Both the position numbers and the translations under genes were made by a program. A stretch of 64,000 nucleotides of DNA from Chthonomonas sp. (GTDB taxonomy: Bacteria > Armatimonadota > Fimbriimonadia > Fimbriimonadales > Fimbriimonadaceae), in NCBI GenBank assembly GCA_016788115.1, contig JAEURR010000008.1, forward strand, positions 124,001-188,000, read 5' to 3'. The stretch's first letter is position 1; the number at the start of each line of letters is the position of its first letter. This document shows, piece by piece, positions 1 to 64,000 of this stretch. Below the pieces are notes generated by a model. The model worked only from the letters and a program-made list of their open reading frames with translations. It was not told the origin of the DNA and did no database searches.

Positions 1-2
1 CA

Positions 3-182
3 GCGCCGGTAGCAGGGAAGTACGAGTTGGTGATCGGCAAGGATTATGAAATCAAGCGCTACTCGGTTCGCGAAACGCTTGGCTTTGAGAACCAGGTGGC
101 AGGCGAGGTCGTCTCGACGTGGAATGTCGTGAGCAAAACGAACTCGGCCGGGGATGCGAAGCTTTACACCTTAGTTCGGTAG
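3..182 (+). CDS. C-terminal end of an unidentified protein (5' truncated)
   Basis: An open frame enters from the left edge and ends at a TAG at 180-182, leaving 59 codons of the C-terminus. The visible residues are polar and strand-like, with a motif around GKDYEIKRYSV and an ending around AKLYTLVR. No catalytic or membrane signature is visible, so no function is assigned. It lies about 45 bp upstream of feoA on the same strand, but no regulatory link can be shown. The codon choice looks like that of the neighbouring genes. That it is a real coding end is an inference from the uninterrupted frame and the stop just before feoA. Confidence 0.5.
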   Translation, partial: APVAGKYELVIGKDYEIKRYSVRETLGFENQVAGEVVSTWNVVSKTNSAGDAKLYTLVR

Positions 183-227
183 TCCAGCCAATACTGTACT
201 TCTGAGTGTAGAATGGAGTTACTGCAA

Positions 228-473
228 ATGACGAAGCCGACCACAAAAATCGCAAGCCTCAAGAAGGGAGCCAAGGCGCGCGTGGTCGAGAATTGCGCGA
301 AGTGCGAGATGTCGTGCCGTCTGCAGGAAATGGGGCTCGTCAAGGGCACGGTCTTCCAGGTTATCAAGGTCGCTCCGCTCGGCGATCCTCTTGAGATCTC
401 GTTCCGAAATCAGCGGTTGTGCGTACGCAAGGGCGAGTGCGGCGATATCGTCGTGGAGCTCATCGAGGACTAA
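228..473 (+). CDS. feoA: Ferrous iron transport protein A (FeoA)
   Basis: This is a small cytoplasmic SH3-like beta-barrel protein that partners FeoB in Fe(II) uptake. The family pattern is visible: an N-terminal strand (SLKKGAKARVV), then a Cys-containing helix with RLQEMGLVKGTVF, then APLGDPLEISFRNQRLCVRKGE. An ATG at 213 is also in frame, but 228 is preferred because a GGAG at 215-218 lies 9 nt upstream of it, while 213 has no ribosome binding site. FeoB follows within 9 bp, as expected for a feoAB operon. Four cysteines (CAKCEMSC and RLC) are more than usual for FeoA and could bind metal; that is speculation. Confidence 0.93.
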   Translation: MTKPTTKIASLKKGAKARVVENCAKCEMSCRLQEMGLVKGTVFQVIKVAPLGDPLEISFRNQRLCVRKGECGDIVVELIED

Positions 474-481
474 GGCGCAAC

Positions 482-2437
482 TTGCCCACCAAGACCCACA
501 TCCCGCGCGTTGCTCTCGTCGGCAACCCGAACGCCGGAAAGACCTCACTCTTTAACGCCATCACCGGCGGATCGCAGAAGGTCGGCAACTACCCAGGCGT
601 CACAGTGGAGCGAGTGACGGGAACCGTGTCGCTCGGTAATTTTCGCCAAGTAGAGTTCGTCGATATCCCCGGTCTTTATTCGATCGTGGCCGTATCCGAG
701 GACGAGAGGGTCGCAGTCGAAGCGCTTGGCACCGATTCACCCGATGCTCCGGACATGCTCGTAGTCGTGATGGATGTCACGAACCTGGAGCGCAGTCTCT
801 ACCTCTACTCTCAGCTTGCAGACTTGGGCTGGCCCACCGTGATCGCGGTCACCATGACCGACACGGCGGCCCGCCATGGTCAGCTCGTCGATCTTGAGGC
901 GCTTGAGACTGCCACCGGGGTGCCGGTGGTGGCAGTGGTCGCGCACCGCAACACGGGTCTCGATCAACTGTCTGAGGCCATCGAAGACATGCTCATGCGC
1001 CCCGTCGTGTGCGAACCCATCGGGCGCGCTCAAGGCTCGGTCGTCGAACTCTCCACGGAGGAACGGTATGAGTGGTCGTCGGGCGTCCGTGCAGCCGTCG
1101 TCACGGAGCCCTCGAGGCGCAGGGTCTCCAACACAGAACGGATCGATATGATCCTAACTCATCGTGTTTTTGGACTCGTCATCTTCGTGGGACTGATGTA
1201 CGTGATGTTCCAGTCGATCTACACCTTCGCGAGCCCCATCATGGATGGGATCGGTTGGGTGTTCGCTCAGCTTGGCCGCATCGCCGGGGCCCCGCTGCAA
1301 GGGATACCGTGGTTGCAGTCGCTCGTGGTCGATGGGATCATCGCTGGTGTTGGAGCGGTTCTAGGCTTCCTACCTCAGATTCTCATCTTGTTTTTCTTCA
1401 TTGCTGCGCTCGAAGGGACTGGCTATATGGCTCGAGCTGCGTTTTTGATGGACAAGCTGCTCGGTTGGTGCGGACTCAACGGTCGCGCATTCATCCCGCT
1501 CCTAAGCAGCTTCGCCTGTGCCATCCCGGGGATCATGGCCGCCCGAGTGATGCCCGACAGCCGTAGTCGCCTCGCGACGATTCTCGTTGCGCCGCTCATG
1601 AGCTGCTCAGCTCGACTCCCGGTGTATGTCGTGCTTATCGGAGCATTTATCGAGCCGCACTTTGGCCCCGCATGGGCGGGCTTTGCCTTGTTTGCGATGC
1701 ACTTCGTCGGACTCTTGGTCGCAATACCGGTGATCTTTATCCTTAACCGGCGGATCCTTCGCGGCAAGCGGTTGCCCTTCATCATGGAGTTGCCTCGGTA
1801 TCAATGGCCGAAGTGGCGCGACGTGGGGGTGACGATGGTCCAGCGGGGGCGATCGTTTGTCGAGACCGCTGGCAAGATCATCGTCGTCATGTCGGTGCTG
1901 ATTTGGGCGCTACTGTACTTTCCCCGTGACGCTTCGGCCGAGAAGCGCTACGCGCAAGAGTTTCGGTCGATGCCGGTGGCGATGCAGAGGGATATGACCG
2001 AGGCGAACTTTGTCCAGGAGCGGATGACCGAGAACAGCTTCCTCGGCCAATTTGGCAGGTTCATCGAACCGGTCTTCAAGCCCGCCGGATTCGACTGGCG
2101 TATCTCGACCGCAATCCTTTGCGCGTTCCCTGCCCGCGAGGTTGTGGTGAGTTCGATGGGGATTCTCTTTAGTCTGGGAAGCGATGCAGAAGATCACGAT
2201 CTCCAATCCGCGCTCAAGGCCGCGCGCTGGCCCGATGGACGGCCGCTCTTCACGCCATGGACTGCGGTCGGGCTTATGTTCTTCTTTGCGCTGTGTTGCC
2301 AATGCATGGCGACGCTTGCGACCGTGCGCCGCGAGACGAACTCCTGGCGCTGGCCCGCCTTCATGTTTGTCTACATGACGGGTCTCGCGTACCTGTCCGC
2401 CGTGGCGATTCATCGCATCGCACTGGCGATTGGGTAA
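482..2437 (+). CDS. feoB: Ferrous iron transport protein B (FeoB)
   Basis: This is an inner-membrane Fe(II) transporter with an N-terminal G domain, about 651 residues. G1 is GNPNAGKTS, G3 is DIPGLYS, and the C-terminal half carries repeated hydrophobic segments with the Gate-type stretches GTGYMARAAFLMD and FPAREVVVSSMG. The G4 motif reads TMTD where FeoB normally has NMxD, so the Asn that recognises guanine is Thr here. The longer frame opens at 419 inside feoA. A TTG at 482 is the likely start because AAGG (472-475) lies 6 nt upstream and the family homology begins there. FeoA and FeoB are 8 bp apart and presumably co-transcribed. Confidence 0.95.
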   Translation: MPTKTHIPRVALVGNPNAGKTSLFNAITGGSQKVGNYPGVTVERVTGTVSLGNFRQVEFVDIPGLYSIVAVSEDERVAVEALGTDSPDAPDMLVVVMDVTNLERSLYLYSQLADLGWPTVIAVTMTDTAARHGQLVDLEALETATGVPVVAVVAHRNTGLDQLSEAIEDMLMRPVVCEPIGRAQGSVVELSTEERYEWSSGVRAAVVTEPSRRRVSNTERIDMILTHRVFGLVIFVGLMYVMFQSIYTFASPIMDGIGWVFAQLGRIAGAPLQGIPWLQSLVVDGIIAGVGAVLGFLPQILILFFFIAALEGTGYMARAAFLMDKLLGWCGLNGRAFIPLLSSFACAIPGIMAARVMPDSRSRLATILVAPLMSCSARLPVYVVLIGAFIEPHFGPAWAGFALFAMHFVGLLVAIPVIFILNRRILRGKRLPFIMELPRYQWPKWRDVGVTMVQRGRSFVETAGKIIVVMSVLIWALLYFPRDASAEKRYAQEFRSMPVAMQRDMTEANFVQERMTENSFLGQFGRFIEPVFKPAGFDWRISTAILCAFPAREVVVSSMGILFSLGSDAEDHDLQSALKAARWPDGRPLFTPWTAVGLMFFFALCCQCMATLATVRRETNSWRWPAFMFVYMTGLAYLSAVAIHRIALAIG

Positions 2438-2446
2438 CGTGGCGGC

Positions 2447-2983
2447 ATGAAGCACCTTGCGAGCGCTCTTCTGTCCTGCGCGGTCGTGGCCGCTCATGCT
2501 CTTCCGGTCGTTGACCAGACTCCGCTGAAAGGCACTCGGCTTCGCCTAGGCTGGCATACCGGGCAAAGCTTCAATTCCAACGGCCAGCGGATTCGCCTCG
2601 AAGGGCCGTCTGTCGGGGCCGATATCCCCATTTTCAACCTGCCGATGGGAACTGCCCAGATCTCCCTGTCGCCGAGTTTGATCTTCGGCGGCGGACTCAG
2701 GAAGGGCAAAGACTCCGACGGAACGCTTTACCGTCTCATGGTCACTGGCAGGTTCGGCGTGCCGACCAGCAACCTTTACGGAGTCGTTGGGGCGGGTATC
2801 AGCGGCGGGCAGCCGCGAGGAACCACGAAGTTTGCGAAGAAGACCCGGTTTGGAACCCAGTTAGGCGTAGGGATGAACCTGAACATGGGCATGGGAGTAA
2901 CGCAGCCTTTCGCCGAGCTGAGCCTTCACATGCACGACACGGTCAACCGAGGGTTCTTGTTAGAAGTCGGATTCCGATTCTAG
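2447..2983 (+). CDS. Exported protein, possible small outer-membrane beta-barrel
   Basis: A 178-residue protein with a typical Sec signal peptide (MKHLASALLSCAVVAAHA). The mature part is rich in Gly and alternates hydrophobic and polar residues (GVVGAGISGG, GTQLGVGMNLNMGMG), and it ends in Phe (LLEVGFRF). A terminal aromatic residue and alternating strands are typical of outer-membrane barrels, so this location is inferred. I do not recognise a named family. It starts 9 bp after feoB, so it may be the last gene of that operon, but a role in iron uptake is not shown. Its stop codon overlaps that of the convergent glycosyltransferase by 4 bp. Confidence 0.75.
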   Translation: MKHLASALLSCAVVAAHALPVVDQTPLKGTRLRLGWHTGQSFNSNGQRIRLEGPSVGADIPIFNLPMGTAQISLSPSLIFGGGLRKGKDSDGTLYRLMVTGRFGVPTSNLYGVVGAGISGGQPRGTTKFAKKTRFGTQLGVGMNLNMGMGVTQPFAELSLHMHDTVNRGFLLEVGFRF

Positions 2984-4374
2984 TCGTCGTCGGTCGCGCC
3001 GGTCTCTTCCTTCAGAATCTCGTCGACCTTCACCGCGGCTTGCGGTGCCACAACGTTGGTTGTGCGGGCCGGTCGGCTGGCGAATGCACCTGTGAGAGCT
3101 TTCTCAGTGACGTTGAGTCGTTCTGCGCGCTCGTTCGCGCCTGGCGACACAGGCCATAGCGTGTTGTCCATCCAGTAGCTTCCTGTGAACTCGCTCCACA
3201 CGCGCTCGTAGACTTCCAGAGTCTGCTTCGCAATGTGCGCCCAATCGAAGTCGGTCGTCAATCGCTTTTTCGCGGAGACCTTCATCTCCTTGCTGAGCGC
3301 CGGGTTGCGTAGTACGTGAAGAATTCCCCATGCCAAGCTTTCCGGGCTACCCGCATAAGTCGTCGTGCCCGTCACGCCGTGCTGTACGACTTCGCGCAAT
3401 CCGCCGGCATCGCTTGTGACGACGGCGGCACCAGCGGCCATCCCTTCGAGGGCGACGATACCAAATGGCTCATACAGCGAAGGGAAGACGGCCACATCCG
3501 CGCATCGGAACATCTGGTGGAGCGACCGATTCGCCATGAAGCCCGTGAACAGTACCTTCTCTTCGAGGCCGTACCATCGCACAAACTTCTCGAACGTCTC
3601 GCGGTAGCCGCCGCCGACGATGACGAACTTGGTCTGAGGTTCCTGAGCGATTACTGCGCTGGCCGCGTTGAGGAGTACGTGGATCCCCTTCTCGCGGACG
3701 AATCGTCCGACGTACATGACGATCTTCTCGTTCGGTAGGGCGATCTTGCTGCGCCACTCTGCTCGCTCCTTCTCGGACCACTCGAACTCGAACTTGTCCG
3801 CGTTGACGCCGTTGTAGATGACGTCCACTTTGTCGGTTGGGGTGTTGAAGTGCTTGTTGACTTCGGTGCGCATGTACTCCGAGCAGACGACCACCCGCCA
3901 AGCTTCGTAGGTCAGCCAGTACTCCTGCTCGTGGATGTACCGCTGAAGGTCGTTGTGAATCCCGTTGTTCCGGCCCGCCTCCGTAGCATGGACTGTCGCG
4001 ACGATCGGGAGCTGATACTCGTACTTGAGTTCGCGCGCGGAGTCCAGTGAGAGCCAGTCGTGGGCATGAAAGATAGTGGGTTGACCGCCCGGGCGCCAGT
4101 CCTCCAGGAGTTTGCGGACTCGCAGGTCTGTCGCCTTGTTCAGCAATTGAATTTCGTGAATGAAGTTGTCGGGTTCCCGCTCCAAATGGACACGGTGTAC
4201 GATCACACCGCTAGGCTCAACTTCTTCATCCGGGGCATTTGGGGTCGCTTTCGTGACCACGTGCACTTCGACCCCAAGCCGAGCGAGCTGCTGACTGAGG
4301 TCGAAGACATGAGGACTGATTCCGCCAACGATGCGCGGCGGGTACTCCCAGGAAAGCATCACCACTCGAATCAT
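2980..4374 (-). CDS. GT4-family glycosyltransferase, glycogen-synthase-like
   Basis: A 464-residue retaining GT-B glycosyltransferase. The N-terminus (SWEYPPRIVGGISPHVFDLS) has the Gly-rich loop of bacterial glycogen or maltose-1-phosphate synthases. HAHDW follows near residue 104, and the nucleotide-sugar binding EX7E element is PSLYEPFGIVALEGMAAG. The likely reaction is alpha-glucosyl transfer from ADP- or UDP-glucose in the cytoplasm; the donor cannot be read from sequence. About 60 C-terminal residues beyond the GT-B fold are Ala/Thr-rich and probably disordered. It is divergent from the GH65-like gene across a 60-bp spacer containing an inverted repeat, which suggests joint control. GH133 at 43.6 kb and galE at 13.1 kb fit the same sugar metabolism. 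Confidence 0.85.
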   Translation of the reverse strand: MIRVVMLSWEYPPRIVGGISPHVFDLSQQLARLGVEVHVVTKATPNAPDEEVEPSGVIVHRVHLEREPDNFIHEIQLLNKATDLRVRKLLEDWRPGGQPTIFHAHDWLSLDSARELKYEYQLPIVATVHATEAGRNNGIHNDLQRYIHEQEYWLTYEAWRVVVCSEYMRTEVNKHFNTPTDKVDVIYNGVNADKFEFEWSEKERAEWRSKIALPNEKIVMYVGRFVREKGIHVLLNAASAVIAQEPQTKFVIVGGGYRETFEKFVRWYGLEEKVLFTGFMANRSLHQMFRCADVAVFPSLYEPFGIVALEGMAAGAAVVTSDAGGLREVVQHGVTGTTTYAGSPESLAWGILHVLRNPALSKEMKVSAKKRLTTDFDWAHIAKQTLEVYERVWSEFTGSYWMDNTLWPVSPGANERAERLNVTEKALTGAFASRPARTTNVVAPQAAVKVDEILKEETGATDDD

Positions 4375-4403
4375 GTATTTGGGGAGTCTACCGGAACCAT
4401 CGG

Positions 4404-4419
4404 ACGGGTCGGAACCCGT
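4404..4419. repeat. Inverted repeat in divergent promoter region
   Basis: ACGGGT, a 4-nt spacer CGGA, then ACCCGT lie in the 60-bp gap between the GT4 and GH65-like start codons. The position suits an operator controlling both genes. It is short (6-bp arms) and could occur by chance. No second copy was noticed. Confidence 0.3.
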
Positions 4420-4434
4420 AGGATAAACTGAACT

Positions 4435-6369
4435 ATGCGATTCCTGAGAGTGGTGCTGGCGCTCATTGTTCTGGGTGGGATCGCAATTGGCTTCTTCACG
4501 GTGGTCCGTTCACGAAACCCCGTCGCCAGCCTCCCCGATCCGACGCGTCCCGAGCCTTGGTCAGTGAAAACACTCGATCCGAGAGGAAAGGACGCTGTTT
4601 TCCTCACCAATGGTCAAGTTGGCGTTCTCGTGGGGCGCACCGGATTCGCGTTTGACTTGGCGGGTGGCCCGCTCCCGTCGTTCGCGATGGATGCGTACGA
4701 ATTAGAAGGCGAGGAACGCATTCGCGCTCTTCGCTCTCCCTTGGCGGTCGACGTCACGATTGATGGAATCAAGCTTGCCGGGGACGTCTTGCACAGCTAC
4801 GCGCAAGAGCAGAGCTTTCGCACGGGACGATTGGAGACCGATTACTGGATTTACCGAGATCGTAAGCGCGTCCGAGTCGAGGTGCTCCAGGCGGTAGATC
4901 CGTCCCGGCCGTGCCTGGTCACCGAACTGAAGTTCTCGTCCGGGCAGCCGGTGACGATCCAGCTAGCGCCAGCAGAGAGCGCTCGCTGGACGACGAAATT
5001 CTTAGAATCAGAAGCCTGGAAGCAGGATGGGTCAACTTGGGGCATCGAGTTGCAACCCAACGTATCGGCTTCGCTGAAGATTATCAGCGCATACGGTCAG
5101 CCCCCGGCAGAACAGCCGGGAATGCCCGATTGGACGAACGCGTTCGCGAGCGACATCGAGGTCGAGGGAAGTGTCGAGGACCAGCAGGCAATCCGTTCGA
5201 TGCTCTTTGCGCTCAGGTCTTCGGTGCCGAGCACTCCTAGCGAAGTACGGGTTAGTCCGATGATGCTGAGCAACGAGGTCTACAACGGCCATGTTTTCTG
5301 GGATGCAGATGCTTGGGTTTTCCCCGCACTGGCACTCCTTGAGCCAGATCGGGCGCGCAAGATTCCCGAGTACAGGCTGAAGCATGCTGCCCAGGCTGCC
5401 GACAACGCAAAGACCGCCGCGCAGCGAGACCCGACGATCCCGTTTGGTGAGCCCGAGCGGCTTGCAAGTGCGATGATGTTCCCGTGGGAAAGCAGTGTGT
5501 CGGGGCGCGAGACCGTTCCTGGGCCTAGCAAGTACCAGCACCACATCACCGGAACTGTCGCCTTCTGGATGCAGCGCGCAGCCGATCTTGGCCTCGTACC
5601 CCAAAGCGAGGCTGACCGCATCGGACGCGGGGCGGCGCAGTTCTGGCTCGCCCGCATGAAGAAGCGGCCGGATGGCTTCTACGGCATCGAGTACGTCATG
5701 TCCCCCGACGAGAACCATACGGGTGATAACGACTTGTACACGAACTTGTTGGCCCAGTGGACGATCGATCGGTACGCGCCGGGACATGGTCGCACCGTGT
5801 ACATGCCCAAGGACGCAGTCTCGTTCTTGAATTACGATGGCGATGCGCTGCGGAAGTACAAGCAGTCCGCGGGCATGCTGGCCCTCTATCCCCTACAGTC
5901 TCCAGAGGTCGAGCTGCAGGCGATGAAGATGTTCGAGCGGTTCGGCGACAAGACCTCTCGAAATGGTCCCGCGATGAGCGATAGCGTCCATGCGCTGATC
6001 GCCGCCCGGCTTGGCTTGAGCCGGACAGCTTACGGTCTCTGGCGCAAGAGCTGGTTCGATTTCACGCGTGGCGGGATGCTTCAGTTCAGCGAGAAGCGGG
6101 TATTGCGGCGGACCTATTTTCTGACCGGCGCAGGCGGTTCAATCCAGACCGTACTTTACGGCTTTGCAGGCATTCGCATAGACCCGAAGAAGGACGAGCT
6201 GGCACGCGCATCGCTCCCGCTCAAGAACGGGATGTGGCTGAACATCAAGCCGCAGCTCCCGCGCGAATGGCAGTCGCTGAAGATCAAGGGGCTCGCCGTG
6301 CTCGACAGGCGCTACGATGTTGCGATTCGAGCAAACAAGGTCACAATAGCTCCCGCCGCTGGCGAGTAA
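4435..6369 (+). CDS. GH65-like alpha-glucosidase (PGGHG/ATHL1-type), membrane-anchored or exported
   Basis: A 644-residue protein with an N-terminal hydrophobic segment (VVLALIVLGGIAIGFFTVV) that could be a signal anchor, which places the catalytic part outside the cytoplasm. The (alpha/alpha)6-barrel signatures of family GH65 are visible: NGHVFWDADAWVFPALALL, MFPWESSVSGRE, and YQHHITGTVAFWMQ. The FPWES...GxE form resembles the ATHL1/PGGHG hydrolases more than the WET form of the phosphorylases, so hydrolysis of an alpha-glucoside is the favoured guess. The substrate is unknown. The gene is divergent from the GT4 gene and 9 bp upstream of the alkaline phosphatase, so those two probably share a transcript. 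Confidence 0.8.
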   Translation: MRFLRVVLALIVLGGIAIGFFTVVRSRNPVASLPDPTRPEPWSVKTLDPRGKDAVFLTNGQVGVLVGRTGFAFDLAGGPLPSFAMDAYELEGEERIRALRSPLAVDVTIDGIKLAGDVLHSYAQEQSFRTGRLETDYWIYRDRKRVRVEVLQAVDPSRPCLVTELKFSSGQPVTIQLAPAESARWTTKFLESEAWKQDGSTWGIELQPNVSASLKIISAYGQPPAEQPGMPDWTNAFASDIEVEGSVEDQQAIRSMLFALRSSVPSTPSEVRVSPMMLSNEVYNGHVFWDADAWVFPALALLEPDRARKIPEYRLKHAAQAADNAKTAAQRDPTIPFGEPERLASAMMFPWESSVSGRETVPGPSKYQHHITGTVAFWMQRAADLGLVPQSEADRIGRGAAQFWLARMKKRPDGFYGIEYVMSPDENHTGDNDLYTNLLAQWTIDRYAPGHGRTVYMPKDAVSFLNYDGDALRKYKQSAGMLALYPLQSPEVELQAMKMFERFGDKTSRNGPAMSDSVHALIAARLGLSRTAYGLWRKSWFDFTRGGMLQFSEKRVLRRTYFLTGAGGSIQTVLYGFAGIRIDPKKDELARASLPLKNGMWLNIKPQLPREWQSLKIKGLAVLDRRYDVAIRANKVTIAPAAGE

Positions 6370-6378
6370 AGTAGGGTC

Positions 6379-7932
6379 ATGGAGCTCACTCGAAGATCGC
6401 TTCTCGGCGCTGGACTCGCAGGCATCGGCCTTTCGGCTCTGGGTATTCCTGCTCTCGTCACCGCCAAGCCCACATCGTCGCGAAAGCGCCCGACGAACAT
6501 CATCTTCTGTGTGTCCGACGGCATGCCCATTTCCGTGCCGACCATCGCCGACGTGTATCAGCAGCGCGTGCTTGGTAAGAAGGGCTACTGGATGTCGCTA
6601 ATCGAGGATCCCGAAGTAGTGACGGGGGTACAGGATACGCACAGCCTTAGCTCGGTCGTGACGGATTCTGCGGCTGCCGCTGCGGCGTGGGGATCGGGCG
6701 TCTACCACTGGAACGGACAGATCAACATGCTCGCCGACAAGCGGCCACTAGAACCCATAGGTCGCCTGATGAAGAAGGCTGGCATGAGAGTTGGGCTAGT
6801 TACGACGACGACGATCACGCACGCCACGCCGTCTGGGTTCTCGGTCTCGATCTTCGACCGAGAATGGCAAGATCAGATCGCCGCGCAGCATCTCGATATT
6901 GGATTGGACGTCCTCATGGGGGGTGGGAACTTATTCTTCGCCGCGGACAAGCGGACCGACAAGCGCGACCTCTACGCCGAGTTCGCAGCGAAGGGGTACA
7001 CGGTCCTGCGCGATCGACGGTCGCTGATGGATACGACCGGTCAGAAGCTCCTCGGTATCTTTACGGACTCGCACCTCCCGTTCACGGTAGATCGAGACAA
7101 TGACGCCATGCTTCGCATGAAGACGCCTACATTGGCGGAGATGACAAGGAAGGCGCTCGCCGCGCTGGACGGAAGTTCCGAAGGGTTCTTGCTCCAAGTC
7201 GAAGGAGGCCGAGTTGATCATGGCAACCACGCCAACGATCTCCCCGCCGCCATCTTCGATCAGATTGCGTTCGAAGAGGCGCTGAAAGTCGTCATGGACT
7301 TCGCCCGTGAAGACGGCGAGACGCTCGTGGTCATCACCGCTGACCACGCCTGTGGCGGGCTCGCGTTGAACGGCGCGGGATACGAGTACTTCGATGCCAC
7401 TGCGGGCCTTGAGACGCTCGCCGGGATGAAGTCAAGCTACGCTCCGCTGCTGGTTTCGCTCGGATTGCAGCCGACTCCCGCGAAGGTCCGTGATGTGGTC
7501 GAGGACAAGCTCGGTCTCAAGTTGAGCAGTGAAGAGGCGCAAGCGTTCCGGGATACGCTCGACGGCAAGTCTCCGTTCAAGCTCGCTTCGCTGTACAGCT
7601 CGACGACCAGCTCGGTGGCGCTGCTGCTTGGCAACCACTCGAAGGTGAATTTCACGAGCGGGAACCACACGAACGATCATGTGCTTCTGAGCGCGTTCGG
7701 CCCGGGCTGCGAGCACTTCCATGGTCTGACGAAGAACGTTGAGGTCTACTCGATCTTGACCGGGTTACGTGGAATCGCCCACAACAACCCGAGCCTGGAC
7801 TTTGAGTCTTCCAAGAAGCTCATGCAGACGACCGCGGTGCTCGATCCCTCTCACGGATGCTGCGACGAAGAGTGTCCGTTCGAGGTTTATGCCCGCGGGG
7901 ACCTGGAAGCGCTGGCCGCGATGGTCGGTTAG
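6379..7932 (+). CDS. Tat-exported alkaline phosphatase (PhoA family)
   Basis: A 517-residue metal-dependent phosphomonoesterase. A twin-arginine signal (LTRRSLLGAGLAGIGLSALG) starts the protein, so it is exported folded. Family residues are visible: the metal Asp in CVSDGMP, the nucleophile Ser in VVTDSAAAAAAWGSG, the metal-binding cluster EGGRVDHGNHAND, TADHACGG, and the late His in SGNHTNDH. The C-terminus has a Cys cluster (GCCDEEC) that could form disulfides outside the cytoplasm. The gene lies 9 bp after the GH65-like gene and its stop overlaps the convergent flhA by 4 bp. It probably releases phosphate in the periplasm; no Pho-box was identified. Confidence 0.92.
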   Translation: MELTRRSLLGAGLAGIGLSALGIPALVTAKPTSSRKRPTNIIFCVSDGMPISVPTIADVYQQRVLGKKGYWMSLIEDPEVVTGVQDTHSLSSVVTDSAAAAAAWGSGVYHWNGQINMLADKRPLEPIGRLMKKAGMRVGLVTTTTITHATPSGFSVSIFDREWQDQIAAQHLDIGLDVLMGGGNLFFAADKRTDKRDLYAEFAAKGYTVLRDRRSLMDTTGQKLLGIFTDSHLPFTVDRDNDAMLRMKTPTLAEMTRKALAALDGSSEGFLLQVEGGRVDHGNHANDLPAAIFDQIAFEEALKVVMDFAREDGETLVVITADHACGGLALNGAGYEYFDATAGLETLAGMKSSYAPLLVSLGLQPTPAKVRDVVEDKLGLKLSSEEAQAFRDTLDGKSPFKLASLYSSTTSSVALLLGNHSKVNFTSGNHTNDHVLLSAFGPGCEHFHGLTKNVEVYSILTGLRGIAHNNPSLDFESSKKLMQTTAVLDPSHGCCDEECPFEVYARGDLEALAAMVG

Positions 7933-10016
7933 GCGGCCAATGCCTTGACTGCACCGATGATCTCGACGTCTGCCCGTGCCGCGACCTCATTGTAGGCGAG
8001 GACGGAAAGCGTTGGCAGGTAACGGGAGACCACGCGTGAGAGCGGGAGTCGCAGGTTCGTGTTGCAAAGCAGCACGGGGTTCATCCCTTGGGCGACGGCG
8101 CGATCGGACTCCTCGCGGAGCTGGTCGAGGACCCGTTGTTGTTCCACTGGATCGAGCGCGAGGACCGCGCCCATACTTGTCTGCTGCAAGGCTTCTTGGA
8201 GAGCGCGTTCCAGCGCGGGCTCCAGGGTTAGACAGTAAAGTCTGTTGTCTTGGTCGATGACCTGACGCGTGATGGTCCGGTTGATGGCCGCGCGGACCAG
8301 TTCGCCGAGTTGATCGGGATCCTTGACGCGGCTTGCAAAATCGGCAAGGGTTTCGAGGATGGTCACCATGTCGCGGACAGGAACCCGCTCGCGGAGCAGA
8401 TGCTGTAGGACTTTCTGCACATCGCCGACGGTCATCTGGCTGGGGATGAGTTCCTCGACGACCGCGGCGTTATGTGCCTTTGCGTTCTCGACCAAATTCA
8501 TCACGTCCTGGCGACTGAGCAATTCGGCGGCGTGGCTTTTCACAACTTCGCTGAGGTGAGTGGCCATCATTGCGGTCGGTTCGACGACGGTATACCCCTC
8601 TATTTCTGCTTGATCACGCAGCCCGGCATCGATCCAAAGCGCATCAAGGCCGAATACTGGCTCTTGGCAAGGCTGTCCGATGAGCGCGACTCCGCCAGAT
8701 CCAATGGCCAGCAGACGATCGGGGTCGATGGTGGCCCGGGCGATCTCTTCGCCGCGCACCTTGATGACGTATTCGTTCGCACTCAGTGCGACACTATCGC
8801 GAATGCGGACGCTGGGCATCACGAAGCCAAGTTCGGTTGCCACTTGGCGGCGAGTTGCCGTCACTCGGTCAGGCAGGTCGCCTCCCGATTTCGGATCGGC
8901 CAGGCGCGTAATGCCGTATCCAACTTCAAATTCGAGCGCATCGACACCGAGCAGGGGCATGATGGTCTCCGGCGCGCCGGGGTTACCAGCGACCGCGGCC
9001 GCGGCAGCCAACTGTCGGGCGGTCTGCGGTTCCTCTTTTGGAGCAAGCTGCTTCGTGATCGCCGCACCGTGCTGATTGGCCAGTCGGCTCAGGGCGAGAA
9101 GTCCGCCGCCTGCACCAAGGAATATGAATGCGGGGAAGCCGGGGATGAAGGCAAATGTGCACAGCGTGAAGCCCGCCGCCATGAGCGCGCGAGGCTGCCC
9201 GAGCAACTGGCTCAGCAACTCGCTACCCATATGCCGCTCTTGACCGGCGCGGGTGACCAGCAGACCGCTTGCGGTCGAGATGAGCAGAGCGGGGATTTGC
9301 GAGACGAGACCTTCGCCTACCGACAGCAGCGCGTACGTCTGCAGAATGGTCAGAGCGTCGCCTTCGCCGCGCATGAATCCGACCACGAAGCCGCCGATGA
9401 TGTTGACGATGATGATGAGGACGCTGGCGATGGCGTCGCCCTTGACAAACTTACTCGCGCCGTCCATCGCACCGTAGAAATCGGCTTCGCGCTTGACTGC
9501 CTTGCGGCGTTCCTTCGCCTCGACTTCATCGATCAGACCGGCAGCGAGGTCGGCGTCGATCGCCATCTGCTTACCGGGCATGGCGTCCAAGGTAAATCGA
9601 GCAGTGACTTCGCTCACGCGTCCGGCACCATTCGTGATGACGATGAACTGAACGATCATGAGGATACAGAACGCGACAAACCCAACGAAGAAGTCGCCTC
9701 CCATAACCAGGTTGCCAAAGGTTTCGATGACGTGCCCCGCTTCACCTGTTCCCAGGATCAGTTTGGTAGCGGCAAAGCTGAGCGCAAGTCGCTGGAGCGT
9801 TGTCAGTAGCAGCATCGAAGGGAAGACGCTGAACTTCAGCGGGTCGTCTACGTTCACCGAAGCGAGCAGAATGATGACGGCAGCGGCCATCGAGACAACC
9901 AACCCGAGGTCAAGCACCCAATGGGGCAGGGGGATGATCAGCATGGCGATCATCAGCATGAGCGCTGCGCCAAGCATCAAGTCGGTCTGACGTAAGATCC
10001 GGTTGAGCAACTGCAT
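7929..10016 (-). CDS. flhA: Flagellar export gate protein FlhA (isolated copy)
   Basis: A 695-residue FHIPEP-family protein, the inner-membrane gate of the flagellar type III export apparatus. The N-terminal half has about eight membrane segments. The conserved cytoplasmic loop reads RFTLDAMPGKQMAIDADL followed by DFYGAMDGASKFVKGDAIAS, and the C-terminal half is the soluble docking domain. The normally strict LFRLALNxASTRLIL stretch is here LQRLALSFAATKLIL. No other flagellar or type III gene is in the window; flhB, flhF and fliPQR would be the usual neighbours. SctV of injectisomes is the alternative, but overall the sequence reads as flagellar. The gene is flanked by unrelated genes on both sides. 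Confidence 0.92.
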   Translation of the reverse strand: MQLLNRILRQTDLMLGAALMLMIAMLIIPLPHWVLDLGLVVSMAAAVIILLASVNVDDPLKFSVFPSMLLLTTLQRLALSFAATKLILGTGEAGHVIETFGNLVMGGDFFVGFVAFCILMIVQFIVITNGAGRVSEVTARFTLDAMPGKQMAIDADLAAGLIDEVEAKERRKAVKREADFYGAMDGASKFVKGDAIASVLIIIVNIIGGFVVGFMRGEGDALTILQTYALLSVGEGLVSQIPALLISTASGLLVTRAGQERHMGSELLSQLLGQPRALMAAGFTLCTFAFIPGFPAFIFLGAGGGLLALSRLANQHGAAITKQLAPKEEPQTARQLAAAAAVAGNPGAPETIMPLLGVDALEFEVGYGITRLADPKSGGDLPDRVTATRRQVATELGFVMPSVRIRDSVALSANEYVIKVRGEEIARATIDPDRLLAIGSGGVALIGQPCQEPVFGLDALWIDAGLRDQAEIEGYTVVEPTAMMATHLSEVVKSHAAELLSRQDVMNLVENAKAHNAAVVEELIPSQMTVGDVQKVLQHLLRERVPVRDMVTILETLADFASRVKDPDQLGELVRAAINRTITRQVIDQDNRLYCLTLEPALERALQEALQQTSMGAVLALDPVEQQRVLDQLREESDRAVAQGMNPVLLCNTNLRLPLSRVVSRYLPTLSVLAYNEVAARADVEIIGAVKALAA

Positions 10017-10091
10017 AAGTCAAAGGCCCATGTGGGGCTATTCGGAATCATTGGTACTTATACGGGTTCGCTCAGGGTCAAATGAACGAAA

Positions 10092-10121
10092 AGCGCCCCT
10101 GCTCCGAAGTGCAGGGGCGCT
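10092..10121 (-). terminator. Rho-independent terminator of the PEP-CTERM gene
   Basis: A perfect 11-bp stem (10092-10102 with 10111-10121) has an 8-nt loop and is followed on the minus strand by TTTT CG TT. It lies 25 bp beyond the stop of the minus-strand PEP-CTERM gene. It keeps that transcript from running into flhA, which therefore probably has its own promoter between 10017 and 10090. Confidence 0.85.
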
Positions 10122-10145
10122 AGACGATGGTCAGGTCGAGGGCGG

Positions 10146-11348
10146 TTAGGCCTTCTTGCGGCGTCGGGCGACGAGCGCCAGTGCGCCGAGGCCCATGGTA
10201 ATCCAAGTGCCGGGCTCAGGTACGACGTGAACGTTGAACGCCTGGACACCGTTGTTGGTGGTCAGTGCGTACAGGGTCAGGTCATAACCCTGGGCGGCCG
10301 GAGTGACCGCGCCCCACTTGACTTCCCCGGACTGGTTAAGGTTGCCGTTGATCACGGTTCCAAGAGGTACCGCACGAGCCGACACGACCGTACCGAGGGA
10401 AGCAGGATTCGATGCGTCGAAGATGCGGACGACCATCGCGCCATCGTTGACTGCGGCCGTGCTACCCGAGAACAGGTCGATCGAAGCCAGGAGCTTGCAG
10501 TTGCCGACTTGGATGTAGTCGACTGCGCGCTGGTTGCCCGTCATACCGGTGGAAACGACCTGGTTGGCGCTGTTCGTGGTAAGGTCAATCGAGCTCGCGA
10601 AGCGGAAACCCTGATCGCCAATACCGACTAACGAGTTGGGGGTCACGAAGGTGTTGCCCAGCCGGAAGCCGAGGTCGCCGGGCAAGGCTGGCGAGAACGT
10701 GTTGATGCTGTTGACGTTTAGTCCGCCCGCACCATTGTCGGTGAAGATCGCGAAGCCGCGCTCGCCAGTCTGTGCTGCGACCGACGAGTTCGCGTATCCC
10801 GCGACGAGGCGCGTGTTTGCGCCCGTACCGATCAGGTCAAGCGTGTCGCCAAGTCGGAATCCATTGCCAGCAAGAAGGACAGGATCCGGAACAAGGCCGT
10901 TATAGACGACCGTCGGAGCGGAACCCGGCGATGTCCACTTGTAGATCTTGTACGTGGACGTCCCAGCGTTATTCGTTGTCAAATTTGAGGCGTATGTGGT
11001 GCCGTCTGCCGCGATGGCGACCTTGCTGAACCCAAACGTACCGCCGCTGACGCCGGTCATGTCGTAGTTCCCCTCGTAGGCGCCCGTGATCGCGTTGTGA
11101 ATCTTCAGGGCTGCGGTGCCAGCTGCCGATCGGTCAGCAATGACGACCTTATTGGTGGCGGCGTTGTAGGCCATGCCACGGATTCGGTCGCCGGTTGGGT
11201 TTGCAGTGTAGCCGTGCTCACTATTCTCAAGCCAGCCGTTTGCAAGACCGCCCGCACCGAACGTAGCCATCGGGTTGAACGAGGTAACCGGGCTCGCGTT
11301 GGCAGCAACCGCCACCGCGACCAAGCCAAAAATGCTCAGTTTTCGCAT
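10146..11348 (-). CDS. PEP-CTERM sorting-domain exported protein
   Basis: A 400-residue secreted protein. The signal peptide MRKLSIFGLVAVAVAANA comes first. The C-terminus is a classic PEP-CTERM tag: VPEPGTW, then a hydrophobic helix (ITMGLGALALVA), then RRRKKA. Such proteins are processed by an exosortase (EpsH/XrtA type) and delivered to the cell surface or exopolysaccharide. The middle has repeated short strands with asparagine and glycine turns, suggesting a beta-propeller-like fold; this is inference. A GTG or ATG further upstream (to 11369) is possible, but the ATG at 11348 has AGGAG 7 nt ahead and begins the signal peptide. A terminator follows at 10092-10121. Confidence 0.85.
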   Translation of the reverse strand: MRKLSIFGLVAVAVAANASPVTSFNPMATFGAGGLANGWLENSEHGYTANPTGDRIRGMAYNAATNKVVIADRSAAGTAALKIHNAITGAYEGNYDMTGVSGGTFGFSKVAIAADGTTYASNLTTNNAGTSTYKIYKWTSPGSAPTVVYNGLVPDPVLLAGNGFRLGDTLDLIGTGANTRLVAGYANSSVAAQTGERGFAIFTDNGAGGLNVNSINTFSPALPGDLGFRLGNTFVTPNSLVGIGDQGFRFASSIDLTTNSANQVVSTGMTGNQRAVDYIQVGNCKLLASIDLFSGSTAAVNDGAMVVRIFDASNPASLGTVVSARAVPLGTVINGNLNQSGEVKWGAVTPAAQGYDLTLYALTTNNGVQAFNVHVVPEPGTWITMGLGALALVARRRKKA

Positions 11349-11540
11349 ATTAATTCTCCTTTCTTCCATAACAACGTGTGCAGCAAAAAAGACACTGACA
11401 ACATCGTCATTGATCTATCGCAAGATTAGGACCAGTTTGTGACGCCGAATCAGAGAACTTGCGTACGTCAGGTAATCGTGCGAGTCGGAATGCATCAAAT
11501 GGCGTCCGAATCCCGTATAGTCATTCAACCTCGAGGCACT

Positions 11541-11858
11541 ATGATTAAAAAACTTCTCGCTCTTTCCGTTCTCTGCGCTTGCTCGCTCGCTTTCACTGGG
11601 TGTGGCAACAAAGGCACTGACACCGCTTCTAGCTCGACCACGACCGAAGTGAAGACGCCAGGTGCAACCGGAGCTGTAGAGCCCGTGGCGTACACGAACG
11701 CCGAAGGGAAGCTGCTCTGCCCCGTGATGGGTACCGTGGTCGAGAGCCCGGAGAAGGCCGTTGGTCACCAGGACTACGAAGGGAAGCGCTACTACTTCTG
11801 CTGTGGCGGCTGCCCGGAGAAGTTCAAGGCCGACCCTGCCAAGTACGCCAAGAAGTAA
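11541..11858 (+). CDS. YHS-domain lipoprotein
   Basis: A 105-residue protein with a lipoprotein signal ([21 protein letters not shown], lipid Cys at residue 21). A Ser/Thr-rich linker follows, then a YHS domain from about residue 58: [37 protein letters not shown] domains bind metal ions through their cysteines, as in copper and heavy-metal handling proteins. A periplasmic or outer-membrane metal-binding role is inferred; the metal is unknown. The frame opens earlier (11439), but the ATG at 11541 starts the signal peptide and has GAGG upstream. A TATAGT at 11516-11521 could be its -10 box, although the distance to the start is short. nuoB follows 26 bp later. Confidence 0.85.
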
Positions 11859-11884
11859 AGGCTGGGAGTACACTAGCCCAAGTC

Positions 11885-12463
11885 ATGCCGAAGCGAATCG
11901 AGACGGTCGTTCTTCACGATAGCGCGACACCCGTTCTTGGAGACATCCAGAAGGGCGGGAGTGTCATCGTCACCAGCCTTGACACGCTGGTCAGCCAGGC
12001 TAGGGCGCATGCGCTCTGGCCGCTTACCTTCGGTTTGGCGTGCTGCGCCATCGAAATGATGTGCACAGTGGCCTCACGATTCGACTTGGCCCGATTCGGG
12101 TCGGAAGCATTCCGAGCCACCCCGCGCCAGGCCGACGTCATGATCATCGCCGGTCGGTTGAGCAAGAAGATGGCGCCGGTGCTCCGACAGATCTACGACC
12201 AGATGCCCGAACCCAAGTGGGTGATCAGCATGGGGGCGTGCGCCTCCTCGGGCGGGGTCTACAACAACTATGCAATCGTACAGGGGGCCGACCAAGTCGT
12301 TCCCGTCGATGTGTACGTCCCGGGTTGCCCGCCATCGCCCGACGCCCTCATCTATGCGGTTTTGAAGCTGCAGCAGAAGATCAAGGGCCAGAAGCCGCGG
12401 TCTCTCAAGGAGCTTCGACTCATCGAAGTCAACCCGCGTACGCTGGACGAGGTGCGGGCATGA
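11885..12463 (+). CDS. nuoB: NADH-quinone oxidoreductase subunit B
   Basis: A 192-residue peripheral subunit of respiratory complex I that carries the terminal 4Fe-4S cluster N2, which passes electrons to quinone. The four ligands are visible: the tandem Cys in [10 protein letters not shown], the Cys in [10 protein letters not shown] and the Cys in [10 protein letters not shown]. The length is near the usual range. The stop overlaps the nuoI start (ATGA at 12460-12463), so the two are translationally coupled. No nuoA, C, D or any membrane subunit is in the window, which is unusual for a complex I locus. Confidence 0.96.
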
Positions 12464-12969
12464 GCGTTTCACTTCTGCGCGACGTCGTCAAGCCGATTGC
12501 CACCGGATTTGGGATCACCTTCAAGCGGCTCAAAAAGGACAAAGTCACGGTTCAGTACCCGGACGAGTTGCGCGAGCAATACCCGCGGACCCGCTGGCGA
12601 CACTATCTGACGCGCTACGACAGTGGCCTGGAGCGGTGTATCGGCTGTTCGCTGTGTGCCGGTGCCTGCCCGGCGCGATGCATCTACGTTGAGGCAGCGG
12701 AGAACACAGAAGCCGAGCGCTACTCACCCGGCGAGCGTTACGCCACCCGCTACGAGATCAACATGCTCCGATGCATCTTCTGTGGGTATTGCCAGGACGC
12801 TTGCCCAACGGGTGCGATCGTCCTGCGCAAGGATTTTGAGCTGGCAAACTACAAGCGTGAGCAGTTCATCTTCACGAAGGACATGCTACTTGAGGAGTAT
12901 CCAGATCAGAACCTGGAGGCTTATCGCTCCAAGATTTCAGGCGCAGAAGCGGCGATTTATCGCGGTTAA
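12460..12969 (+). CDS. nuoI: NADH-quinone oxidoreductase subunit I
   Basis: A 169-residue complex I subunit holding two 4Fe-4S clusters (N6a and N6b). The two ferredoxin motifs are [15 protein letters not shown] and [14 protein letters not shown], separated by about 40 residues as in the family. The start is the ATG of the ATGA overlap with nuoB; the open frame upstream of it is non-coding. It is the only partner of nuoB here. A tRNA gene on the other strand follows 23 bp later. Confidence 0.96.
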
Positions 12970-12992
12970 GACGACTTTCGCTTGAATGTTTG

Positions 12993-13077
<85 letters not shown>

Positions 13078-13113
13078 ACGTCCCCGTAGGATACCAGGTA
13101 GCCTCCCTGATCG

Positions 13114-14097
13114 ATGATTCTGGTACTGGGTGGCGCTGGCTATATCGGGTCCCACATGGCGAAGGCCCTGCGCGAGGCAGGTGAGCCGCACTTGATCTTT
13201 GATAACTTCTCCAGCGGTCATTTGGCGGCGGTGAAGGGCTCGAAGTGGCTGCGCGGTGACTTGCGAAATCCTGAGGACCTGCGCAAGGTCCTGTCGTTGT
13301 ACGACATTGACGTCGTCATGCACTTTGCCGCGAGCATCTCGGTGGGTGAGAGCGTCCGCATGCCCGCCGAGTACTGGCAGAACAACTTCGTGGGGGTCCT
13401 CAACCTCTTGGATGCAATGCGTTATGCGGCAGTTCACAAGCTTGTCTTCAGCTCGACCGCCGCGGTTTTTGGGGAGCCCCAAGAGATCCCCATCGCGGAA
13501 GACCATCCGCACGCACCGACCTCGCCGTACGGCGACTCCAAGCATGCAGTGGAGCTCGCACTCCGAGCCTATGGCGAAGCGTACGGGATGCGGAGCGTCG
13601 CACTCCGGTACTTCAACGCGGCCGGTGCCGACCCAGACGGAGTGCTCGGTGAGGATCATCGCCCCGAGTCTCACCTTATCCCCGCTGCGTTTCTGAGCGC
13701 GATGGGCAAAACAGCCCCAATGCAGATCTTTGGGACCGACTATCCCACGCGGGATGGCACCTGCGTGCGCGACTACGTGCACATCATGGACTTGGCGCAG
13801 GCACACCTGCTCGCGGTACACCACTTGCGCGCAGGGGGAGACTCGCGCGAGTACAACCTCGGCAACGGCGAAGGGTTCAGCGTGCGCGAAGTGCTTGAAA
13901 CCACTGAGAGAGTGACCGGGATGAATGTGCCGCGCACTGATGGGCCGAGGCGCGACGGGGACCCGGCTACGCTCGTCGCGAGCTCTGCCCGGATCCGGGA
14001 AGAGTGGGGCTGGAAGCCCGCCTACCCGGATCTTGAAACCATCGTGCGTCACGCCTGGGATTGGCGCAAAGCGAATCCGGACGGCTACACCGACTAA
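13114..14097 (+). CDS. galE: UDP-glucose 4-epimerase
   Basis: A 327-residue extended short-chain dehydrogenase that interconverts UDP-glucose and UDP-galactose using bound NAD. The Rossmann motif GGAGYIGSH is at the N-terminus. The catalytic residues appear as SSTAAVFG (Ser/Thr) and YGDSK (Tyr-x3-Lys), followed by LRYFNAAGADPDG and the C-terminal substrate-binding element RDGDPA. The length matches the GalE family. It supplies sugar nucleotides for polysaccharide or cell-surface synthesis. It stands alone on the plus strand, its stop 3 bp from the stop region of the convergent exported-protein gene. A UDP-glucuronate or related epimerase is possible but less likely. Confidence 0.93.
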   Translation: MILVLGGAGYIGSHMAKALREAGEPHLIFDNFSSGHLAAVKGSKWLRGDLRNPEDLRKVLSLYDIDVVMHFAASISVGESVRMPAEYWQNNFVGVLNLLDAMRYAAVHKLVFSSTAAVFGEPQEIPIAEDHPHAPTSPYGDSKHAVELALRAYGEAYGMRSVALRYFNAAGADPDGVLGEDHRPESHLIPAAFLSAMGKTAPMQIFGTDYPTRDGTCVRDYVHIMDLAQAHLLAVHHLRAGGDSREYNLGNGEGFSVREVLETTERVTGMNVPRTDGPRRDGDPATLVASSARIREEWGWKPAYPDLETIVRHAWDWRKANPDGYTD

Positions 14098-14102
14098 CCG
14101 GA

Positions 14103-15056
14103 CTACTTCAGCGGGTCCTGGTCGGCATTGTAGTCGGGCCGGAGCAGCTTGCCACTGCGGCGGAATTTCTTTTTGAGTGCGATTTCGACCTCCGCCCACT
14201 GATCGGCGGCTACCTTCCGGGTGGATCCATCTACGAATGCTACGATCCGGGACCCATCCGGCCAAGCCCTCGATTCGTAGATCGCGGGGATGCTTGTTGG
14301 ATCGTCGATGTCGGTCATAGAGACACCCGCCAGGTTCATGTTGAAGATTGGGCGCCCCCCATTCGGGTTCAAGGATTTGAACAACTCGGAATTCTTGACG
14401 TACGGGAAGATGGATCCGCGAAAACTCGCCTGCGTTTGGAAGTAAGGGATGATATCCTCTGAATCTGAGGAAAGCAGGATGATTGCTATGCCCAATTGCT
14501 TGTAGTTCGATAGCTGCATCGTCGCGCTTGCAACTGCGGTGGGCTCGTGTAGCGCGCCGCCTTGAATCTTCTGAAGCAGCGCTTCCAGGGTCATGGCCGG
14601 ATTCGGGGAGATGCTTGAGATGGTCTGACTGTTGATGAGGTACATGCGCCAGCTTGCGGTGGAGAAATCAGGTTTATTCGCATCGACCATGCCGCCGGTT
14701 TGTTTGCCGATGGCCAGGCGATAGGTCACTACGTAGGTCACTCCGTTGATCTCGACCTCGTCCCCAGCCGTCCAAGCGGTGCTCAGCATGGTGAGGCGCA
14801 TCATCGGCTCGTCTTCCTCGGTTCCAATGGCGGTGCCAAATGCTCCCGCGAACCCGGAAATCAGTGATTCAAGGATGCCGGTCCCTTCACCTTGCTTAAT
14901 TTCTACCGCCTTCATCTTGGTCGGCAGCTCACGGAGCGTGTAGGTAAGCGGGTAGACCTTGCCTTCGAGAACTTCGGCTATCGTTGCCTTCGGCGCGGCC
15001 ATCGCGCCTGCCGTGAAGACCAGCAGGCAGAGTAGTGAAATGAGCGATCTTTTCAT
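14103..15056 (-). CDS. Exported protein of unknown function with a DUF1559-like C-terminal motif
   Basis: A 317-residue protein with a Sec signal peptide (MKRSLISLLCLLVFTAGAMA). The first part is polar with no family that I recognise. The last 100 residues (SLNPNGGRPIFNMNLAG, then ESRAWPDGSRIVAFVDGSTRKV) resemble the C-terminal part of prepilin-like DUF1559 proteins, where a date or H-x9-DG style motif closes the domain. However, there is no prepilin N-terminus, so it would be a soluble or periplasmic relative. The ATG at 15056 is chosen because it starts the signal peptide and has GGGAG upstream. It is convergent with galE and divergent from gcvH. The function is unknown. Confidence 0.7.
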   Translation of the reverse strand: MKRSLISLLCLLVFTAGAMAAPKATIAEVLEGKVYPLTYTLRELPTKMKAVEIKQGEGTGILESLISGFAGAFGTAIGTEEDEPMMRLTMLSTAWTAGDEVEINGVTYVVTYRLAIGKQTGGMVDANKPDFSTASWRMYLINSQTISSISPNPAMTLEALLQKIQGGALHEPTAVASATMQLSNYKQLGIAIILLSSDSEDIIPYFQTQASFRGSIFPYVKNSELFKSLNPNGGRPIFNMNLAGVSMTDIDDPTSIPAIYESRAWPDGSRIVAFVDGSTRKVAADQWAEVEIALKKKFRRSGKLLRPDYNADQDPLK

Positions 15057-15125
15057 CGGATGTTGTCTCCCGTGCTCCATCTTACTGGCTAGGTAAAATT
15101 CCCATGCAAGGAGCGTGAAAATCTA

Positions 15126-15503
15126 TTGAAAGTGCCTACTGATTTGAAATACACGAACAGCCACGAATGGGTGCGACTTGAGGGCGATGTTGCCACGATC
15201 GGGATCACCGATCACGCTCAAGGGGAGCTAGGAGACGTCGTCTTTGTGGACCTACCGCAAGTCGGTCGGGCGCTGCAGACCGAAGAGAGCTTCGGCACTG
15301 TGGAGAGCGTGAAGACTGTGAGCGATCTGTACGCCCCTGTTGCTGGGGAAGTTGTGGAGACCAACGGCGCACTCGGGGGCCAGAGTGAGCTTGTGAACAC
15401 CGATCCATACGGTGGCGGGTGGCTGGTCAAGATTCGGGTTGCCGACGCGGCAGCGGTTGAGGCACTCATGTCGCCTGAGCAGTACAGCGCCGAACTCAGT
15501 TAA
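15126..15503 (+). CDS. gcvH: Glycine cleavage system H protein
   Basis: A 125-residue lipoyl carrier that shuttles the aminomethyl group between the P and T proteins of the glycine cleavage complex. The family pattern is clear: YTNSHEWVRLEG, GITDHAQGELGDVVFVDLP, the lipoyl site ESVKTVSD with Lys63, then PVAGEVVETN and DPYGGGWLVKI. The start is TTG (15126) with AAGGAG at 15108-15113, a 12-nt spacing that is long; GTG at 15132 is an alternative. gcvT and gcvP are not nearby, so the system is split here. A strong bidirectional terminator follows. Confidence 0.95.
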   Translation: MKVPTDLKYTNSHEWVRLEGDVATIGITDHAQGELGDVVFVDLPQVGRALQTEESFGTVESVKTVSDLYAPVAGEVVETNGALGGQSELVNTDPYGGGWLVKIRVADAAAVEALMSPEQYSAELS

Positions 15504-15520
15504 GGCTGAGACCTAAGCAA

Positions 15521-15553
15521 AAGAGCCCTCGCATCACTGATGCGAGGGCTCTT
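15521..15553. terminator. Bidirectional rho-independent terminator
   Basis: AAGAGCCCTCGCAT and its complement ATGCGAGGGCTCTT form a stem of about 14 bp with a 5-nt loop. T-runs flank it on the plus side (TTTGTG) and, as complemented A-runs, on the minus side. It lies between convergent gcvH and the small lipoprotein gene and so can stop both. Confidence 0.9.
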
Positions 15554-15573
15554 TGTGTCGTCAGGAATTCAGG

Positions 15574-15789
15574 CTATCCGCCTTCGTCCTTTCCAGCCCC
15601 GCCAGGTGCTGTCTGGGTGGTCGCGCCTGCACGCGACTCTCCGGGTGCCGGAGCACCCTTAGGCAGGTCCGTGGTCTCGACCTTGCCTTGCACAGGGGGG
15701 CGATCATCCTTCACGTCGTTTGCGCAGCCAAAGAGAGCACACGCGGAACCGACGATCGCTACTGCGAACAGAATTACTTTGATCTTCAT
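15574..15789 (-). CDS. Small lipoprotein, translationally coupled to the prepilin gene
   Basis: A 71-residue protein with a lipoprotein signal (MKIKVILFAVAIVGSACALFGC) and a Pro/Gly/Thr-rich, probably disordered tail ending GGAGKDEGG. No family is recognised. The ATG at 15789 is 5 nt after the stop of the prepilin-like gene and has no ribosome binding site of its own, which suggests translational coupling to it. It may help assemble or anchor the pseudopilin product; this is inference from position only. The upstream TTG start (15804) is rejected because it overlaps the prepilin stop and adds nothing to the signal peptide. Confidence 0.7.
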   Translation of the reverse strand: MKIKVILFAVAIVGSACALFGCANDVKDDRPPVQGKVETTDLPKGAPAPGESRAGATTQTAPGGAGKDEGG

Positions 15790-15794
15790 AGTGA

Positions 15795-16751
15795 TTATTG
15801 GCAATAGGGGGCCTGTGATGCGACAGAGCCGTCCACGTAGACCGCCGGGTCATTAGTCGTGAAGTCCCAGTCAGGTCGGAACATGTACGGGTGACAGCCA
15901 CCGCCGCCACCGTAGAACCAGCGGCCGCAAGGCATGGCGCGTGAACCGTACTTGCCCCAAGGATCGCGTCGGGGATCCGTACGCGCCGTAGCTGCGGTCG
16001 TTCCGAGAGAAAGCTTCAGATAGCGAGCACTCGAGTCCGTCGCAACCATGACAATGCCCCCATTGAACGCGTCTACGCCGGTGAGAGTGGTGTTCGTGGT
16101 GTAGCCACTGGTGCCACCGTTCGCGGTCGAACAACCGGCCGCGCTCGCAGGTGAGTAGATGCAGGGCGAGTTCGCGTCGTTGCACTGCAGCCACGGCGAA
16201 GCGTAGCCATAGCCGTACAGCGAGCGACGACCGTGGCCGTGCCAGAACAAGATCTGCTGCGAAATAGCGGCGACCGCTGTGCTGGCATATCCGTTCAAGT
16301 TGCCGTTATAAGTGTACGTCGGGGAAACGAGGCCGGTCGGCTGAGTCGCGGGTCCGTAGGTGCCCGAAGTGTTGATCACCTGACCTGAGGGACACTGAAG
16401 GATCTGCGTATTCTTCATGTACGGCTGCATCGAGTTGAATACGAAGGTAGCCGCGGCGTCACGCTTCCACGCAGGGTCGGTCGCTGGAAGTTGGCTCGCC
16501 GGAACCGGAATGAATCGGTTCCAGTTGTAGCCACCCGCAGGATCGCTCGGGTGGAAAGCGAGTGGGAATAAGTCGTCCGAGTCTGCCAAATAGATGTTGA
16601 CCGCAGTTCCGCTCTGCTTCAGATTCATGAGAGACTGGGTTTTCTTCGCCGCAACCTTTGCCTGGGCGAAAACGGGAAACAGAATGGCGGCAAGAATCGC
16701 GATGATTGCAATGACCACAAGGAGTTCAATAAGAGTAAATGCCTTTTTCAT
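15795..16751 (-). CDS. Prepilin-like protein, DUF1559-type (type II/IV N-methylation signal)
   Basis: A 318-residue protein with a textbook prepilin N-terminus: MKKAF, then [20 protein letters not shown], to be cleaved after the short basic leader and methylated by PilD. The globular part is Gly/Tyr/Asn-rich with several Cys, includes [21 protein letters not shown], and ends with [11 protein letters not shown], which resembles the H-x9-DG close of DUF1559 proteins. Such proteins are highly multiplied in Planctomycetes, Verrucomicrobia and Armatimonadetes, and their role is poorly understood. A TATAGT at 16804-16799 on the minus strand is a possible -10 box. It is followed within 5 nt by a small lipoprotein gene. 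Confidence 0.9.
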
Positions 16752-16798
16752 AGTGCACCGTCTACGGAGATTGCCTGGAATGACTCCGAAGATAGCTC

Positions 16799-16804
16799 AC
16801 TATA
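16799..16804 (-). promoter_or_regulatory. Possible -10 box of the prepilin gene
   Basis: TATAGT on the minus strand lies about 48 bp upstream of the prepilin start codon. A convincing -35 hexamer at 16-18 bp was not found. The remaining spacer (16752-16857) contains nothing else that I can identify. Confidence 0.3.
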
Positions 16805-16857
16805 CAGCAATTCTCGCTGCATCGATATGCTGCTGCGAGAAACTTATGCGTTGCCGA

Positions 16858-17778
16858 TCACGTAATCTCGAGATCGTGTAGCATGCGCGGGTTCTGACGC
16901 CACTCTGGTCGAATTTTGACGACGAGTTCTAGGTACACCCGCTGACCTAAGATGTCCTCGATTTCGATCCGGGATTCGGTGCCTATCTGCTTGAGCATCG
17001 CCCCCTGCTTTCCGATCATGATCGCCTTCTGTCCGTCCTTCTCGACGACGATGCTAGCCGTGATCCGCACACGATCCCGCTCCGGTTCTGGCTCCCACAT
17101 CTCCACGACCGTCGCGATCGCGTGGGGAACTTCCTGTTTTGTGAGTCGCAACGCCTTCTCGCGGATGAGCTCGGCGGCGAGCCGCCGCATCGGTTGATCG
17201 GTGAACTCGTCCTCGGGCCACTGGCTGTCACCCTGCGGAAGCCGGGCAACGATCATTTCCAGCAGCTTCTCGGCGTTCTGCTTCTTGGTTAAGCACGTGA
17301 GCATGTACTCTGCGGTGCCGAAGAGCTCGCAGTACGCCTCGACATTCTCCTTGACGAACTCAGCGCGTAGAAGGTCCATTTTGTTGAGACACAGGATGAT
17401 GCCGTTGAAGCCTGGGTGTTCTTGGGCATGCGGATACTTCCAGACGGCTTCTACAAGCTCGGCGATGGCGCGGTCTTCGTCCTGCGGTGGCTTGCTGCAG
17501 TCGGCCACGAACAAGATCATGTCGACCTCGGCCAACGCACCTTTGGCGGCGTCGTTCATGATCCGCCCGAGATGGGTGTGAGGCTCATGCATGCCCGGCG
17601 TATCCAGCAGTGCGAGTTGGAAATCGGGTTCGGACAGAATGCCCAAAATTCGTGAACGGGTGGTCTGGCGCTTGTTGCTGACAATCGACACTTTCTGGCC
17701 GACGAGTTGGTTCACCAGAGTCGATTTCCCGACGTTGGGCTTGCCGATGACCGCAATGGCTCCGCAGCGGTGGTTCAC
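16858..17778 (-). CDS. era: GTPase Era
   Basis: A 306-residue GTPase that binds 16S rRNA near its 3' end and assists 30S subunit assembly. The N-terminal G domain has G1 GKPNVGKST, the switch region SNKRQTTRSRI, G3 DTPGMHEP and G4 NKMD. The C-terminal KH domain contains SIVVEKDGQKAIMIGKQGAMLKQIG. The length is typical. It is the last gene of a minus-strand series (lysS, HAD phosphatase, glycosidase-like fusion, era), with only 3 bp between the fusion gene and era. Confidence 0.97.
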   Translation of the reverse strand: MNHRCGAIAVIGKPNVGKSTLVNQLVGQKVSIVSNKRQTTRSRILGILSEPDFQLALLDTPGMHEPHTHLGRIMNDAAKGALAEVDMILFVADCSKPPQDEDRAIAELVEAVWKYPHAQEHPGFNGIILCLNKMDLLRAEFVKENVEAYCELFGTAEYMLTCLTKKQNAEKLLEMIVARLPQGDSQWPEDEFTDQPMRRLAAELIREKALRLTKQEVPHAIATVVEMWEPEPERDRVRITASIVVEKDGQKAIMIGKQGAMLKQIGTESRIEIEDILGQRVYLELVVKIRPEWRQNPRMLHDLEIT

Positions 17779-17781
17779 AGG

Positions 17782-20700
17782 CTATTCCCGCTTCCTAAAG
17801 ACGACGCTCATCCCAAGTTCTCCAATGGGCTCCGAGACTTCTCCAGGCCGCCGGTCCTGGCTGCCGCGCCGACGTCGTCGACGGCGTCTGGTCCCTGGGC
17901 TCACACGCTCGTCGAGGTCGCTGAGCTCCTCGGGAAGGTCCACCTCGATTTGGCTCGGTTTCAGCAGCAGGTCGTCAGCCAGCTCTTCGGTCCATCCTTC
18001 TTCCATCCACTCACCTAGCTTCATGATTGGGACTTCAAAGTTGAGGTGGTCGTAGTCAATCGTGTTTTCTGGGCGGTCCGGGATCGCCGGAGCGATGAGA
18101 AGCTCATCGAGATTGCGATTCAGCATCGCGTCCAACTCGCTGCGCGGCCCGACGGCAAAGACGTACGTCATCCCGTCCATGGCTGTGAAGCGAAGATGGG
18201 TTTGATCGAGAGCTGCCCACTCGTGGGTTCCGACATTGTAAGCGGCCCACTTGTCAGGCAACGTGATCGCCCGTGGGCCGGGCTTCGTACAGTGCACGGT
18301 GAGGAATGGCGGGCGCACATGGACCACATCGTCGTGGTAGTTCCATGCGGGGGCGCCGGCCATGTCTCCGAGGGCGCGGACCAAGGCTGGCGTCATCACC
18401 GGTTCGCCGAGGAACACACTCGTCCAGCGGCCGTCCGTTTGCTCTGCTCCGTCGAACTCCCGAATGACGTAGCTGGGCAGACCGGTTTGGCTGTACTCAC
18501 CCAGGACGATCGCGTTCTCGGGGATCGCGAAGTAGCTTGGTTCTAGCTGGCTGCCAGCAGCCAGATCTCGATCTGGAATCGCCTCGCACAGCGGGTGACG
18601 TCGGTTCAGGACCGTTGAACCCGACCTGCTTGCGTAAGGCTGGGGCTTGAGGGCGATGCCGGTAACCTCGCGTACCCGTTCTAGGGCGTCGCGGCCCGAA
18701 TCGAAGACCCCTGCTGCGTACATCCAGAAAAGAACCTTTCCGTCGCGCTGAAGACGACTCTTGATCGCGCTTCGCACTTCGGGTCGGATGTCCCACGCAT
18801 TCACGAAGATGTGAACCTTACACTCGGGGAAGTTCTCACGGTGGGCGAGATCGCTCAGCAAATAGAAGCCGGCGCTCAGCCCGCTGCGCAGGACCGATTC
18901 GCGCACGTTTTGCACGAGGAGCCCAAACGCTTTGGCGTCGGCCAAGTAGGCTAGCGAGCGCTCGTCAATGAAAACGGCCACATCGGGATTTGTTGCTTGC
19001 CCGATGCGGGCTCGGAGCAACGCTTCTCGGACTAGCTCGGCACGTTGCCAGATCCCGGGAGTATTGAGCCATCCGTTGCCCCAAATGTCCATCCAGCATA
19101 TGCCGCTGCTATGGGCAAGGGCCGCGCCGGCTCCGCGCCACTGGACGCTCTCGAGCGCCTGCGGAGTTCGGATGGTTGGGTTGAAATCGTCCGGCTCTTG
19201 CTGGCCGCTGCTGATTGGCGTCTTGAAGTCCTCTTCGCTGATGTAAAGCTTGCCATTGAGCGCAAAGCTGTCAATAGGGCAAGGGAACGGACATGTGCCG
19301 CCCGGCAGTCGATTCTTGTAGCTTGGCGGACCGGCAATGATGTCTACTTCGGGCGTCCGGAGCAACTTGCCGAGGCTCAGGTGGCCGCTGGCAGCGTGAT
19401 CCCACTCAAACGTGTACCCGTAGCTCACTCCCACAAGGAACATTCCATCGGTCGCTTTCTTGACCGCATATGCCAGGCTGCTGATCCGCTCGACGGTGGC
19501 GTCGCTCAGGAAGAGGTGCGTGTCCACCCATCGGCGCTGCTTGCGCCCGGTGCGCACAAAGTCCTCAGCCTTGCCTGAGTTGTACTTTGGCAAAAGGACG
19601 TTATCAAAGGTGACCTTTCCGTCAAACCACGCGGCCCGGAGGGCCACCGTGTCGTTGCTGTAGCGCATTCTCAGCCACTCGCGGAACTTGGTCAAAGACG
19701 CTGCCGAGGTGTCGTAACCTTGGCCGTTGGCGAAGAACCACTCGCCCCGTTCGATGTGCAGACCGAGGATGTTGCCCGCATTCGGCAGGCGCATCAGCTG
19801 CTGCGAGAAGCTCGCGAGACATTCAGCCGCAACCTCCCAGAACTCGTCGTGGCAGATGCTCGGTTCGGCGAGCTCGCCCTGTGCGTTCGCGTAGGCCGCT
19901 CCGGGATATCGTTTTTCCCAGTCGTTCGGAGCGGTGAAAACCAGGCGGAACATAACCTGCGAGTCTGGGTTGACGCTCACTGTCTTGTCGAGCAGAAACG
20001 CGGCGACACCGACGGCATCCTCAACTCGCGCAGGATCGACGATGAACTCAACGTAGTGGATGAACGCCGAGACCCCGTGCTCGTGGGCGAGCCGGATCTC
20101 TTCGAAAACGTTGTCCGATCTGCGCTGATCCGAGGCAGCCCCAAAGAAAAAGATGGGAGGAATGACTTTGCCGTCTCGAACGAGCAGCGCGTGGCCCTCT
20201 TGCTGGATGACTTGGGGAGCGTTCGCTGGGATTCGCACCGGCTCGCGCTTCGGCTTGGCGGGCGGTTCGGGCTCCTTTGAAACAACGGGTTCAGGGCGCG
20301 GCGTCTTCTCAGCGCGTGCCCGCTGCGGTCGTTCAGGTCGAGCTTGTTTTGGCTCCTCGCGCTCGGAATCGGGCACCAAGGCGTCGGCGGCAGTCACGAG
20401 TTTGCCGCGTCCGCGTCGTCGGCTGCGGCGCGTCGAGCTTCGTGCTTCCTCCTCGGCTTCGGGCGCGGCGGCCCCGCTGGCAATGCTTGCGGCGGTACCG
20501 GCGGCGCGCCACTGGAGGATCACGAGCTCATCGCGATTCGGGGGCGTTGTGATCTCCGGAAGCGCTGGGATGGCCACGGCTGCGGGCTTCTGGCCACCAC
20601 GAATCGGCTTTGCCGAGACAGCGGCGGGCTTTTGGGGGGTCGCCTCGCGGCGGGTCACCGGGCGGAAAGAGATCTCGATGCGGCCTTCGGGATCGTTCCA

Positions 20701-20958
20701 AGCAAACTGGGTCGGCTTCGGCTTAGGGGCTCGCTTCCGGCTGGCTGGCTTCTCCGGTGCCGTTTCAACTGCGGCGGGTTCGGGATTCGGCGCAGGCGTA
20801 CGCTTGGGGCGGGATGGGCGCCGCGGCGCCTCCGTAATGGCTTCGACGACGGGGGGAACTACCTCTACGTTCGGGGTCTTCTTGGCGCGAGTAGTTCGCG
20901 TCTTCGGCTGTTCGGTTGCGACCGCGGTCGCTTCAGTGGTTGCTTTCGGTTTTCGCAT
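17782..20958 (-). CDS. GH42-like glycosidase core fused to basic disordered N- and C-terminal regions
   Basis: A 1058-residue protein without signal peptide or membrane segment. Residues 1-245 are disordered, rich in Lys, Arg, Pro, Ala and Glu, with RSSTRRSRRRGRGK around 173-186. Residues 255-640 look like a clan GH-A TIM barrel related to GH42: IPPIFFFGAAS, HIERGEWF (candidate acid/base Glu403) and KLYISEEDF (candidate nucleophile Glu575). Residues 655-940 resemble the trimerisation and beta-sandwich regions of GH42. An Arg8 run (1024-1031) near the C-terminus is coded by six different Arg codons, so it is not a DNA repeat. The start overlaps the HAD gene by 26 bp, and era follows after 3 bp. 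A basic-tailed cytoplasmic glycosidase is unexpected; RNA or ribosome association is speculation. Activity and substrate are unknown. Confidence 0.75.
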   Translation of the reverse strand: MRKPKATTEATAVATEQPKTRTTRAKKTPNVEVVPPVVEAITEAPRRPSRPKRTPAPNPEPAAVETAPEKPASRKRAPKPKPTQFAWNDPEGRIEISFRPVTRREATPQKPAAVSAKPIRGGQKPAAVAIPALPEITTPPNRDELVILQWRAAGTAASIASGAAAPEAEEEARSSTRRSRRRGRGKLVTAADALVPDSEREEPKQARPERPQRARAEKTPRPEPVVSKEPEPPAKPKREPVRIPANAPQVIQQEGHALLVRDGKVIPPIFFFGAASDQRRSDNVFEEIRLAHEHGVSAFIHYVEFIVDPARVEDAVGVAAFLLDKTVSVNPDSQVMFRLVFTAPNDWEKRYPGAAYANAQGELAEPSICHDEFWEVAAECLASFSQQLMRLPNAGNILGLHIERGEWFFANGQGYDTSAASLTKFREWLRMRYSNDTVALRAAWFDGKVTFDNVLLPKYNSGKAEDFVRTGRKQRRWVDTHLFLSDATVERISSLAYAVKKATDGMFLVGVSYGYTFEWDHAASGHLSLGKLLRTPEVDIIAGPPSYKNRLPGGTCPFPCPIDSFALNGKLYISEEDFKTPISSGQQEPDDFNPTIRTPQALESVQWRGAGAALAHSSGICWMDIWGNGWLNTPGIWQRAELVREALLRARIGQATNPDVAVFIDERSLAYLADAKAFGLLVQNVRESVLRSGLSAGFYLLSDLAHRENFPECKVHIFVNAWDIRPEVRSAIKSRLQRDGKVLFWMYAAGVFDSGRDALERVREVTGIALKPQPYASRSGSTVLNRRHPLCEAIPDRDLAAGSQLEPSYFAIPENAIVLGEYSQTGLPSYVIREFDGAEQTDGRWTSVFLGEPVMTPALVRALGDMAGAPAWNYHDDVVHVRPPFLTVHCTKPGPRAITLPDKWAAYNVGTHEWAALDQTHLRFTAMDGMTYVFAVGPRSELDAMLNRNLDELLIAPAIPDRPENTIDYDHLNFEVPIMKLGEWMEEGWTEELADDLLLKPSQIEVDLPEELSDLDERVSPGTRRRRRRRRGSQDRRPGEVSEPIGELGMSVVFRKRE

Positions 20959-21643
20959 AGGGGATTTCTAAACTCTGTTGGATGGCTTCAAGCAAGGCTT
21001 CGGGAGTATCGAACATCGCCAGCGGATGCCACTTGGCAAGCTGTCCGACCGTTCCCGCTCCGTACGTGACGCCGATGGATCGGACTCCGGCACTGGCAGC
21101 GCACTCCAAGTCGAATGCGGAATCGCCGATCAGGATCGCTTCCGCGGGGGTGACCTGAAGCTGATGGCAAGCCGCCTCGGCAGGGTCTCCCGCTGGCTTT
21201 GGGTGCGCGGCATCTTCGGCGGCAATGACCGAATCCACTTGACTCAAAGCTGGAAACTGATCGAGGAATTCGCGCAACTCGACACGATTCTTGCTCGTGA
21301 CTAAGCCGATACGTTTTCCTGCCCCGCGGAGCTGGTGCATGGCCAGAACCGCCGGTTCAAAAAGGCGACTGCGCGACTGATGATGACGAAACCGGTCCAT
21401 CGCGAACTGTACGCGATCTTGGACCTCATGGGGAGCGGACTCGCCGAGACCGAGCAGATTCATCTGATCGTGAAGCGGGCGTCCAATGATGCTCCGTAAA
21501 AAACCGTCATCCGGTCGGGTGCCTGAAAACTCTTCGAATGTATCTCCGAGACCTGCCGCAATGATCGGCACGGTATCGGCGAGAGTTCCATCGACATCGA
21601 AGAGTACAGCTTTGCACTCGCTCAACGCCTGTAGAACTGTCAT
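20933..21643 (-). CDS. HAD-superfamily phosphatase, phosphoglycolate-phosphatase-like
   Basis: A 236-residue haloacid-dehalogenase-type hydrolase with an alpha-helical cap. Motif I is DVDGTLADT (nucleophile Asp), motif II is VTSKN, motif III is the Lys in HPKPAGDP, and motif IV is GDSAFDLECAASAG. These motifs and the length fit the Gph/PpaX group, which hydrolyses 2-phosphoglycolate or pyrophosphate. The exact substrate cannot be told from sequence. Its 3' end overlaps the start of the glycosidase-like fusion by 26 bp, so they are very likely translationally coupled. lysS lies 24 bp upstream. Confidence 0.88.
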   Translation of the reverse strand: MTVLQALSECKAVLFDVDGTLADTVPIIAAGLGDTFEEFSGTRPDDGFLRSIIGRPLHDQMNLLGLGESAPHEVQDRVQFAMDRFRHHQSRSRLFEPAVLAMHQLRGAGKRIGLVTSKNRVELREFLDQFPALSQVDSVIAAEDAAHPKPAGDPAEAACHQLQVTPAEAILIGDSAFDLECAASAGVRSIGVTYGAGTVGQLAKWHPLAMFDTPEALLEAIQQSLEIPYAKTESNH

Positions 21644-21667
21644 CCGTGCCTCAAGTATGGCAGATCG

Positions 21668-23185
21668 TCACTCGGCGGCGTGCGACTCAGGCCGCATCAT
21701 GGGGAAGAGCAGGATCTCCCGCAGCGAATCCGCGCCCGTGAGAAGCATCGCCATACGGTCGATACCGATGCCGCACCCACCCGTCGGGGGCATCCCGCAT
21801 TCGAGCGCGTAAATGAAGTCTTCGTCCATCGGATGCGCCTCTTCGTCCCCCTTTTCACGCTCAGCGACCTGGCCTTCGAACCGCTCGCGCTGGTCAATGG
21901 GGTCATTGATCTCACTGAACGCGTTGCATAGCTCTCGCCCAAGCACATACCCTTCGAATCGGCGGGTAAATCCGGGCCGGGCGGGGTCCTTCTTGGCGAG
22001 CGGCGAGGTCTCCAGCGGGTAGCCGATGACGAATGAGGGCTGGATGAGCGTCGGCTCGACGAAGACCTCGAGCAGCTTCTCTATCAGCCCACCGAGCTGG
22101 TGCTCCTCTTCAAGGATGATCCGCTTCTTGGTCTGTTCGTTGAAGAGCCGCTTGCCAGCGAGGGCTTTCTTGGCGGTCTCGAGCGTGGCGAAGTCTTCCG
22201 GCGACGTCTGCGTGTGCCGCCCGATCTCGCCGAGCAAGTCAACGCGGTGCCAGTCTGGCCCAAAGTCGATTTCGGTTTCACCGTGCAGAATCTTGGTCGT
22301 GCCGAAGACCTCAAGCGCGACGCTTCGCATCATCTCTTCGACCAGGGTCATGATGTCTTCCAAGTTCGAGTAAGCCTCGTAAAACTCCAGCAGCGTGAAC
22401 TCGGGGTTATGCCGGTTGCTCACGCTCTCATTGCGGAAGACACGTCCGATTTCGTACACCTTCGGGACATCGCCGCAAATGCATCGCTTGAGGTAGAGCT
22501 CCAGAGAGATTCGAAGCTTCACTTCCAGTTCGTAGAAGTTGTAGTGCGTGAGGAATGGGCGTGCGGCCGCGCCACCAGCCTCAAGCTGCAACAAGGGGGT
22601 CTCCACCTCCAGATAGCCGCGACTGTCCATGAATCGGCGCACGCTGCTCACGATCCGCGACCGATCAAGCAGCAGCTTGCGAGACTCGGGATTCGCGATC
22701 AAATCGAGGTGGCGGTGGCGGTACCGTTGATCGACATCTGTGAGTCCGTACCACTGTTGGCCGTCCTTTTCCTTGCCCAGCGGCAAGCTCTGCAGGCACT
22801 TGCTCAGCGGGACGAAGTCGCGGACATGAATGGACTGTTCTCCGGTTTTGGTAACAAACAGCTCGCCGCTGACGCCCACGTGATCGCCCAGGTCCAGGAG
22901 CTTGAAAACTTCCCAGAGGGTCTCCCCGATGTCATCCTTGCGGAAATAGACTTGGATCTTGCCGTCGCCATCGCTCAGGTGGGCAAACGCTGCCTTTCCC
23001 ATCAGACGGCTGGCGACCACGCGGCCCGCGAACTGCACCTGCTTACCTTCTTCAAACCTCTCAAGAAGGCCCGAGGCCGTGTCAGAGCTTACGAACCGCT
23101 CTTGGGCGAACGGATCAAAGCCCAACTCTCGAAGCATTTGTAGGTTCTGGAGTCGGATATCGCGCAGGGATTGATCTTCGGACAT
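21668..23185 (-). CDS. lysS: Lysine--tRNA ligase, class II
   Basis: A 505-residue aminoacyl-tRNA synthetase that charges tRNA-Lys. An N-terminal OB-fold (VQFAGRVVASRLMGKAAFAHLSD) binds the anticodon. The class II catalytic core follows, with motif 2 (YEIGRVFRNESVSNRHNPEFTLLEFYEAY) and motif 3 (GCGIGIDRMAMLLTG). The ATG at 23185 (MSEDQSLRDIRLQNL) is chosen over the longer frame to 23221, which overlaps the divergent promoter region and has no family similarity. It heads the minus-strand cluster with the HAD phosphatase, the glycosidase-like fusion and era. Confidence 0.96.
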   Translation of the reverse strand: MSEDQSLRDIRLQNLQMLRELGFDPFAQERFVSSDTASGLLERFEEGKQVQFAGRVVASRLMGKAAFAHLSDGDGKIQVYFRKDDIGETLWEVFKLLDLGDHVGVSGELFVTKTGEQSIHVRDFVPLSKCLQSLPLGKEKDGQQWYGLTDVDQRYRHRHLDLIANPESRKLLLDRSRIVSSVRRFMDSRGYLEVETPLLQLEAGGAAARPFLTHYNFYELEVKLRISLELYLKRCICGDVPKVYEIGRVFRNESVSNRHNPEFTLLEFYEAYSNLEDIMTLVEEMMRSVALEVFGTTKILHGETEIDFGPDWHRVDLLGEIGRHTQTSPEDFATLETAKKALAGKRLFNEQTKKRIILEEEHQLGGLIEKLLEVFVEPTLIQPSFVIGYPLETSPLAKKDPARPGFTRRFEGYVLGRELCNAFSEINDPIDQRERFEGQVAEREKGDEEAHPMDEDFIYALECGMPPTGGCGIGIDRMAMLLTGADSLREILLFPMMRPESHAAE

Positions 23186-23243
23186 TGAAGAGCGATTGTA
23201 CTCGAAGGTTCGAAACCCCACGGGTTGAGTAAGATTTGTCCCG

Positions 23244-23846
23244 TTGGCGAACCTATTTCAGTTTGATCAGGATCTGTATCGCGCGATCCATGTGAGTCTG
23301 CGGCGGGAGTGGCTGGACCCAGTCATGATCGTCATCACATCGACCGGTCTGGGTTGGGTTCAGCTGCTCCTCCTGGTCGCCTGCGCCCGGCGCGAGGGTT
23401 GGCGACGCGTGGCAATCTTGGCGCTGTGGGCGGGTGCACTTTCGGGTTTGCTGCGGCTTGGGGTGATGCGGATAGCCGATCGGCAACGTCCGAGCAATTT
23501 CGAGTGGTCGAGCCCGCTGGAGAACGTCCGGGGGAACAGTAGCTTCCCGAGCGGGCATGCAACGACCAGCTTCGCGATCGCATTCATGGTCATCTTGCTT
23601 GTCCGCAACACCGAGTACAAGTGGGTTGGATGGGCGACACTGGGGTGGGCGCTGCTCGTGGGGTACTCGCGCGTCTATGTCGGCGTCCACTATCCGCTGG
23701 ATATCTTGGGAGCGGCATGCATGGGAGCCACTTGCGCTGGCCTTGCGCACATCTCGGTAGAGAAGACGCGATTCTTTGCGGAGCCTGCCGCAGTGCTAGC
23801 CGATTTTGCCAAGCGCACGATAGCGCGAGTAACGGGCCGCCTTTAA
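23244..23846 (+). CDS. PAP2-family phosphatase (membrane)
   Basis: A 200-residue polytopic membrane protein of the phosphatidic acid phosphatase type 2 superfamily. The three-part signature is visible: RIADRQRPSNFEW (C1-like, Arg-Pro), SSFPSGHATTSF (C2 with catalytic His) and SRVYVGVHYPLDILGA (C3 with catalytic His). It dephosphorylates a lipid phosphate, such as undecaprenyl pyrophosphate or phosphatidic acid, on the periplasmic side; the substrate is not determinable. The start is TTG at 23244 with a weak ribosome binding site. Its last 51 bp overlap the 3' end of the convergent accA. Confidence 0.88.
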   Translation: MANLFQFDQDLYRAIHVSLRREWLDPVMIVITSTGLGWVQLLLLVACARREGWRRVAILALWAGALSGLLRLGVMRIADRQRPSNFEWSSPLENVRGNSSFPSGHATTSFAIAFMVILLVRNTEYKWVGWATLGWALLVGYSRVYVGVHYPLDILGAACMGATCAGLAHISVEKTRFFAEPAAVLADFAKRTIARVTGRL

Positions 23847-24767
23847 GGCGTCCGGCTTTTGCTTCAGCAATGGCTTTAGAGCCTTCTGCACTGCCTCTTT
23901 AAGGAGCGTTGCCGCCTCGATTGGGTCGCGGTGCGCTCCGCCGAATGGCTCGGGAATGATGCCGTCAATGAGGCTCATTTCAAGCGCGTGCTGGGCCGTG
24001 AGTCGCAACGCTGCCGAAGCCTCTGGCCCCAGAGAGGCATCGCGCCAGAGAATCGCCGCGCACCCCTCGGGTGGGATCACGCTGTAAACCGAATGCTCTT
24101 GCATCAGCACGGTGTTTCCGATGCCGATACCGATCGCACCGCCGCTACCGCCTTCGCCAATGACGACGGAGACGATGGGCACTTTGACTTCAAACATCGC
24201 GAGCATCGAATCGGCAATGGCTTCGCTGATGCCACGTGACTCGCTCTCAACTCCTGGGTCTGCGGCGGGGGTGTCGACCAGGGTGATGATCGGCATGCTG
24301 AACCGGTCGGCCATCTGGAACAGCCTGATTGCCTTGCGGTACCCCTCGGGCTTGGACATCGCAAAGTTGCGCATTTGCCGCTCTTGGATGTTGCGTCCCT
24401 TCTGGTGGCCGAGGACCATCACCGGCTGCCCGTCAAGCGCGGCTGGGCCGCCCACGATCGCGTGGTCTTGTCCAAAGAGGCGATCTCCCTGCAACTCGAT
24501 AAAGTTCGTGAACAGTGCGTTGATGTAGTCGAGGGTGTAGGGTCGTGGCTCGGCTCGCGCGACCAGCACCTTCTCCCACGGAGTCAGGTTGGCGTACTTC
24601 TTCTCGATGTACTTGTCCCGCCGTTGCTCGCTCGCCTTGATCGTTTCATCGATCTTATGGCGTTCTTCTTCGGTGGCGGTGACGGACCGTTCGCGCAGCT
24701 TGGCGAGCGCTTCATCGAGCTCTATGAGCGGCTTCTCCCACTCTTTCCAGCTCTTGGGTTGGGTCAC
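23796..24767 (-). CDS. accA: Acetyl-CoA carboxylase carboxyltransferase subunit alpha
   Basis: A 323-residue subunit of the carboxyltransferase that moves carboxyl from biotin to acetyl-CoA to make malonyl-CoA for fatty acid synthesis. The family signatures are PRPYTLDYINALFTNFIELQGDR, KGRNIQERQMRNFAM, VDTPAADPGVESESRGISEAIA, and GEGGSGGAIGIGIGNTVLMQEHSVYSVIPPEGCAAILW. The start is GTG at 24767, sharing GTGA with the stop of accD; the longer frame to 24863 only runs back into accD. The accD-accA order and coupling favour equal synthesis of the two subunits. Confidence 0.96.
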   Translation of the reverse strand: MTQPKSWKEWEKPLIELDEALAKLRERSVTATEEERHKIDETIKASEQRRDKYIEKKYANLTPWEKVLVARAEPRPYTLDYINALFTNFIELQGDRLFGQDHAIVGGPAALDGQPVMVLGHQKGRNIQERQMRNFAMSKPEGYRKAIRLFQMADRFSMPIITLVDTPAADPGVESESRGISEAIADSMLAMFEVKVPIVSVVIGEGGSGGAIGIGIGNTVLMQEHSVYSVIPPEGCAAILWRDASLGPEASAALRLTAQHALEMSLIDGIIPEPFGGAHRDPIEAATLLKEAVQKALKPLLKQKPDALKAARYSRYRALGKIG

Positions 24768-25576
24768 TTGCGCCCTCCGAGCAATCGGCAGAGGTCGGAT
24801 AATGTGTCGCGCATCTCTCGGCGCGGAACAATTCGGTCGATGAATCCGTGACGCAACACCCACTCGGCGGTCTGGAAGTCATCGGGAATCTTGACCACCT
24901 GTGCCTGTTTGCTGACGCGAGTCCCCGCGAAGCCGATCAGCGCCCGGGGCTCCGAAAGAATGACATCGGCCACGCTCGCGTAGCTGGCGAGCACGCCCGC
25001 CATGGTCGGGTCCGTGAACACGGCGATGAACGGTGCGCCCACGCTGCGGCAACGCTCGACTGCGGCAGTGGTCTTCGCCATCTGCATCAAGCTGAGCAGA
25101 CCCTCCTGCATGCGTGCACCCCCCGAGGCGCAAAAGACAATCGCTGGGATCTTCTTGTCTGCCGCTCGCTCCAAGGTGCGGGTGATCTTTTCGCCCGCGA
25201 GGCTCCCCATCGAGCCGCCCATGAATCCAAAGTCGCTGACCGCGACGGCGACCGGGTTCTCCTCAAGCTTGGCCATACCGGAGACGATTCCGTCGGGCTG
25301 CCCCGTTTTGCTGATCGCTTGGTCGAGTTTGCTTTGGTAGTCAGGGAACGAAAGCGTATCGACACTTTGAATGTCGGTGTCTTCTTCGACGAAGGAGCCC
25401 TCGTCGAATGTGTATTCGATCCGGGTCTTGGCATTGAGTCGGTGGTGATGACCGCAATTGGGGCAAACCATCATGCCCTGATCAAACTCTCGGCGAAACA
25501 GGGTCTTCCGGCAACTTGCACATTGCAGAAACGCATCTTGAAAACGCTGCTCGCGCCGCCGTACTCCCAGCCGCAT
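24764..25576 (-). CDS. accD: Acetyl-CoA carboxylase carboxyltransferase subunit beta
   Basis: A 270-residue partner of AccA. An N-terminal zinc ribbon (CASC and CPNC) is followed by the crotonase-like core with GGSMGSLAGEKITR, FCASGGARMQEGLLSLMQMAKT and TDPTMAGVLASYASVADVILSEP. The ATG at 25576 gives a protein of family length. The longer frame to 25726 would run across the start of the divergent pafA, so it is rejected. The stop overlaps the accA start as GTGA. Only 43 bp separate it from pafA, so the two divergent promoters must be compact or overlapping. Confidence 0.95.
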   Translation of the reverse strand: MRLGVRRREQRFQDAFLQCASCRKTLFRREFDQGMMVCPNCGHHHRLNAKTRIEYTFDEGSFVEEDTDIQSVDTLSFPDYQSKLDQAISKTGQPDGIVSGMAKLEENPVAVAVSDFGFMGGSMGSLAGEKITRTLERAADKKIPAIVFCASGGARMQEGLLSLMQMAKTTAAVERCRSVGAPFIAVFTDPTMAGVLASYASVADVILSEPRALIGFAGTRVSKQAQVVKIPDDFQTAEWVLRHGFIDRIVPRREMRDTLSDLCRLLGGRK

Positions 25577-25619
25577 GGCCAGCAGGATACCCCGGCCATT
25601 GCATGCGTAGAATAGGCGC

Positions 25620-27098
25620 ATGAGCGGGTCAAGGTTTGAGCGGATTGTGGGCGTCGAGACTGAATTCGGCACACTGACCGACTGCCCCGAGTTCAGTAAT
25701 CCTGAGCAAGCGGTTGCCGCCATCAAAGACGCTGTCTTCTACGATCTCAAGCTCGGATTGATCGACCGACATGCCCGAGACGATGTGTTCGAGCCTGCAC
25801 TCAGTGGCGGATTCCTCATGAACGGGGGGCGACTCTACATTGATGCGGTTGGTTCGCACCTGGAGTACGCCACCGCCGAATCGAGAACGATCAAAGACGC
25901 GATTGCACACGACCGCGCGGGTCACCGGATCATCACTCAGGCATTGCGCGGACTCGCATTGCAGGACAAAGTCTCCGTCTATAACAATTCAGTAGATCAC
26001 TTCGGAGGCCATACCTTTGGATCGCACGAGAACTACCTGACCGTGATGGAGGAAGACTTCTTCAGTCACCAGGTGAACGAGCTGATACCGTTCCTCGTAA
26101 CGCGACAAATATTCGCGGGAGTCGGACGAGTCGGGGGACACCGTTTGGATGCCGTAGCAAAGCGGCCGAGTTACGATGAAGTTATGGCAAATCCGGTGGA
26201 CTACATCTGGGTCAGCCAAGTTTACGGAGTGGAGCCGGACTCAACTGTCAACTTTCAACTCAGCCAACGAGCTGACCATATCATCAAGTCCGTCGCAAGC
26301 AGGGTCCGGTTTAACCGCGCGCTGATCAACCCGAAGTGGGAGCATTTTTACTCCCACGATCGGATGCAGCGGTTACACCTTCTCTTTGGCGAGTCGAACC
26401 AGATGGAGTTCGCTTTCGCCCTGAAGCTGGGGACGACGCGCCTGGTGTTGCATTTGATCGAGGATCGCGTCCTTGACTCGTCCATCTGGCTCGATAGTCC
26501 GCTGTACGCGCTTCGCGAGATCAGCCGCGACCAGACCTTCGAGTGGCGTGTGACGATGGCAGATGGTTCGGAGTCCGACGCAGTCTCCGTGCAGCGACGC
26601 TACCTGGAACTTGCCCAGGGCTATCGCGGAATGAGCGCGGAGGGTGATTGGACACTGGATGCCTGGCAGCAGACTCTGGACGCGCTCGAACGCGACCCTT
26701 TGTCACTCGGTGACCGGCTTGACTGGGTCGCCAAGCGGGCGATGGTTGAGACCTTCAAGGAAGATGCAGGGATCGATTGGACGGACGATGTGCTGCACTC
26801 CATCGACCTGGAGTATCACAATCTGGATCCCGAACGATCTCTTCACCGAGCGCTTGTCGAGTCAGGACAAGCGCAGCGCTTTGTCACGGACCTCGACATT
26901 ATCGAGGCGATGACGGAGCCGCCGTCCGACACCCGCGCGGCCGGAAGGGGCAAGCTCATCCGTCGCGTGCTGCAGCGCAAAAACCCGCGTTTCTACGTCT
27001 TCGATTGGAATGGGGCATCGACCGAGCGTCACGAGTTTCTGGAGTTTTCGGACCCGTTCCATACGTACGAAGAGGTGGTTCCACCACAAGAATCGTAA
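25620..27098 (+). CDS. pafA: Pup--protein ligase (PafA/Dop family)
   Basis: A 492-residue carboxylate-amine ligase-fold enzyme. The ATP/Mg-binding start is VGVETEFG (Glu13, Glu15). The catalytic Asp is in GGRLYIDAVGSHLEYATAE (Asp75), a form that matches PafA (GSHxEYATxE) better than Dop. SHENYLTV, FLVTRQIFAGVG, and QRADHI also follow the PafA order. PafA couples Pup, or the related UBact of Gram-negative phyla, to lysines of target proteins. No Pup/UBact, proteasome alpha or beta subunit, Mpa/Arc or Dop gene is in the window. The ECF sigma gene follows 58 bp later on the same strand. That it is a working ligase is inferred from retained residues. Confidence 0.88.
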   Translation: MSGSRFERIVGVETEFGTLTDCPEFSNPEQAVAAIKDAVFYDLKLGLIDRHARDDVFEPALSGGFLMNGGRLYIDAVGSHLEYATAESRTIKDAIAHDRAGHRIITQALRGLALQDKVSVYNNSVDHFGGHTFGSHENYLTVMEEDFFSHQVNELIPFLVTRQIFAGVGRVGGHRLDAVAKRPSYDEVMANPVDYIWVSQVYGVEPDSTVNFQLSQRADHIIKSVASRVRFNRALINPKWEHFYSHDRMQRLHLLFGESNQMEFAFALKLGTTRLVLHLIEDRVLDSSIWLDSPLYALREISRDQTFEWRVTMADGSESDAVSVQRRYLELAQGYRGMSAEGDWTLDAWQQTLDALERDPLSLGDRLDWVAKRAMVETFKEDAGIDWTDDVLHSIDLEYHNLDPERSLHRALVESGQAQRFVTDLDIIEAMTEPPSDTRAAGRGKLIRRVLQRKNPRFYVFDWNGASTERHEFLEFSDPFHTYEEVVPPQES

Positions 27099-27156
27099 AT
27101 TTCTTCTCTTGTGAACTATCAGAAATAAGGTAGACGTCGTAAACTTGAGGCATTCC

Positions 27157-27717
27157 ATGAACGGTTCAGCGACGAATCAAGCAAGTATGGACGCCCGCAT
27201 CGACGAGATGCGGTGGGTAAGCCGCGTACGCCAAGGGGACGAGGTCGCACTGTCGATACTCATCTCCCGGCACCGCACTAGGCTCATCCGTGTTGCCGCG
27301 AACATCCTGCGCGACGCGCACGAAGCAGAGGATGTCGCCCAGGACGCTTTCCTGAAAGCGTTCCGCGAGATCAAAAACCTTCGCGATGACCGCGCCTTTT
27401 CCGGCTATCTGTATCGCATCTGCGTCCGACTTTGCATGGACCGGCTACGATCGCGCAAAGCGGACACCGCCGAATTCGACGGAGTCGAGCAAGATCGCGG
27501 CACCCAGGTGGACAACAAAATTGTCATCCAAAAGCTGTTGGGATTGCTGGCACCCGATTTGCGCACTACACTCGTCCTCCGAGAAATGGAGCAACTGAGC
27601 TACGAAGAGATTGCCGATCTTATGCACGTCCCGGTGGGCACGGTCCGATCACGGCTGCATACGGCTCGGGAGCGTTTTCGACACCTGTGGCTAGAGGAGA
27701 GTCGCGGAGCGTACTGA
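27157..27717 (+). CDS. ECF-type RNA polymerase sigma factor
   Basis: A 186-residue sigma-70 family protein. Region 2 is clear (HRTRLIRVAANILRDAHEAEDVAQDAFLKAF and LYRICVRLCMDRLR), as is region 4 (LAPDLRTTLVLREMEQLSYEEIADLMHVPVGTVRSRLHTARERF). Region 3 is absent, as in ECF factors. The ATG at 27157 is used because GAGG (27147-27150) sits 6 nt upstream; a TTG at 27145 is in frame but less likely. The next gene encodes a small membrane protein that is a probable anti-sigma factor. Together they are expected to respond to an envelope or membrane signal. Its target promoters are unknown. Confidence 0.93.
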   Translation: MNGSATNQASMDARIDEMRWVSRVRQGDEVALSILISRHRTRLIRVAANILRDAHEAEDVAQDAFLKAFREIKNLRDDRAFSGYLYRICVRLCMDRLRSRKADTAEFDGVEQDRGTQVDNKIVIQKLLGLLAPDLRTTLVLREMEQLSYEEIADLMHVPVGTVRSRLHTARERFRHLWLEESRGAY

Positions 27718-27726
27718 TTCGGTCCC

Positions 27727-28155
27727 ATGAACCATCGCCTGAAAAAGTTTTGGAAACTGTGGCACATCTCCCACGATCGCGAATTGACCGATCGTGAGGA
27801 GTATTTCGTGCTGAATCTGATGCGGGAAGCCCCGGAGATCGAGGCCGAAGCGGGAGAGAACGAGAAGGCGTTTGCGGCATTGAGGGATGAATCCATGGAT
27901 GTCACCCCGTCTCCCGAGTTTGACGCAAGGCTGCTTCGCATGGCAAAGGTTCAGTTTGGCCGAGACCAGTTCCGGTACTGGTCGCCCGCACTCGCGGGGG
28001 CCTGTATCGCCGCGGTTGCGGTGTTTGCAATTCTACAGGCTTTGTCGCAGCCGATTGACCCGACCGATCTTCGCGGCAAAGAAGCGCGTCGTGTCTCCAT
28101 CGATCGTACGGTCTTCCCAGAACCGAGCACTTCGCTCAAGTTCGTGACGCCGTAG
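27727..28155 (+). CDS. Probable anti-sigma factor (single-pass membrane protein)
   Basis: A 142-residue protein with an acidic helical N-terminal half (NEKAFAALRDESMDVTPSPEFDARLL), one membrane segment around residues 87-105 (ALAGACIAAVAVFAILQAL), and a short extracytoplasmic tail. It has no zf-HC2 Cys/His cluster. Position 9 bp after an ECF sigma gene and this topology are typical of anti-sigma factors, so the role is inferred from context. The start of the next gene lies 4 bp downstream. Confidence 0.65.
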   Translation: MNHRLKKFWKLWHISHDRELTDREEYFVLNLMREAPEIEAEAGENEKAFAALRDESMDVTPSPEFDARLLRMAKVQFGRDQFRYWSPALAGACIAAVAVFAILQALSQPIDPTDLRGKEARRVSIDRTVFPEPSTSLKFVTP

Positions 28156-28159
28156 CCTG

Positions 28160-29707
28160 ATGCGGCCGATCAGTCGGGGGCTCATCGGGGCGTGCATTGG
28201 AGCGCTACTGGTCCTCGTCTTCTATCCAACCACCCGACCGTACTTCAATCCAGGGGAGCTCCACCGTGTGGAGCCACTCCTCAAAAGGTCGGTTTGGATT
28301 CCGGAGAACCTGAAGGTCGCCCCAGATCCAGTCAATGCGGTGGCCGCCGCTTACTACTTGGGACTCGCGGCACAGAAGCTCGAGCTGCAAGAGCAGTCGA
28401 ATCCGGTAGATCTTGATCGATGGGCTCGGCTGGCCGAGCAGCTCACGGCGAGCGACAAGACGAACGCGTTCTGGCCACAATTGCTGGCAGTTTTGCGCGA
28501 TGCCCAGGGTCGCCCCGATCAAGCGCGCTGGGCTTGGAGCTTGGGCTCAAAGCGCATGCGCTGGGACGACTATCAGGAGGTCCGAGTGAATCGGGTCCTT
28601 GAGGAGATCGGCAGCTCAACAAGCCCCGACCTTGCGTGGCACAACTCGGTGGCGTTTCAAACGCGGCTGACCGCCGCTCCCCGGCTAATCCGTAGGTACG
28701 GTGCGCGGCTTGTGGGAACCAAGCCACTTTCGGATCCTGAGTCTTTGGACATCCGGTACGAGACAGTCCGCAATGCCCAGCTACTGCGCGACGGTTCGCA
28801 GACGTTAGAGCAGTTTCGTATCGGCGCACTGCTCATGGAGGTACCGGCGCGCCCTGTCAAGGTTGCAGACTCCTCGTCCGAGAGACAATTGCTCCTCGGT
28901 CGATTTGAACTCATCAATGCGATGCGCGCGGCAGGTCAAGTCGGCCGCGGAGCTGAGCTGGAGGCTGCCTACCAAAGGAACGCAAGCTGGATCGCGCTCA
29001 TCGGGTTCGCGGAGGCGTCTGGCGACCGAAAGAGACTTGAAACTGCGGCATACTTTTCAGGCACTGTCGGGCCATCCATGGTGGCCTTGTGCCTGTTTGT
29101 CAGCTTGGCGGCGACACTGGGCTGGGTGCTCGGGGTCGGCCGCAAGATCACGGGCCAAAAACTACTCGGACTGGCGGCGCTCAACATTCTTGCGGCCCTG
29201 ATCCTGAGCCATAGTTGGTATGTCATTCTTGCGACCTGTGCTTGCTGGGGGTTTTTCTTGGTTTCGAAGCACGCTCGCCGGTCTGCGCAGATCGATGATC
29301 TGGGGCTGCTTTTTCGAGTAGTGCTGACTGTACTCAGCGGGGGGCTCATTCTTTCAGGAGCGTTACTCATCATGAGCCGATCGGATGCAAATCTCGCTCT
29401 CAGCGAGGTCGCCTCTTGGACATTTGGAAACCTGACAAAGCCTCAGCCTATGCTCGAGATATCGCTGGTGTTGATAGCGCTGACAGCATTCCTTTGTCCG
29501 TCATGGTCGTTAATCTCGCGGTTCCCGACGTTGCGCGTCTTTGACTATGTCAGCCGCAAGGCGTTAGAGAACCTTTTGGTTTCTTCGCTTTTCGCGGCGG
29601 TCTTCGTGGGACTCGGCGCGATGGTCGCGGACCGAGCGATTTCCGTTCGATTGTCCGAACTAGGGCGTAATGAGCCGACTTACTACTATAATCGATGGGC
29701 GAAATGA
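28160..29707 (+). CDS. Multi-pass membrane protein of unknown function
   Basis: A 515-residue protein with an N-terminal membrane anchor (IGACIGALLVLVFYP), then about 270 residues of soluble helical repeats (AAYYLGLAAQKL, FWPQLLAVLRDAQGRPDQARWAW), which look TPR-like, then a C-terminal block of about six hydrophobic segments (MVALCLFVSLAATLGWVLGVG onward). No family is recognised. It is the third gene of the sigma/anti-sigma series and its stop overlaps the glnD start. It may be a sensor or effector of that system, but nothing in the sequence shows a mechanism. Confidence 0.7.
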   Translation: MRPISRGLIGACIGALLVLVFYPTTRPYFNPGELHRVEPLLKRSVWIPENLKVAPDPVNAVAAAYYLGLAAQKLELQEQSNPVDLDRWARLAEQLTASDKTNAFWPQLLAVLRDAQGRPDQARWAWSLGSKRMRWDDYQEVRVNRVLEEIGSSTSPDLAWHNSVAFQTRLTAAPRLIRRYGARLVGTKPLSDPESLDIRYETVRNAQLLRDGSQTLEQFRIGALLMEVPARPVKVADSSSERQLLLGRFELINAMRAAGQVGRGAELEAAYQRNASWIALIGFAEASGDRKRLETAAYFSGTVGPSMVALCLFVSLAATLGWVLGVGRKITGQKLLGLAALNILAALILSHSWYVILATCACWGFFLVSKHARRSAQIDDLGLLFRVVLTVLSGGLILSGALLIMSRSDANLALSEVASWTFGNLTKPQPMLEISLVLIALTAFLCPSWSLISRFPTLRVFDYVSRKALENLLVSSLFAAVFVGLGAMVADRAISVRLSELGRNEPTYYYNRWAK

Positions 29708-32082
29708 ATCTGACCGAGTCCATGATCGCGCCCGAACTGCTGGCTCGACGCCACACTTTGCTGCAAGAGTTGATCGACCAACCGAGCGGGCTCGAATGGT
29801 GTGCGCGGCTCACAGACGTCTCTGATGCGGCGATACGCGCCATTCTGCAACGAACATCAGACAAACTCGGTGTTGTCCCTGAGGTCGCGGTCATCGCTAC
29901 CGGTGGCTACGGCCGAATGGAGCTAAGCCCTTGGTCTGATCTTGACCTGACGGTCATCCCCAGGGACGAACACGATGCAGAACTCGACGGCTGGCTCAAG
30001 TCTTTTTTTCTGTCGCTGCAGGAAGAGATTTATCGCTACTGGCACATCAAGCCGAGCTACGCATATCGGCTCATGGGCGATCTGGCGGGGGCGGACACCA
30101 AAACGCTAACAAGTCTGCTTGACACTCGGCTTCTTTGGGGGTCCCATGACGTTCATGAGATGTTCCAGGCTCAACTCGTTGCCGAACTCCCAGTAGGGCA
30201 GTTTCTCATCGATAAGGTTGCCGAACGAGAAGCTGCGTTTCGGCGGTGCCACGACACTCCTCTGGTCGTCGAACCTGACCTCAAAGAGGGCGCGGGTGGA
30301 CTGCGATGCTTCCAGACCGCCAATTGGATCGGAACGGCGATTGGTGAGCGGCCACGCCGGGCGACGCCAGACTACGAGCGTGTCGTCCTCGCGCGCAATC
30401 TCTTGCAAGTGAACTCGGGCGCAAATCGCAATGTGTTGACCCGCCCACAGCAGGGCGAGATTTGCGAGCGCCAAGGCTGGGATCTCTTCAAATGGATGGG
30501 TCCGCTCATTGAATCGATGCGGGCACTGCACGCCACGTATCGTTCGGCACGCGAAGAGTTGCTTGAGGGCCGGTATCGCGTCTACGGGAACGTCTACGCG
30601 GCTCGCGGCGAAGTGAGGATTGATGGCAATGCCCGCTGCAGCGAGGCCGCCTACGGAGTGCGACTTGCGTCCACCCTCGGGTTGCGTGTTCCCGAGCACC
30701 GGGTCCTTTGTCGTTCCGAGATCGATCCACGGGAGGCACTGGACGCGATTTCGCGCAGCGAGCAGAGTTTGAGAGCGCTTGACGCGTGCGGAATCTTGGA
30801 ACAGATCCTGCCGGAGTTCACCGCATGCCGCGCCTGGTTGCCAAGAGACTCCGATCACCAGTTCGCAGTGTACGAGCACTCTCTTCGAATGCTTCGGATT
30901 CTTGAGCATCGTTCGGGATGGCCCGGCTGGCTACAGGAGCTTGCAGAGGAGATTGAGGATTACGGACTCTTAACGCTCGCGATCCTGCTCCATGACGTTG
31001 GCAAACGCCAGGATGAGGCGGCGCACGAAGAGCTTGGCGCAGAGGCAGCGCGGGTCGTGGGTCAGAGATGGAACTTGGAGCCAGCGCAAACCGAACTCGT
31101 GGCTTGGCTCGTGCGTGAGCACCTCACCCTGGCGCGATTTGCACGGTTGCGGGACGTGGCGCTCCCCGAGACCTCTGAAGAGCTTGCGGGAATCGTCGGC
31201 ACCGTCAATCGGCTGGCACTCTTGGCGGTGCTCACCTATGCCGACATTTGCGCGGTCCGCGAAGGCGCGTGGAGACCCGACATCGAGTCGTTCTTGGTGG
31301 AACTCACCTCGCGCACACGCGGGATCCTGCAAGGCCGACACGCTCCGGTGCCCAGCCACGAAGGTGTCCGACGACGCGTGATGCGGCGCGCAAGCCGAGG
31401 TGCGATCTCCGCAGAGGATATGGCAGCGTTCGTAGAAACACTGCCCGCAACCTATTTGGCTTCCGTACCCATAGAGCTCGTTGAACAGCATGCGGAGTGG
31501 GTGAGTTCAGCGCGCGATCAGGCGGCGATTCTTGACTTTGCCGATCGCCCCGATGGCGTCCATAGCGATCTGACGGTGGTCACAAAGGACGAACCAGGAC
31601 TCCTGAGCCGCATCCTTGGTGTTCTCTATGCGATGGACCTGAGCATCGCAGGGTTGCGGGCTCACACAACACGAGAATCGGATCCGATGGCCATCGACGT
31701 CATCACGGTGTCGTTTGGAAAACAAACAATCTCGAAATCCCTCGCCGAGCGGACCATCGCAACCTTGCGCAGCGTGTTGAATCGCGAGGTGTCCGAAGAA
31801 TCAGTGATCCTTGCCCGTGGTAAGGATCCCGAAAGGACTCAGCGCATCTACGAGGCGAACTACCGGGCTGGGAACCCTGCCATGTTGGAGATTCGAGCCC
31901 CCCGCGGTCGAGGACTGGCGTTTCGAATGTCGCGGCTCATCACCCATTTAGGTTGGGATATTCAGTCTGCAAGAGTAGGACAGTGGGGGGGGCTTGGAGT
32001 CGCCGGATTCTATGTCGTGGGTCGTGACGGTGCACCGGTGACCCAGGCCGAGTTCGATTCAGCGTTCCCTCCGCAGGTATAA
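29695..32082 (+). CDS. glnD: PII uridylyltransferase/uridylyl-removing enzyme (GlnD)
   Basis: A 795-residue bifunctional nitrogen sensor. The order is nucleotidyltransferase (GGYGRMELSPWSDLDL), a helical region, an HD hydrolase domain (HSLRMLRI, then LLHDVGKRQDEAAHEE) and two C-terminal ACT domains (VVTKDEPGLLSRILGVLY; MLEIRAPRGRGLAFRMSRLI). It uridylylates PII (GlnB/GlnK) when glutamine is low and removes UMP when it is high. Glu replaces the usual residues in the SPWSDLDL stretch only slightly, so activity is plausible. Start ATG 29695 or 29704; the latter forms ATGA with the previous stop. No glnB or glnK is in the window. Confidence 0.93.
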   Translation: MGEMNLTESMIAPELLARRHTLLQELIDQPSGLEWCARLTDVSDAAIRAILQRTSDKLGVVPEVAVIATGGYGRMELSPWSDLDLTVIPRDEHDAELDGWLKSFFLSLQEEIYRYWHIKPSYAYRLMGDLAGADTKTLTSLLDTRLLWGSHDVHEMFQAQLVAELPVGQFLIDKVAEREAAFRRCHDTPLVVEPDLKEGAGGLRCFQTANWIGTAIGERPRRATPDYERVVLARNLLQVNSGANRNVLTRPQQGEICERQGWDLFKWMGPLIESMRALHATYRSAREELLEGRYRVYGNVYAARGEVRIDGNARCSEAAYGVRLASTLGLRVPEHRVLCRSEIDPREALDAISRSEQSLRALDACGILEQILPEFTACRAWLPRDSDHQFAVYEHSLRMLRILEHRSGWPGWLQELAEEIEDYGLLTLAILLHDVGKRQDEAAHEELGAEAARVVGQRWNLEPAQTELVAWLVREHLTLARFARLRDVALPETSEELAGIVGTVNRLALLAVLTYADICAVREGAWRPDIESFLVELTSRTRGILQGRHAPVPSHEGVRRRVMRRASRGAISAEDMAAFVETLPATYLASVPIELVEQHAEWVSSARDQAAILDFADRPDGVHSDLTVVTKDEPGLLSRILGVLYAMDLSIAGLRAHTTRESDPMAIDVITVSFGKQTISKSLAERTIATLRSVLNREVSEESVILARGKDPERTQRIYEANYRAGNPAMLEIRAPRGRGLAFRMSRLITHLGWDIQSARVGQWGGLGVAGFYVVGRDGAPVTQAEFDSAFPPQV

Positions 32083-32092
32083 CTAGCTTCGG

Positions 32093-32542
32093 ATGAATGT
32101 TGTGATCTTTGGTTGCGGAAGAACCGGGGCCACGCTCGCTTTGCAGATCGCAAAGACCCACCAGGTCACGATCATCGAGCAAAACCCTGAAGCGCTGAGA
32201 AGACTGGGCTACAAGCATAATTGCCGGGTCATCTTGGGGAGCGGAATTGACGAAGAGGTACTGGAGCGCGCGGGAATCGCCTCATGCGACGTCTTCTTCG
32301 CCGTGACCCGGGGAGACAACACCAACCTGATGGCGGCCCAGATCGCCCGACTCAAGTACCACGTTGCTAAGGTTTGCGTCAAAGTGGCTGACCCTAATCG
32401 CGCCGAGGTCTACCGAGGGCTCGGATACTTCTGCATTACGCCAAGCGCGCTCCTGGCGGGGATGTGCCGAGACTGGCTCGGGGGCGTCCCGTATGCTGAG
32501 ATTGACAGCTACAACGTCCTGCCCAAGGAACTGGAGATCTAA
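32093..32542 (+). CDS. TrkA-N-domain protein (potassium uptake regulator, short form)
   Basis: A 149-residue protein consisting only of a RCK/TrkA-N nucleotide-binding domain: FGCGRTGATLALQIAKTHQVTIIEQNPEAL with the Rossmann GxGxxG region, then ILGSGIDEEVLERAGIASCDVFFAVTRGDN. No TrkA-C domain is present. It is immediately followed by a full TrkA with a TAATG overlap, so the pair probably forms a regulatory complex for a Trk/Ktr potassium channel, as for CeoB-CeoC in Actinobacteria. No TrkH or KtrB gene is in the window. Confidence 0.88.
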   Translation: MNVVIFGCGRTGATLALQIAKTHQVTIIEQNPEALRRLGYKHNCRVILGSGIDEEVLERAGIASCDVFFAVTRGDNTNLMAAQIARLKYHVAKVCVKVADPNRAEVYRGLGYFCITPSALLAGMCRDWLGGVPYAEIDSYNVLPKELEI

Positions 32543-33210
32543 TGTATTTGATTCTTGTCGGTGGTGGAAACGTTGGACTTCAGCTTGCCCGGAGGCTCCA
32601 GCAGCGCGATCACGAGGTGTTGTTGCTTGAGAAGGACCCCTCGCAGGCTCAGCGGCTTGCTGCTTCGCTCGGCGATGATTCGGTCTTCCTCGGCGACGGG
32701 TGCGAGACCTCGGTCCAGAAAGCGGCCGGGTTTGGTCGTGCAGACGTCGTGGTCGCTGTCACGGGCGAAGATGAGGACAACCTAGTCGTTTGTCAGATGG
32801 CCAAGGTCATGTGGAAAGTCGGTCGAGTGCTTGCGCGTGTGAACGACCCCAGCCACGAAGAGATTTTCCGTCAGATCGGCATCGACGACACTGTCAGTGC
32901 GACCGGCATCATCTTCAATCTCTTGGAGCAGCAGATCAGCACGGATCAAGTGATCCCGCTCGGCACGCTCGCCAAAGGCAATATCGAGCTCGTCGAGACC
33001 GTGCTAAGCGGTCGATCTCCGGTGGTTGGCAAACGAGTGCGCGAACTAAGTCTGCCGCCCCGAGCAAACATCATCTGGATCAACCGCGGTGGGCAGGGGA
33101 TCTTGGTCAACGGCGACTCGGAGCTTGTAGAAGGCGACGAAGTTGTGGCGGTGGTCCCGACCGACGAAGCCGAGGACCTGCGTCAGATGCTCGTGCCCGT
33201 GCGGTTCTAG
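32542..33210 (+). CDS. trkA: Trk system potassium uptake protein TrkA
   Basis: A 222-residue cytoplasmic protein with a TrkA-N domain (VGGGNVGLQLARRLQQRDHEVLLLEKD, then DVVVAVTGEDEDNLVVCQMAK) and a TrkA-C domain in the last 80 residues (GRSPVVGKRVRELSLPPRANIIWINRGG; GDEVVAVVP). It binds NAD(H) and gates a TrkH-type K+ channel at the inner membrane. Its ATG shares TAATG with the stop of the preceding short TrkA-like gene. The K+ channel subunit is not in the window. The stop overlaps the convergent carboxypeptidase gene by 4 bp. Confidence 0.9.
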   Translation: MYLILVGGGNVGLQLARRLQQRDHEVLLLEKDPSQAQRLAASLGDDSVFLGDGCETSVQKAAGFGRADVVVAVTGEDEDNLVVCQMAKVMWKVGRVLARVNDPSHEEIFRQIGIDDTVSATGIIFNLLEQQISTDQVIPLGTLAKGNIELVETVLSGRSPVVGKRVRELSLPPRANIIWINRGGQGILVNGDSELVEGDEVVAVVPTDEAEDLRQMLVPVRF

Positions 33211-34268
33211 TCCACCGCAGGTTCCAAGACCGTCATCATGCGTCTGTCCGCGTCGATCGAGACTTTCGCGCCGATCGGTAGGGTCAACTTGTCCTTGATG
33301 TGTCCTGCGTACAGCCCGGTAAAGACCGGTACCTTCAGCCAATCGGTCGTGTTCTGCAGAACCTGTACCAGGCTGAAGCTTCGCACGTCGTCGTTGGGTC
33401 CGGCGTCTCGATCGATCTTCGGCGGTCGGAAATCGGCGAAAACGAGGCCCTTGAGTTGCTGTAAATGACCACCCAGCCACAGCGTTGTGAGCATGCGATC
33501 GACGCGGTACGGTGCCTCGTTGGTGTCTTCGAGAAAGAGGATGGCATCGCGGAAGTCCGGTCCGTACGGCGTCCCGGCGGTGGCCGCAATGAGGCTCAAG
33601 TTGCCTCCGATGAGGCGGCCCTGAGCCTTGCCACCTCGTAGAGTCTGCGCCGCGGGTTCGACAGGCCTTCCGGCGAGCGCCGTAGGGGTTGCAAGCACGC
33701 CCATCGCTTGAGCGTTCATCACTGCGCGCTTCCACCACTCGCCCTCGAACCCTTCGAACTTAGCCTCTGCAATGGGTCCGTGGAAAGTGATCACCTCCGA
33801 CTTGCGAGTGAGCGCGGTCAGCAGCCCGGTGATGTCACTGTAGCCACTGACGACCTTCCGATGCTTGCGGAAGGCGTCGTAGTCGAGCATGGGAAGCATC
33901 CGCATGGTTCCGTAGCCGCCCCGTAGAGTGATGATCCCGCGGACTTCCGGATTCTTGACCGCCCAGTTGAAGTCTTCGGCGCGCGCCTCGTCATGCCCCG
34001 CCAGGTACCCCCAGACTTCGTCCGCCCTCGGTCCGATCACCACTTTGAATCCCAGGTTCTCCAGGTTCTTCGCGGCGGAGGGCAGATTGTCGGGGCCATC
34101 GGTGACGCCTGCGGGGGCAATGATGGCGACAGTATCCCCCGCCCTCAGATGCGGCGGTCGAATCATGGCGCGACCCTTTGGCTTGGTGGCTGCGGCCAAG
34201 GTCGCCGCGGGAGCAAGCATCGCGGCGCTCGCACCGGCAAGGAAGGTTCTGCGGGTGAGATCGGACAT
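33207..34268 (-). CDS. LD-carboxypeptidase (peptidase family S66), Tat-exported
   Basis: A 353-residue serine peptidase of family S66, which trims L,D-peptide bonds in peptidoglycan stem peptides or detoxifies microcin-like compounds. The N-terminal signal is twin-arginine (DLTRRTFLAGASAAMLAPAATLAAA). The core begins IRPPHLRAGDTVAIIAPAG, then LRGGYGTMRMLP, then GYSDIT with the nucleophile Ser, then FLEDTNEAPYRVDRML. The ATG at 34268 with GGAG at a 4-nt spacing begins the Tat signal; the longer frame is not supported. Cytoplasmic LdcA enzymes lack a Tat signal, so periplasmic action is likely here. Confidence 0.87.
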   Translation of the reverse strand: MSDLTRRTFLAGASAAMLAPAATLAAATKPKGRAMIRPPHLRAGDTVAIIAPAGVTDGPDNLPSAAKNLENLGFKVVIGPRADEVWGYLAGHDEARAEDFNWAVKNPEVRGIITLRGGYGTMRMLPMLDYDAFRKHRKVVSGYSDITGLLTALTRKSEVITFHGPIAEAKFEGFEGEWWKRAVMNAQAMGVLATPTALAGRPVEPAAQTLRGGKAQGRLIGGNLSLIAATAGTPYGPDFRDAILFLEDTNEAPYRVDRMLTTLWLGGHLQQLKGLVFADFRPPKIDRDAGPNDDVRSFSLVQVLQNTTDWLKVPVFTGLYAGHIKDKLTLPIGAKVSIDADRRMMTVLEPAVD

Positions 34269-34293
34269 CGTGCTCCCAGTTTGACCCAATTCG

Positions 34294-34662
34294 TCATGGT
34301 TGCCACCGGGGATCGTAGAATCGCTGGAACTCCAAGGTGTATCCGTCCGGATCTTGAGCAAAGAAGTGGACGATCTGGTACTTGGGGTTATCCCGGGGCG
34401 GACCGTCGGTGACGATACCTTCCCGTAGAAATTGAGCGTAGCGCGCGGCGAGATCCGCTTCGACGAAGGTGAGCATGATCCGCCGGTCGGGCTGTACTGC
34501 TTCTTCGGCTTTGCAGAGCCCCAGAAACGCCCCCCCGCTGACTTCCAAGATCAGACACTGCCCTTGGTCGAGCGTGAGCTTGAGCCCGATCAGGTCGCAG
34601 TAGAACGCTCGCGATCGCGACAAGTCTGCGCAGGGGAGGAAAGTGATGAACTGGTCAGCCAC
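34294..34662 (-). CDS. VOC-family (glyoxalase/bleomycin-resistance fold) protein
   Basis: A 122-residue protein of the vicinal oxygen chelate superfamily: FLPCADLSRSRAFYCDLIGL at the N-terminus and HFFAQDPDGYTLEFQRF at the C-terminus. These are typical of the glyoxalase/extradiol dioxygenase fold. The reaction is not predictable; the metal-binding His/Glu set is only partly visible. The start is GTG at 34662. It lies just beyond the terminator that ends the ppdK transcript, so it is probably transcribed from its own weak promoter or by readthrough, and lies 25 bp upstream of the LD-carboxypeptidase on the same strand. Confidence 0.78.
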   Translation of the reverse strand: MADQFITFLPCADLSRSRAFYCDLIGLKLTLDQGQCLILEVSGGAFLGLCKAEEAVQPDRRIMLTFVEADLAARYAQFLREGIVTDGPPRDNPKYQIVHFFAQDPDGYTLEFQRFYDPRWQP

Positions 34663-34678
34663 CGCCCATTATGCAAAA

Positions 34679-34710
34679 TGCCCCTGCGTCTCGGCTGAGT
34701 CGCAGGGGCA
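34679..34710 (-). terminator. Rho-independent terminator of ppdK
   Basis: TGCCCCTGCG (34679-34688) pairs with CGCAGGGGCA (34701-34710), with a 12-nt loop, and the minus strand continues into ATTTTGC. It is 20 bp beyond the ppdK stop. Confidence 0.85.
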
Positions 34711-34729
34711 ACGGAGGCTTAGAGAAGCG

Positions 34730-37417
34730 TTACTTGTCGAGCGTCACCTTCACGCCGTCGCGCAGCGCAGCCTGGGCTGCAGCGAGTCGGGCGATGGGTA
34801 CCCGGAAGGGCGAGCAGCTGACGTAGTCGAGGCCGATTTCGTGGCAGAAGTAGATCGACTCGGGGTCGCCACCATGCTCACCGCAGATGCCGCACTTCAG
34901 GTCTGTGCGGGTCGCACGGCCATCATCAACGGCCATGCGCATCAACTTGCCGACGCCGGCGAAGTCGACGGTCTCGAACACGTTGTACGGCAGGATCTTC
35001 TGCTCGACGTAGCGCTGAAGGAACTTGCCCTCGGCGTCGTCTCGGCTGTAACCAAACGTCATCTGAGTGAGGTCGTTCGTGCCGAAACTGAAGAACTGGG
35101 CATACTCAGCGATCTCACCGGCCGTCAGAGCGGCGCGCGGAATCTCGATCATCGTGCCGAAAGCGTAGGGGATTTCAACCCCCTGCTCGCGGACGACGTC
35201 CTTCGCGGTCGCTTCTAGCTGGCTCTGGATGACGCGCAGCTCGTTCACAGTTCCGACGAGCGGAATCATGATTTCCGGAAGCGCCTTCCTACCCGCCTTG
35301 ATCAACTTCGCGGCTGCCTGCAAGATCGCGCGCGTCTGCATGACGACGAGGCCAGGGAAGATGATCGAAAGTCGAACGCCGCGCAGACCGAGCATCGGGT
35401 TCGATTCCTTCATCTGGCTGACGGCGGCGAGCAGCTCCTGCTTCGTCCCGAGTTCGCTATCGAGGCCGGTCACACCCATCGACTTTCGAGTTTCGAGGAT
35501 CGTGACTTCCTTGAGCAGTTCCTCGTGCGACGGCAAGAACTCGTGCATCGGCGGGTCGATGAGCCGAATCGTGACGGGGCGACCATCCATGGCTTCGAAG
35601 ATTCCTTCGAAGTCCGACTGCTGCATCACTTGGAGTTTGTCGAGGGCCCCCTGGCGCTCGGTCTCATCGTTGGTGAGGATCATCTGCTGTACGATCGGCA
35701 GTCGATCATCCCCGAAGAACATGTGCTCGGTGCGGCAGAGGCCAATACCTTCGCATCCAAACGTGATCGCCTGCTGGGCGTCGTGCGGATTGTCTGCGTT
35801 TGCGCGGACCTTCAGACGGCGGAAACCGTCTGCCCAGTGCATCAGCGTGTCGAAGTTCCCAGTGATTTCGGGCTCGATGAGCGCGAGCCCTCCGAGGAAC
35901 ACTTCGCCCGTCGAACCATCGACGGTGATGATGTCGCCTTCGTTGATGGTGAGGTCGCCGTGATGGATCTTGCGGGCCTTCACGTCGACGTGGAGCGATT
36001 CGCAACCAGCGACGCAGGGAATACCAAATCCGCGGGCGACAACTGCAGCATGCGAAGTCTTGCCGCCTCGGGCGGTCAGGATCGCCTGCGAGGCGAGCAT
36101 GCCATGCACGTCGTCGGGGTTCGTCTCTTCGCGGCAGAGAATGACCTTCTCGCCTGCGTGACCACGTGATTCGGCGGTGTTCGCATCGAAAACGGCGATC
36201 CCGACCGCAGCGCCGGGCGAAGCGGCGAGACCCTTCGTGATGGCCTTGACACCAGCGGCTGCCTTCGGATCGATGCGCTTGTGCAGCAATTGATCGAGGT
36301 GCGACGCGGAGACGCGCTGGACGGCCTCTTCCTTGCTGATGAGCCCTTCACCGACCATCTCGACGGCGGCGCGAACTGCAGCCGGGCCGGTCCGCTTACC
36401 GGATCGGCACTGGAGCATGAAGAGCTTTCCGTGCTCGATCGTGAATTCCAAGTCCTGCATATCCTTGTAGTGATGCTCAAGGACGTCGCAGACGCGAACG
36501 AACTCATCGTAGATTGCAGGGTTCTGGTCCTTCAGTGCGCTGATGGGCACCGGAGTTCGCACACCGGCCACAACGTCTTCGCCTTGGGCGTTCATCAGGT
36601 ACTCGCCGTACAGGATGTTCTCGCCGGTCGATGGGTCGCGGGTGAACGCAACTCCCGTCCCGCAGTCGTCACCGGCGTTGCCGTAAACCATGCTCTGGAC
36701 GTTGACCGCGGTTCCGATGTCGTCGCTGATCTTCTCCTTGCGGCGATAGGTGATGGCGCGGTCGTTGTTCCAACTCTTGAAGACGGCTTCGACCGAAAGA
36801 GCCAGCTGCTCCCACACATCGCTGGGAAACTCGCGGCCCGCACCTTCGCGAACGTGGGCAAGGAAGAGGTCGCAAATATCCTTCAAGTGCTCGGCGGTGA
36901 GATCGAGGTCCGAAGCCGCGCCGACTTTCTTCTTGTACTCCGCGAAGATGTGGTTGTCGAACCCGTGCTTGCTCAGGCCGAAGGCGACGTCCGAGAACAT
37001 CATGATGAATCGGCGGTAGCTGTCGTAGACGAATCGGGCGTCGCCCGTCTGCTCAATCATCGACTTCACAGTGTCGGCGTTCAGACCGAGGTTCAGAACC
37101 GTGTCCATCATGCCGGGCATGGAGAATTTCGCACCGGATCGCACCGAAACGAGAAGCGGGCATGCGGGGTCGCCAAACTTCTTGCCAAGAGAGGCTTCTA
37201 TAGCGTGAACGGCCTGCTTCATCTCGTCGAGCAGACCGTTCGGGAACTTCTTTCCATTGCTGTAGTACTCGTTACAGACTTCCGTCGTAACGGTGAACCC
37301 AGGGGGGACCGGGAGTCCGATGTGGGTCATTTCGGCTAGGTTTGCACCCTTGCCTCCAAGAAGGTCGCGCATGGAAGCGTTACCCTCGGTGAACAAATAA
37401 ACTCGCTTGTTGCTCAT
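34730..37417 (-). CDS. ppdK: Pyruvate, phosphate dikinase
   Basis: An 895-residue enzyme that interconverts pyruvate, ATP and phosphate with phosphoenolpyruvate, AMP and pyrophosphate. The N-terminal ATP-grasp part has LLGGKGANLAEMTHIGLPVPPGFT. The central swivelling domain carries the catalytic His in RGGKTSHAAVVARG. The C-terminal PEP domain includes LCRTEHMFFG, LIDPPMHEFLPSHEE and FSFGTNDLTQMTFG. The ATG at 37417 gives the normal family length. An in-frame TTG at 37549 with a much better ribosome binding site would add 44 residues (see the separate site and finding). It is divergent from rpmE and is followed by a terminator. Confidence 0.95.
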   Translation of the reverse strand: MSNKRVYLFTEGNASMRDLLGGKGANLAEMTHIGLPVPPGFTVTTEVCNEYYSNGKKFPNGLLDEMKQAVHAIEASLGKKFGDPACPLLVSVRSGAKFSMPGMMDTVLNLGLNADTVKSMIEQTGDARFVYDSYRRFIMMFSDVAFGLSKHGFDNHIFAEYKKKVGAASDLDLTAEHLKDICDLFLAHVREGAGREFPSDVWEQLALSVEAVFKSWNNDRAITYRRKEKISDDIGTAVNVQSMVYGNAGDDCGTGVAFTRDPSTGENILYGEYLMNAQGEDVVAGVRTPVPISALKDQNPAIYDEFVRVCDVLEHHYKDMQDLEFTIEHGKLFMLQCRSGKRTGPAAVRAAVEMVGEGLISKEEAVQRVSASHLDQLLHKRIDPKAAAGVKAITKGLAASPGAAVGIAVFDANTAESRGHAGEKVILCREETNPDDVHGMLASQAILTARGGKTSHAAVVARGFGIPCVAGCESLHVDVKARKIHHGDLTINEGDIITVDGSTGEVFLGGLALIEPEITGNFDTLMHWADGFRRLKVRANADNPHDAQQAITFGCEGIGLCRTEHMFFGDDRLPIVQQMILTNDETERQGALDKLQVMQQSDFEGIFEAMDGRPVTIRLIDPPMHEFLPSHEELLKEVTILETRKSMGVTGLDSELGTKQELLAAVSQMKESNPMLGLRGVRLSIIFPGLVVMQTRAILQAAAKLIKAGRKALPEIMIPLVGTVNELRVIQSQLEATAKDVVREQGVEIPYAFGTMIEIPRAALTAGEIAEYAQFFSFGTNDLTQMTFGYSRDDAEGKFLQRYVEQKILPYNVFETVDFAGVGKLMRMAVDDGRATRTDLKCGICGEHGGDPESIYFCHEIGLDYVSCSPFRVPIARLAAAQAALRDGVKVTLDK

Positions 37418-37546
37418 GATTTTCGTACCTTGCTCCCCCTGGGGTAGTGCCGCGGAGGGGGTCCTAGGTGATAGTCCTTCTAGGCAGTCCGAGTCGTTGC
37501 CGAGCGGCGACGTTGGCGGGGGGCCCCAACCCTGATCCTGCGGCTT

Positions 37547-37562
37547 CAATTTTACCTCCTTT
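37547..37562 (-). promoter_or_regulatory. Strong ribosome binding site and alternative TTG start for ppdK
   Basis: AAAGGAGG (37562-37555 on the minus strand) is 5 nt upstream of TTG 37549-37547. That TTG is exactly 44 codons in frame ahead of the ppdK ATG at 37417 with no stop between. It is the strongest ribosome binding site noticed in the window. It may set the true start of PpdK or serve a leader peptide. Confidence 0.5.
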
Positions 37563-37590
37563 GAGGCTGAAACGGACCGTTTTTCACGCG

Positions 37591-37620
37591 TTGAGATTCG
37601 TGGAACAGGTGTGCTATAAT
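37591..37620 (+). promoter_or_regulatory. Sigma-70-type promoter of rpmE
   Basis: TTGAGA (37591-37596), an 18-bp spacer and a perfect TATAAT (37615-37620). Transcription would start about 45 bp before the rpmE ATG. This is the best consensus promoter noticed in the window, fitting a highly expressed ribosomal protein gene. Confidence 0.75.
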
Positions 37621-37670
37621 TCAAGTTCGGGCAGGCACTCCGTGCCATCTTGCGCCCAAGGATTGACGCA

Positions 37671-37925
37671 ATGAAACAAGGCATCCACCCAAACAACTAC
37701 CCGGTGATCTTCGTCGATGGCGACCACGAGTGGACGGGCATTTCAAGCATGAAGACGAACGAGACTCGCGTGGTAGACGGAGTGGAGCACTACGTCATCA
37801 AGCTTGAAATCAGCGCCTTCAGCCACCCGTTCTACACGGGCCAGAAGAAAATTATCGACAGCGCCGGTCGCGTCGAGAAGTTCATGCGCCGATACGCCAA
37901 CTCGGGCCAAGCTGGCAGCAAGTAA
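37671..37925 (+). CDS. rpmE: 50S ribosomal protein L31, type B-like
   Basis: An 84-residue ribosomal protein of the L31 family. Family stretches are MKQGIHPNNYPVIF, VIKLEISAFSHPFYTGQKKI and IDSAGRVEKFMRRYAN. It has no cysteines, so it belongs to the non-zinc type B form (sometimes called rpmE2). The ATG at 37671 has AAGGA 8 nt upstream. A consensus promoter and a strong terminator bracket it, so it is a single-gene unit. No zinc-binding (Cys) L31 copy is in the window. Confidence 0.95.
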   Translation: MKQGIHPNNYPVIFVDGDHEWTGISSMKTNETRVVDGVEHYVIKLEISAFSHPFYTGQKKIIDSAGRVEKFMRRYANSGQAGSK

Positions 37926-37946
37926 TCTCTCAGCCACGGCTGAACG

Positions 37947-37977
37947 AGCCCAGAAGGCAAGAGCCTCCTGGGCTTTT
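37947..37977 (+). terminator. Rho-independent terminator of rpmE
   Basis: AGCCCAG-A-AGGC pairs with GCCT-C-CTGGGCT around an AAGA loop, followed by TTTTT. It lies 21 bp after the rpmE stop. Confidence 0.9.
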
Positions 37978-38021
37978 TCGTGCCCGGGAACTCTTTCGTA
38001 TGCGTCAGTGTAGAACGGAAT

Positions 38022-38735
38022 ATGAAAGTATTTGCAAACGCAACTATTATCCGCGCTGAAGATCGAGGGACCGCAAATCGGGCATGGCTTGTCAGTCACC
38101 ACTCGTTCAGCTTCGGTCGCTACTACAACCCTGAGCGCATGGGCTTCCGGTCGTTGCGAGTGATCAATGACGACTTCATCGCCGCAGGCGGTGGGTTCGG
38201 AACGCATCCGCACGACAACATGGAGATCTTCTCGTACGTGCTGAGCGGGGAATTGGAGCACCAGGACAGTATGGGCAACAAGGAGACCTTGCGCCGGGGC
38301 GACTTGCAGCTCATGAGCGCAGGGAGCGGCATCACCCATAGCGAATACAACCCGAGCAAGGAGCAACCGATTCACATGCTCCAGATCTGGATCGAGCCGC
38401 GCGAACTCAACACCAAGCCGACCTACGACGACCGGCACTGGTCAGACGAGGACAAGCTTGGCAAATGGCTGCTGATGCTCTCGCCGGATGCCGAGGCAGG
38501 CTCGATGGCGATCCGGCAGGACGCCAAGGTTTACTCGACGATCCTCCGTGACGACCAGGCTATTGAGGTTGCCGTTGGGGACGGACGGTACGGCTATTTG
38601 CACGTCGCCGACGGTGAGGTCAGGGTTGATGGCGAGGTGCTGAAGGCAGGCGACGCCTTGGAGCTCACTGGCCCTGTCTCGATGAACATGAGCGCTGCGC
38701 AGTTCGGAGAGCTTCTTTTCTTCGACTTGGCGTAA
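38022..38735 (+). CDS. Pirin-family bicupin protein
   Basis: A 237-residue two-cupin protein. The N-terminal cupin has the iron-binding set in GTHPHDNMEIFSYVLSGELEHQDSMG, followed by LQLMSAGSGITHSEYN and PIHMLQIWIEP. Bacterial pirins such as YhhW can act as quercetin 2,3-dioxygenases; others bind regulators. The substrate here is unknown. The ATG at 38022 (MKVFAN) is used, since the frame upstream belongs to the terminator region. It is 43 bp downstream of the rpmE terminator and ends before another terminator, so it is probably a single-gene unit. Confidence 0.88.
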   Translation: MKVFANATIIRAEDRGTANRAWLVSHHSFSFGRYYNPERMGFRSLRVINDDFIAAGGGFGTHPHDNMEIFSYVLSGELEHQDSMGNKETLRRGDLQLMSAGSGITHSEYNPSKEQPIHMLQIWIEPRELNTKPTYDDRHWSDEDKLGKWLLMLSPDAEAGSMAIRQDAKVYSTILRDDQAIEVAVGDGRYGYLHVADGEVRVDGEVLKAGDALELTGPVSMNMSAAQFGELLFFDLA

Positions 38736-38760
38736 GAACAACTTAAGAATCGAAGGTGAC

Positions 38761-38792
38761 CAGGACCGGTGCCCGAAGGGGTGTCCGGTCCT
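38761..38792 (+). terminator. Probable terminator of the pirin gene
   Basis: CAGGACCGG (38761-38769) pairs with CCGGTCCTG (38784-38792), a perfect 9-bp stem with a 14-nt loop. The following T-run is weak (TGTTTGTG), so efficiency is uncertain. It lies between the pirin and IDO genes. Confidence 0.65.
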
Positions 38793-38871
38793 GTGTTTGT
38801 GTGGGCAATCTCACGGTACAGTTGGGTGTGAAGTAGACCGAAAATTCGACGGTACAGCAGGAAAGACAACG

Positions 38872-40029
38872 ATGTCCATTAACTTGACCGATTTCGACAT
38901 TGACCCAATCCGTGGTTTTCTCCCATCCCAGGATCCGCTTCGGCGGCTTCCGGCCGACTTCGATGCGTGGGAGGACTTGGCGCTCAACCTCCCGAAGCGG
39001 TTGATGATGGATGATCTCCGCGGCGCGATCAGCCGACTCCCCGATTTTCCGACGCACAAGCTCGCGGACGACCGAAGTGTTCGTCGCGCCATGAGCTGTT
39101 TGAGTTATCTGGGTCACGCGTACGTTTGGACCGGCGACGCCGCGCAGACGATCCCGGCGAAACTGGCGATCCCCTGGGCTGCGGTAGCCGAGAAAATGGG
39201 GCGCCCGCCCATTCTCAGCTACGGAAGCTACGCCCTCGACAATTGGTGGCGCGTGGACTCTGAGGGCCCGATCGCCTGTGGAAACATCGGCCTGATTCAG
39301 AACTTCTGGGGTGGTGCGGACGAAGAGTGGTTCATCCTCATCCATGTTGATATAGAAGCGAGGGCCGCCTCGGGAATCGTAGCCATGCCGGATGCGCTCG
39401 ATGCTGCAGCGCGTCGCGACGCGCCGGCGCTGGCGGTTCACTTGGGGACTATGGTCCGCTCCCTGGAAGGGATGTGCGCGACGATGCGGCGGATGCCCGA
39501 GTGGTGCGACCCCTATATCTATTTCAACCGAGTACGGCCGTACATCCACGGTTGGAAGAACAATCCGGCCACACCCAATGGAGTGGTGTACGAAGGGGTT
39601 GAGCAGTTTGGTGGTCAGCCGCAGCTCTACCGCGGTGAGACCGGGGCGCAGAGCAGCATCGTGCCCTGCTACGACGCGCTTCTTGGGATCTACCACCAGG
39701 ACGACCCGCTCAAAGAGTACTTGCTGGAGATGCGGCAGTATCAGTCGCCCAAGCACCGAGCCTTTATGGAGGTGCTAGAGACCCGATCGGACGTGCGAGA
39801 CTTCGTGAAGTCCGGGTCAGGTTCTGAAGTTGAGGTCCTGTACAATCGCTGTATTGACCTCATTCGAGAGTTCCGGGCAATCCACCTGGAGTTCGCCGCG
39901 AGCTACATCTTCAAGCAGCAGCAGCAGAATGAGAAGAATCCTGCGGCAGTCGGGACGGGCGGAACACCCTTCATGACGTACTTGAAGAAGCACCGCGACG
40001 AAACCGCCGATCACGTGCTGGCTCCGTAG
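38872..40029 (+). CDS. Indoleamine 2,3-dioxygenase-like haem protein (IDO)
   Basis: A 385-residue protein of the IDO family, which opens the indole ring of tryptophan to N-formylkynurenine with O2. The family blocks are ILSYGSYALDNWW, FNRVRPYIHGW, GVVYEGV, GETGAQSSIVPCYDALLGI, EMRQYQSPKHRAFMEVLE, EFRAIHLEFAASYIFKQ (proximal haem ligand His338) and GTGGTPFMTYLKKHRDET. The ATG at 38872 is chosen, with AGGAAAG upstream, over the frame opening at 38797. No other kynurenine-pathway gene is adjacent, so a role in catabolism or NAD supply is not shown. Confidence in the family is high; substrate preference is uncertain. Confidence 0.9.
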   Translation: MSINLTDFDIDPIRGFLPSQDPLRRLPADFDAWEDLALNLPKRLMMDDLRGAISRLPDFPTHKLADDRSVRRAMSCLSYLGHAYVWTGDAAQTIPAKLAIPWAAVAEKMGRPPILSYGSYALDNWWRVDSEGPIACGNIGLIQNFWGGADEEWFILIHVDIEARAASGIVAMPDALDAAARRDAPALAVHLGTMVRSLEGMCATMRRMPEWCDPYIYFNRVRPYIHGWKNNPATPNGVVYEGVEQFGGQPQLYRGETGAQSSIVPCYDALLGIYHQDDPLKEYLLEMRQYQSPKHRAFMEVLETRSDVRDFVKSGSGSEVEVLYNRCIDLIREFRAIHLEFAASYIFKQQQQNEKNPAAVGTGGTPFMTYLKKHRDETADHVLAP

Positions 40030-40030
40030 A

Positions 40031-41638
40031 CTACTCGCTCGAAGCGCGCGCGAAGACCACCTCGGTGACGGTCCAACCGAGGCGGTCTTCGATGACAAAG
40101 TGGCCGCCCAGGCTTCGCGCCAGGTTCGCGACGATCTGCAACCCCAAGTGACTGTGGACCTGCGGATCAAAACCTGGCTGCAGCTTGTCTCCCGAATTGC
40201 TGACCCACACTCCCACGTCGTCGTCCCCAACCTCAACAGTCACATGAACGTCGCCTTCGCTGGTCTTCTCAAAGCCGTGCTCGACCGCATTTGAGATGAG
40301 TTCGTTGAGGACAAGGGCCACCTGCGTCGCCTGCGTCATGTTCAGACGAACGTCGTCTCCCCGGACCTTGAAACGGATGGTCTTGTCCGGAGCAATGAAG
40401 CTCTGCTGCTGGTGGGTGACCAGCGCTTCGGCAATGCTCTTTATCCCGACGTGATCAAGGTCTTCGCGGCTGAGCAAATCATGTACCGCGGCGATGGCGA
40501 GGATGCGCCGCAGCGAGTCGTTGATCGCGGCTTCTAGGTTCGCGTAGTGCTTGTGCCGAAGCTGTAGTCGCAGGAGCGACACCACCTGCTGCAAGTTGTT
40601 CTTGACCCGGTGGTGCATCTCCTGCATGAGGGTGTTGCGAACCTGGAGTTTCGCGTGTTCGATGGAAACTGCTGCCTGCTTGGCAATGGTCTCCAGAGCA
40701 TCAACCTCGTCAGGGTCGAACATGCGCACGCGGTCCGTGTAGCACGTCAGTACGCCGACCGCCCTTTCTTGGATCAGCAACGGCACGCAAATCATGCTGC
40801 GGAGCCCCTGTTCAACGGCCAAATCATGCCCAATGTACTCGGGATCGCCCTGGACATCCTCCACAATCATCGTCTGCTGTTCGACGATGACGCGACCCGC
40901 AATCGATTCTCCGAGTCGAATCGCGCGCTTGCGCTGATACCCCTTGCTGCTTGCTTGAGTGGCACGCAAAACGAGTTCGTTATTCGTCTCGTCCAAGAGC
41001 CGGACGGTGCACACCCGGTAGTGGAACTGCTGCGCAGTCATGTTCACCAGCAACTGCAGAATCTCCTCCAGGTAAGGCGAGCGCGAGAGGATGTCGGTCA
41101 CCTGGCTCACCGCGCCCATCCGGTGGCTAGCCGCTGCGCCTGCCTCGTAAGCGGTTCGATAGGTCGCAAGCAATCCGGACACTGTCGCCGCGAGAGACTC
41201 CGCGAGCTGAATACTGGCGTTCCTTGGTTCCCACGGCTCTTTCTTGCGGAAGAAGATCGCCCCGATCACACCCTTGTGGATGACAAGCGGTTCGATGATC
41301 GCACTGGGACACCCGGATTCATCGTAGCCGTTGTAGTGCTGGAACGCGGGGTTCTGGCCCATGTCCTTCTTCACGATCTGCCGGACGCCGGACGTCACGA
41401 CCTTGCCGGCCAAGCCGTGGAGCTTGGACACTCGCATCCTGCGAACGAACTCTGGGGCCATAGTGCTGGCCCGCAGGACGAATTCGTCCTGCTCGACGAG
41501 TACGATGTCCACCTCCGCGACGTCGAGCACGTGCTTGCAGAGGTGGGCGAGTTCGCTCAGGAGATGGTCTTCGGACCTGGCTTCTGCAGCGATCCGGATG
41601 AACAGGTTCCAGTCGACGGAGCGGGAACCGGTGGCCAT
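40031..41638 (-). CDS. Sensor histidine kinase with two GAF domains (HisKA_2 type)
   Basis: A 535-residue soluble signal-transduction kinase. Two GAF domains (about residues 20-160 and 190-335) sense small molecules or redox state. The HisKA_2 dimerisation helix has the phospho-acceptor His in EMHHRVKNNLQQV, and the HATPase_c domain has the N-box LNELISNAVEHG and HSHLGLQIVANLARSLGG. There is no membrane segment, so it senses a cytoplasmic cue. The ATG forms TGATG with the stop of the M16 peptidase gene. No response regulator lies next to it, so its partner is elsewhere. It is the last gene of a minus-strand operon. Confidence 0.92.
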   Translation of the reverse strand: MATGSRSVDWNLFIRIAAEARSEDHLLSELAHLCKHVLDVAEVDIVLVEQDEFVLRASTMAPEFVRRMRVSKLHGLAGKVVTSGVRQIVKKDMGQNPAFQHYNGYDESGCPSAIIEPLVIHKGVIGAIFFRKKEPWEPRNASIQLAESLAATVSGLLATYRTAYEAGAAASHRMGAVSQVTDILSRSPYLEEILQLLVNMTAQQFHYRVCTVRLLDETNNELVLRATQASSKGYQRKRAIRLGESIAGRVIVEQQTMIVEDVQGDPEYIGHDLAVEQGLRSMICVPLLIQERAVGVLTCYTDRVRMFDPDEVDALETIAKQAAVSIEHAKLQVRNTLMQEMHHRVKNNLQQVVSLLRLQLRHKHYANLEAAINDSLRRILAIAAVHDLLSREDLDHVGIKSIAEALVTHQQQSFIAPDKTIRFKVRGDDVRLNMTQATQVALVLNELISNAVEHGFEKTSEGDVHVTVEVGDDDVGVWVSNSGDKLQPGFDPQVHSHLGLQIVANLARSLGGHFVIEDRLGWTVTEVVFARASSE

Positions 41639-42861
41639 CAGAAGGGTCCGATGGCCGTGATACTGACTCGGTCTTCGGCAAAGATCCGTTCTGCCACCCG
41701 AATGAGGTCATCATTCGTCACACGGTTGATCTTATCCAAGGTCTCCTCCAGCGGGATGATCCGGTTGTGGTTGAGCTCGTTCTTGACCATTCTGGACATG
41801 CGGGCATTCAGGCTCTCGAGCGCCAGGACCATGTTGCCCGCGATCGAACGCTTTACCCGCTGGAGCTCCTCTTCCGGGACTGGCTGCGTCGAAATCTTGA
41901 GAAACTCTTGCTTGACGACCGACTGGACTTCTCCCCAAGTCTGGGCACCAGTGCCGCCGTACACCGTGAACAGCCCGCCACCGGTGTAGCTTAGGTTGTA
42001 ACTGCCGATCGAGTAAACGAGGCCACGTCTCTCACGCACTTCTTGGAAGAGGCGACTGCTCATGCCACTGCCGAGCACCCCATCGAGTACTGCGAACGTG
42101 TACAAATCGGGATCGTAGAGCGAACAAGACTCAGTCCCGATGCAGAAGTGAACCTGCTCGACATCTTTACCGATTTCACGCGATTGAACTTTGTTCTCGG
42201 GCTGCGTCGCGGGCTGCCCGCCACCGCCGGACGGGAGCGAACCGAGGACGGATTCGGCTTGCTGGAGCAAAGCGTCCACATCCACGCGTCCAGCTACCCC
42301 GAGCACAATGTTCCCGGCGCGATACTGCCGGTCCATGTAACTGACAAAATGATCGCGCTGGAAGCTCCGCACGGACTCCGCGGTTCCAATAATCGGCTTG
42401 CCGAGCGGGTGGCTGCCCCAGCGTCCTTCGATGTGCAACTCGTGGACGTGATCGCCAGGCTCGTCCTCGCTCCGCTTGATCTCTTCGAGGATGACGCCGC
42501 ACTCGCGATCGATTTCTTCCTGATCCATCAGCGAGTGGGTCATCATGTCGCTCAGCACGTCGATTCCATTCGAGACATCGTCGGCGAGGACCCGGCAATA
42601 GTAGCAGGTCATCTCCTTGTCTGTGAATGCATTCAGCATGCCACCGCGACCCTCGATCGCCTCCGCAATCTGCTTCGCCGTGCGAGACGGGGTCCCCTTG
42701 AAGAGCATGTGCTCGATGAAGTGAGTCAGACCCGCTTCGTTTTCGAGCTCATTGCGGCTGCCAGTTTGGCACCATAGCCCCACCGCCGCAGACATGACGC
42801 TTTGGTCTAGCTCGATCAAGACGCGTACGCCGTTACTGAGAGTGTACTTTTCGGTTGCCAT
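41638..42861 (-). CDS. M16-family zinc metallopeptidase (pitrilysin/processing-peptidase type)
   Basis: A 407-residue inverzincin. The inverted zinc motif HFIEHMLFKG (HxxEH) is near residue 50, with the third ligand Glu about 76 residues later in ECGVILEEIKRSEDEP. The second half is the non-catalytic M16 domain (GLVYSIGSYNLSYTGGG). It probably degrades peptides in the cytoplasm or acts as a processing peptidase. The ATG at 42861 sits 5 nt after the FAH-family stop; the longer frame to 42975 overlaps that gene and is rejected. It is in an operon with GH133, FAH and the kinase. Confidence 0.93.
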   Translation of the reverse strand: MATEKYTLSNGVRVLIELDQSVMSAAVGLWCQTGSRNELENEAGLTHFIEHMLFKGTPSRTAKQIAEAIEGRGGMLNAFTDKEMTCYYCRVLADDVSNGIDVLSDMMTHSLMDQEEIDRECGVILEEIKRSEDEPGDHVHELHIEGRWGSHPLGKPIIGTAESVRSFQRDHFVSYMDRQYRAGNIVLGVAGRVDVDALLQQAESVLGSLPSGGGGQPATQPENKVQSREIGKDVEQVHFCIGTESCSLYDPDLYTFAVLDGVLGSGMSSRLFQEVRERRGLVYSIGSYNLSYTGGGLFTVYGGTGAQTWGEVQSVVKQEFLKISTQPVPEEELQRVKRSIAGNMVLALESLNARMSRMVKNELNHNRIIPLEETLDKINRVTNDDLIRVAERIFAEDRVSITAIGPF

Positions 42862-42865
42862 AGGT

Positions 42866-43585
42866 TTAGCCGATGATGACGGTGAGGAGGCCGAGCCGCT
42901 CGAATCCCAGTTGAACGGTGTCGCCCTCCTGGAGTGACCGCCCGAGGCTCGATTCTGCGAGTCCGGGCGATGCAAGCGCGGGGAGAGCGATGATGTCGCC
43001 TGGATTGACGAAGTTCGTGCGAGTTGCCGCGAGGACAGCTTGTGCTGGCGACAGAGTTAGGGACTCCTCGTTTGCGAAGCGCTGTGCTTGGTTGACGATC
43101 AACTCCCAGCGCCATGGCAGGTTGCCCGCTTCGGACTCCAACTCTGGAAACTCGTCAATCGTGTGCAAAAAGGGGCCGATGGCAATCGGAGCATCGAGCG
43201 GGGACTGACCCGGCACGCGGAACCGCATGACATTCGTGAGGCCGATCATCATTCCGACCGCTTCGCCGAGCTCGATCCGGGTCGCATGGTCGCGCATGAC
43301 GATGCCGACGCGAGACTCGACTTCAAGACTCGTGACTCCCGCCGGCAGCTCAAACTCGTCCACGGCACCCAGCATCCCTGCCGGGTTTGCGTAGGTGTAA
43401 GTGCCATCTGGTTCAAAGACTCTCAGGCTCGGTGGCGTGCCGACGGGTGGCAGAAACTTGATCTTGCTCAGATCGTGAATCCCAATGGCGTTGTTCCCAT
43501 CGGTTTCGTAGACGCGATTGTCATGGAAAACGCCCGAGCGGGCTGCTTCTGGCTGGTCGGTGAGGAGAAAGCGGCAAAGCTTCAT
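42866..43585 (-). CDS. Fumarylacetoacetate hydrolase (FAH) family protein
   Basis: A 239-residue protein with the FAH-type fold. The first 50 residues are the small N-terminal domain; the core has VGIVMRDHATRIELGEAVGMMIGLTNVM, PFLHTIDEFPE and TNFVNPGDIIALPALASPGLAESSLGRSLQEGDTVQLGFERLG. Members hydrolyse or decarboxylate beta-diketo acids or 2-keto acids. The strict EXE metal set of well-studied members is not clear here, so the reaction is unknown. It lies 20 bp after the GH133 gene and 4 nt before the M16 peptidase gene on the same strand. Confidence 0.78.
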   Translation of the reverse strand: MKLCRFLLTDQPEAARSGVFHDNRVYETDGNNAIGIHDLSKIKFLPPVGTPPSLRVFEPDGTYTYANPAGMLGAVDEFELPAGVTSLEVESRVGIVMRDHATRIELGEAVGMMIGLTNVMRFRVPGQSPLDAPIAIGPFLHTIDEFPELESEAGNLPWRWELIVNQAQRFANEESLTLSPAQAVLAATRTNFVNPGDIIALPALASPGLAESSLGRSLQEGDTVQLGFERLGLLTVIIG

Positions 43586-43605
43586 CAGGCCAGAAGGTAC
43601 CCGTT

Positions 43606-45507
43606 TCAGCTTCGAGCGCGGGCGACCTCTTCATGTGCGCGCAGCCACTCGGCAACGCTCCATGCCTGCCACGGGCATCCGGCTGGCGAACGCGGGTTGT
43701 CGCCATCGTACACCTCGGCGAGCCCACCCAGCCCTTGCTCAACCAGCATCTCGCGAGCCTGGCGAAGGATTTGCCGAGCGTGCTTCACGTCGCCCTCCAG
43801 CTTCAGCAGGGCAGTGATGTACGGGCCCATGAGCCACGGCCACACGGTTCCTTGGTGGTAGGCGGCATCAAGTTCAACTACGGGTCCTCGGAATCGGCCA
43901 TGGTACGCCGCGTCATCTGGGCTGAGTGTTCGCAAACCCATCGGAGTCAGCAAATCGCGCGAGACGACACCCAGGGCTCGTCGCGCACGCTCACCTTTGG
44001 CCGGACCGAAGGGAAGTGACATGGCGATGACTTGATTCGGGCGGAGGGATGCGTCATCGGGATCGACGGTGTCGATGAAGTACCCCAGGCTTTCCTTCCA
44101 GAATTTCGGTTCGAAGTTTTTCTCCGCGAGCTCCGCTGCGCCACGGTACGTCGCGCTCGGCTTGCCCAGCTTCTCAGCGAGCCATTCGGTCACGCGCAGG
44201 GCATTCACCCAGAGACCGTTGATCTCGACCGGCTTGCCATGGCGCGGAGTCACGACCCAGTCGCCGACCTTTGCGTCCATCCAGGTGAGCTGAACCCCCA
44301 CCTCGCCTTGGCGCAGGAGGCCATCCTCAGGATCCACCTTGATCCCGTATAGGGTGCCTTGGTGGTGCCACTTGACGACTTCCTCGAGTGATCGAAAAGC
44401 GCTCTGGGCGAACTCGTCGTTCCACTCGGCCTCCAGCGTCTGGTGGATAGCGTGGGCAAACCAAAGCGTTGCGTCGACCGTGTTGTACTCGGGCTGCTGG
44501 CCTCGTTCGACGAAGCGGTTGGGAATGAGCCCCTGTTTCATCTGGCTCGCGTAGTCGATTATGATCTTCCGCGCAACCTCCACTCGGTCGGTGCAAAGGC
44601 AAAGTCCGGGGATCGAGATCATCGTATCGCGACCCCAATCCGTGAACCACGGGTACCCCGCAATAATGCCTGTCCGAGTCGGACTCGTAACGAAGAAGTG
44701 TTTGGCTGCATCCTTAAGCGCTTCGGTCACGCTCGAACGGAACAGGTCGCTCTCATCGCGGGGACCGCTCCACGCTTTGGCCTTGGGACTCGTCGATGCA
44801 ACGACGGTCAAGGACTCTCCGGGCAGCAAGTGATCAGTCAACTCGCAAGGGCAGAAGAGGTCGTCGCGCGGATCGAGGCCCCGGTCGGTCTCGCGTAAGT
44901 GCTCGAAGCGGTAGTACCAGCCGACCGCCGGTTGAACCTTGGCCCCCTTGTGGTGAAGGTAGAGGGGGATCCCGTCGTGCTCGATGAGGGTGGTGCTCCC
45001 ATTCGTCCGGATCAAGTGCGGATAGTCGTCTTGCACGCGGAAATTCGAGTGGTAGAACTTGTGCGACACCAGCGGTCGCAACGTAAGCTCGTATCCGGTC
45101 GTCCCCGTGTTGGTGTACGTGATCGTGCACGTGTTTTCTTCTGGGTGCAGGCGGAGCCGCTTCTGCAGTTGCATTCCGGAAGCCTTGAAGTTCCAAATCG
45201 ACTCTTCGCCTACCTCGAACGAGTCGATGAACTGGTACCCCTCGGGGTGGACCGCGCCCGAGTACTGATTGCAGGATAGACCGATCGGATTCCCCTGGCC
45301 CTGGATGGAGATTTCCATCGAAGCCAGGAGGACCATGCGTGTCTCGGGGGGCGATGTGGCAGCGACCAGGAGTCCATGGTATCGGCGGGTATTAGCGCCG
45401 CTCACCGTACCCATGCTGAAACCACCGATGCCGTTGGTCAGCAGCCACTCGCGCCTTGAAGAGACTTCATAATTGCGGCATTGAGTGGCGTCCAAGACGT
45501 ATCGCAT
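43606..45507 (-). CDS. Amylo-alpha-1,6-glucosidase-type glycogen debranching enzyme (GH133-like)
   Basis: A 633-residue enzyme. The N-terminal domain is REWLLTNGIGGFSMGTVSGANTRRYHGLLVAA, which is characteristic of the bacterial glycogen-debranching family. The (alpha/alpha)6 catalytic domain includes AGYPWFTDWGRDTMISIPGL, YNTVDATLWFAHAIHQTL and HQGTVWPWLMGPYI. It removes alpha-1,6 branches of glycogen in the cytoplasm. It fits with the GT4 glycogen-synthase-like gene at 3-4.4 kb. It is the first gene of a four-gene minus-strand series (with FAH-family, M16 and histidine kinase genes). Divergent mutM starts 43 bp away. Confidence 0.9.
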   Translation of the reverse strand: MRYVLDATQCRNYEVSSRREWLLTNGIGGFSMGTVSGANTRRYHGLLVAATSPPETRMVLLASMEISIQGQGNPIGLSCNQYSGAVHPEGYQFIDSFEVGEESIWNFKASGMQLQKRLRLHPEENTCTITYTNTGTTGYELTLRPLVSHKFYHSNFRVQDDYPHLIRTNGSTTLIEHDGIPLYLHHKGAKVQPAVGWYYRFEHLRETDRGLDPRDDLFCPCELTDHLLPGESLTVVASTSPKAKAWSGPRDESDLFRSSVTEALKDAAKHFFVTSPTRTGIIAGYPWFTDWGRDTMISIPGLCLCTDRVEVARKIIIDYASQMKQGLIPNRFVERGQQPEYNTVDATLWFAHAIHQTLEAEWNDEFAQSAFRSLEEVVKWHHQGTLYGIKVDPEDGLLRQGEVGVQLTWMDAKVGDWVVTPRHGKPVEINGLWVNALRVTEWLAEKLGKPSATYRGAAELAEKNFEPKFWKESLGYFIDTVDPDDASLRPNQVIAMSLPFGPAKGERARRALGVVSRDLLTPMGLRTLSPDDAAYHGRFRGPVVELDAAYHQGTVWPWLMGPYITALLKLEGDVKHARQILRQAREMLVEQGLGGLAEVYDGDNPRSPAGCPWQAWSVAEWLRAHEEVARARS

Positions 45508-45550
45508 TGAGATGTCTCATTGTACTTCGGATGCGACTCTTGGACTCTCT

Positions 45551-46393
45551 ATGCCTGAACTACCCGAAGTCGAATCCGTTCGCCGTGTGCTCGCCGCTTG
45601 CATGGTCGGGAAGAAGATCACGGAGGTACGGATTGAGGACGACCCCATCGTCTTTCAGAAAGTACCGAGCCGTATGTTGACCGAGGCGCTGATGGATCGG
45701 GTCGTCACGGGAGCGGGACGCAAAGGGAAGATCTTCTGGCTAGAATTCGCCGACGAACCGTGGTTCTTCAATCATCTTGGTATGAGCGGCTGGGTGCGTC
45801 GGCTCGGCGCACCGGAGACCCGTCTGCTGAATCACGGCACTGCGCCGCTCGACTCGCCTGAGGGCGAGCCCCGATTCCTCAAGTGGCTGCTGACCGCCGA
45901 AGACGGTACGCGCGTGGCCCTCACCGATGGTCGGCGGCTGGCGCGGTGCGGGCTGGGGGCGCGTAGCTCCGATGAGCCGCGAGTTCAGCAACTCGGTCCC
46001 GACGCACTCGAGGAGTTGCCGCCACTCGAAGAGTTCAGCAGCATCCTCGCGCGTTCAACCGCCCCGATCAAGGCCATGCTGATGAACCAATCTCGCTTCT
46101 CGGGGATCGGAAACTGGGTTGCCGACGAAGTGCTGTACGCTGCCGGGATCGCACCCGCGCGCGCCTGTTCGACGCTCGCAAAGGAGGAGTTCGGCGCGCT
46201 TCGCAAGGCGATTGTGGAAGTACTTCAAGTGGCAGTGGATGTTCAGGCCGACTCGTCCAAGTTTCCGGATACCTGGCTCTTTCACGTCCGCTGGGGTGGG
46301 TCGAAAGGCGCGGATCAGCACCAGGGACAAACGCTCCGGCGCGATCAAGTGGCGGGCCGCACCACCGCCTGGGTCCCCGAGCGACAACGGTAA
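45551..46393 (+). CDS. mutM: Formamidopyrimidine-DNA glycosylase (MutM/Fpg), zinc-less finger type
   Basis: A 280-residue base-excision repair glycosylase/AP lyase that removes oxidised purines. The N-terminus MPELPEVES has catalytic Pro2 and Glu3; a Lys follows in GRKGKIFWLEF, and the helix-two-turn-helix is NQSRFSGIGNWVADEVLYAAGIAP. The usual C-terminal Cys4 zinc finger is missing. Instead the sequence ends GGSKGADQHQGQ, then AGRTTAWVPERQR, which matches the zinc-less finger of plant and fungal Fpg and of related Nei-like enzymes. The Arg that contacts DNA is retained. The ATG at 45551 (MPELPEV) is chosen over the upstream frame. It is divergent from GH133. Confidence 0.93.
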   Translation: MPELPEVESVRRVLAACMVGKKITEVRIEDDPIVFQKVPSRMLTEALMDRVVTGAGRKGKIFWLEFADEPWFFNHLGMSGWVRRLGAPETRLLNHGTAPLDSPEGEPRFLKWLLTAEDGTRVALTDGRRLARCGLGARSSDEPRVQQLGPDALEELPPLEEFSSILARSTAPIKAMLMNQSRFSGIGNWVADEVLYAAGIAPARACSTLAKEEFGALRKAIVEVLQVAVDVQADSSKFPDTWLFHVRWGGSKGADQHQGQTLRRDQVAGRTTAWVPERQR

Positions 46394-46470
46394 CGAAGTC
46401 ATACAATCTTTAACGATTATATGGAGGTTTGCTGCAAAAGTCGCAATCAGTCATATACTAACATTTACCG

Positions 46471-46493
46471 TGCTCTGACACCAGATCAGAGCA
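46471..46493. repeat. Inverted repeat upstream of the dockerin-like gene
   Basis: TGCTCTGA and TCAGAGCA (8-bp arms) flank a 7-nt loop, about 27 bp before the start codon. It could be an operator or a 5'-leader hairpin. The rest of the 46394-46520 spacer is AT-richer than the neighbouring genes and probably holds the promoter; no clear hexamer pair was picked. Confidence 0.3.
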
Positions 46494-46520
46494 AAGTTCA
46501 CCACGGTTAGGGGGACGATT

Positions 46521-47900
46521 ATGACTAGAATCAGACTTTTGGCGTTGCTCGGAGCGCTGGCACCCATCCATGCAATCGCTGCGGACTACGAGGTTCGACA
46601 CGACTGGGACCTGCAATTCAACAAGAAGCCCAACGCCGTTTACCGGGGTCGCTGGAGTGCGGTGGCGACGACACACGCGCGAAACACAAGCACGCAGGCG
46701 AACGACCGGACAACTGCAAACACTCCGTTCACACCCGCAGCGACTGGTGTGATCAACGCACTCTCGGATGTAGCTGGGGCTCACGCGGACTCTCATGCCG
46801 AGTATTCGGCTAACGCAAATGGGACCGGTTTTCACCGGGTGTGGGGCACCGCAACTGTGTCGGCGCCGCTAGGTCGGCGGGCGATTGCGTGGTCGCGCTC
46901 CTACATTGCCACGAACATTGGAACGGTCAACGCAAAGGGCAAGATCAAGTGGAAGTCGCAATGGAAGACTGATTCGATTTCTGGCCGAGGTGCGGCGGGG
47001 CACGACCCACTGATTGTCCGGTCGATCAACCTGGACACCGATGAACGACGGATCGCTTTGGTCTGGTCGGTCGATATCCAGGGCGATGGTGCGATGCTGT
47101 CTACGCTGGTGAACGGCGATCTCTCGTTCGCCGGCCTGGGCGATGGCATGATCCGCATCATCGCTGGACCTTCTCCCTACATCACTTCGCCCACGGGAAT
47201 ACTTGAAGTCCAGTACAAGGGCGGCATTGTGACCTTCTCGGCTGCGACCGGGATGTTCTCTGCAATCGTCGTGCCTTCTTTGGGCTCGGGGGCGAGCTTC
47301 ACCGGCCACATCGGGGACCCGACGGGTCAGTTTGAATTCGATGTGGACATGGGTGACACGAACATCAACGGATACGACATGGGAGTAGGAACTGACTCTG
47401 ATGGCACGGCGGATGCAGTAGGGACCGGCGTCCCTACGACGATCGTTGAGGGAAACATCACGACCGAGGCGACGGCCTTCACTTCCTACCTCCCGACCCA
47501 GTGGTACCGGTTCGAGGTTCGTCCAACGTCAAGTACGACGGTCGTGGATCGCATTCCGGTTCAGGTGGATACCGTCGGGCACTATCGGTTCCGAAGCACG
47601 ATCTTGGGCAATGTGTTGATCAAAGTGAAGGCGCCCCAGTCGCTAAGCGAGACGGTGCCAGCAGTCTTGAACAACACGGGAGAAAACACCCTGCCATTCA
47701 TGCAACTACGTAATGGCGACGCCAATGATGACAACGTGGTCGACTTCTTCGACTACCTGATGTTGAGCGACGGGTTCGAGTCGCAATTGCTGGACGAGCC
47801 CTACACCGCGAACTTGGGTGCCGACCTGACGCGAGATCTGCAAATCGATCTCTTCGACTACCTCATCATGTCGAATAGGTACGAAGAGGAGGGTCACTAA
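46521..47900 (+). CDS. Secreted protein with two dockerin-like calcium-binding repeats
   Basis: A 459-residue protein with a Sec signal peptide (MTRIRLLALLGALAPIHAIAA). The long middle part is beta-rich with Gly, Ala and Thr and has no recognised domain. The C-terminus has two dockerin-type EF-hand-like repeats: GDANDDNVVDFFDYLMLSDGF and GADLTRDLQIDLFDYLIMSNRY. Dockerins bind cohesins in cellulosomes, but in these phyla they often occur on other surface or extracellular proteins. No cohesin gene is nearby. The ATG at 46521 has GGGGG upstream. A long perfect hairpin follows its stop. Confidence 0.82.
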   Translation: MTRIRLLALLGALAPIHAIAADYEVRHDWDLQFNKKPNAVYRGRWSAVATTHARNTSTQANDRTTANTPFTPAATGVINALSDVAGAHADSHAEYSANANGTGFHRVWGTATVSAPLGRRAIAWSRSYIATNIGTVNAKGKIKWKSQWKTDSISGRGAAGHDPLIVRSINLDTDERRIALVWSVDIQGDGAMLSTLVNGDLSFAGLGDGMIRIIAGPSPYITSPTGILEVQYKGGIVTFSAATGMFSAIVVPSLGSGASFTGHIGDPTGQFEFDVDMGDTNINGYDMGVGTDSDGTADAVGTGVPTTIVEGNITTEATAFTSYLPTQWYRFEVRPTSSTTVVDRIPVQVDTVGHYRFRSTILGNVLIKVKAPQSLSETVPAVLNNTGENTLPFMQLRNGDANDDNVVDFFDYLMLSDGFESQLLDEPYTANLGADLTRDLQIDLFDYLIMSNRYEEEGH

Positions 47901-47908
47901 CGCTTGAT

Positions 47909-47945
47909 CCCGTTGCTTGCGGCCCTTAGGGCCGCAAGCAACGGG
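47909..47945. repeat. Perfect 17-bp hairpin after the dockerin-like gene
   Basis: CCCGTTGCTTGCGGCCC and its exact complement flank a TTA loop at 47926-47928. It lies between two convergent genes and would form a very stable RNA hairpin, but there is no T-run on either side. It may end or protect transcripts in an unusual way. No other copy was noticed. Confidence 0.6.
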
Positions 47946-47954
47946 GAGCACAAC

Positions 47955-49145
47955 TCAGTCGAACGGGTACGTCGGTAGCGTACGTGCGAGAGGCTTATCG
48001 ACTCGCAGTCCGAGTTCGTATTCGGCTTGCATGATCGTGTGGATCTCGTGAGTTCCTTCGTAGATGATTGCGCCGCGGGAATTGCGGAAGTACCGCTCGA
48101 CGGGGAATTCGTCACAGTAGCCGTAGGCACCGTGGATCTCAATCGCCTTGTTCGCTGCATCAAATGCGTTCGCGCAGTTCGTCCACTTGGCCATGCTGCA
48201 CTCTTGGGTGTGGCGCAGTCCGATGTTCTTCATCCAGCCGACCTTCTGGTACAGCAACCGGCCAATTTCGCGGCCCTGGACCATGCTCGCGATCATCTGC
48301 TGAACTAGCTGCTTCGACCCAATAGGCTCGCCTTGGACCTTGCGGTCCATGCTGTACTGAGTGCACGCGTCCAAACATGCGGTGATGATGCCAACTGCAC
48401 CCGAGGCGACCGTGTACCGGCCGTGATCAAGCGCGCTCATTGCGATCTTGAATCCGTCACCCTCCTGGCCGAGCATGCAGTCTGCAGGAACGCGCATGTT
48501 CTCGAAGAAGAGTTCGCCCGTATTGCCAGCGCGAACGCCTAGCTTGCCCTTGATGGCACGGCTCGTGAGGCCGGGGGTGTTGCGATCGACGATGAATGCG
48601 GCGTACGGTGCTTTGGCGGTCGTTTCTGCGAGCCGCGTGATGATCAAGAACTGGTCGGCGTAGTCGGCCAGCGAAATCCAAGTTTTGCTGCCGTCAATGA
48701 CGTAGTGGTCGCCATCGCGGCGAGCGGTGGTCTTCATGTTGGCTGCGTCCGAGCCTGCATTCGGTTCGGTAAGTCCAAATCCCGCAACGCGCTTGCCGGT
48801 GGCCAAGTCAGGCAGCCACCGATCTTTCTGAGCCTCGGATCCCCATTGCATGAGAGTCATGGAGTGCAGACCCACGTGGACGCTCATCGCCACACGGGCC
48901 GTCGAGTCGGCGCGCTCAAGTTCTTCGCAAACGATGCCGAGAGCGATGTAGTCTGCGCCCATACCGCCATACTTCGCCGGGATACACACTCCAAGGAATC
49001 CGGCGTCTCCCATCTTCTTGAGCATGGAAGGGTCGCTTTCGTGCGCTCGGTCGCGCTCGGCGAGGCCGGGAAGGATCTCCTTCTGGCCAAACTCGTAGGC
49101 AGATTCTCTGATCAGCTCGTGCTCTTGCGTCAGGGCAAAGTCCAT
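47955..49145 (-). CDS. Acyl-CoA dehydrogenase
   Basis: A 396-residue flavoenzyme that forms the trans-2 double bond in acyl-CoA and passes electrons to ETF. Family blocks are GFGLTEPNAGSDAANMKTTA (flavin-binding), YEGTHEIHTIMQAEYELG (catalytic Glu in YEG) and IHGAYGYCDEFPVERYFRNSR. Chain-length specificity is unknown; it could act on short, branched or glutaryl-CoA substrates. It is alone on the minus strand; no other beta-oxidation genes are in the window. The ATG at 49145 fits the family start. Confidence 0.94.
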   Translation of the reverse strand: MDFALTQEHELIRESAYEFGQKEILPGLAERDRAHESDPSMLKKMGDAGFLGVCIPAKYGGMGADYIALGIVCEELERADSTARVAMSVHVGLHSMTLMQWGSEAQKDRWLPDLATGKRVAGFGLTEPNAGSDAANMKTTARRDGDHYVIDGSKTWISLADYADQFLIITRLAETTAKAPYAAFIVDRNTPGLTSRAIKGKLGVRAGNTGELFFENMRVPADCMLGQEGDGFKIAMSALDHGRYTVASGAVGIITACLDACTQYSMDRKVQGEPIGSKQLVQQMIASMVQGREIGRLLYQKVGWMKNIGLRHTQECSMAKWTNCANAFDAANKAIEIHGAYGYCDEFPVERYFRNSRGAIIYEGTHEIHTIMQAEYELGLRVDKPLARTLPTYPFD

Positions 49146-49206
49146 AAACTGGAGTTTACTCGTCGCGCCACGAGCCCCGCGAAACGGGATTAAAGGAGGG
49201 AAGTGG

Positions 49207-49533
49207 TCAATCCTCGATTTCGAGCATGCCTTCAGCGACCCAAGCGCGTGCGAGCTTCTTCAGGATGCGACCTTCGGGATCGGCTTGGATCCAGGTCGTG
49301 CCCCATAGATCACTGTGAAGCTGTACGGGAAAATGCTCCACCTCGACAACGGTGTACGCCTCGTCCATGGTGCGTCGGTGACGGAGCTCATGGGAACCTG
49401 GCCAGTCCAACAGCCATTCGCGCAACACGGGATATATGCTTCCGTTCGGATCTTCAAACTCCAACGTCTTCGAATAGCATGCGGCTTCAGACCAAGACGC
49501 CAACAAAGCGTCGTCAGACATCGGCGCATTCAT
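49207..49533 (-). CDS. Hypothetical protein
   Basis: A 108-residue soluble protein with no recognised family. It has polar helical stretches (SWSEAACYSKTLEFEDPNGSIYPVLREWLLDW) and ends with LKKLARAWVAEGMLEIED. The start is uncertain: ATG 49533, ATG 49521, or GTG 49608 at the longest; none has a close ribosome binding site. It sits 60 bp upstream of the acyl-CoA dehydrogenase on the same strand, so they might share a transcript. The function is unknown. Confidence 0.5.
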   Translation of the reverse strand: MNAPMSDDALLASWSEAACYSKTLEFEDPNGSIYPVLREWLLDWPGSHELRHRRTMDEAYTVVEVEHFPVQLHSDLWGTTWIQADPEGRILKKLARAWVAEGMLEIED

Positions 49534-49735
49534 CGGCGCGTACTCGTCCTCTTTACTGCTGGTCCCATTTAGTACTGTCCCCTCAATAGCGGACCAAACG
49601 GTCCTCACGCCAACATTCTATCGTTAGACGGCCGGATGAGCAAGAGCAGAGACGGGAAAATATGAAAAGACATAATATGTATTATCAGAAGTACGCAATT
49701 GTCACATTCCAGCCCTTCCCCCACGATACTTTTCC

Positions 49736-50572
49736 ATGAGATGCAATTGTGTGAAGCTTAGTCTTGTCGCCGTCGCTGTGTCGATCGGATGGGTGGCGAA
49801 TGCCTCGATTGTCACGTTGGGAACTGGTGACGTGCTCGTCGGCAATCGTCCGCTGAATCTTCTGGTCAACGGAAGTTTCGAAGCCGATGCGGGACTCTAT
49901 CCAAACGGCTCGTACTGGGCGACTGGGACCAGCCTCACCCCGGGCATGTCGCTGACTGGCTGGAGCGCGAGTGGTCAGGTCGGATCGTACGCACGCTGGG
50001 GTAACGATGGCGGATCGACGCTAGCGGGGAGTGCACCGATTCCCCATGGCCAAAATGCGCTTTACTTCGGCGCAGGAATCATGGCGGGGGTCTCGCCCTA
50101 TCCAAACATTGATGTGAACACCGGCTACGTGACCTTCTCTTCGGCTCCGTCCATCACTCCGAAGCCCACGAGCGGGCCGGTGACGCTCTCACAGACGCTT
50201 ACTGGACTGGTGACCACGGACACCTATCTTCTGGACTTCTGGGCCTCCGGAGAGGACGCCAACACCCAGTCGTATCCAGAGCTGGGCTTCTTCGGCGTCG
50301 ATCTGACAGGCGAATCGACGCTCTACTTCGCTGCGCCGAACGGTTCCGCTCCGCTTGGAAAGAAGCAACGCTACCAAGTCTACTTCAAGCCTAGCGCATC
50401 GACCGTCACACTGACGTTTACGAACTGGGGCCATTTCTTCAACGCTCAGGGGGCTTTCAGTACTGAATTGGTATTGGACGATGTGATTGTCAATCGTCAG
50501 CCCGTCCCCGAGCCAGCGACCCTGGCTGCTCTGGGGCTAGGGCTTGCCGTCCTCGTTTGCCGCCGAAAGTAA
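49736..50572 (+). CDS. PEP-CTERM sorting-domain exported protein
   Basis: A 278-residue secreted protein. The signal peptide covers about residues 1-23 (VKLSLVAVAVSIGWVANA). A region near residue 43 reads LVNGSFEADAGLYPNGSYW, resembling the start of carbohydrate-binding or DUF-type jelly-roll domains found in other PEP-CTERM proteins. The C-terminal tag is VPEPATLAALGLGLAVLVCRRK. It should be processed by an exosortase, not present here. It is preceded by about 125 bp of spacer (49609-49735) in which I see no further gene, and followed by a bidirectional terminator. Confidence 0.82.
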   Translation: MRCNCVKLSLVAVAVSIGWVANASIVTLGTGDVLVGNRPLNLLVNGSFEADAGLYPNGSYWATGTSLTPGMSLTGWSASGQVGSYARWGNDGGSTLAGSAPIPHGQNALYFGAGIMAGVSPYPNIDVNTGYVTFSSAPSITPKPTSGPVTLSQTLTGLVTTDTYLLDFWASGEDANTQSYPELGFFGVDLTGESTLYFAAPNGSAPLGKKQRYQVYFKPSASTVTLTFTNWGHFFNAQGAFSTELVLDDVIVNRQPVPEPATLAALGLGLAVLVCRRK

Positions 50573-50583
50573 CGGACAAAAAC

Positions 50584-50618
50584 AAAGCCCCGCCCTCTCG
50601 ATGAGAGGACGGGGCTTT
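50584..50618. terminator. Bidirectional rho-independent terminator
   Basis: AAAGCCCCG pairs with CGGGGCTTT, and CCTCTC pairs with GAGAGG inside it, with one mismatch between and a 3-nt loop. T-runs occur on the minus side (TTTGTTTTTG) and a short one on the plus side. It lies between convergent PEP-CTERM and infB genes. Confidence 0.85.
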
Positions 50619-50630
50619 CGCGTACCCAGA

Positions 50631-52574
50631 TCAGTCGTTGATCCGAACCATTTCGTACGCCTCAATCATGTCTCCCTCAGCAAAGGCTGCCCACGTTTCG
50701 AACGTGATACCGCACTCCATTCCCATGGTGACTTCCTTGACGTCGTCCTTCAGGTGCTTGAGAGAACCGATGGTTCCCTCGTGGACAAGCTCCTTCCCTC
50801 GCGTTACGCGGCATTTTGCGTTTCGGACGACCTTGCCGTCCGTGACGTAGCAGCCAGCGATGATGCCTTTGCGACCGAACTGGAATCGGACGCGGATCTC
50901 AACCGTGCCGAGATAGTTCTCCTCGTACTTCGGTTCGAGCATGCCCTTGACTGCGCGCTCGATATCCTCAATGAGTTCGTAGATGATCCGGTACTGCCGG
51001 ATTTCCACACCCTTCCTCTCGGCTTCGTTCTTGGCGTTCCCTTCCGGTTTGGAGTTGAATCCGATCACGATGGCATCGGCAGCCGAGGCGAGCAGGATGT
51101 CGCTTTCCGTGATCGAGCCGACGGCAGAGTGAATGACCTTCACTTGGACTTCATCGTTCTCGATCTTCTCGAGCATGCCACGGACAGCTTCAACACTTCC
51201 CTGCACGTCGGCCTTCACGACCAAGTTCAAGTCCTTGATTTCGCCGGTGACGAGCTGATTCTTGAGATCCTGGAACGTGCGGCGCTTGACTTGCCCGCTC
51301 AAACTCTTGCGACGTGCTTCGTCGGCTCGTTCAGTGGCGATTGCGCGCGCAGATCGCTCGTCCTCGGCGGGCTCAACTTTGTCACCCGCGGTGGGTACAT
51401 CGTCGAGACCAAGGATCTCGGCGGGCATCGACGGACCGGCCTCTTTCAGCCGCTCGCCACGATGGTCTGTCATCGCCTTGATCTTTCCGTAGTTCTGGCC
51501 CACAACGACTGCATCGCCGATGCGCAAAGTCCCGTTCTTAACGAGTACGGTCGCAACCGGTCCTCGGCCACGGTCTACCTTCGCTTCGATGACGACCCCT
51601 TCGAGGTCCGCATGCGGGTCGGCCTTCAGCTCCATCACGTCCGCTTGGAGCAGGATCATTTCCAGGAGCTGGGGCACGCCTTCACCCGTAAGAGCGGAGA
51701 CTGGGCAAACGATCGTTTGACCACCGTACGCTTCCGCAATCACCTGGTGCTCGGTGAGCTGTTGCAAAACCCGATCCGGATTCGCACCGGGCTTGTCAAT
51801 TTTGTTCACGGCAACAATCATCGGCACGTCGGCGTTCTTGACGTGGCTGATCGCTTCGATGGTCTGCGGCATGATGCCGTCATCCGCCGCAACGACGAGG
51901 ATGGCAATATCGGTGACCTGGGCACCCCGGGCGCGCATCGCGGTGAATGCGGCGTGGCCGGGAGTGTCAAGGAACGAAATCTTCCCTTCTGGCAGGCTGA
52001 CCTGGTAGGCACCGATGTGTTGGGTGATGCCTCCGGCCTCCTTGGCGGCCACGTTTGCCTTGCGGATGTAATCCAAAAGCGAAGTCTTGCCATGGTCAAC
52101 GTGCCCGAGGATCGTCACGACCGGCGGTCGCTTCTGGTCGCCCGCTGGCTTAGCTGGCTTCTTGACTGAGGGGACGTTTAGCTTGGGCTCTGGCTTGGCC
52201 ACTTCCCCGCCCCACGACACGTTGAACCCGAATGCCTTGACCAGCTTCTCGACCACATCATCCTTGAGCGATGTCGTGAGCGTGGCCATGACCTTCAGGT
52301 CGCTGACAAGCTTCTTTTGAACCTCGCTTTGCGAGACGCCGAGCGCATGCGCCACATCGCGGAGGGTCGCCCCGGAAGTGAGATTGATTGTCTTGTTCGA
52401 GACCGCTTCGCGGACGGCCTCCGAAATCAGTTCAAGGGTCTCCTCGTCCGACTCGAACGCCCCGTCGGAAATCGCGACGCCCAGCTCGTCCAAGACGCGC
52501 TCGACTTGACCCGGCGTCGCCCCTAGGGTCTTGGCAAAACTCTCAATCTGTTGCTGCATTACCTGTACACTCAC
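50631..52574 (-). CDS. infB: Translation initiation factor IF-2
   Basis: A 647-residue GTPase that brings fMet-tRNA to the 30S subunit and promotes 70S formation. The N-terminal part is short (about 145 residues) compared with many IF-2 proteins. The G domain has [20 protein letters not shown] and NKID, then the domain II and domain IV barrels. The GTG start at 52574 shares GTGA with the stop of rnpM, and AAGGAG lies 9 nt upstream of it. It is the last gene of nusA-rnpM-infB, the standard order, followed by the bidirectional terminator. Confidence 0.97.
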
Positions 52575-52840
52575 CTTAACTCGCTCCTTAACGCATCGAC
52601 AATCCAGTCCTGATCCTCACGCGATACTTGCTTGCGCATAGCCCGGGCCAGTTGGCTGGACTTTGCCACCTTATCGATGCATTCGACGCTCGCACACACG
52701 TATGCCGAACGTCCGGACGACGCCTTACTAAACATAAGACGGGCCGCCCAGTCTGGACGCACCCGTATCAGAGCGGACTGTGATGCCCTGTTACGACATG
52801 CGATGCATGACCTTATCGGATCGGCTGCTGGCTCGGGCAA
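52571..52840 (-). CDS. rnpM: RnpM/YlxR-family RNA-binding protein
   Basis: An 89-residue protein of the YlxR family, with the conserved CIACRNRASQSALIRVR near the N-terminus and GRSAYVCASVECI in the middle. YlxR (RnpM) modulates RNase P in Bacillus subtilis. The TTG start at 52840 directly follows the nusA stop, and GGAG lies 6 nt upstream. Its stop overlaps the infB start as GTGA. The gene order nusA-rnpM-infB is conserved across many bacteria, which supports the call. Confidence 0.88.
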   Translation of the reverse strand: MPEPAADPIRSCIACRNRASQSALIRVRPDWAARLMFSKASSGRSAYVCASVECIDKVAKSSQLARAMRKQVSREDQDWIVDALRSELR

Positions 52841-53908
52841 TCATTGCTCCCCGCCTGCTGGCTTCTTCTCGCTGGCTTCCGCCGCCAGCTGGGACTCGCT
52901 GCGGATGTCAATTTTCCATTCGGTAAGTCGAGCGGCGAGTCGGACATTCTGCCCGCCCTTGCCAATGGCCAGCGAAAGCTGTCCATCGGGCACCACGACA
53001 AACGCACTGCGTGCTTCCTCATCCAGCTTGATATTGTTTACCTTTGCTGGACTGAGCGCGTTCATGATGTAGGTCTTCGGATCATCGCTGAACGGCACAA
53101 TATCGATCTTCTCGTCGTAAAGTTCGTCCACGATCGACTGCACGCGACTGCCGCGCGGGCCCACACAGGCACCCACTGCGTCTACGCGCTCGTCGGTCGA
53201 GGCCACGGCCACCTTGCTGCGCTGACCGGCTTCGCGGGCCACGCCATGGATGACGACGATTCCGTCGGCGATCTCTGGCACTTCCAACTCGAAAAGCTTG
53301 CGGAGCAAGTTCGGGTGGGTGCGCGAAACGATCACCTTCAAACCGCGGCGGCTGTCGTCCACACGCAAGACGTACACGCGAATCCGGTCGTTCAGTCGGT
53401 ATGGCTCGGTAGGGACCTGCTCCCACTTGGGCAGCTCAGCCTCAACGCGGTTGACTTGGATGAAAACAACGGTGTCCTCGCGGCGCATCACGGTACCGCT
53501 CACGACGTCATTCAGCTTCTCGCTGAACGTGTCGTGGATCTTGCGATTCTCGGCTTCCCGCAGCTTCTGAGTCAAAACTTGCTTGGCGGTCTGGGCTGCG
53601 ATCCGTCCGAAGCGGTTCGGGTCCACTTCAACGTCGATAAAGTCGCCGATCTCTGCATCTGCTTTTCGCTTCCGCGCATCCAACAGGCTCATCTGGATCG
53701 ATGGGTCGAGGACTTCACCCACGATTTCCTTCTGGATGTTGCATGTCCATCCCTTCTTCGCATCTAGGTGAACGGTGACGGAACCGTCACGTGCTGCCAC
53801 GTACCGCTTGTACGAAGCTGCCAGCGCCTCTTCCAGTTCGTGTACAAGCTCTTCGACGGGAATGTCTCGCTCCTGCGCAATCTGATTGAGGTGTCCAAAG
53901 ATATCCAT
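52841..53908 (-). CDS. nusA: Transcription termination/antitermination protein NusA
   Basis: A 355-residue RNA polymerase-binding factor. The N-terminal domain (residues about 1-130) contains MDIFGHLNQIAQERDIPVEELVHELEEALAASYKRY. An S1 domain follows (DVVSGTVMRREDTVVFIQVNRVEAELP), then two KH domains (GVAREAGQRSKVAVASTDERVDAVGACVGPRGSRVQSI; SLAIGKGGQNVRLAARLT). No C-terminal acidic repeats are present, as usual outside Proteobacteria. The ATG at 53908 fits the family start. It heads nusA-rnpM-infB; rimP, normally upstream, is absent here. Confidence 0.96.
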   Translation of the reverse strand: MDIFGHLNQIAQERDIPVEELVHELEEALAASYKRYVAARDGSVTVHLDAKKGWTCNIQKEIVGEVLDPSIQMSLLDARKRKADAEIGDFIDVEVDPNRFGRIAAQTAKQVLTQKLREAENRKIHDTFSEKLNDVVSGTVMRREDTVVFIQVNRVEAELPKWEQVPTEPYRLNDRIRVYVLRVDDSRRGLKVIVSRTHPNLLRKLFELEVPEIADGIVVIHGVAREAGQRSKVAVASTDERVDAVGACVGPRGSRVQSIVDELYDEKIDIVPFSDDPKTYIMNALSPAKVNNIKLDEEARSAFVVVPDGQLSLAIGKGGQNVRLAARLTEWKIDIRSESQLAAEASEKKPAGGEQ

Positions 53909-54051
53909 GCCTAGTTTTACGTTCCTGCGTCGCGCTCCTGCGACAAAAAAAGCGGCCAATGCCGCCTAGCTCGGGCATCGCAAATTGTAGCGATAGTGTA
54001 GCATAGGAACCCGGCCGGAGTCTAGGCCCCACCGTATTGCTGGAACGACCT

Positions 54052-54414
54052 ATGACAGTATTTATACGAGGAATTGAGGTTTACGCCCACCACGGCGTAA
54101 CGGCCGAGGAGAGAGCGGTTGGTCATCGCTACATCGCTGATCTTGAGTTCGAAGTCAAGGACGGTGTAGCTGGAACGGACGACATCAGCGCGACCGTAGA
54201 CTACGGCGACGCCGGGATCACCGCTGCTGAGACCATTCAGGAAACGCAGTTCAAGACCGTCGAGTATCTGGCGCACATCGTGGCGGGAAAGCTACTCGAT
54301 CGATACCCTCAGGCCACGAGCGTGCAGATAAGCCTTGCCAAGCGATTACCACCCGCCCCGCTCATCGCCGAGACAGCTGGCGTCACCCTGCGCATGACGC
54401 GCGGCAGTTCATGA
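54052..54414 (+). CDS. folB: Dihydroneopterin aldolase
   Basis: A 120-residue enzyme of folate synthesis that cleaves dihydroneopterin to 6-hydroxymethyl-dihydropterin and glycolaldehyde. Family residues are VYAHHGVTAEERAVGHRYIADLEFE near the N-terminus (catalytic Glu), the strand TVDYGDA and LAKRLPPAPLIAETAGVTL with the catalytic Lys. The ATG at 54052 has a GGA 8 nt upstream; the longer frame starts at TTG 54037. Its stop overlaps the convergent ispH stop in TCATGA. folK and folP, its usual partners, are not nearby. Confidence 0.9.
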   Translation: MTVFIRGIEVYAHHGVTAEERAVGHRYIADLEFEVKDGVAGTDDISATVDYGDAGITAAETIQETQFKTVEYLAHIVAGKLLDRYPQATSVQISLAKRLPPAPLIAETAGVTLRMTRGSS

Positions 54415-55356
54415 GCTTGCCAAGGCGAGCTGGATAAGGTCCCGCGGAGGAAGGAACTTGACGTCTTCCTTTACGGTTTCGAGAATCTCGATGGGCGTCT
54501 GCGGCTGATCCTGAATCAGCGCTCCAATGATGTCTTCGACGAGCGTCTCCGGAGTAGATGCCCCACTGGTGATCCCTACCGTCTTATAGTCTGTGCGCCA
54601 GTGCTGTTGGACCTGGTCCACGGACAGGATCAAGTGGGCCTCGGCCCCGAGCGACTCGGCCACTTCCCTCAGTCGATTTGAGTTGGAGGAAGTTTGGCTC
54701 CCGACGACAATGACAAGATCGCACTCTCCAGCCATGCGGCGAACGGCGGCTTGTCGGTTTGTCGTGGCGAAGCAAATGTCCTCTTTGGCCGGAGTATCCA
54801 GGTGCGGGAAACGACGCTTCAGAACCGCCATCGTGGCCTGCACCTCATCGACGCTCAAGGTCGTCTGAGTAAGCACTGCCAGCTTCTCATGGTCGGGAAT
54901 CTGAAGCTCTTCTGCTTCCTCCGGAGTCTCGACCAGATACATCCGTCCCGGTGCCTCGCCCATCGTTCCCTCGGCTTCCACGTGTCCACGATGGCCGATG
55001 TAGATGAAGTGGTAGTCCTTGGAGGCGAACCGTTTCGCTTCGTTGTGAACCTTGGTCACGAGCGGGCAGGTGGCGTCGATCACGGTGAGGTTACGCTCCG
55101 CGGCGGCGGCTCGAACGGCGGGCGACACGCCGTGCGCGCTGAACACGACCACCGATCCCGCCGGAATGTCTTCGATGTTCTCAACAAAGATGACCCCTCG
55201 CGATTCAAAGCTGCGCACGACGTACTCGTTGTGCACGATCGCGTGCCGCACGTACACGGGTGCTCCGTGAATCTTGAGGGCCAGGTCCACAACTTCGATC
55301 GCAAAGGCGACTCCAGCGCAGAACCCTCGTGGCGCGGCGAGCAGGATCTTTTCCAC
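54409..55356 (-). CDS. ispH: 4-hydroxy-3-methylbut-2-enyl diphosphate reductase
   Basis: A 315-residue iron-sulfur enzyme for the last step of the MEP isoprenoid pathway, making IPP and DMAPP. The three cluster Cys are Cys13 (RGFCAGV), Cys97 (DATCPLV) and Cys195 (EDICFATTNRQ). Conserved VHNEYVV, GHRGHVEAEGTMGE and SGASTPE are also present. It shows that this organism uses the MEP route. The gene is on its own on the minus strand. Confidence 0.96.
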   Translation of the reverse strand: MEKILLAAPRGFCAGVAFAIEVVDLALKIHGAPVYVRHAIVHNEYVVRSFESRGVIFVENIEDIPAGSVVVFSAHGVSPAVRAAAAERNLTVIDATCPLVTKVHNEAKRFASKDYHFIYIGHRGHVEAEGTMGEAPGRMYLVETPEEAEELQIPDHEKLAVLTQTTLSVDEVQATMAVLKRRFPHLDTPAKEDICFATTNRQAAVRRMAGECDLVIVVGSQTSSNSNRLREVAESLGAEAHLILSVDQVQQHWRTDYKTVGITSGASTPETLVEDIIGALIQDQPQTPIEILETVKEDVKFLPPRDLIQLALASS

Positions 55357-55488
55357 GCTGAAGATTGTACCGGACCGACATCTGCCGCTCTGAAACTGCG
55401 CGCCTTACCTGGTTCCGGGCGGCCTGATCACGGAACTTGATCGGTACCGGCGGACACGCTGGACATACTTGAGAGGGAAACTCAGAAA

Positions 55489-55698
55489 ATGCTGATCTCT
55501 GATGCAAAGACGTTTGTTGGGCTCGTTGTCGATCTAACCTACACGAATCGCCGAGGCGAGGAAGTCAACGAGATTGCCGAGGTGTTCGATGTCAACTTTG
55601 TGCCGATGTACGGCCCGTGCTTGATCACCGATATCGGCGACATTCGACTCGACCGCGTCTGTGCACTTAGCCGGCTGGCGGAGCAAAAAGCCGCTTAG
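55489..55698 (+). CDS. Small conserved-looking protein of unknown function
   Basis: A 69-residue protein: MLISDAKTFVGLVVDLTYTNRRGEEVNEIAEVFD followed by PCLITDIGDIRLDRVCALSRL. It looks like a short beta-barrel (SH3- or Sm-like), but I cannot place it. The ribosome binding site is AGAGGG at 55472-55477. The upstream region (55357-55488) appears to hold only its promoter and that of ispH. Reality is supported by ribosome binding site and a clean reading frame, not by a family match. Confidence 0.55.
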   Translation: MLISDAKTFVGLVVDLTYTNRRGEEVNEIAEVFDVNFVPMYGPCLITDIGDIRLDRVCALSRLAEQKAA

Positions 55699-55721
55699 CA
55701 GATTTCGCGCAAACCAGATCC

Positions 55722-57299
55722 CTACTCCCGCGACTTGGACTTTGCTCCATCGCGGGAGCTTGGTCGTTTCTGGGACCGACTTGTGAGCTTGCCCATCAGT
55801 AGATCGATGCGGAGGCGGAACCCGATTCGCGTCTCGCGTGGGAAAAGCCGTGTGGTGATGTACGGTTCAAAACTACCGGCGACAAAGCTGAAACCGAACT
55901 CGGTGTCATACCAGTGACTTCGCTTAACGTCGTACTTCATCAGACTCGAAACCCAGATGTTGCCGAGCAGCAGGTCACCCCGAACATGAAGCGCCTCACG
56001 TGAGTACAGCCGGTCCATCAAGAACAATGGCGAGCCATACTCCTTCCCGCGAACGTAGGCGGCACCGAGGCGTACATATCGTTGCGGCCTGAACGAGACC
56101 CCTGCCTCGCCGCGGATCCAGCCAAACCCGCCATCTCCGCCGCCCGCAGTCGCAAGCGCGTCGGCGCGCAGTCGCAACTCGGCCACTTTGCCAATCTTGA
56201 CTACTGGCGTCTGGAGCGTGCCATTCACAATTGATCTCACTCGCCACGGAGTCTCGGAGCTCTCGCGAATCTGATGCACCCGGGCTTGCGCAAATGCACC
56301 GAAACCAGCGACTCCCCCGCCGTGCTCCGCGGATAGTTCCCACGCTTTGCTCACCGACGACTGATCGGACAGGCGAGCAGACGTCCCGAGGTTCCAACTG
56401 CTCAGCACCGTAAGGTTCTGGAGCTCCGAGCGAAGCCGGTTATCTTCATCGGCCGGATGCTGCACCACAATGTTGTTCATGTAACCGTTATTCGCGCGTT
56501 CCGCGAGTTCCGTGCGTGGCGTTATGAAACCAGTGGCTTTGGAGGGCGGGACTGAACTGCGGGTCAGTGCGACTTCGGCTGTTGGCAGGGTCGATGGAAA
56601 TGCGCTGTAGGCCGCGCTCAACGCGAGGTTCTCCCCAAGCAAGAATCCGCTCGACCAGGTAACGCCGAGCCCGGACTTTCGCCGGAACGAAATCGCGGGA
56701 ATTCGCAAGCCTCCCACACGTTTGTCCAGCGAGAATGTGCTGGTCGGCAGTTTTGGTAGCGGCTTACCGAAGAGAATGATTTGTGGACTTTGCATCACCC
56801 CACGCCGCCCCGGAGAAAGCACGATGCGGGCTGAACGTAAGGCGATATCGGGAGTTCGGCGTCCGCTTGGGCTCCCGTACACCCCGAACAGAGTCCACTT
56901 CTCTGGGGAGATTTCGACCCGGGCAACGCGGCCATTCATGCCCGCGCCCTTGATGACGACATCCTCGGCGGTCCCGGTCCCTTTCCCCCAATCAAACTTT
57001 AGGTTCTTCGTCCAAAGAGTTCCCTCAGGATCCTCCAAAACGACCTCGCCTGTTGCCTCGCCCTGCTTGGTTTGGTAGTTGAGAATCAAGGTCTCCGCGC
57101 GCAGCGTCGTGGGTCCGTAGTGCGCGACGACCCCGCCGCGGCATTCGACGATCTGAGTTTCTGCATCGTACGTCTGGGTTCCCGCAAACTCGATCATTAG
57201 GGTCGAGTCGGTAGGTAGCGCCGGACGCACCTCGGCGGACACTTGCCGTGCAGCCATCGTGAGGATCTCGGGCGATATCGGGGGCAACGTTGGATACAC
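55722..57299 (-). CDS. LptD/OstA-like outer-membrane assembly protein
   Basis: A 525-residue protein. The N-terminal jelly-roll resembles OstA/LptA domains: DAETQIVECRGGVVAHYGPTTLRAETLILNYQTKQGEATGEVVLEDPEG. The rest is beta-rich with Arg/Tyr-ended strands and is consistent with an LptD-type barrel, which would insert LPS or a related glycolipid in the outer membrane. No signal peptide is visible at any possible start (GTG 57299, ATG 57257, ATG 57197), and a TAG closes the frame just upstream of 57299. That is odd for an outer-membrane protein. It is divergent from rpoZ across a 73-bp gap. Confidence 0.7.
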   Translation of the reverse strand: MYPTLPPISPEILTMAARQVSAEVRPALPTDSTLMIEFAGTQTYDAETQIVECRGGVVAHYGPTTLRAETLILNYQTKQGEATGEVVLEDPEGTLWTKNLKFDWGKGTGTAEDVVIKGAGMNGRVARVEISPEKWTLFGVYGSPSGRRTPDIALRSARIVLSPGRRGVMQSPQIILFGKPLPKLPTSTFSLDKRVGGLRIPAISFRRKSGLGVTWSSGFLLGENLALSAAYSAFPSTLPTAEVALTRSSVPPSKATGFITPRTELAERANNGYMNNIVVQHPADEDNRLRSELQNLTVLSSWNLGTSARLSDQSSVSKAWELSAEHGGGVAGFGAFAQARVHQIRESSETPWRVRSIVNGTLQTPVVKIGKVAELRLRADALATAGGGDGGFGWIRGEAGVSFRPQRYVRLGAAYVRGKEYGSPLFLMDRLYSREALHVRGDLLLGNIWVSSLMKYDVKRSHWYDTEFGFSFVAGSFEPYITTRLFPRETRIGFRLRIDLLMGKLTSRSQKRPSSRDGAKSKSRE

Positions 57300-57372
57300 G
57301 TAGCATCGAGTCTACCGCCGCATGCATTTCGTTGCAATTAGGGTTCTCGGTTCGGTACACTATGAAGTTCCG

Positions 57373-57885
57373 ATGACTTCCCAACAAGGCCCCGATCTGC
57401 CACTTGCAGACATCCTCAACGACTACGAGTACGGTCAGTTTGTTCTCTCGAACTTGGCTGCGCGCCGAGCAAAGCAGTTGAAGGATGGTGCCCCTCCCTT
57501 GGTGCGTTGCGAATCCAATCACCCGATCACGATTGCGCTGGCCGAAATCGCCCAGGGCAAGATTCGACCGATCCTGGGTGTGGAAGAGATCGACTCCGCC
57601 GCTGTGGAAGCCGATTTGAACGCCGCCATCAGCGACGAGACCGTGCCCGCAGAATTTGGAATCCTACTTCCTTCACTGGACGAAATCGGACATGACGAGC
57701 TCATGGACGAAGTTGACCACGAGGACGATCACGATCCATCTGAGGAACCTGCCGCGAGCCTTACGGACCTGCTCGAGGACGACGTGACCGTCGAGTCCGA
57801 GTCCTCCGAAGAGGGCGAATCGCTTTCGTTGGATGACCTCGCCGAGAAGGAGAACGACGAGGAAGATCCGGACGCGCACGACTAA
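57373..57885 (+). CDS. rpoZ: DNA-directed RNA polymerase omega subunit with long acidic extension
   Basis: A 170-residue protein. Residues about 10-65 are a recognisable omega core: LNDYEYGQFVLSNLAARRAKQLKDGAPPLV, then NHPITIALAEIAQGKI. Omega helps RNA polymerase assembly and stability. Unlike usual omega (about 70-90 residues), there is a tail of about 100 residues that is strongly acidic, with Asp/Glu runs after residue 120 (DEVDHEDDHDPSEEP; EEGESLSLDDLAEKEND). Start ATG 57373; the frame opens at 57322 without ribosome binding site support. It heads the plus-strand series ending with leuB. Confidence 0.9.
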   Translation: MTSQQGPDLPLADILNDYEYGQFVLSNLAARRAKQLKDGAPPLVRCESNHPITIALAEIAQGKIRPILGVEEIDSAAVEADLNAAISDETVPAEFGILLPSLDEIGHDELMDEVDHEDDHDPSEEPAASLTDLLEDDVTVESESSEEGESLSLDDLAEKENDEEDPDAHD

Positions 57886-57894
57886 GCACCGGCC

Positions 57895-59010
57895 ATGGCG
57901 AAAGATCTCTACGAGGTCTTAGGCGTTCCACGCGATGCATCGGCAGCGGACATCAAGTCTGCTTTCCGCAAGCTGGCGCGTCAGTATCACCCGGATCTGA
58001 ACCCGGGCAACGCCGAAGCCGAAGAGCGGTTCAAAGAGATCAACCAAGCGTACGAAGTCCTCTCCGACGAGCAAGCTCGTGCGCGCTATGACCAGTACGG
58101 TTCCGCCGATCCCCAGCAAGATCCATTCTTCCGAGGCGGAGGCGCTGGCGGCGGCATCAACATCGAGGACATCTTCGAGTCGTTCTTCGGTGGAGCCGGT
58201 GGGAGACGCCAACAGGGCCCGGGCCGAGACGGAGATGATCTCCGTGCCGATGCAGCCATCAACCTCGAAGACGTGCTAACCGCGACCGAGCAACGCGTCA
58301 AGTACCGCCGGATGGCAGCCTGCCCCGAGTGCAAAGGCACCGGAGCCGAGGGCGGCACCAAGCCAGACACGTGCTCGGAGTGCCGAGGGTCCGGCCAGGT
58401 GACTCGAGTTCAACAAACCTTCATCGGCCAAGTCCGCACTTCAACCACTTGCCCAACGTGTAACGGCGAAGGCGTGGTCGTGAAGAACCGCTGTAAGAAG
58501 TGTAATGGCCGAAGGCTCATCGCGCAAGACGAAGAGCTAACCGTCACCATTCCCGCTGGAGTGTCGGATGGCGCACAAATGCGGGTCCCTGGAAAGGGCT
58601 CCGACGGAGTTTTGGGTGGCCAAGCAGGCGATCTGTATGTCTTCATCACCATCCGACCCGACGAGCGATTCCGGCGCAACGGTACAAACCTGGAGACCGC
58701 GGTAGAGCTGAGCTATGCGCAGGCAGCCCTTGGGGATGAGTTTGAGATTGACGGCGTGGGCGAGCAGGTCAGCCTCACCGTCGGCCCTGGAACCCAACCA
58801 GGAGAGACGTTGCGGGTACGAGGCTCGGGCCTCCCGCCACTCCACGGGGGAACTCGCGGAGACCTCTACGTCCGCGTCACCGTTCGGATACCGAAGAAGG
58901 TGTCTGATGCTGAGGAGAAGCTCATCCGTGAGCTCGCCGCGCTGCAAGGCGAAGACGCTCCCGCCGGTTCTTCCGGTATCCTCGGCGGGCTTTTCAAGAA
59001 GAAGAAATGA
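57895..59010 (+). CDS. dnaJ: Chaperone protein DnaJ
   Basis: A 371-residue type I Hsp40 co-chaperone. J domain residues 1-70 have the HPD motif at 32-34. A Gly-rich stretch follows ([20 protein letters not shown]), then four zinc-finger motifs ([31 protein letters not shown]), then the C-terminal substrate-binding domains. It stimulates DnaK ATPase and delivers unfolded clients. It lies 9 bp after rpoZ, and its stop overlaps the prmA start in ATGA. dnaK and grpE are not in the window. Confidence 0.97.
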
Positions 59011-59840
59011 AAGTCTGGACTCAGATCACCGCAACATTGGATCAAGCCCCCGAAGATTGGTCCCGAATCCACGACCTCTTTGAGCGACATGGCATCGGCG
59101 GCACGGTCCAGTCGGACACACCTCCGACCATGAGCGGTTACCTTTTTGAACCCACCGAAGACGAGCTTCAAGCGCTCACCACCTCTCTCCGGGAAGCCGC
59201 CGCTGATGTCACCATCTCCGAGGTACCCGAGGAGGATTGGTCCGAAAGCTGGAAGCAGTTCTTCGTACCACGCCGAATTGGCAAGCGCTTCGTCATCCGC
59301 CCAACGTGGGAGGAGTTCGCGAGCGGCCCAGATGACCTAGTAATCGTGCTCGATCCGGGTCAGAGCTTTGGCACGGGCGACCACCCGACGACGCGCATGT
59401 GCCTGGAGCTCCTAGAGACGCTTCCGGTTCAGGGGGTCAGCGTCGCCGACGTCGGCTGCGGCAGTGGCGTCCTGAGCATCGGCGCCGGCTTGCTTGGGGC
59501 TGCAAGCATCCACGCGGGCGACATCGAGGCGTCTTGCGTCATCTCCACCCTTGAAAATGCGGAGCGCAACGGGATTGCGCTGATGGCAGCTGAGAGCAAG
59601 GGTTTCGACGATTTCCCGCCCGGCGAGTACGATCTTGTACTCTCGAACATCATTAGCGCCGCCCTCATTCGGCTCGCCCCCGAGACCGCAACGCGCGTCA
59701 AATCCGGCGGATCTTGGATCGTGAGTGGCGTCATCGACGGCAACTGGCCCGATGTGCTCGAAGCTGCCGAGCGGGCAGGATTCATTCTAGTGGAGCGCAA
59801 ACAGGAGAACGAATGGACAGCCGCTCACTTCCGCCGCTAA
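59007..59840 (+). CDS. prmA: Ribosomal protein L11 methyltransferase
   Basis: A 277-residue SAM-dependent methyltransferase that methylates L11. The N-terminal substrate-recognition part (about residues 1-75) is followed by the class I methyltransferase fold: [43 protein letters not shown] (SAM motif I), [19 protein letters not shown] and [19 protein letters not shown]. It overlaps dnaJ by 4 bp (ATGA) and rsmE by 28 bp, which suggests tight coupling. The dnaJ-prmA-rsmE order is common in bacteria. Confidence 0.95.
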
Positions 59841-60532
59841 GGTCGCTGCCGAGGTTCTTCATCGATGGACTCGACCCCGAAGTCGACGACATCGAGATTC
59901 CTGAGCACGACCTGAACAAACTCCGTAAAGTGCTTCGTTTGGGCACCGGCGATTTCTTCGGAGCGCTTCCCAACGACGGCACCCTTTGGGTGTGCGAACT
60001 CCGCGGCCGTAGCGCCGTCGTTCGTTCGCGCCACCCGCTCGATACCGAGCCGAAGCGCTTTGTTCGCCTTGCCCAGGCCCTGCCCAAGGCGGACAAGCTT
60101 GAAGAGATCGTACGGATGGCCACCGAGATCGGAGTCTCCGAGTTCATCCTCTTTTCCGCCGATCGCTCGGTTGTGAAGTGGACGCCCGACAAGCTGGCCG
60201 ACCGAATGCGACGCCTATCGACCATCGCCCGTGAGGCGGCAGAACTCTCGTACCGTGCCCGCGTTCCCGTCATACGACATGCGCCAAGCCTTGGCGCTGT
60301 GCTAGAAGAGTTTCCGGAAGCCTGCGTTCTGAGCGAACTTGCTTCCGTTGAGAAGCCAGCGATCTTGGACAGTGACGACGAAGTGACGCTGGTCATCGGA
60401 CCGGAAGGCGGCTGGGCACCGCGCGAAGTGACCGCCATCGCCCATCGCTCCATGACATTCGGCCCACGTGTTCTGCGTACGGAGACCTCGGCGGTCGCCG
60501 CCGCGACGCTTGCCCTGCTCGTCGCAAAGTAA
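59813..60532 (+). CDS. rsmE: 16S rRNA (uracil-1498-N3) methyltransferase
   Basis: A 239-residue SPOUT-family enzyme that methylates N3 of U1498 in 16S rRNA. The N-terminal PUA-like part begins PRFFIDGLDPEVDDIEIPEHDLNKLRKVLRLGTGD. The knotted SPOUT core includes LPKADKLEEIVRMATEIGVSEF, then LVIGPEGGWAPREV and LGPRVLRTETSAVAA-type elements near the end. The ATG at 59813 has AGGAG at 59803-59807, within prmA; the longer frame starting at 59714 is not used. rph follows 9 bp later. Confidence 0.93.
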   Translation: MDSRSLPPLRSLPRFFIDGLDPEVDDIEIPEHDLNKLRKVLRLGTGDFFGALPNDGTLWVCELRGRSAVVRSRHPLDTEPKRFVRLAQALPKADKLEEIVRMATEIGVSEFILFSADRSVVKWTPDKLADRMRRLSTIAREAAELSYRARVPVIRHAPSLGAVLEEFPEACVLSELASVEKPAILDSDDEVTLVIGPEGGWAPREVTAIAHRSMTFGPRVLRTETSAVAAATLALLVAK

Positions 60533-60541
60533 AATACGGCG

Positions 60542-61258
60542 ATGCGACATGACGGCCGTGCTCCTGACGAACTTCGTCCTATAACTCTAACTCCCGGATT
60601 TGCAAAGTTCGCCGAGGGCTCGTGCCTCATCGAGATGGGGGACACCCACATGCTCGTGACCGCCACCGTCGAAGACCGCGTCCCGCCGTTCATGAAGAAC
60701 CAAGGCAAGGGATGGGTCACTGCCGAGTATTCAATGCTCCCGCGCTCGGGTCGCCAGCGCAACCAGCGTGACACGAACCGTAGCCCGAACGGCCGCTCCA
60801 TGGAGATTCAGCGCCTGATCGGCCGCTGCCTTCGCACGATGGTAGATCTGGATGCTATGGGCGAGCGGACGATCACTATCGACTGCGACGCGCTGCGCGC
60901 CGACGGAGGCACCCGCACCGCCGCCATCACCGCCGCCTACGTCGCGCTGTACCAAGCCATGGATTGGATGGTGAAGCAGCGGATGATTCCGCGTATCCTG
61001 ATCCAAGAGCCGGTTGCGGCGATCAGCGTCGGCGTCGTCAAAGGCTTGGAAGTGCTCGATTTGGACTATGCCGAAGACTCGACGGCGCACACCGACATGA
61101 ACGTCGTAATGACACAGAGTGGCAAGTTCATCGAAGTGCAAGGCACCGCCGAGGCCGCACCGTTTACGGCGGAGACGCTCGGCAAGATGCTGTCCCTCGC
61201 GAAGAAGGGGATCGGCCAGCTGATCGACTTACAGAAAGAGGCAATCGCCAAGATATGA
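60542..61258 (+). CDS. rph: Ribonuclease PH
   Basis: A 238-residue phosphorolytic 3'-exoribonuclease that trims tRNA 3' ends and helps rRNA turnover. It opens with RHDGRAPDELRPITLTPGFAKFAEGSCLIEMGDTHMLVTATVEDRVPPF, and later GWVTAEYSMLPRSG, DCDALRADGGTRTAAITAAYVAL, and DLDYAEDSTAHTDMNVVMTQSGKFIEVQGTAEAAPF, all typical of the family. Its stop overlaps the rdgB start as ATGA. The rph-rdgB pair is common in bacteria. Confidence 0.97.
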   Translation: MRHDGRAPDELRPITLTPGFAKFAEGSCLIEMGDTHMLVTATVEDRVPPFMKNQGKGWVTAEYSMLPRSGRQRNQRDTNRSPNGRSMEIQRLIGRCLRTMVDLDAMGERTITIDCDALRADGGTRTAAITAAYVALYQAMDWMVKQRMIPRILIQEPVAAISVGVVKGLEVLDLDYAEDSTAHTDMNVVMTQSGKFIEVQGTAEAAPFTAETLGKMLSLAKKGIGQLIDLQKEAIAKI

Positions 61259-61878
61259 ATCCGGTCCTGGTCGTCGCAACGCATAACCTCAAGAAGGGCG
61301 GCGAGATGATCACCCTGCTGTCGGACCTGTTGCCCGGGGTGACGATCCAGACGCTCGCGGATTTCCCGCCCGCCGCTGAACCCGAGGAGACCGGGGCGAC
61401 GTATGCCGAGAACGCGAAGATCAAAGCCGAGGCCGCCGCTGCGCATACCGGCGAGCTCTGCATCGCGGACGACGCAGGTCTGGAAGTAGACGCGATGGGT
61501 GGCGAGCCCGGGATCTACAGCAAGCGGTTTGCAGGCGAGGAGACCCCGTTCCCCCATAAGATGCAGGTCATCCTTGAGCGGCTCGCGGGCGTCGAAGGCG
61601 ACGCCCGATCCGCGCGCTTCCGATGCTGCGTGGCCATTGCCGCCCATGGCTTGGAGACCCTTGTTTTCGAGCGGACGTGCGAAGGGATTATCGCTCATGA
61701 GTCGTCCGGCGCGGGCGGGTTTGGCTACGACCCGATCTTCTTCCTTCCCGAGCGTGGCTGCACCATGGCGGATCTCACAGCGGCCGAGAAGCACCAGATC
61801 AGCCACCGAGGCAAGGTGTTGCCCGTCGCTGCGGAAGCCATTCGCGGCATCCTCGCGCTCGCTCCTTCGGTGCCATAA
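61255..61878 (+). CDS. rdgB: dITP/XTP pyrophosphatase (Ham1/RdgB family)
   Basis: A 207-residue housekeeping enzyme that hydrolyses non-canonical purine nucleotides (dITP, XTP) and prevents their incorporation. Family residues are [12 protein letters not shown] near the N-terminus, [42 protein letters not shown], and [34 protein letters not shown]. The ATG at 61255 overlaps the rph stop (ATGA). leuB follows 7 bp later. Confidence 0.96.
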
Positions 61879-61885
61879 TCCGGTT

Positions 61886-62950
61886 ATGTCTCTCACCGTT
61901 GCAGTGTTGCCCGGCGACGGGATTGGCGTCGAGGTAACTCAGGAGGCGGTCAAGGTTCTGGCTGCTGCTCGACCCGATCTCTCCTTCCAAGAAGCCGTAG
62001 TTGGGGGCGCGGCCTACGACCGCCACGGTACACCCCTTCCCGAAGAGACACTCCAACTTTGCAAGAACGCGAGCGCGGTGCTGCTTGGCGCGGTCGGCGG
62101 CCCGAAGTGGGACCACCTTGACCCTCAGGTTCGACCTGAAATCGGCGGACTTCTCAAGATTCGTGCGGAGCTAGGCGTCTTTGCAAACGTTCGACCTGCC
62201 AAGGTGTTGCGCACACTCCTGCAAGCAAGCCCGCTCAAGAGCACCGGAAGCACGCTCGATCTCGTCGTCGTGCGCGAACTTACCGGTGGGATCTACTTTG
62301 GCCATCGCGAACGATCCGCCGATGGCAACACGGCCCTCGACACGTGCATCTACACACGTGATGAAGTGAGCCGCATCGCTGATATGGCGATTCGCATTGC
62401 GCGCCAGCGCAAAGGCCAAGTCACGAGCGTGGATAAGCAAAACGTTCTGGAAACCAGTCGGCTTTGGCGCGAGGTCGTCAACGAACGAGCAGCCTTGAAC
62501 CCGGATGTAAAGGTCACCCACATGTTGGTTGACAACTGCGCGATGCAGCTTATTCGGGATCCGTACCAGTTTGATGTGATCCTGACCGAGAACATGTTCG
62601 GAGATATCCTGAGCGACGAGGCCTCCATGCTCACCGGATCGCTGGGTTTGCTGCCGAGCGCATCACTCGGGGCGGAACACGGTGGCAATGTGTTCGGACT
62701 CTACGAGCCGGTCCACGGCAGCGCACCCGACATTGCTGGCCAAGGCAAGGCGAACCCGATTGCGGCGATTCTTAGCGGCGCAATGATGCTCAAATACTCC
62801 TTCGGTGACGACGAAGGCGCGGCCCGCATTGAGCGAGCGGTCGACAGCGCGCTGGAGGAGAATCTTCGGACTCCTGACATCTTCACCCCTGGAAATCGAA
62901 TCGTGACAACGTCCGAGATGGGTGACGCGATCGTCGCCCGGCTCAGCTAA
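61886..62950 (+). CDS. leuB: 3-isopropylmalate dehydrogenase
   Basis: A 354-residue NAD-dependent oxidative decarboxylase of leucine biosynthesis. It starts [18 protein letters not shown], then [14 protein letters not shown], substrate-binding [64 protein letters not shown] and the NAD loop [29 protein letters not shown]. It is the last gene of the plus-strand series. leuACD are not nearby. Its stop overlaps the convergent rqcH-like gene by 8 bp. Confidence 0.96.
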
Positions 62951-64000
62951 TCGGTTGTGTCGGGTCCACGTGGATGGTTTTTTCGTGGGTGTAGGTTGCT
63001 AGGCCAGGGGCTGATCCCTTTGGTTTCCGTACGTACTTCTTGAGAGTGTAGTCCACGGCCACGACGCTGCTGTGCTTACTGGAACTGTGCTTCGCAACCA
63101 CCCATGCCGCGTACCGAATGGCCGCCTGCGGCACCCGGTCTGGCTGATTCATGGTACGTATGATCGCATGCGCGGACGGCCCCCCTCGCACGTGTAGCCA
63201 CCAGTCGTTCGTCTTGGCAACTCGGCTTGTCAGGTAATCGTTGGCTGCCGTGCTTTCTCCCACCAAGATGGCCCACCCGTCGGGCGTCGCGAGTTCGCGG
63301 ATGGGATGACCTTCGAACGGCCGCTCGCTTGGCTTCTTGCTCGCTTGGGCGGCTGCCAAGCGGAGCCAGCCGCGTTCCTCTGCGGTTCTCCGGCAGAAAA
63401 CAAGCCCCGCCAAGTCGGTCTCATCCTGCAAGATTATCAAGCAACTGCGAATCGAGACGAGCTCCTCTTGCTTGCGAGCAAGCTGTTCGGTCACCAAACC
63501 GATCGCAGACTTGGCCCGCTTCGCCTTCTGAAAGAGCGCATTGGCGTTCTCTTTGGGGGTCCAGTCGGCGCGGAGCGGAATGACCATCTCGCGACCCTCG
63601 TAGTCGAACGCTTGCAACTGGGTGTCGCCAGGCCTGATGCTCGCCATGTAGGCGAGAATCAGCTCCGCTTGCAGCTGCAGACTTCCTGCCCGTGCGGCCG
63701 TGTCGCTCGCTTGCTCCAAGTCTTGCACTGCCACCGACTTGGCAAGCTCCGCGCGCCGAAGCTGCGTCACCAGGAACCGCCGCTCTTGTCCACCGAGATC
63801 TTGCGTGGCGAGTTTCGAAAACACCGCCTCGGCCTCGTCTGAGAAGCCGGGTAAGGGACGCGCACCAGCAAGGAGCCGGGACAAATCCAGCGGGTACGCC
63901 GCCGCGCCGGTGCCGGATGGAGCAAATCGCGATGCTCCAAAAGCAGCCTGCACCGCAGGCAATCCTCCAGCCTCCATCCACTTGCGCAAGAACGGCGAAA
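62943..64000 (-). CDS. RqcH/NFACT-family ribosome quality control protein (5' truncated by window edge)
   Basis: About 352 C-terminal residues are visible; the frame stays open to the right edge, so the N-terminal part is missing. A coiled-coil stretch covers about residues 90-190 ([28 protein letters not shown]). The NFACT-R/RNA-binding domain is visible: [41 protein letters not shown] and [36 protein letters not shown]. RqcH/Rqc2 proteins add C-terminal alanine tails to nascent chains on stalled 50S subunits. Catalytic residues of the N-terminal domain lie outside the window. It fits the translation theme of the region. Confidence 0.85.

Follow-up and report, generated by a model that had tools for sequence, protein, structure and literature searches.

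A protein that joins a predicted GH42-type barrel to two basic, disordered tails is encoded by a single-copy core gene across one bacterial order, and represents a new architecture, built on a known fold and so far confined to one phylum; a literature search recovered neither a study nor an annotation of such a tailed GH42-like protein. Tentatively, we regard it as a GH42 barrel that was co-opted for a cytoplasmic role as a multivalent protein, one that probably binds RNA or ribosome precursors. The gene lies in the window, by which we mean the whole 64,000-nucleotide stretch of DNA analyzed, on contig C8 of a 2.4 Mb genome whose closest named relatives are Armatimonadota, chiefly Fimbriimonadaceae/Fimbriimonadales MAGs. 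Elsewhere in the window, a Pup ligase/depupylase family gene (25620-27098, plus strand; PF03136, 416 bits), a sign of a Pup-proteasome system in this genome, adjoins accD and an ECF sigma factor gene (27145-27717), and a 515-aa open reading frame with no Pfam match (28160-29707, plus strand) stands upstream of a gene for a GlnD-like protein (29695-32082).

The protein comprises a basic, disordered N-terminus (residues 1 to about 240), a folded core (245 to about 960), and a disordered C-terminus bearing eight consecutive arginines, with the following features:

17782..20958, minus strand: gene of the tailed GH42-like protein, 1058 aa, ATG start, TAG stop, no internal stop
20227..20958, minus strand: basic, Pro/Ala/Glu-rich disordered N-terminal region, residues 1-244 (from pLDDT and composition; kept in orthologues)
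20401..20430, minus strand: Arg-rich patch RRSRRRGRGK, residues 177-186 (from the sequence)
18079..20226, minus strand: GH42-like core with TIM barrel, Rossmann-like middle domain, and beta domain, residues 245-960 (predicted by AlphaFold2)
17953..18012, minus strand: conserved acidic segment EWMEEGWTEELADDLLLKPS, residues 983-1002, between the core and the Arg run
17866..17889, minus strand: eight Arg, residues 1024-1031, from mixed codons

A sequence-only reading had described a Lys/Arg/Pro/Glu-rich N-terminal region containing RRSRRRGRGK, an Arg run written in mixed codons, and a cytoplasmic protein without a signal peptide, and each of these descriptions was upheld. The first 244 residues contain 19 Lys, 31 Arg, 41 Pro, and 26 Glu; the run is encoded by AGA CGC CGT CGA CGA CGT CGG CGC; and the protein has neither a signal peptide nor a hydrophobic N-terminus, which, unlike the condition of its secreted paralogues, supports a cytoplasmic location. 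The tails are also conserved. A basic N-region is present in all 62 Fimbriimonadales orthologues examined, and a C-terminal 15-mer with at least eight Lys or Arg was found in 79 of the 81 orthologues whose C-tail could be read versus none of 23 secreted paralogues, the typical run being GRRRRRRRRG in Fimbriimonadales and RRRRRGGRGRGK elsewhere. In a full-length model, built for the monomer only, nearly all of residues 1-218 (where pLDDT is almost throughout below 50) and 979-1058 were predicted to be disordered, and docking of the tails on their own core was rejected on this basis.

The GH42-like barrel proposed by the same reading was confirmed and narrowed to the GH42 architecture. The AlphaFold2 model of residues 245-1005, calculated from an alignment of 57 relatives, reached a pLDDT of 87.5 and a pTM of 0.89 and contains a confidently modeled GH-A barrel. 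Foldseek placed GH42 beta-galactosidases on top (3tts, E 3.5e-22), and VIA-align superposed the core on 3tts with a Z of 22.4 at 3.5 A over 601 of 675 residues (13% identity), a match that spans the barrel, the middle domain, and the beta domain. The three-domain GH42 fold, including its middle trimerization-type domain, thus appears from the model to be present. By sequence the relationship is distant: the window protein scores 15.5 bits against Pfam GH42 (PF02449), below the curated cut-off of 21, while L160, a tailed orthologue from another part of the phylum, scores 35.1 bits, above it; NCBIfam returned no match, a single-sequence search of the PDB returned no relatives, and a profile search returned a weak GH42 match. 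The window protein is therefore described as related to GH42 rather than filed in it.

Two segments of the barrel carry the candidate catalytic residues:

19735..19755, minus strand: IERGEWF, residues 402-408, at the end of beta4 and in the next loop, with E406 as the likely acid/base (conservation, model)
19225..19245, minus strand: YISEEDF, residues 572-578, on beta7, with E575 as the likely nucleophile and D577 nearly invariant (conservation, model)

In the model, beta4 ends at residue 403 and beta7 comprises residues 571-577, so that E575 lies inside its strand; E406, three residues past beta4, was placed by alignment and conservation. Because Glu is conserved at position 406 (77/84 tailed orthologues, 24/30 secreted paralogues) and at position 575 (78/83 and 28/30, respectively), E406 and E575 are the likely catalytic pair. 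The sequence-only reading had nominated Glu403 and Glu575; the latter remains a well-placed nucleophile candidate, and the former was rejected in favor of the better conserved E406: at position 403, 45 tailed orthologues have E, 35 D, three G, and one N, and most secreted paralogues have N or A. The pair has nonetheless been lost in some lineages. Residues 406/575 read R/L in L083, S/L in L088, P/D in L094, I/E in L089, E/L in L069 and L076, Q/E in L082, and, as a milder change, D/E in L058; L025 and L027 are further cases. The tree forces at least four catalytic-residue changes, a count that includes L106, a partial row of uncertain placement. Apart from L106, each of the named orthologues keeps its tails and an adjoining era gene, which suggests that catalysis is dispensable.

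One homologue per genome was found in 57 of 61 relatives and in all 51 good genomes, and the few second matches are split halves. In a survey of 40 further genomes from across the phylum, families f8, f12, f17, f26, and f28 have one copy per genome of a high-scoring form (676-851 bits), which has a basic N-region and an Arg/Lys-rich C-terminal tail and lacks a signal peptide. A lower-scoring form (<460 bits) is scattered, with up to 13 matches per genome; its members mostly end about 25 aa or less past the core (range 2-82), lack an Arg run, and in many cases have export signals or extra N-terminal domains. This secreted GH42-like family (L130-L157), which in other Armatimonadota has expanded to as many as 13 matches in a single genome, lies near the Pfam cut-off. 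In a tree of 57 cores, tailed and secreted proteins are split on one branch with a support of 100, the tailed clade covering about ten Armatimonadota families, and the relatives found in other phyla, Hydrogenedentota L104 and Victivallales L105, belong to the secreted type. In this tree, taken without a root, a change from secreted to cytoplasmic is the likelier direction.

The tails hold a short aromatic-Arg peptide, present in the window protein at these places:

20647..20682, minus strand: [FW]R motif copy RIEISFRPVTRR, residues 93-104, in the N-terminal region
20497..20529, minus strand: [FW]R motif copy ELVILQWRAAG, residues 144-154, in the N-terminal region
17785..17817, minus strand: conserved C-terminal end motif LGMSVVFRKRE, residues 1048-1058

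The N-region repeat has the consensus (D/E)-(D/E)-L-P-V-P-x-[FW]-R-[SP]-R and occurs in one to five copies in every one of 62 Fimbriimonadales N-regions, in which Arg directly follows 129 of 255 Phe or Trp residues versus 26 expected; R151, which belongs to the WR copy closest to the core, does not vary among 49 full-length orthologues. The extreme C-terminal peptide is akin to this repeat and reads xNV[MV]FRKR[DE], or xIxWR[KR]x in f2. An aromatic-Arg end motif persists in f2, f3, and f4 (L169, L170, L172-L175), with era non-adjacent in f2 and f4. When genomes were searched with DLPVxx[FW]RxR and a C-terminal FRKR[DE], this gene was recovered and other matches stayed at about the level of a reversed-pattern control, which argues against a shared sorting or targeting tag; the peptide is practically confined to the tailed gene and may well be a docking peptide for one partner protein.

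Three neighboring genes were considered:

20933..21643, minus strand: HAD phosphatase gene (PpaX/phosphoglycolate-phosphatase-like), overlapping the start of the tailed gene by 26 nt
16858..17778, minus strand: era (GTPase and KH domain), with a GTG start 3 nt past the stop of the tailed gene
21668..23221, minus strand: lysS, upstream, unconserved past the nearest relatives

Given the 26-nt overlap and the GTG placed 3 nt after the TAG, the HAD gene, the tailed gene, and era look translationally coupled. From the window alone, a cluster of lysS, HAD, and era had been proposed; the HAD gene and, within a limited clade, era proved to be conserved partners, and lysS proved incidental and was removed from the unit, as it adjoins the tailed gene in the nearest relatives only. 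The background gene order is thus shuffled, and the link to era, a ribosome-assembly gene, is conspicuous against it: of the 62 Fimbriimonadales loci in which era was found, 61 have it immediately downstream in the same orientation (it is inverted in L049), so that the link is near-invariant in Fimbriimonadaceae, and the f3 and f5 loci that were examined have era next to the tailed gene as well. It was not found beside the tailed gene in f2, f4, or the other families and classes examined and hence cannot define the ancestral role. The HAD gene, which scores below every equivalog cut-off, is directly upstream in many f1 loci (26 recognized), in 7/7 from f2, in one each from f3 and f4, and in 3/3 from f8, far outside Fimbriimonadales; it is the oldest conserved neighbor, and its link is older than that of era. 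Moreover, era often keeps unrelated metabolic neighbors whose persistence is unexplained (PMC10582724), so that linkage to era alone is weak evidence.

The reading that we tentatively prefer would combine these observations as follows. In an ancestor of some of the Armatimonadota, a GH42-type three-domain scaffold would, on one occasion, have lost its export signal and gained the basic, disordered N-terminus and the Arg-rich C-terminus. If the protein forms a homotrimer, as GH42 enzymes suggest by analogy, three N-tails and three C-tails would extend outward from one body. No RNA-binding domain was found in the protein; the Arg runs would anchor it on RNA, with rRNA or ribosome precursors as the most likely targets because it appears to be co-translated with Era. 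The (D/E)LPVPx[FW]R repeats, together with VFRKRE, would serve as docking sites for a protein partner, producing a multivalent RNA-protein hub, and the barrel would still bind a glycoside, which it could cleave in most lineages, with catalysis being dispensable.

The alternative that survives best, although we consider it rather unlikely, is an ordinary cytoplasmic GH42-type glycosidase or glycosyltransferase that works alongside the HAD phosphatase in the turnover of sugars or sugar phosphates, its tails serving solubility or placement and era being a fellow traveler. Roughly nine-tenths of orthologues retain an intact E406/E575 pair, an argument that chemistry is important in the majority, and D577, T580, R608, D624, and W630 are almost invariant; the directly upstream position of the HAD gene in f1, f2, f3, f4, and f8 likewise accords with such a role. 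Against it stand the lineages that lost catalytic Glu independently yet retained tails and era, and also the Arg tail and the [FW]R motif themselves, both of which are strongly conserved.

Basic tails also fit binding to DNA, polyphosphate, or membranes. A nucleoid protein, whose tails would bind DNA in the manner of AT-hook or histone-H1-like tails with the barrel as a binding body, is improbable: the N-region is K/P/A-rich, and three to four AT-hook-like KRGRGRPRK repeats occur in the N-regions of the orthologues L007 and L093, but such repeats are found in few members, and the partner gene encodes the RNA-binding Era rather than a DNA protein. It is more improbable still that the tails, cationic and without a defined domain, place the enzyme at another polyanion such as polyphosphate, acidic polysaccharide, or the inner membrane, as they contain no hydrophobic segment and no tie to envelope genes was found. 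That a frame error, a wrong start, or an assembly artefact created false tails is refuted by conservation and can be given almost no weight: stops or breaks of their own occur in a few single assemblies (L003, L005, L016, and L023) and not in the window, and the tails, with invariant residues in both, are kept in about 80 orthologues from independent genomes.

A bolder version of the RNA-binding reading, which we hold to be doubtful, is a lineage-specific hub of ribosome biogenesis or of an RNA body, in which a trimeric GH42 barrel with RNA-binding tails and docking peptides would act with Era, its sugar binding perhaps serving as a sensor while catalysis is being discarded. Whatever its role, this is a conserved, order-wide, single-copy gene with no family assignment past a sub-threshold GH42 match, and it bears on why era keeps seemingly metabolic neighbors (PMC10582724). 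Should the tails bind RNA, the protein would connect the recognition of carbohydrates to the biology of RNA or ribosomes in a phylum that has received little study, and would provide a natural series that begins with a secreted enzyme, passes through a tailed enzyme of the cytoplasm, and arrives at a probable pseudoenzyme.

Among known systems, the GH42 beta-galactosidases (3tts, 4oif/5dfa Gan42B, and 1kwg) share the three-domain fold over its full length and, going by alignment and conservation, candidate catalytic Glu residues past beta4 and within beta7; the tailed protein differs from them in its low identity (about 13%), its basic, disordered tails, its order-wide, single-copy gene in a HAD-X-era operon, and the loss of catalytic Glu in some lineages. 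With the secreted paralogues, including L104 and L105 from other phyla, it shares the core family, GEWF, and E-x-D-x-x-T, whereas those proteins are exported or have extra N-terminal domains, end at the core without an Arg run, and occur in many copies per genome. The FtsZ C-terminal peptide resembles the [FW]R peptide in its acidic start, L/I-P, aromatic residue, and Arg. Both FtsZ paralogues of this genome, L107 (G000:C6:143026) and L108 (G000:C3:243106), have a complete one (DLDIPAFLRE and DLDIPTFLRRQ). Compared with these two, the tailed protein's peptide is similar and not the same, with [FW]R-x-R instead of FLR, several copies, and no FtsZ domain; identity with an FtsZ-type peptide was rejected, and the similarity may be chance. 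Finally, in RNase E, short Arg-rich motifs bind RNA and partners, the cyanobacterial RRRRRRSSA binding PNPase (PMC11964227). No RNase E/G catalytic domain was matched by Pfam in the tailed protein, and its motif sequences differ. Migration of an RNase E tail to the GH42-like protein was considered and set aside, the absence of an Arg tail from the genome's RNase E/G (L109), which is encoded elsewhere, being suggestive only. In both proteins, an enzyme body adjoins a disordered region that carries short motifs, Arg-rich and repeated, a likeness to RNase E scaffolds that is, by analogy, one of working principle rather than of family.

Follow-up and report, generated by a model that had tools for sequence, protein, structure and literature searches.

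UBact is a ubiquitin analogue that tags proteins for the proteasome. A UBact-proteasome system of Gram-negative bacteria has reportedly been described by Lehmann et al. in 2017, and UBact systems as such are already known, with Pfam and NCBIfam models of their own. The genome analyzed here resembles that system in that it has a protein recognized by both UBact models (PF20513 and NF033388), two Pup-ligase paralogues, 20S alpha and beta subunits and an Mpa-type ATPase; set beside it, its pafA, prcA and mpa genes are dispersed across the genome. The component set is also that of the actinobacterial (Mycobacterium) Pup-proteasome system, from which it differs by UBact in place of Pup, by the dispersal of the genes and by an Mpa tail of the type [IV][IV] instead of GQYL. 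In actinobacteria the tag gene lies between dop and prcB, and pafA follows prcA (part of section 5 of PMC3511204); apart from the tag, the same gene order is found in one genome elsewhere in the phylum (G101). Corynebacterium, according to the same part of that section, carries out pupylation without a proteasome and keeps ligase, tag and ATPase, the latter without the proteasome-interaction tail, whereas here both 20S subunits are present. An excerpt of PMC7947786 counts the Armatimonadetes among phyla with sporadic Dop/PafA homologues. The gene studied lies in a window of 64,000 nucleotides (C8:124001-188000 of the source genome, an assembly of 2.395 Mb in nine contigs that is 97% complete), and we are highly confident that it encodes the PafA ligase of a UBact-proteasome system which is complete, although its genes are dispersed, in an Armatimonadota bacterium of Fimbriimonadaceae type.

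The preliminary description of this DNA had recognized a PafA-type ligase here, which holds: the open reading frame is confirmed, the Pfam search covers the Pup_ligase model almost end to end, and the catalytic signature that had been quoted is located in the protein (Table 1). The residues required of PafA in the GhExE motif, described in an excerpt of PMC7947786, and at the catalytic aspartate are all present (E13, E15, D75), and D75 is presumed to be the catalytic base, matching D94 of Acidothermus Dop. The additional residues relative to C. glutamicum PafA precede the SQRAD sequence, and the longer segment is found in 11/11 rows when orthologues are aligned. The structure predicted by AlphaFold (mean pLDDT 71.7, pTM 0.82) was used for the overall fold only, because the catalytic loops 72–86 and 237–244 have pLDDT values below 50; with this model, Foldseek returns Dop (4b0r) as the top PDB match, followed by PafA (4bjr), all others being far poorer.

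Table 1. Location of the ligase gene, of its motifs and of the separately listed partner genes (positions without contig are those of the window)
Feature	Position	Strand	Evidence
pafA, UBact (Pup-family) ligase	25620..27098	+	492 aa, ATG start; PF03136 416 bits, E 2.4e-124
GhExE-type nucleotide/Mg motif GVETEFG (residues 11-17)	25650..25670	+	G11, E13, E15 invariant in 11 aligned orthologues
Catalytic motif GRLYIDAVGSHLEYATAE (residues 70-87)	25827..25880	+	aligned to RLYLDVGSHPEYATAE (C. glutamicum PafA) and RLYVDHAHPEYSTPE (Dop)
Segment (residues 174-210) with ~25 residues more than C. glutamicum PafA	26139..26249	+	25 gap positions vs 4b0t
K239 in NPKWE, position of Pi-binding R227 of Dop	26334..26336	+	gap-free alignment
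dop, second Pup_ligase gene	C5:379120-380415		Dop profile 297.6 bits vs PafA 238.1
prcA (20S alpha), without other system genes beside it	C6:214064		TIGR03691 77.7 bits, below cut-off 139.05
mpa (Mpa/ARC proteasomal AAA ATPase)	C5:169172-170683		both OB domains and AAA; 210 kb from UBact

Profile scores alone do not separate PafA from Dop for the window protein. Indeed, the NCBIfam models give 291.5 bits for PafA and 289.4 bits for Dop, both below the curated cut-offs (551.3 bits for the PafA model TIGR03686), whereas the Pfam family cut-off is reached, and the nearest solved relatives by sequence are Dop and not PafA (227 against 173 bits). In an excerpt of PMC7947786, the Dop-loop and a change to VGS after the catalytic aspartate distinguish Dop from PafA, the loss of the loop and the VGS of PafA being tied to ligase activity. 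The window protein is without the Dop-loop and contains VGSHxEYATAE, as does C. glutamicum PafA, and the paralogue on contig C5 has a Dop-loop region that aligns to Acidothermus Dop together with a DHxHPEY motif. Since these features decide where the profiles cannot, the window enzyme is, as judged from sequence and from the published distinction, PafA (the ligase) and the UBact-adjacent paralogue on C5 is Dop. In the trees, the window protein is found with full support among orthologues of the order that are 51–64% identical to it, apart from the Dop group. C. glutamicum PafA groups with actinobacterial Dop in the first tree (89/85); in the second, to which Nonomuraea PafA was added, the four actinobacterial rows stand on one side (79/44), and the AU test does not reject grouping every PafA together (p 0.42). 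The trees do not decide how PafA and Dop branch at depth, nor do they join the Armatimonadota PafA with the actinobacterial one. Among the alpha-loop residues of actinobacterial PafA given in the excerpt of PMC7947786, the histidine is retained in the window protein and most others are changed; these changes, the near-equal profile scores, the Dop-nearest structures and the trees were all counted against the main reading, as was the missing GQYL end of Mpa. As a caution, equivalog cut-offs can overlook such ligases or leave them unsorted. As a side observation, the sequence NZ_LT559118.1, which carries pafA in Nonomuraea gerenzanensis and is named "plasmid I", measures 11.85 Mb and is most likely the chromosome.

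The puzzle of a lone ligase is closed by the partner genes found in the same genome. It had been stated before that no Pup, proteasome or Mpa gene lies nearby, and none of the whole-genome matches to proteasome, UBact, Pup, Dop or Mpa falls inside the window. The genome-wide search then proposed, for UBact-like tails, proteasome, Dop and Mpa genes, recovered all of them at three other places, so that of the two explanations offered the scattered system proved right. There are exactly two PF03136 genes, the window pafA and its paralogue on C5. Directly after the latter comes the gene of UBact (58 aa, tail RQRSGQ; 73 bits with PF20513 for a cut-off of 27.8, and 71.6 bits with NF033388 for a cut-off of 35), and directly after this prcB, encoding the 20S beta subunit (121.5 bits with TIGR03690, below the cut-off of 191.9), whose catalytic positions TTV...D...K, read by eye, are kept. 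The reading frames of dop and UBact share 8 bp and those of UBact and prcB share 4 bp, so the three genes probably form a single coupled transcript. The ATPase on C5, whose closest PDB matches are Mpa-type proteasome-associated ATPases, scores 461.7 bits, below the NCBIfam equivalog cut-off of 504.75; the Pfam Proteasome models for the 20S subunits and the OB models for Mpa are matched above threshold although the equivalog cut-offs are missed. The Pup model PF05639 gives no match at E 1 in this genome, C. glutamicum being among the controls that gave one, which together with the UBact match agrees with the earlier suggestion that UBact replaces Pup. The system thus occupies four loci on three contigs and not one cluster. 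A full cluster elsewhere in the genome had been said to make the split ordinary; the split is ordinary in that the partners are there, but the cluster is incomplete and comprises dop-UBact-prcB only. It was also seen that prcA adjoins a gene that reads as one for a ribosomal protein and a gene with a 5'-nucleotidase C-terminal domain (L007:3888-5709), and that homologues of both neighbours lie near prcA in G049 and G077 (L107, L111).

For every component, the analysis shows directly where it is present, to which family it belongs, with which partners it occurs and how its gene is placed, and related genomes were compared on this basis. Among 81 genomes of the order, Pup_ligase is found in 77, UBact and 20S beta in 72 each, 20S alpha in 70 and Mpa in 74, the Mpa counts for order and family being taken at E 1e-80. 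Of the 53 genomes in the family of the window, 51 have UBact, prcB, prcA and the two Pup-ligase genes and 50 have Mpa, G080 being the only UBact-bearing family genome from which Mpa is missing at that threshold. The profile searches found every UBact-proteasome component absent from G055 and G056 (family f1, genus g15, 1.5 Mb), probably a natural loss during genome reduction. In all 51 UBact-bearing genomes dop and prcB lie within 5 kb of UBact, and in none of them is pafA within 20 kb of UBact or prcA within 5 kb of prcB; prcA and Mpa come within 20 kb of UBact in 1/51 each. The split belongs to the lineage; that draft assemblies create it was considered and rejected, because the separation is seen in six closed family genomes (G025, G036, G038, G048, G059, G077), where pafA is 0.89–2.18 Mb and prcA 0.33–1.92 Mb away from UBact.

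In the sister families prcA stands beside prcB throughout (f2 11/11, f3 1/1, f5 6/6), and pafA is near UBact in 3/10 scorable genomes of f2, 1/1 of f3 and 0/7 of f5, many of these being drafts; in the single-contig G006 (f2), pafA is 1.2 Mb from UBact. Outside the order, two near-full Pup_ligase matches lie at most 6 kb apart in 30 of the 40 genomes that have two, and G101 (L219), elsewhere in the phylum, has the complete run mpa-dop-UBact-prcB-prcA-pafA, its members being named by motif and place. Since an intact cluster of this order persists in another part of the phylum, clustering would most simply be ancestral and dispersal the derived state. With its partners all in the same genome, the lone ligase is a rearranged gene of a known system and not a new system. 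An open-access literature search returned no description of dispersal of UBact-system genes. It is of general interest that a tightly co-operating machine for tagging and degradation can stay intact while its genes disperse, even with the 20S subunits separated. Among the best 80 of 258 loci with kin of the window PafA, all titles that name a bacterial phylum or family name Armatimonadota, mostly Fimbriimonadaceae/Fimbriimonadales, while some say just "bacterium" and one names an archaeon. The latter (L131, the 424-kb contig JADZEW010000001.1, titled Methanoregulaceae archaeon) carries a PafA of Armatimonadota type with 63% identity and is probably mislabelled or from a mixed bin.

The surroundings of pafA are as first described: accD and accA (PF01039, PF03255) lie upstream and divergent, and an ECF sigma factor gene is the next gene, 46 bp downstream. 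This neighbourhood was rejected as a clue to function, the acc genes being beside pafA in only 2/20 loci of the family, while in 1/20 a homologue of the sigma factor with 32% identity lies near, ~4 kb away. Elsewhere in the window (17782-20958, minus strand), a protein of 1058 aa has no Pfam match at E 0.001.

The chemical steps, the pairing of PafA with UBact and the degradation are modelled on the actinobacterial Pup system. By this analogy, since UBact ends in Gln, Dop would first deamidate this C-terminal residue to Glu. PafA with ATP would then phosphorylate the gamma-carboxylate of UBact and attach UBact to a lysine of the substrate. Mpa would catch the tag with its coiled coil and thread the substrate into the 20S particle of PrcA and PrcB; Dop may also take the tag off. 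The two Pup-ligase paralogues could have their roles swapped, the window enzyme being the deamidase/depupylase and the C5 paralogue the ligase, as the Dop profile scores the window protein as high as the PafA profile does and the protein is nearer to Dop structures. Such a swap is very improbable in our view, given that the C5 paralogue has the Dop-loop region, the DHxHPEY motif and the higher Dop score, and that the window protein has VGSHxEYATAE and no loop, changes which PMC7947786, in the excerpt, ties to ligase activity. Slightly less credible still, and not needed as an explanation, is an orphan ligase that attaches something other than UBact, the second of the explanations offered earlier. 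The unlinked position of pafA in 51/51 family genomes would suit it; against it, PafA, UBact and proteasome are jointly present in 51/53 and jointly absent from 2/53 family genomes, so that the ligase is kept where UBact is and missing where it is not, pafA sits within the UBact cluster in G101 and in the sister-family genomes counted above (f2 and f3), and the genome is devoid of Pup matches.

Somewhat more weight, although it too is improbable, can be given to working UBact conjugation without feeding of the mycobacterial kind by Mpa to the 20S particle, tagging then being regulatory or relying on another docking factor. The missing GQYL end of Mpa and the separation of prcA from prcB point in this direction, as do the actinobacterial ATPases of proteasome-less species, which are without the tail motif (part of section 5 of PMC3511204). 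Yet the Mpa tail follows a conserved pattern that is different, with two terminal Ile/Val residues in 19/21, prcA and prcB are kept wherever the family has UBact (51/51), and PrcB retains its catalytic positions. Tagging by PafA followed by degradation thus remains the preferred reading.

Several sequence features depart from textbook pupylation. According to an excerpt of PMC8599861, R227 of Dop (in NTRDE) is the arginine that holds the phosphate. The corresponding residue is Lys (PKW) in 92/92 distinct Armatimonadota PafA and Arg (TRD) in 49/49 distinct Dop, and Arg occupies the K239 position in both actinobacterial PafA compared. PafA and Dop classes were set here by motif rules, and two loci that fit neither rule (L037 and L094) were left out; a count of VGxH in the PafA class is circular, VGxH having defined the class, but the Lys/Arg count is not. 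The window protein furthermore reads DAVGSH where C. glutamicum has DVGSH, with one extra residue (Ala) after the catalytic aspartate, so that Lys for the Pi-pocket Arg, this alanine and the insertion set it apart from actinobacterial PafA. With regard to Mpa, an excerpt of PMC8142254 states that the GQYL tail opens the mycobacterial 20S gate. This end is absent in 21/21 loci read, where the C-terminus consists of two Ile/Val residues in 19, of IM in one and of VS in one, one further locus (L197) having been missed by the motif filter. UBact ends with RSGE in 36 and RSGQ in 27 of 63 locus rows, which are not de-duplicated and come from a search pattern that itself required a G[EQ] end. In genus g2, near-identical UBact proteins end with Glu in L064 (G013) and with Gln in L066 (G042), which suggests a recent switch there in whether UBact must be deamidated.

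Lysine for the Pi-binding arginine in the ligase and the non-GQYL tail of Mpa are lineage-wide traits at the level of sequence, and minor surprises. They would fit a mechanistically remodelled subtype of UBact system in Armatimonadota, with a Lys Pi pocket, the extra residue, the insertion and docking through the Ile/Val tail and, in Fimbriimonadaceae, prcA and prcB uncoupled under two promoters; we put this forward as a tentative and rather unlikely proposal. If it were true, the ATP gamma-phosphate/Pi pocket of the remodelled ligase would use Lys and not the otherwise conserved Arg, Mpa would dock on the 20S particle via the Ile/Val tail and not via GQYL, and the alpha/beta assembly ratio in Fimbriimonadaceae would be set by two promoters. 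The variation found in the family, with Lys in the Pi pocket, Mpa tails other than GQYL and both Gln and Glu ends of UBact, is test material for the essential parts of pupylation chemistry and docking.

A second kind of operon with Pup_ligase genes was noted in other Armatimonadota (L215, G087:C18, 853-10313, minus strand; L216, G085:C39, 10396-15234, minus strand; L217, G129:C507, 4360-9601, plus strand). The literature search found no paper on this operon type, and a word search of PMC2588565 gave no occurrence of E1-like, ThiF or JAB. These operons encode two divergent members of the Pup_ligase family, which score 256 and 313 bits in L215, and an AAA protein similar to proteasomal ATPases. 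They also encode a protein of JAB/JAMM type, with weak matches to JAB in PADLOC and an HTHPS motif read by eye, and a ThiF/E1 protein that scores 96 bits. Inspection by eye alone suggested an E2-like protein in L215 and L217 and a ubiquitin-like protein in L216, and the arrangement resembles a cross between Pup-ligase machinery and ubiquitin-like machinery of the E1-E2-JAB type.
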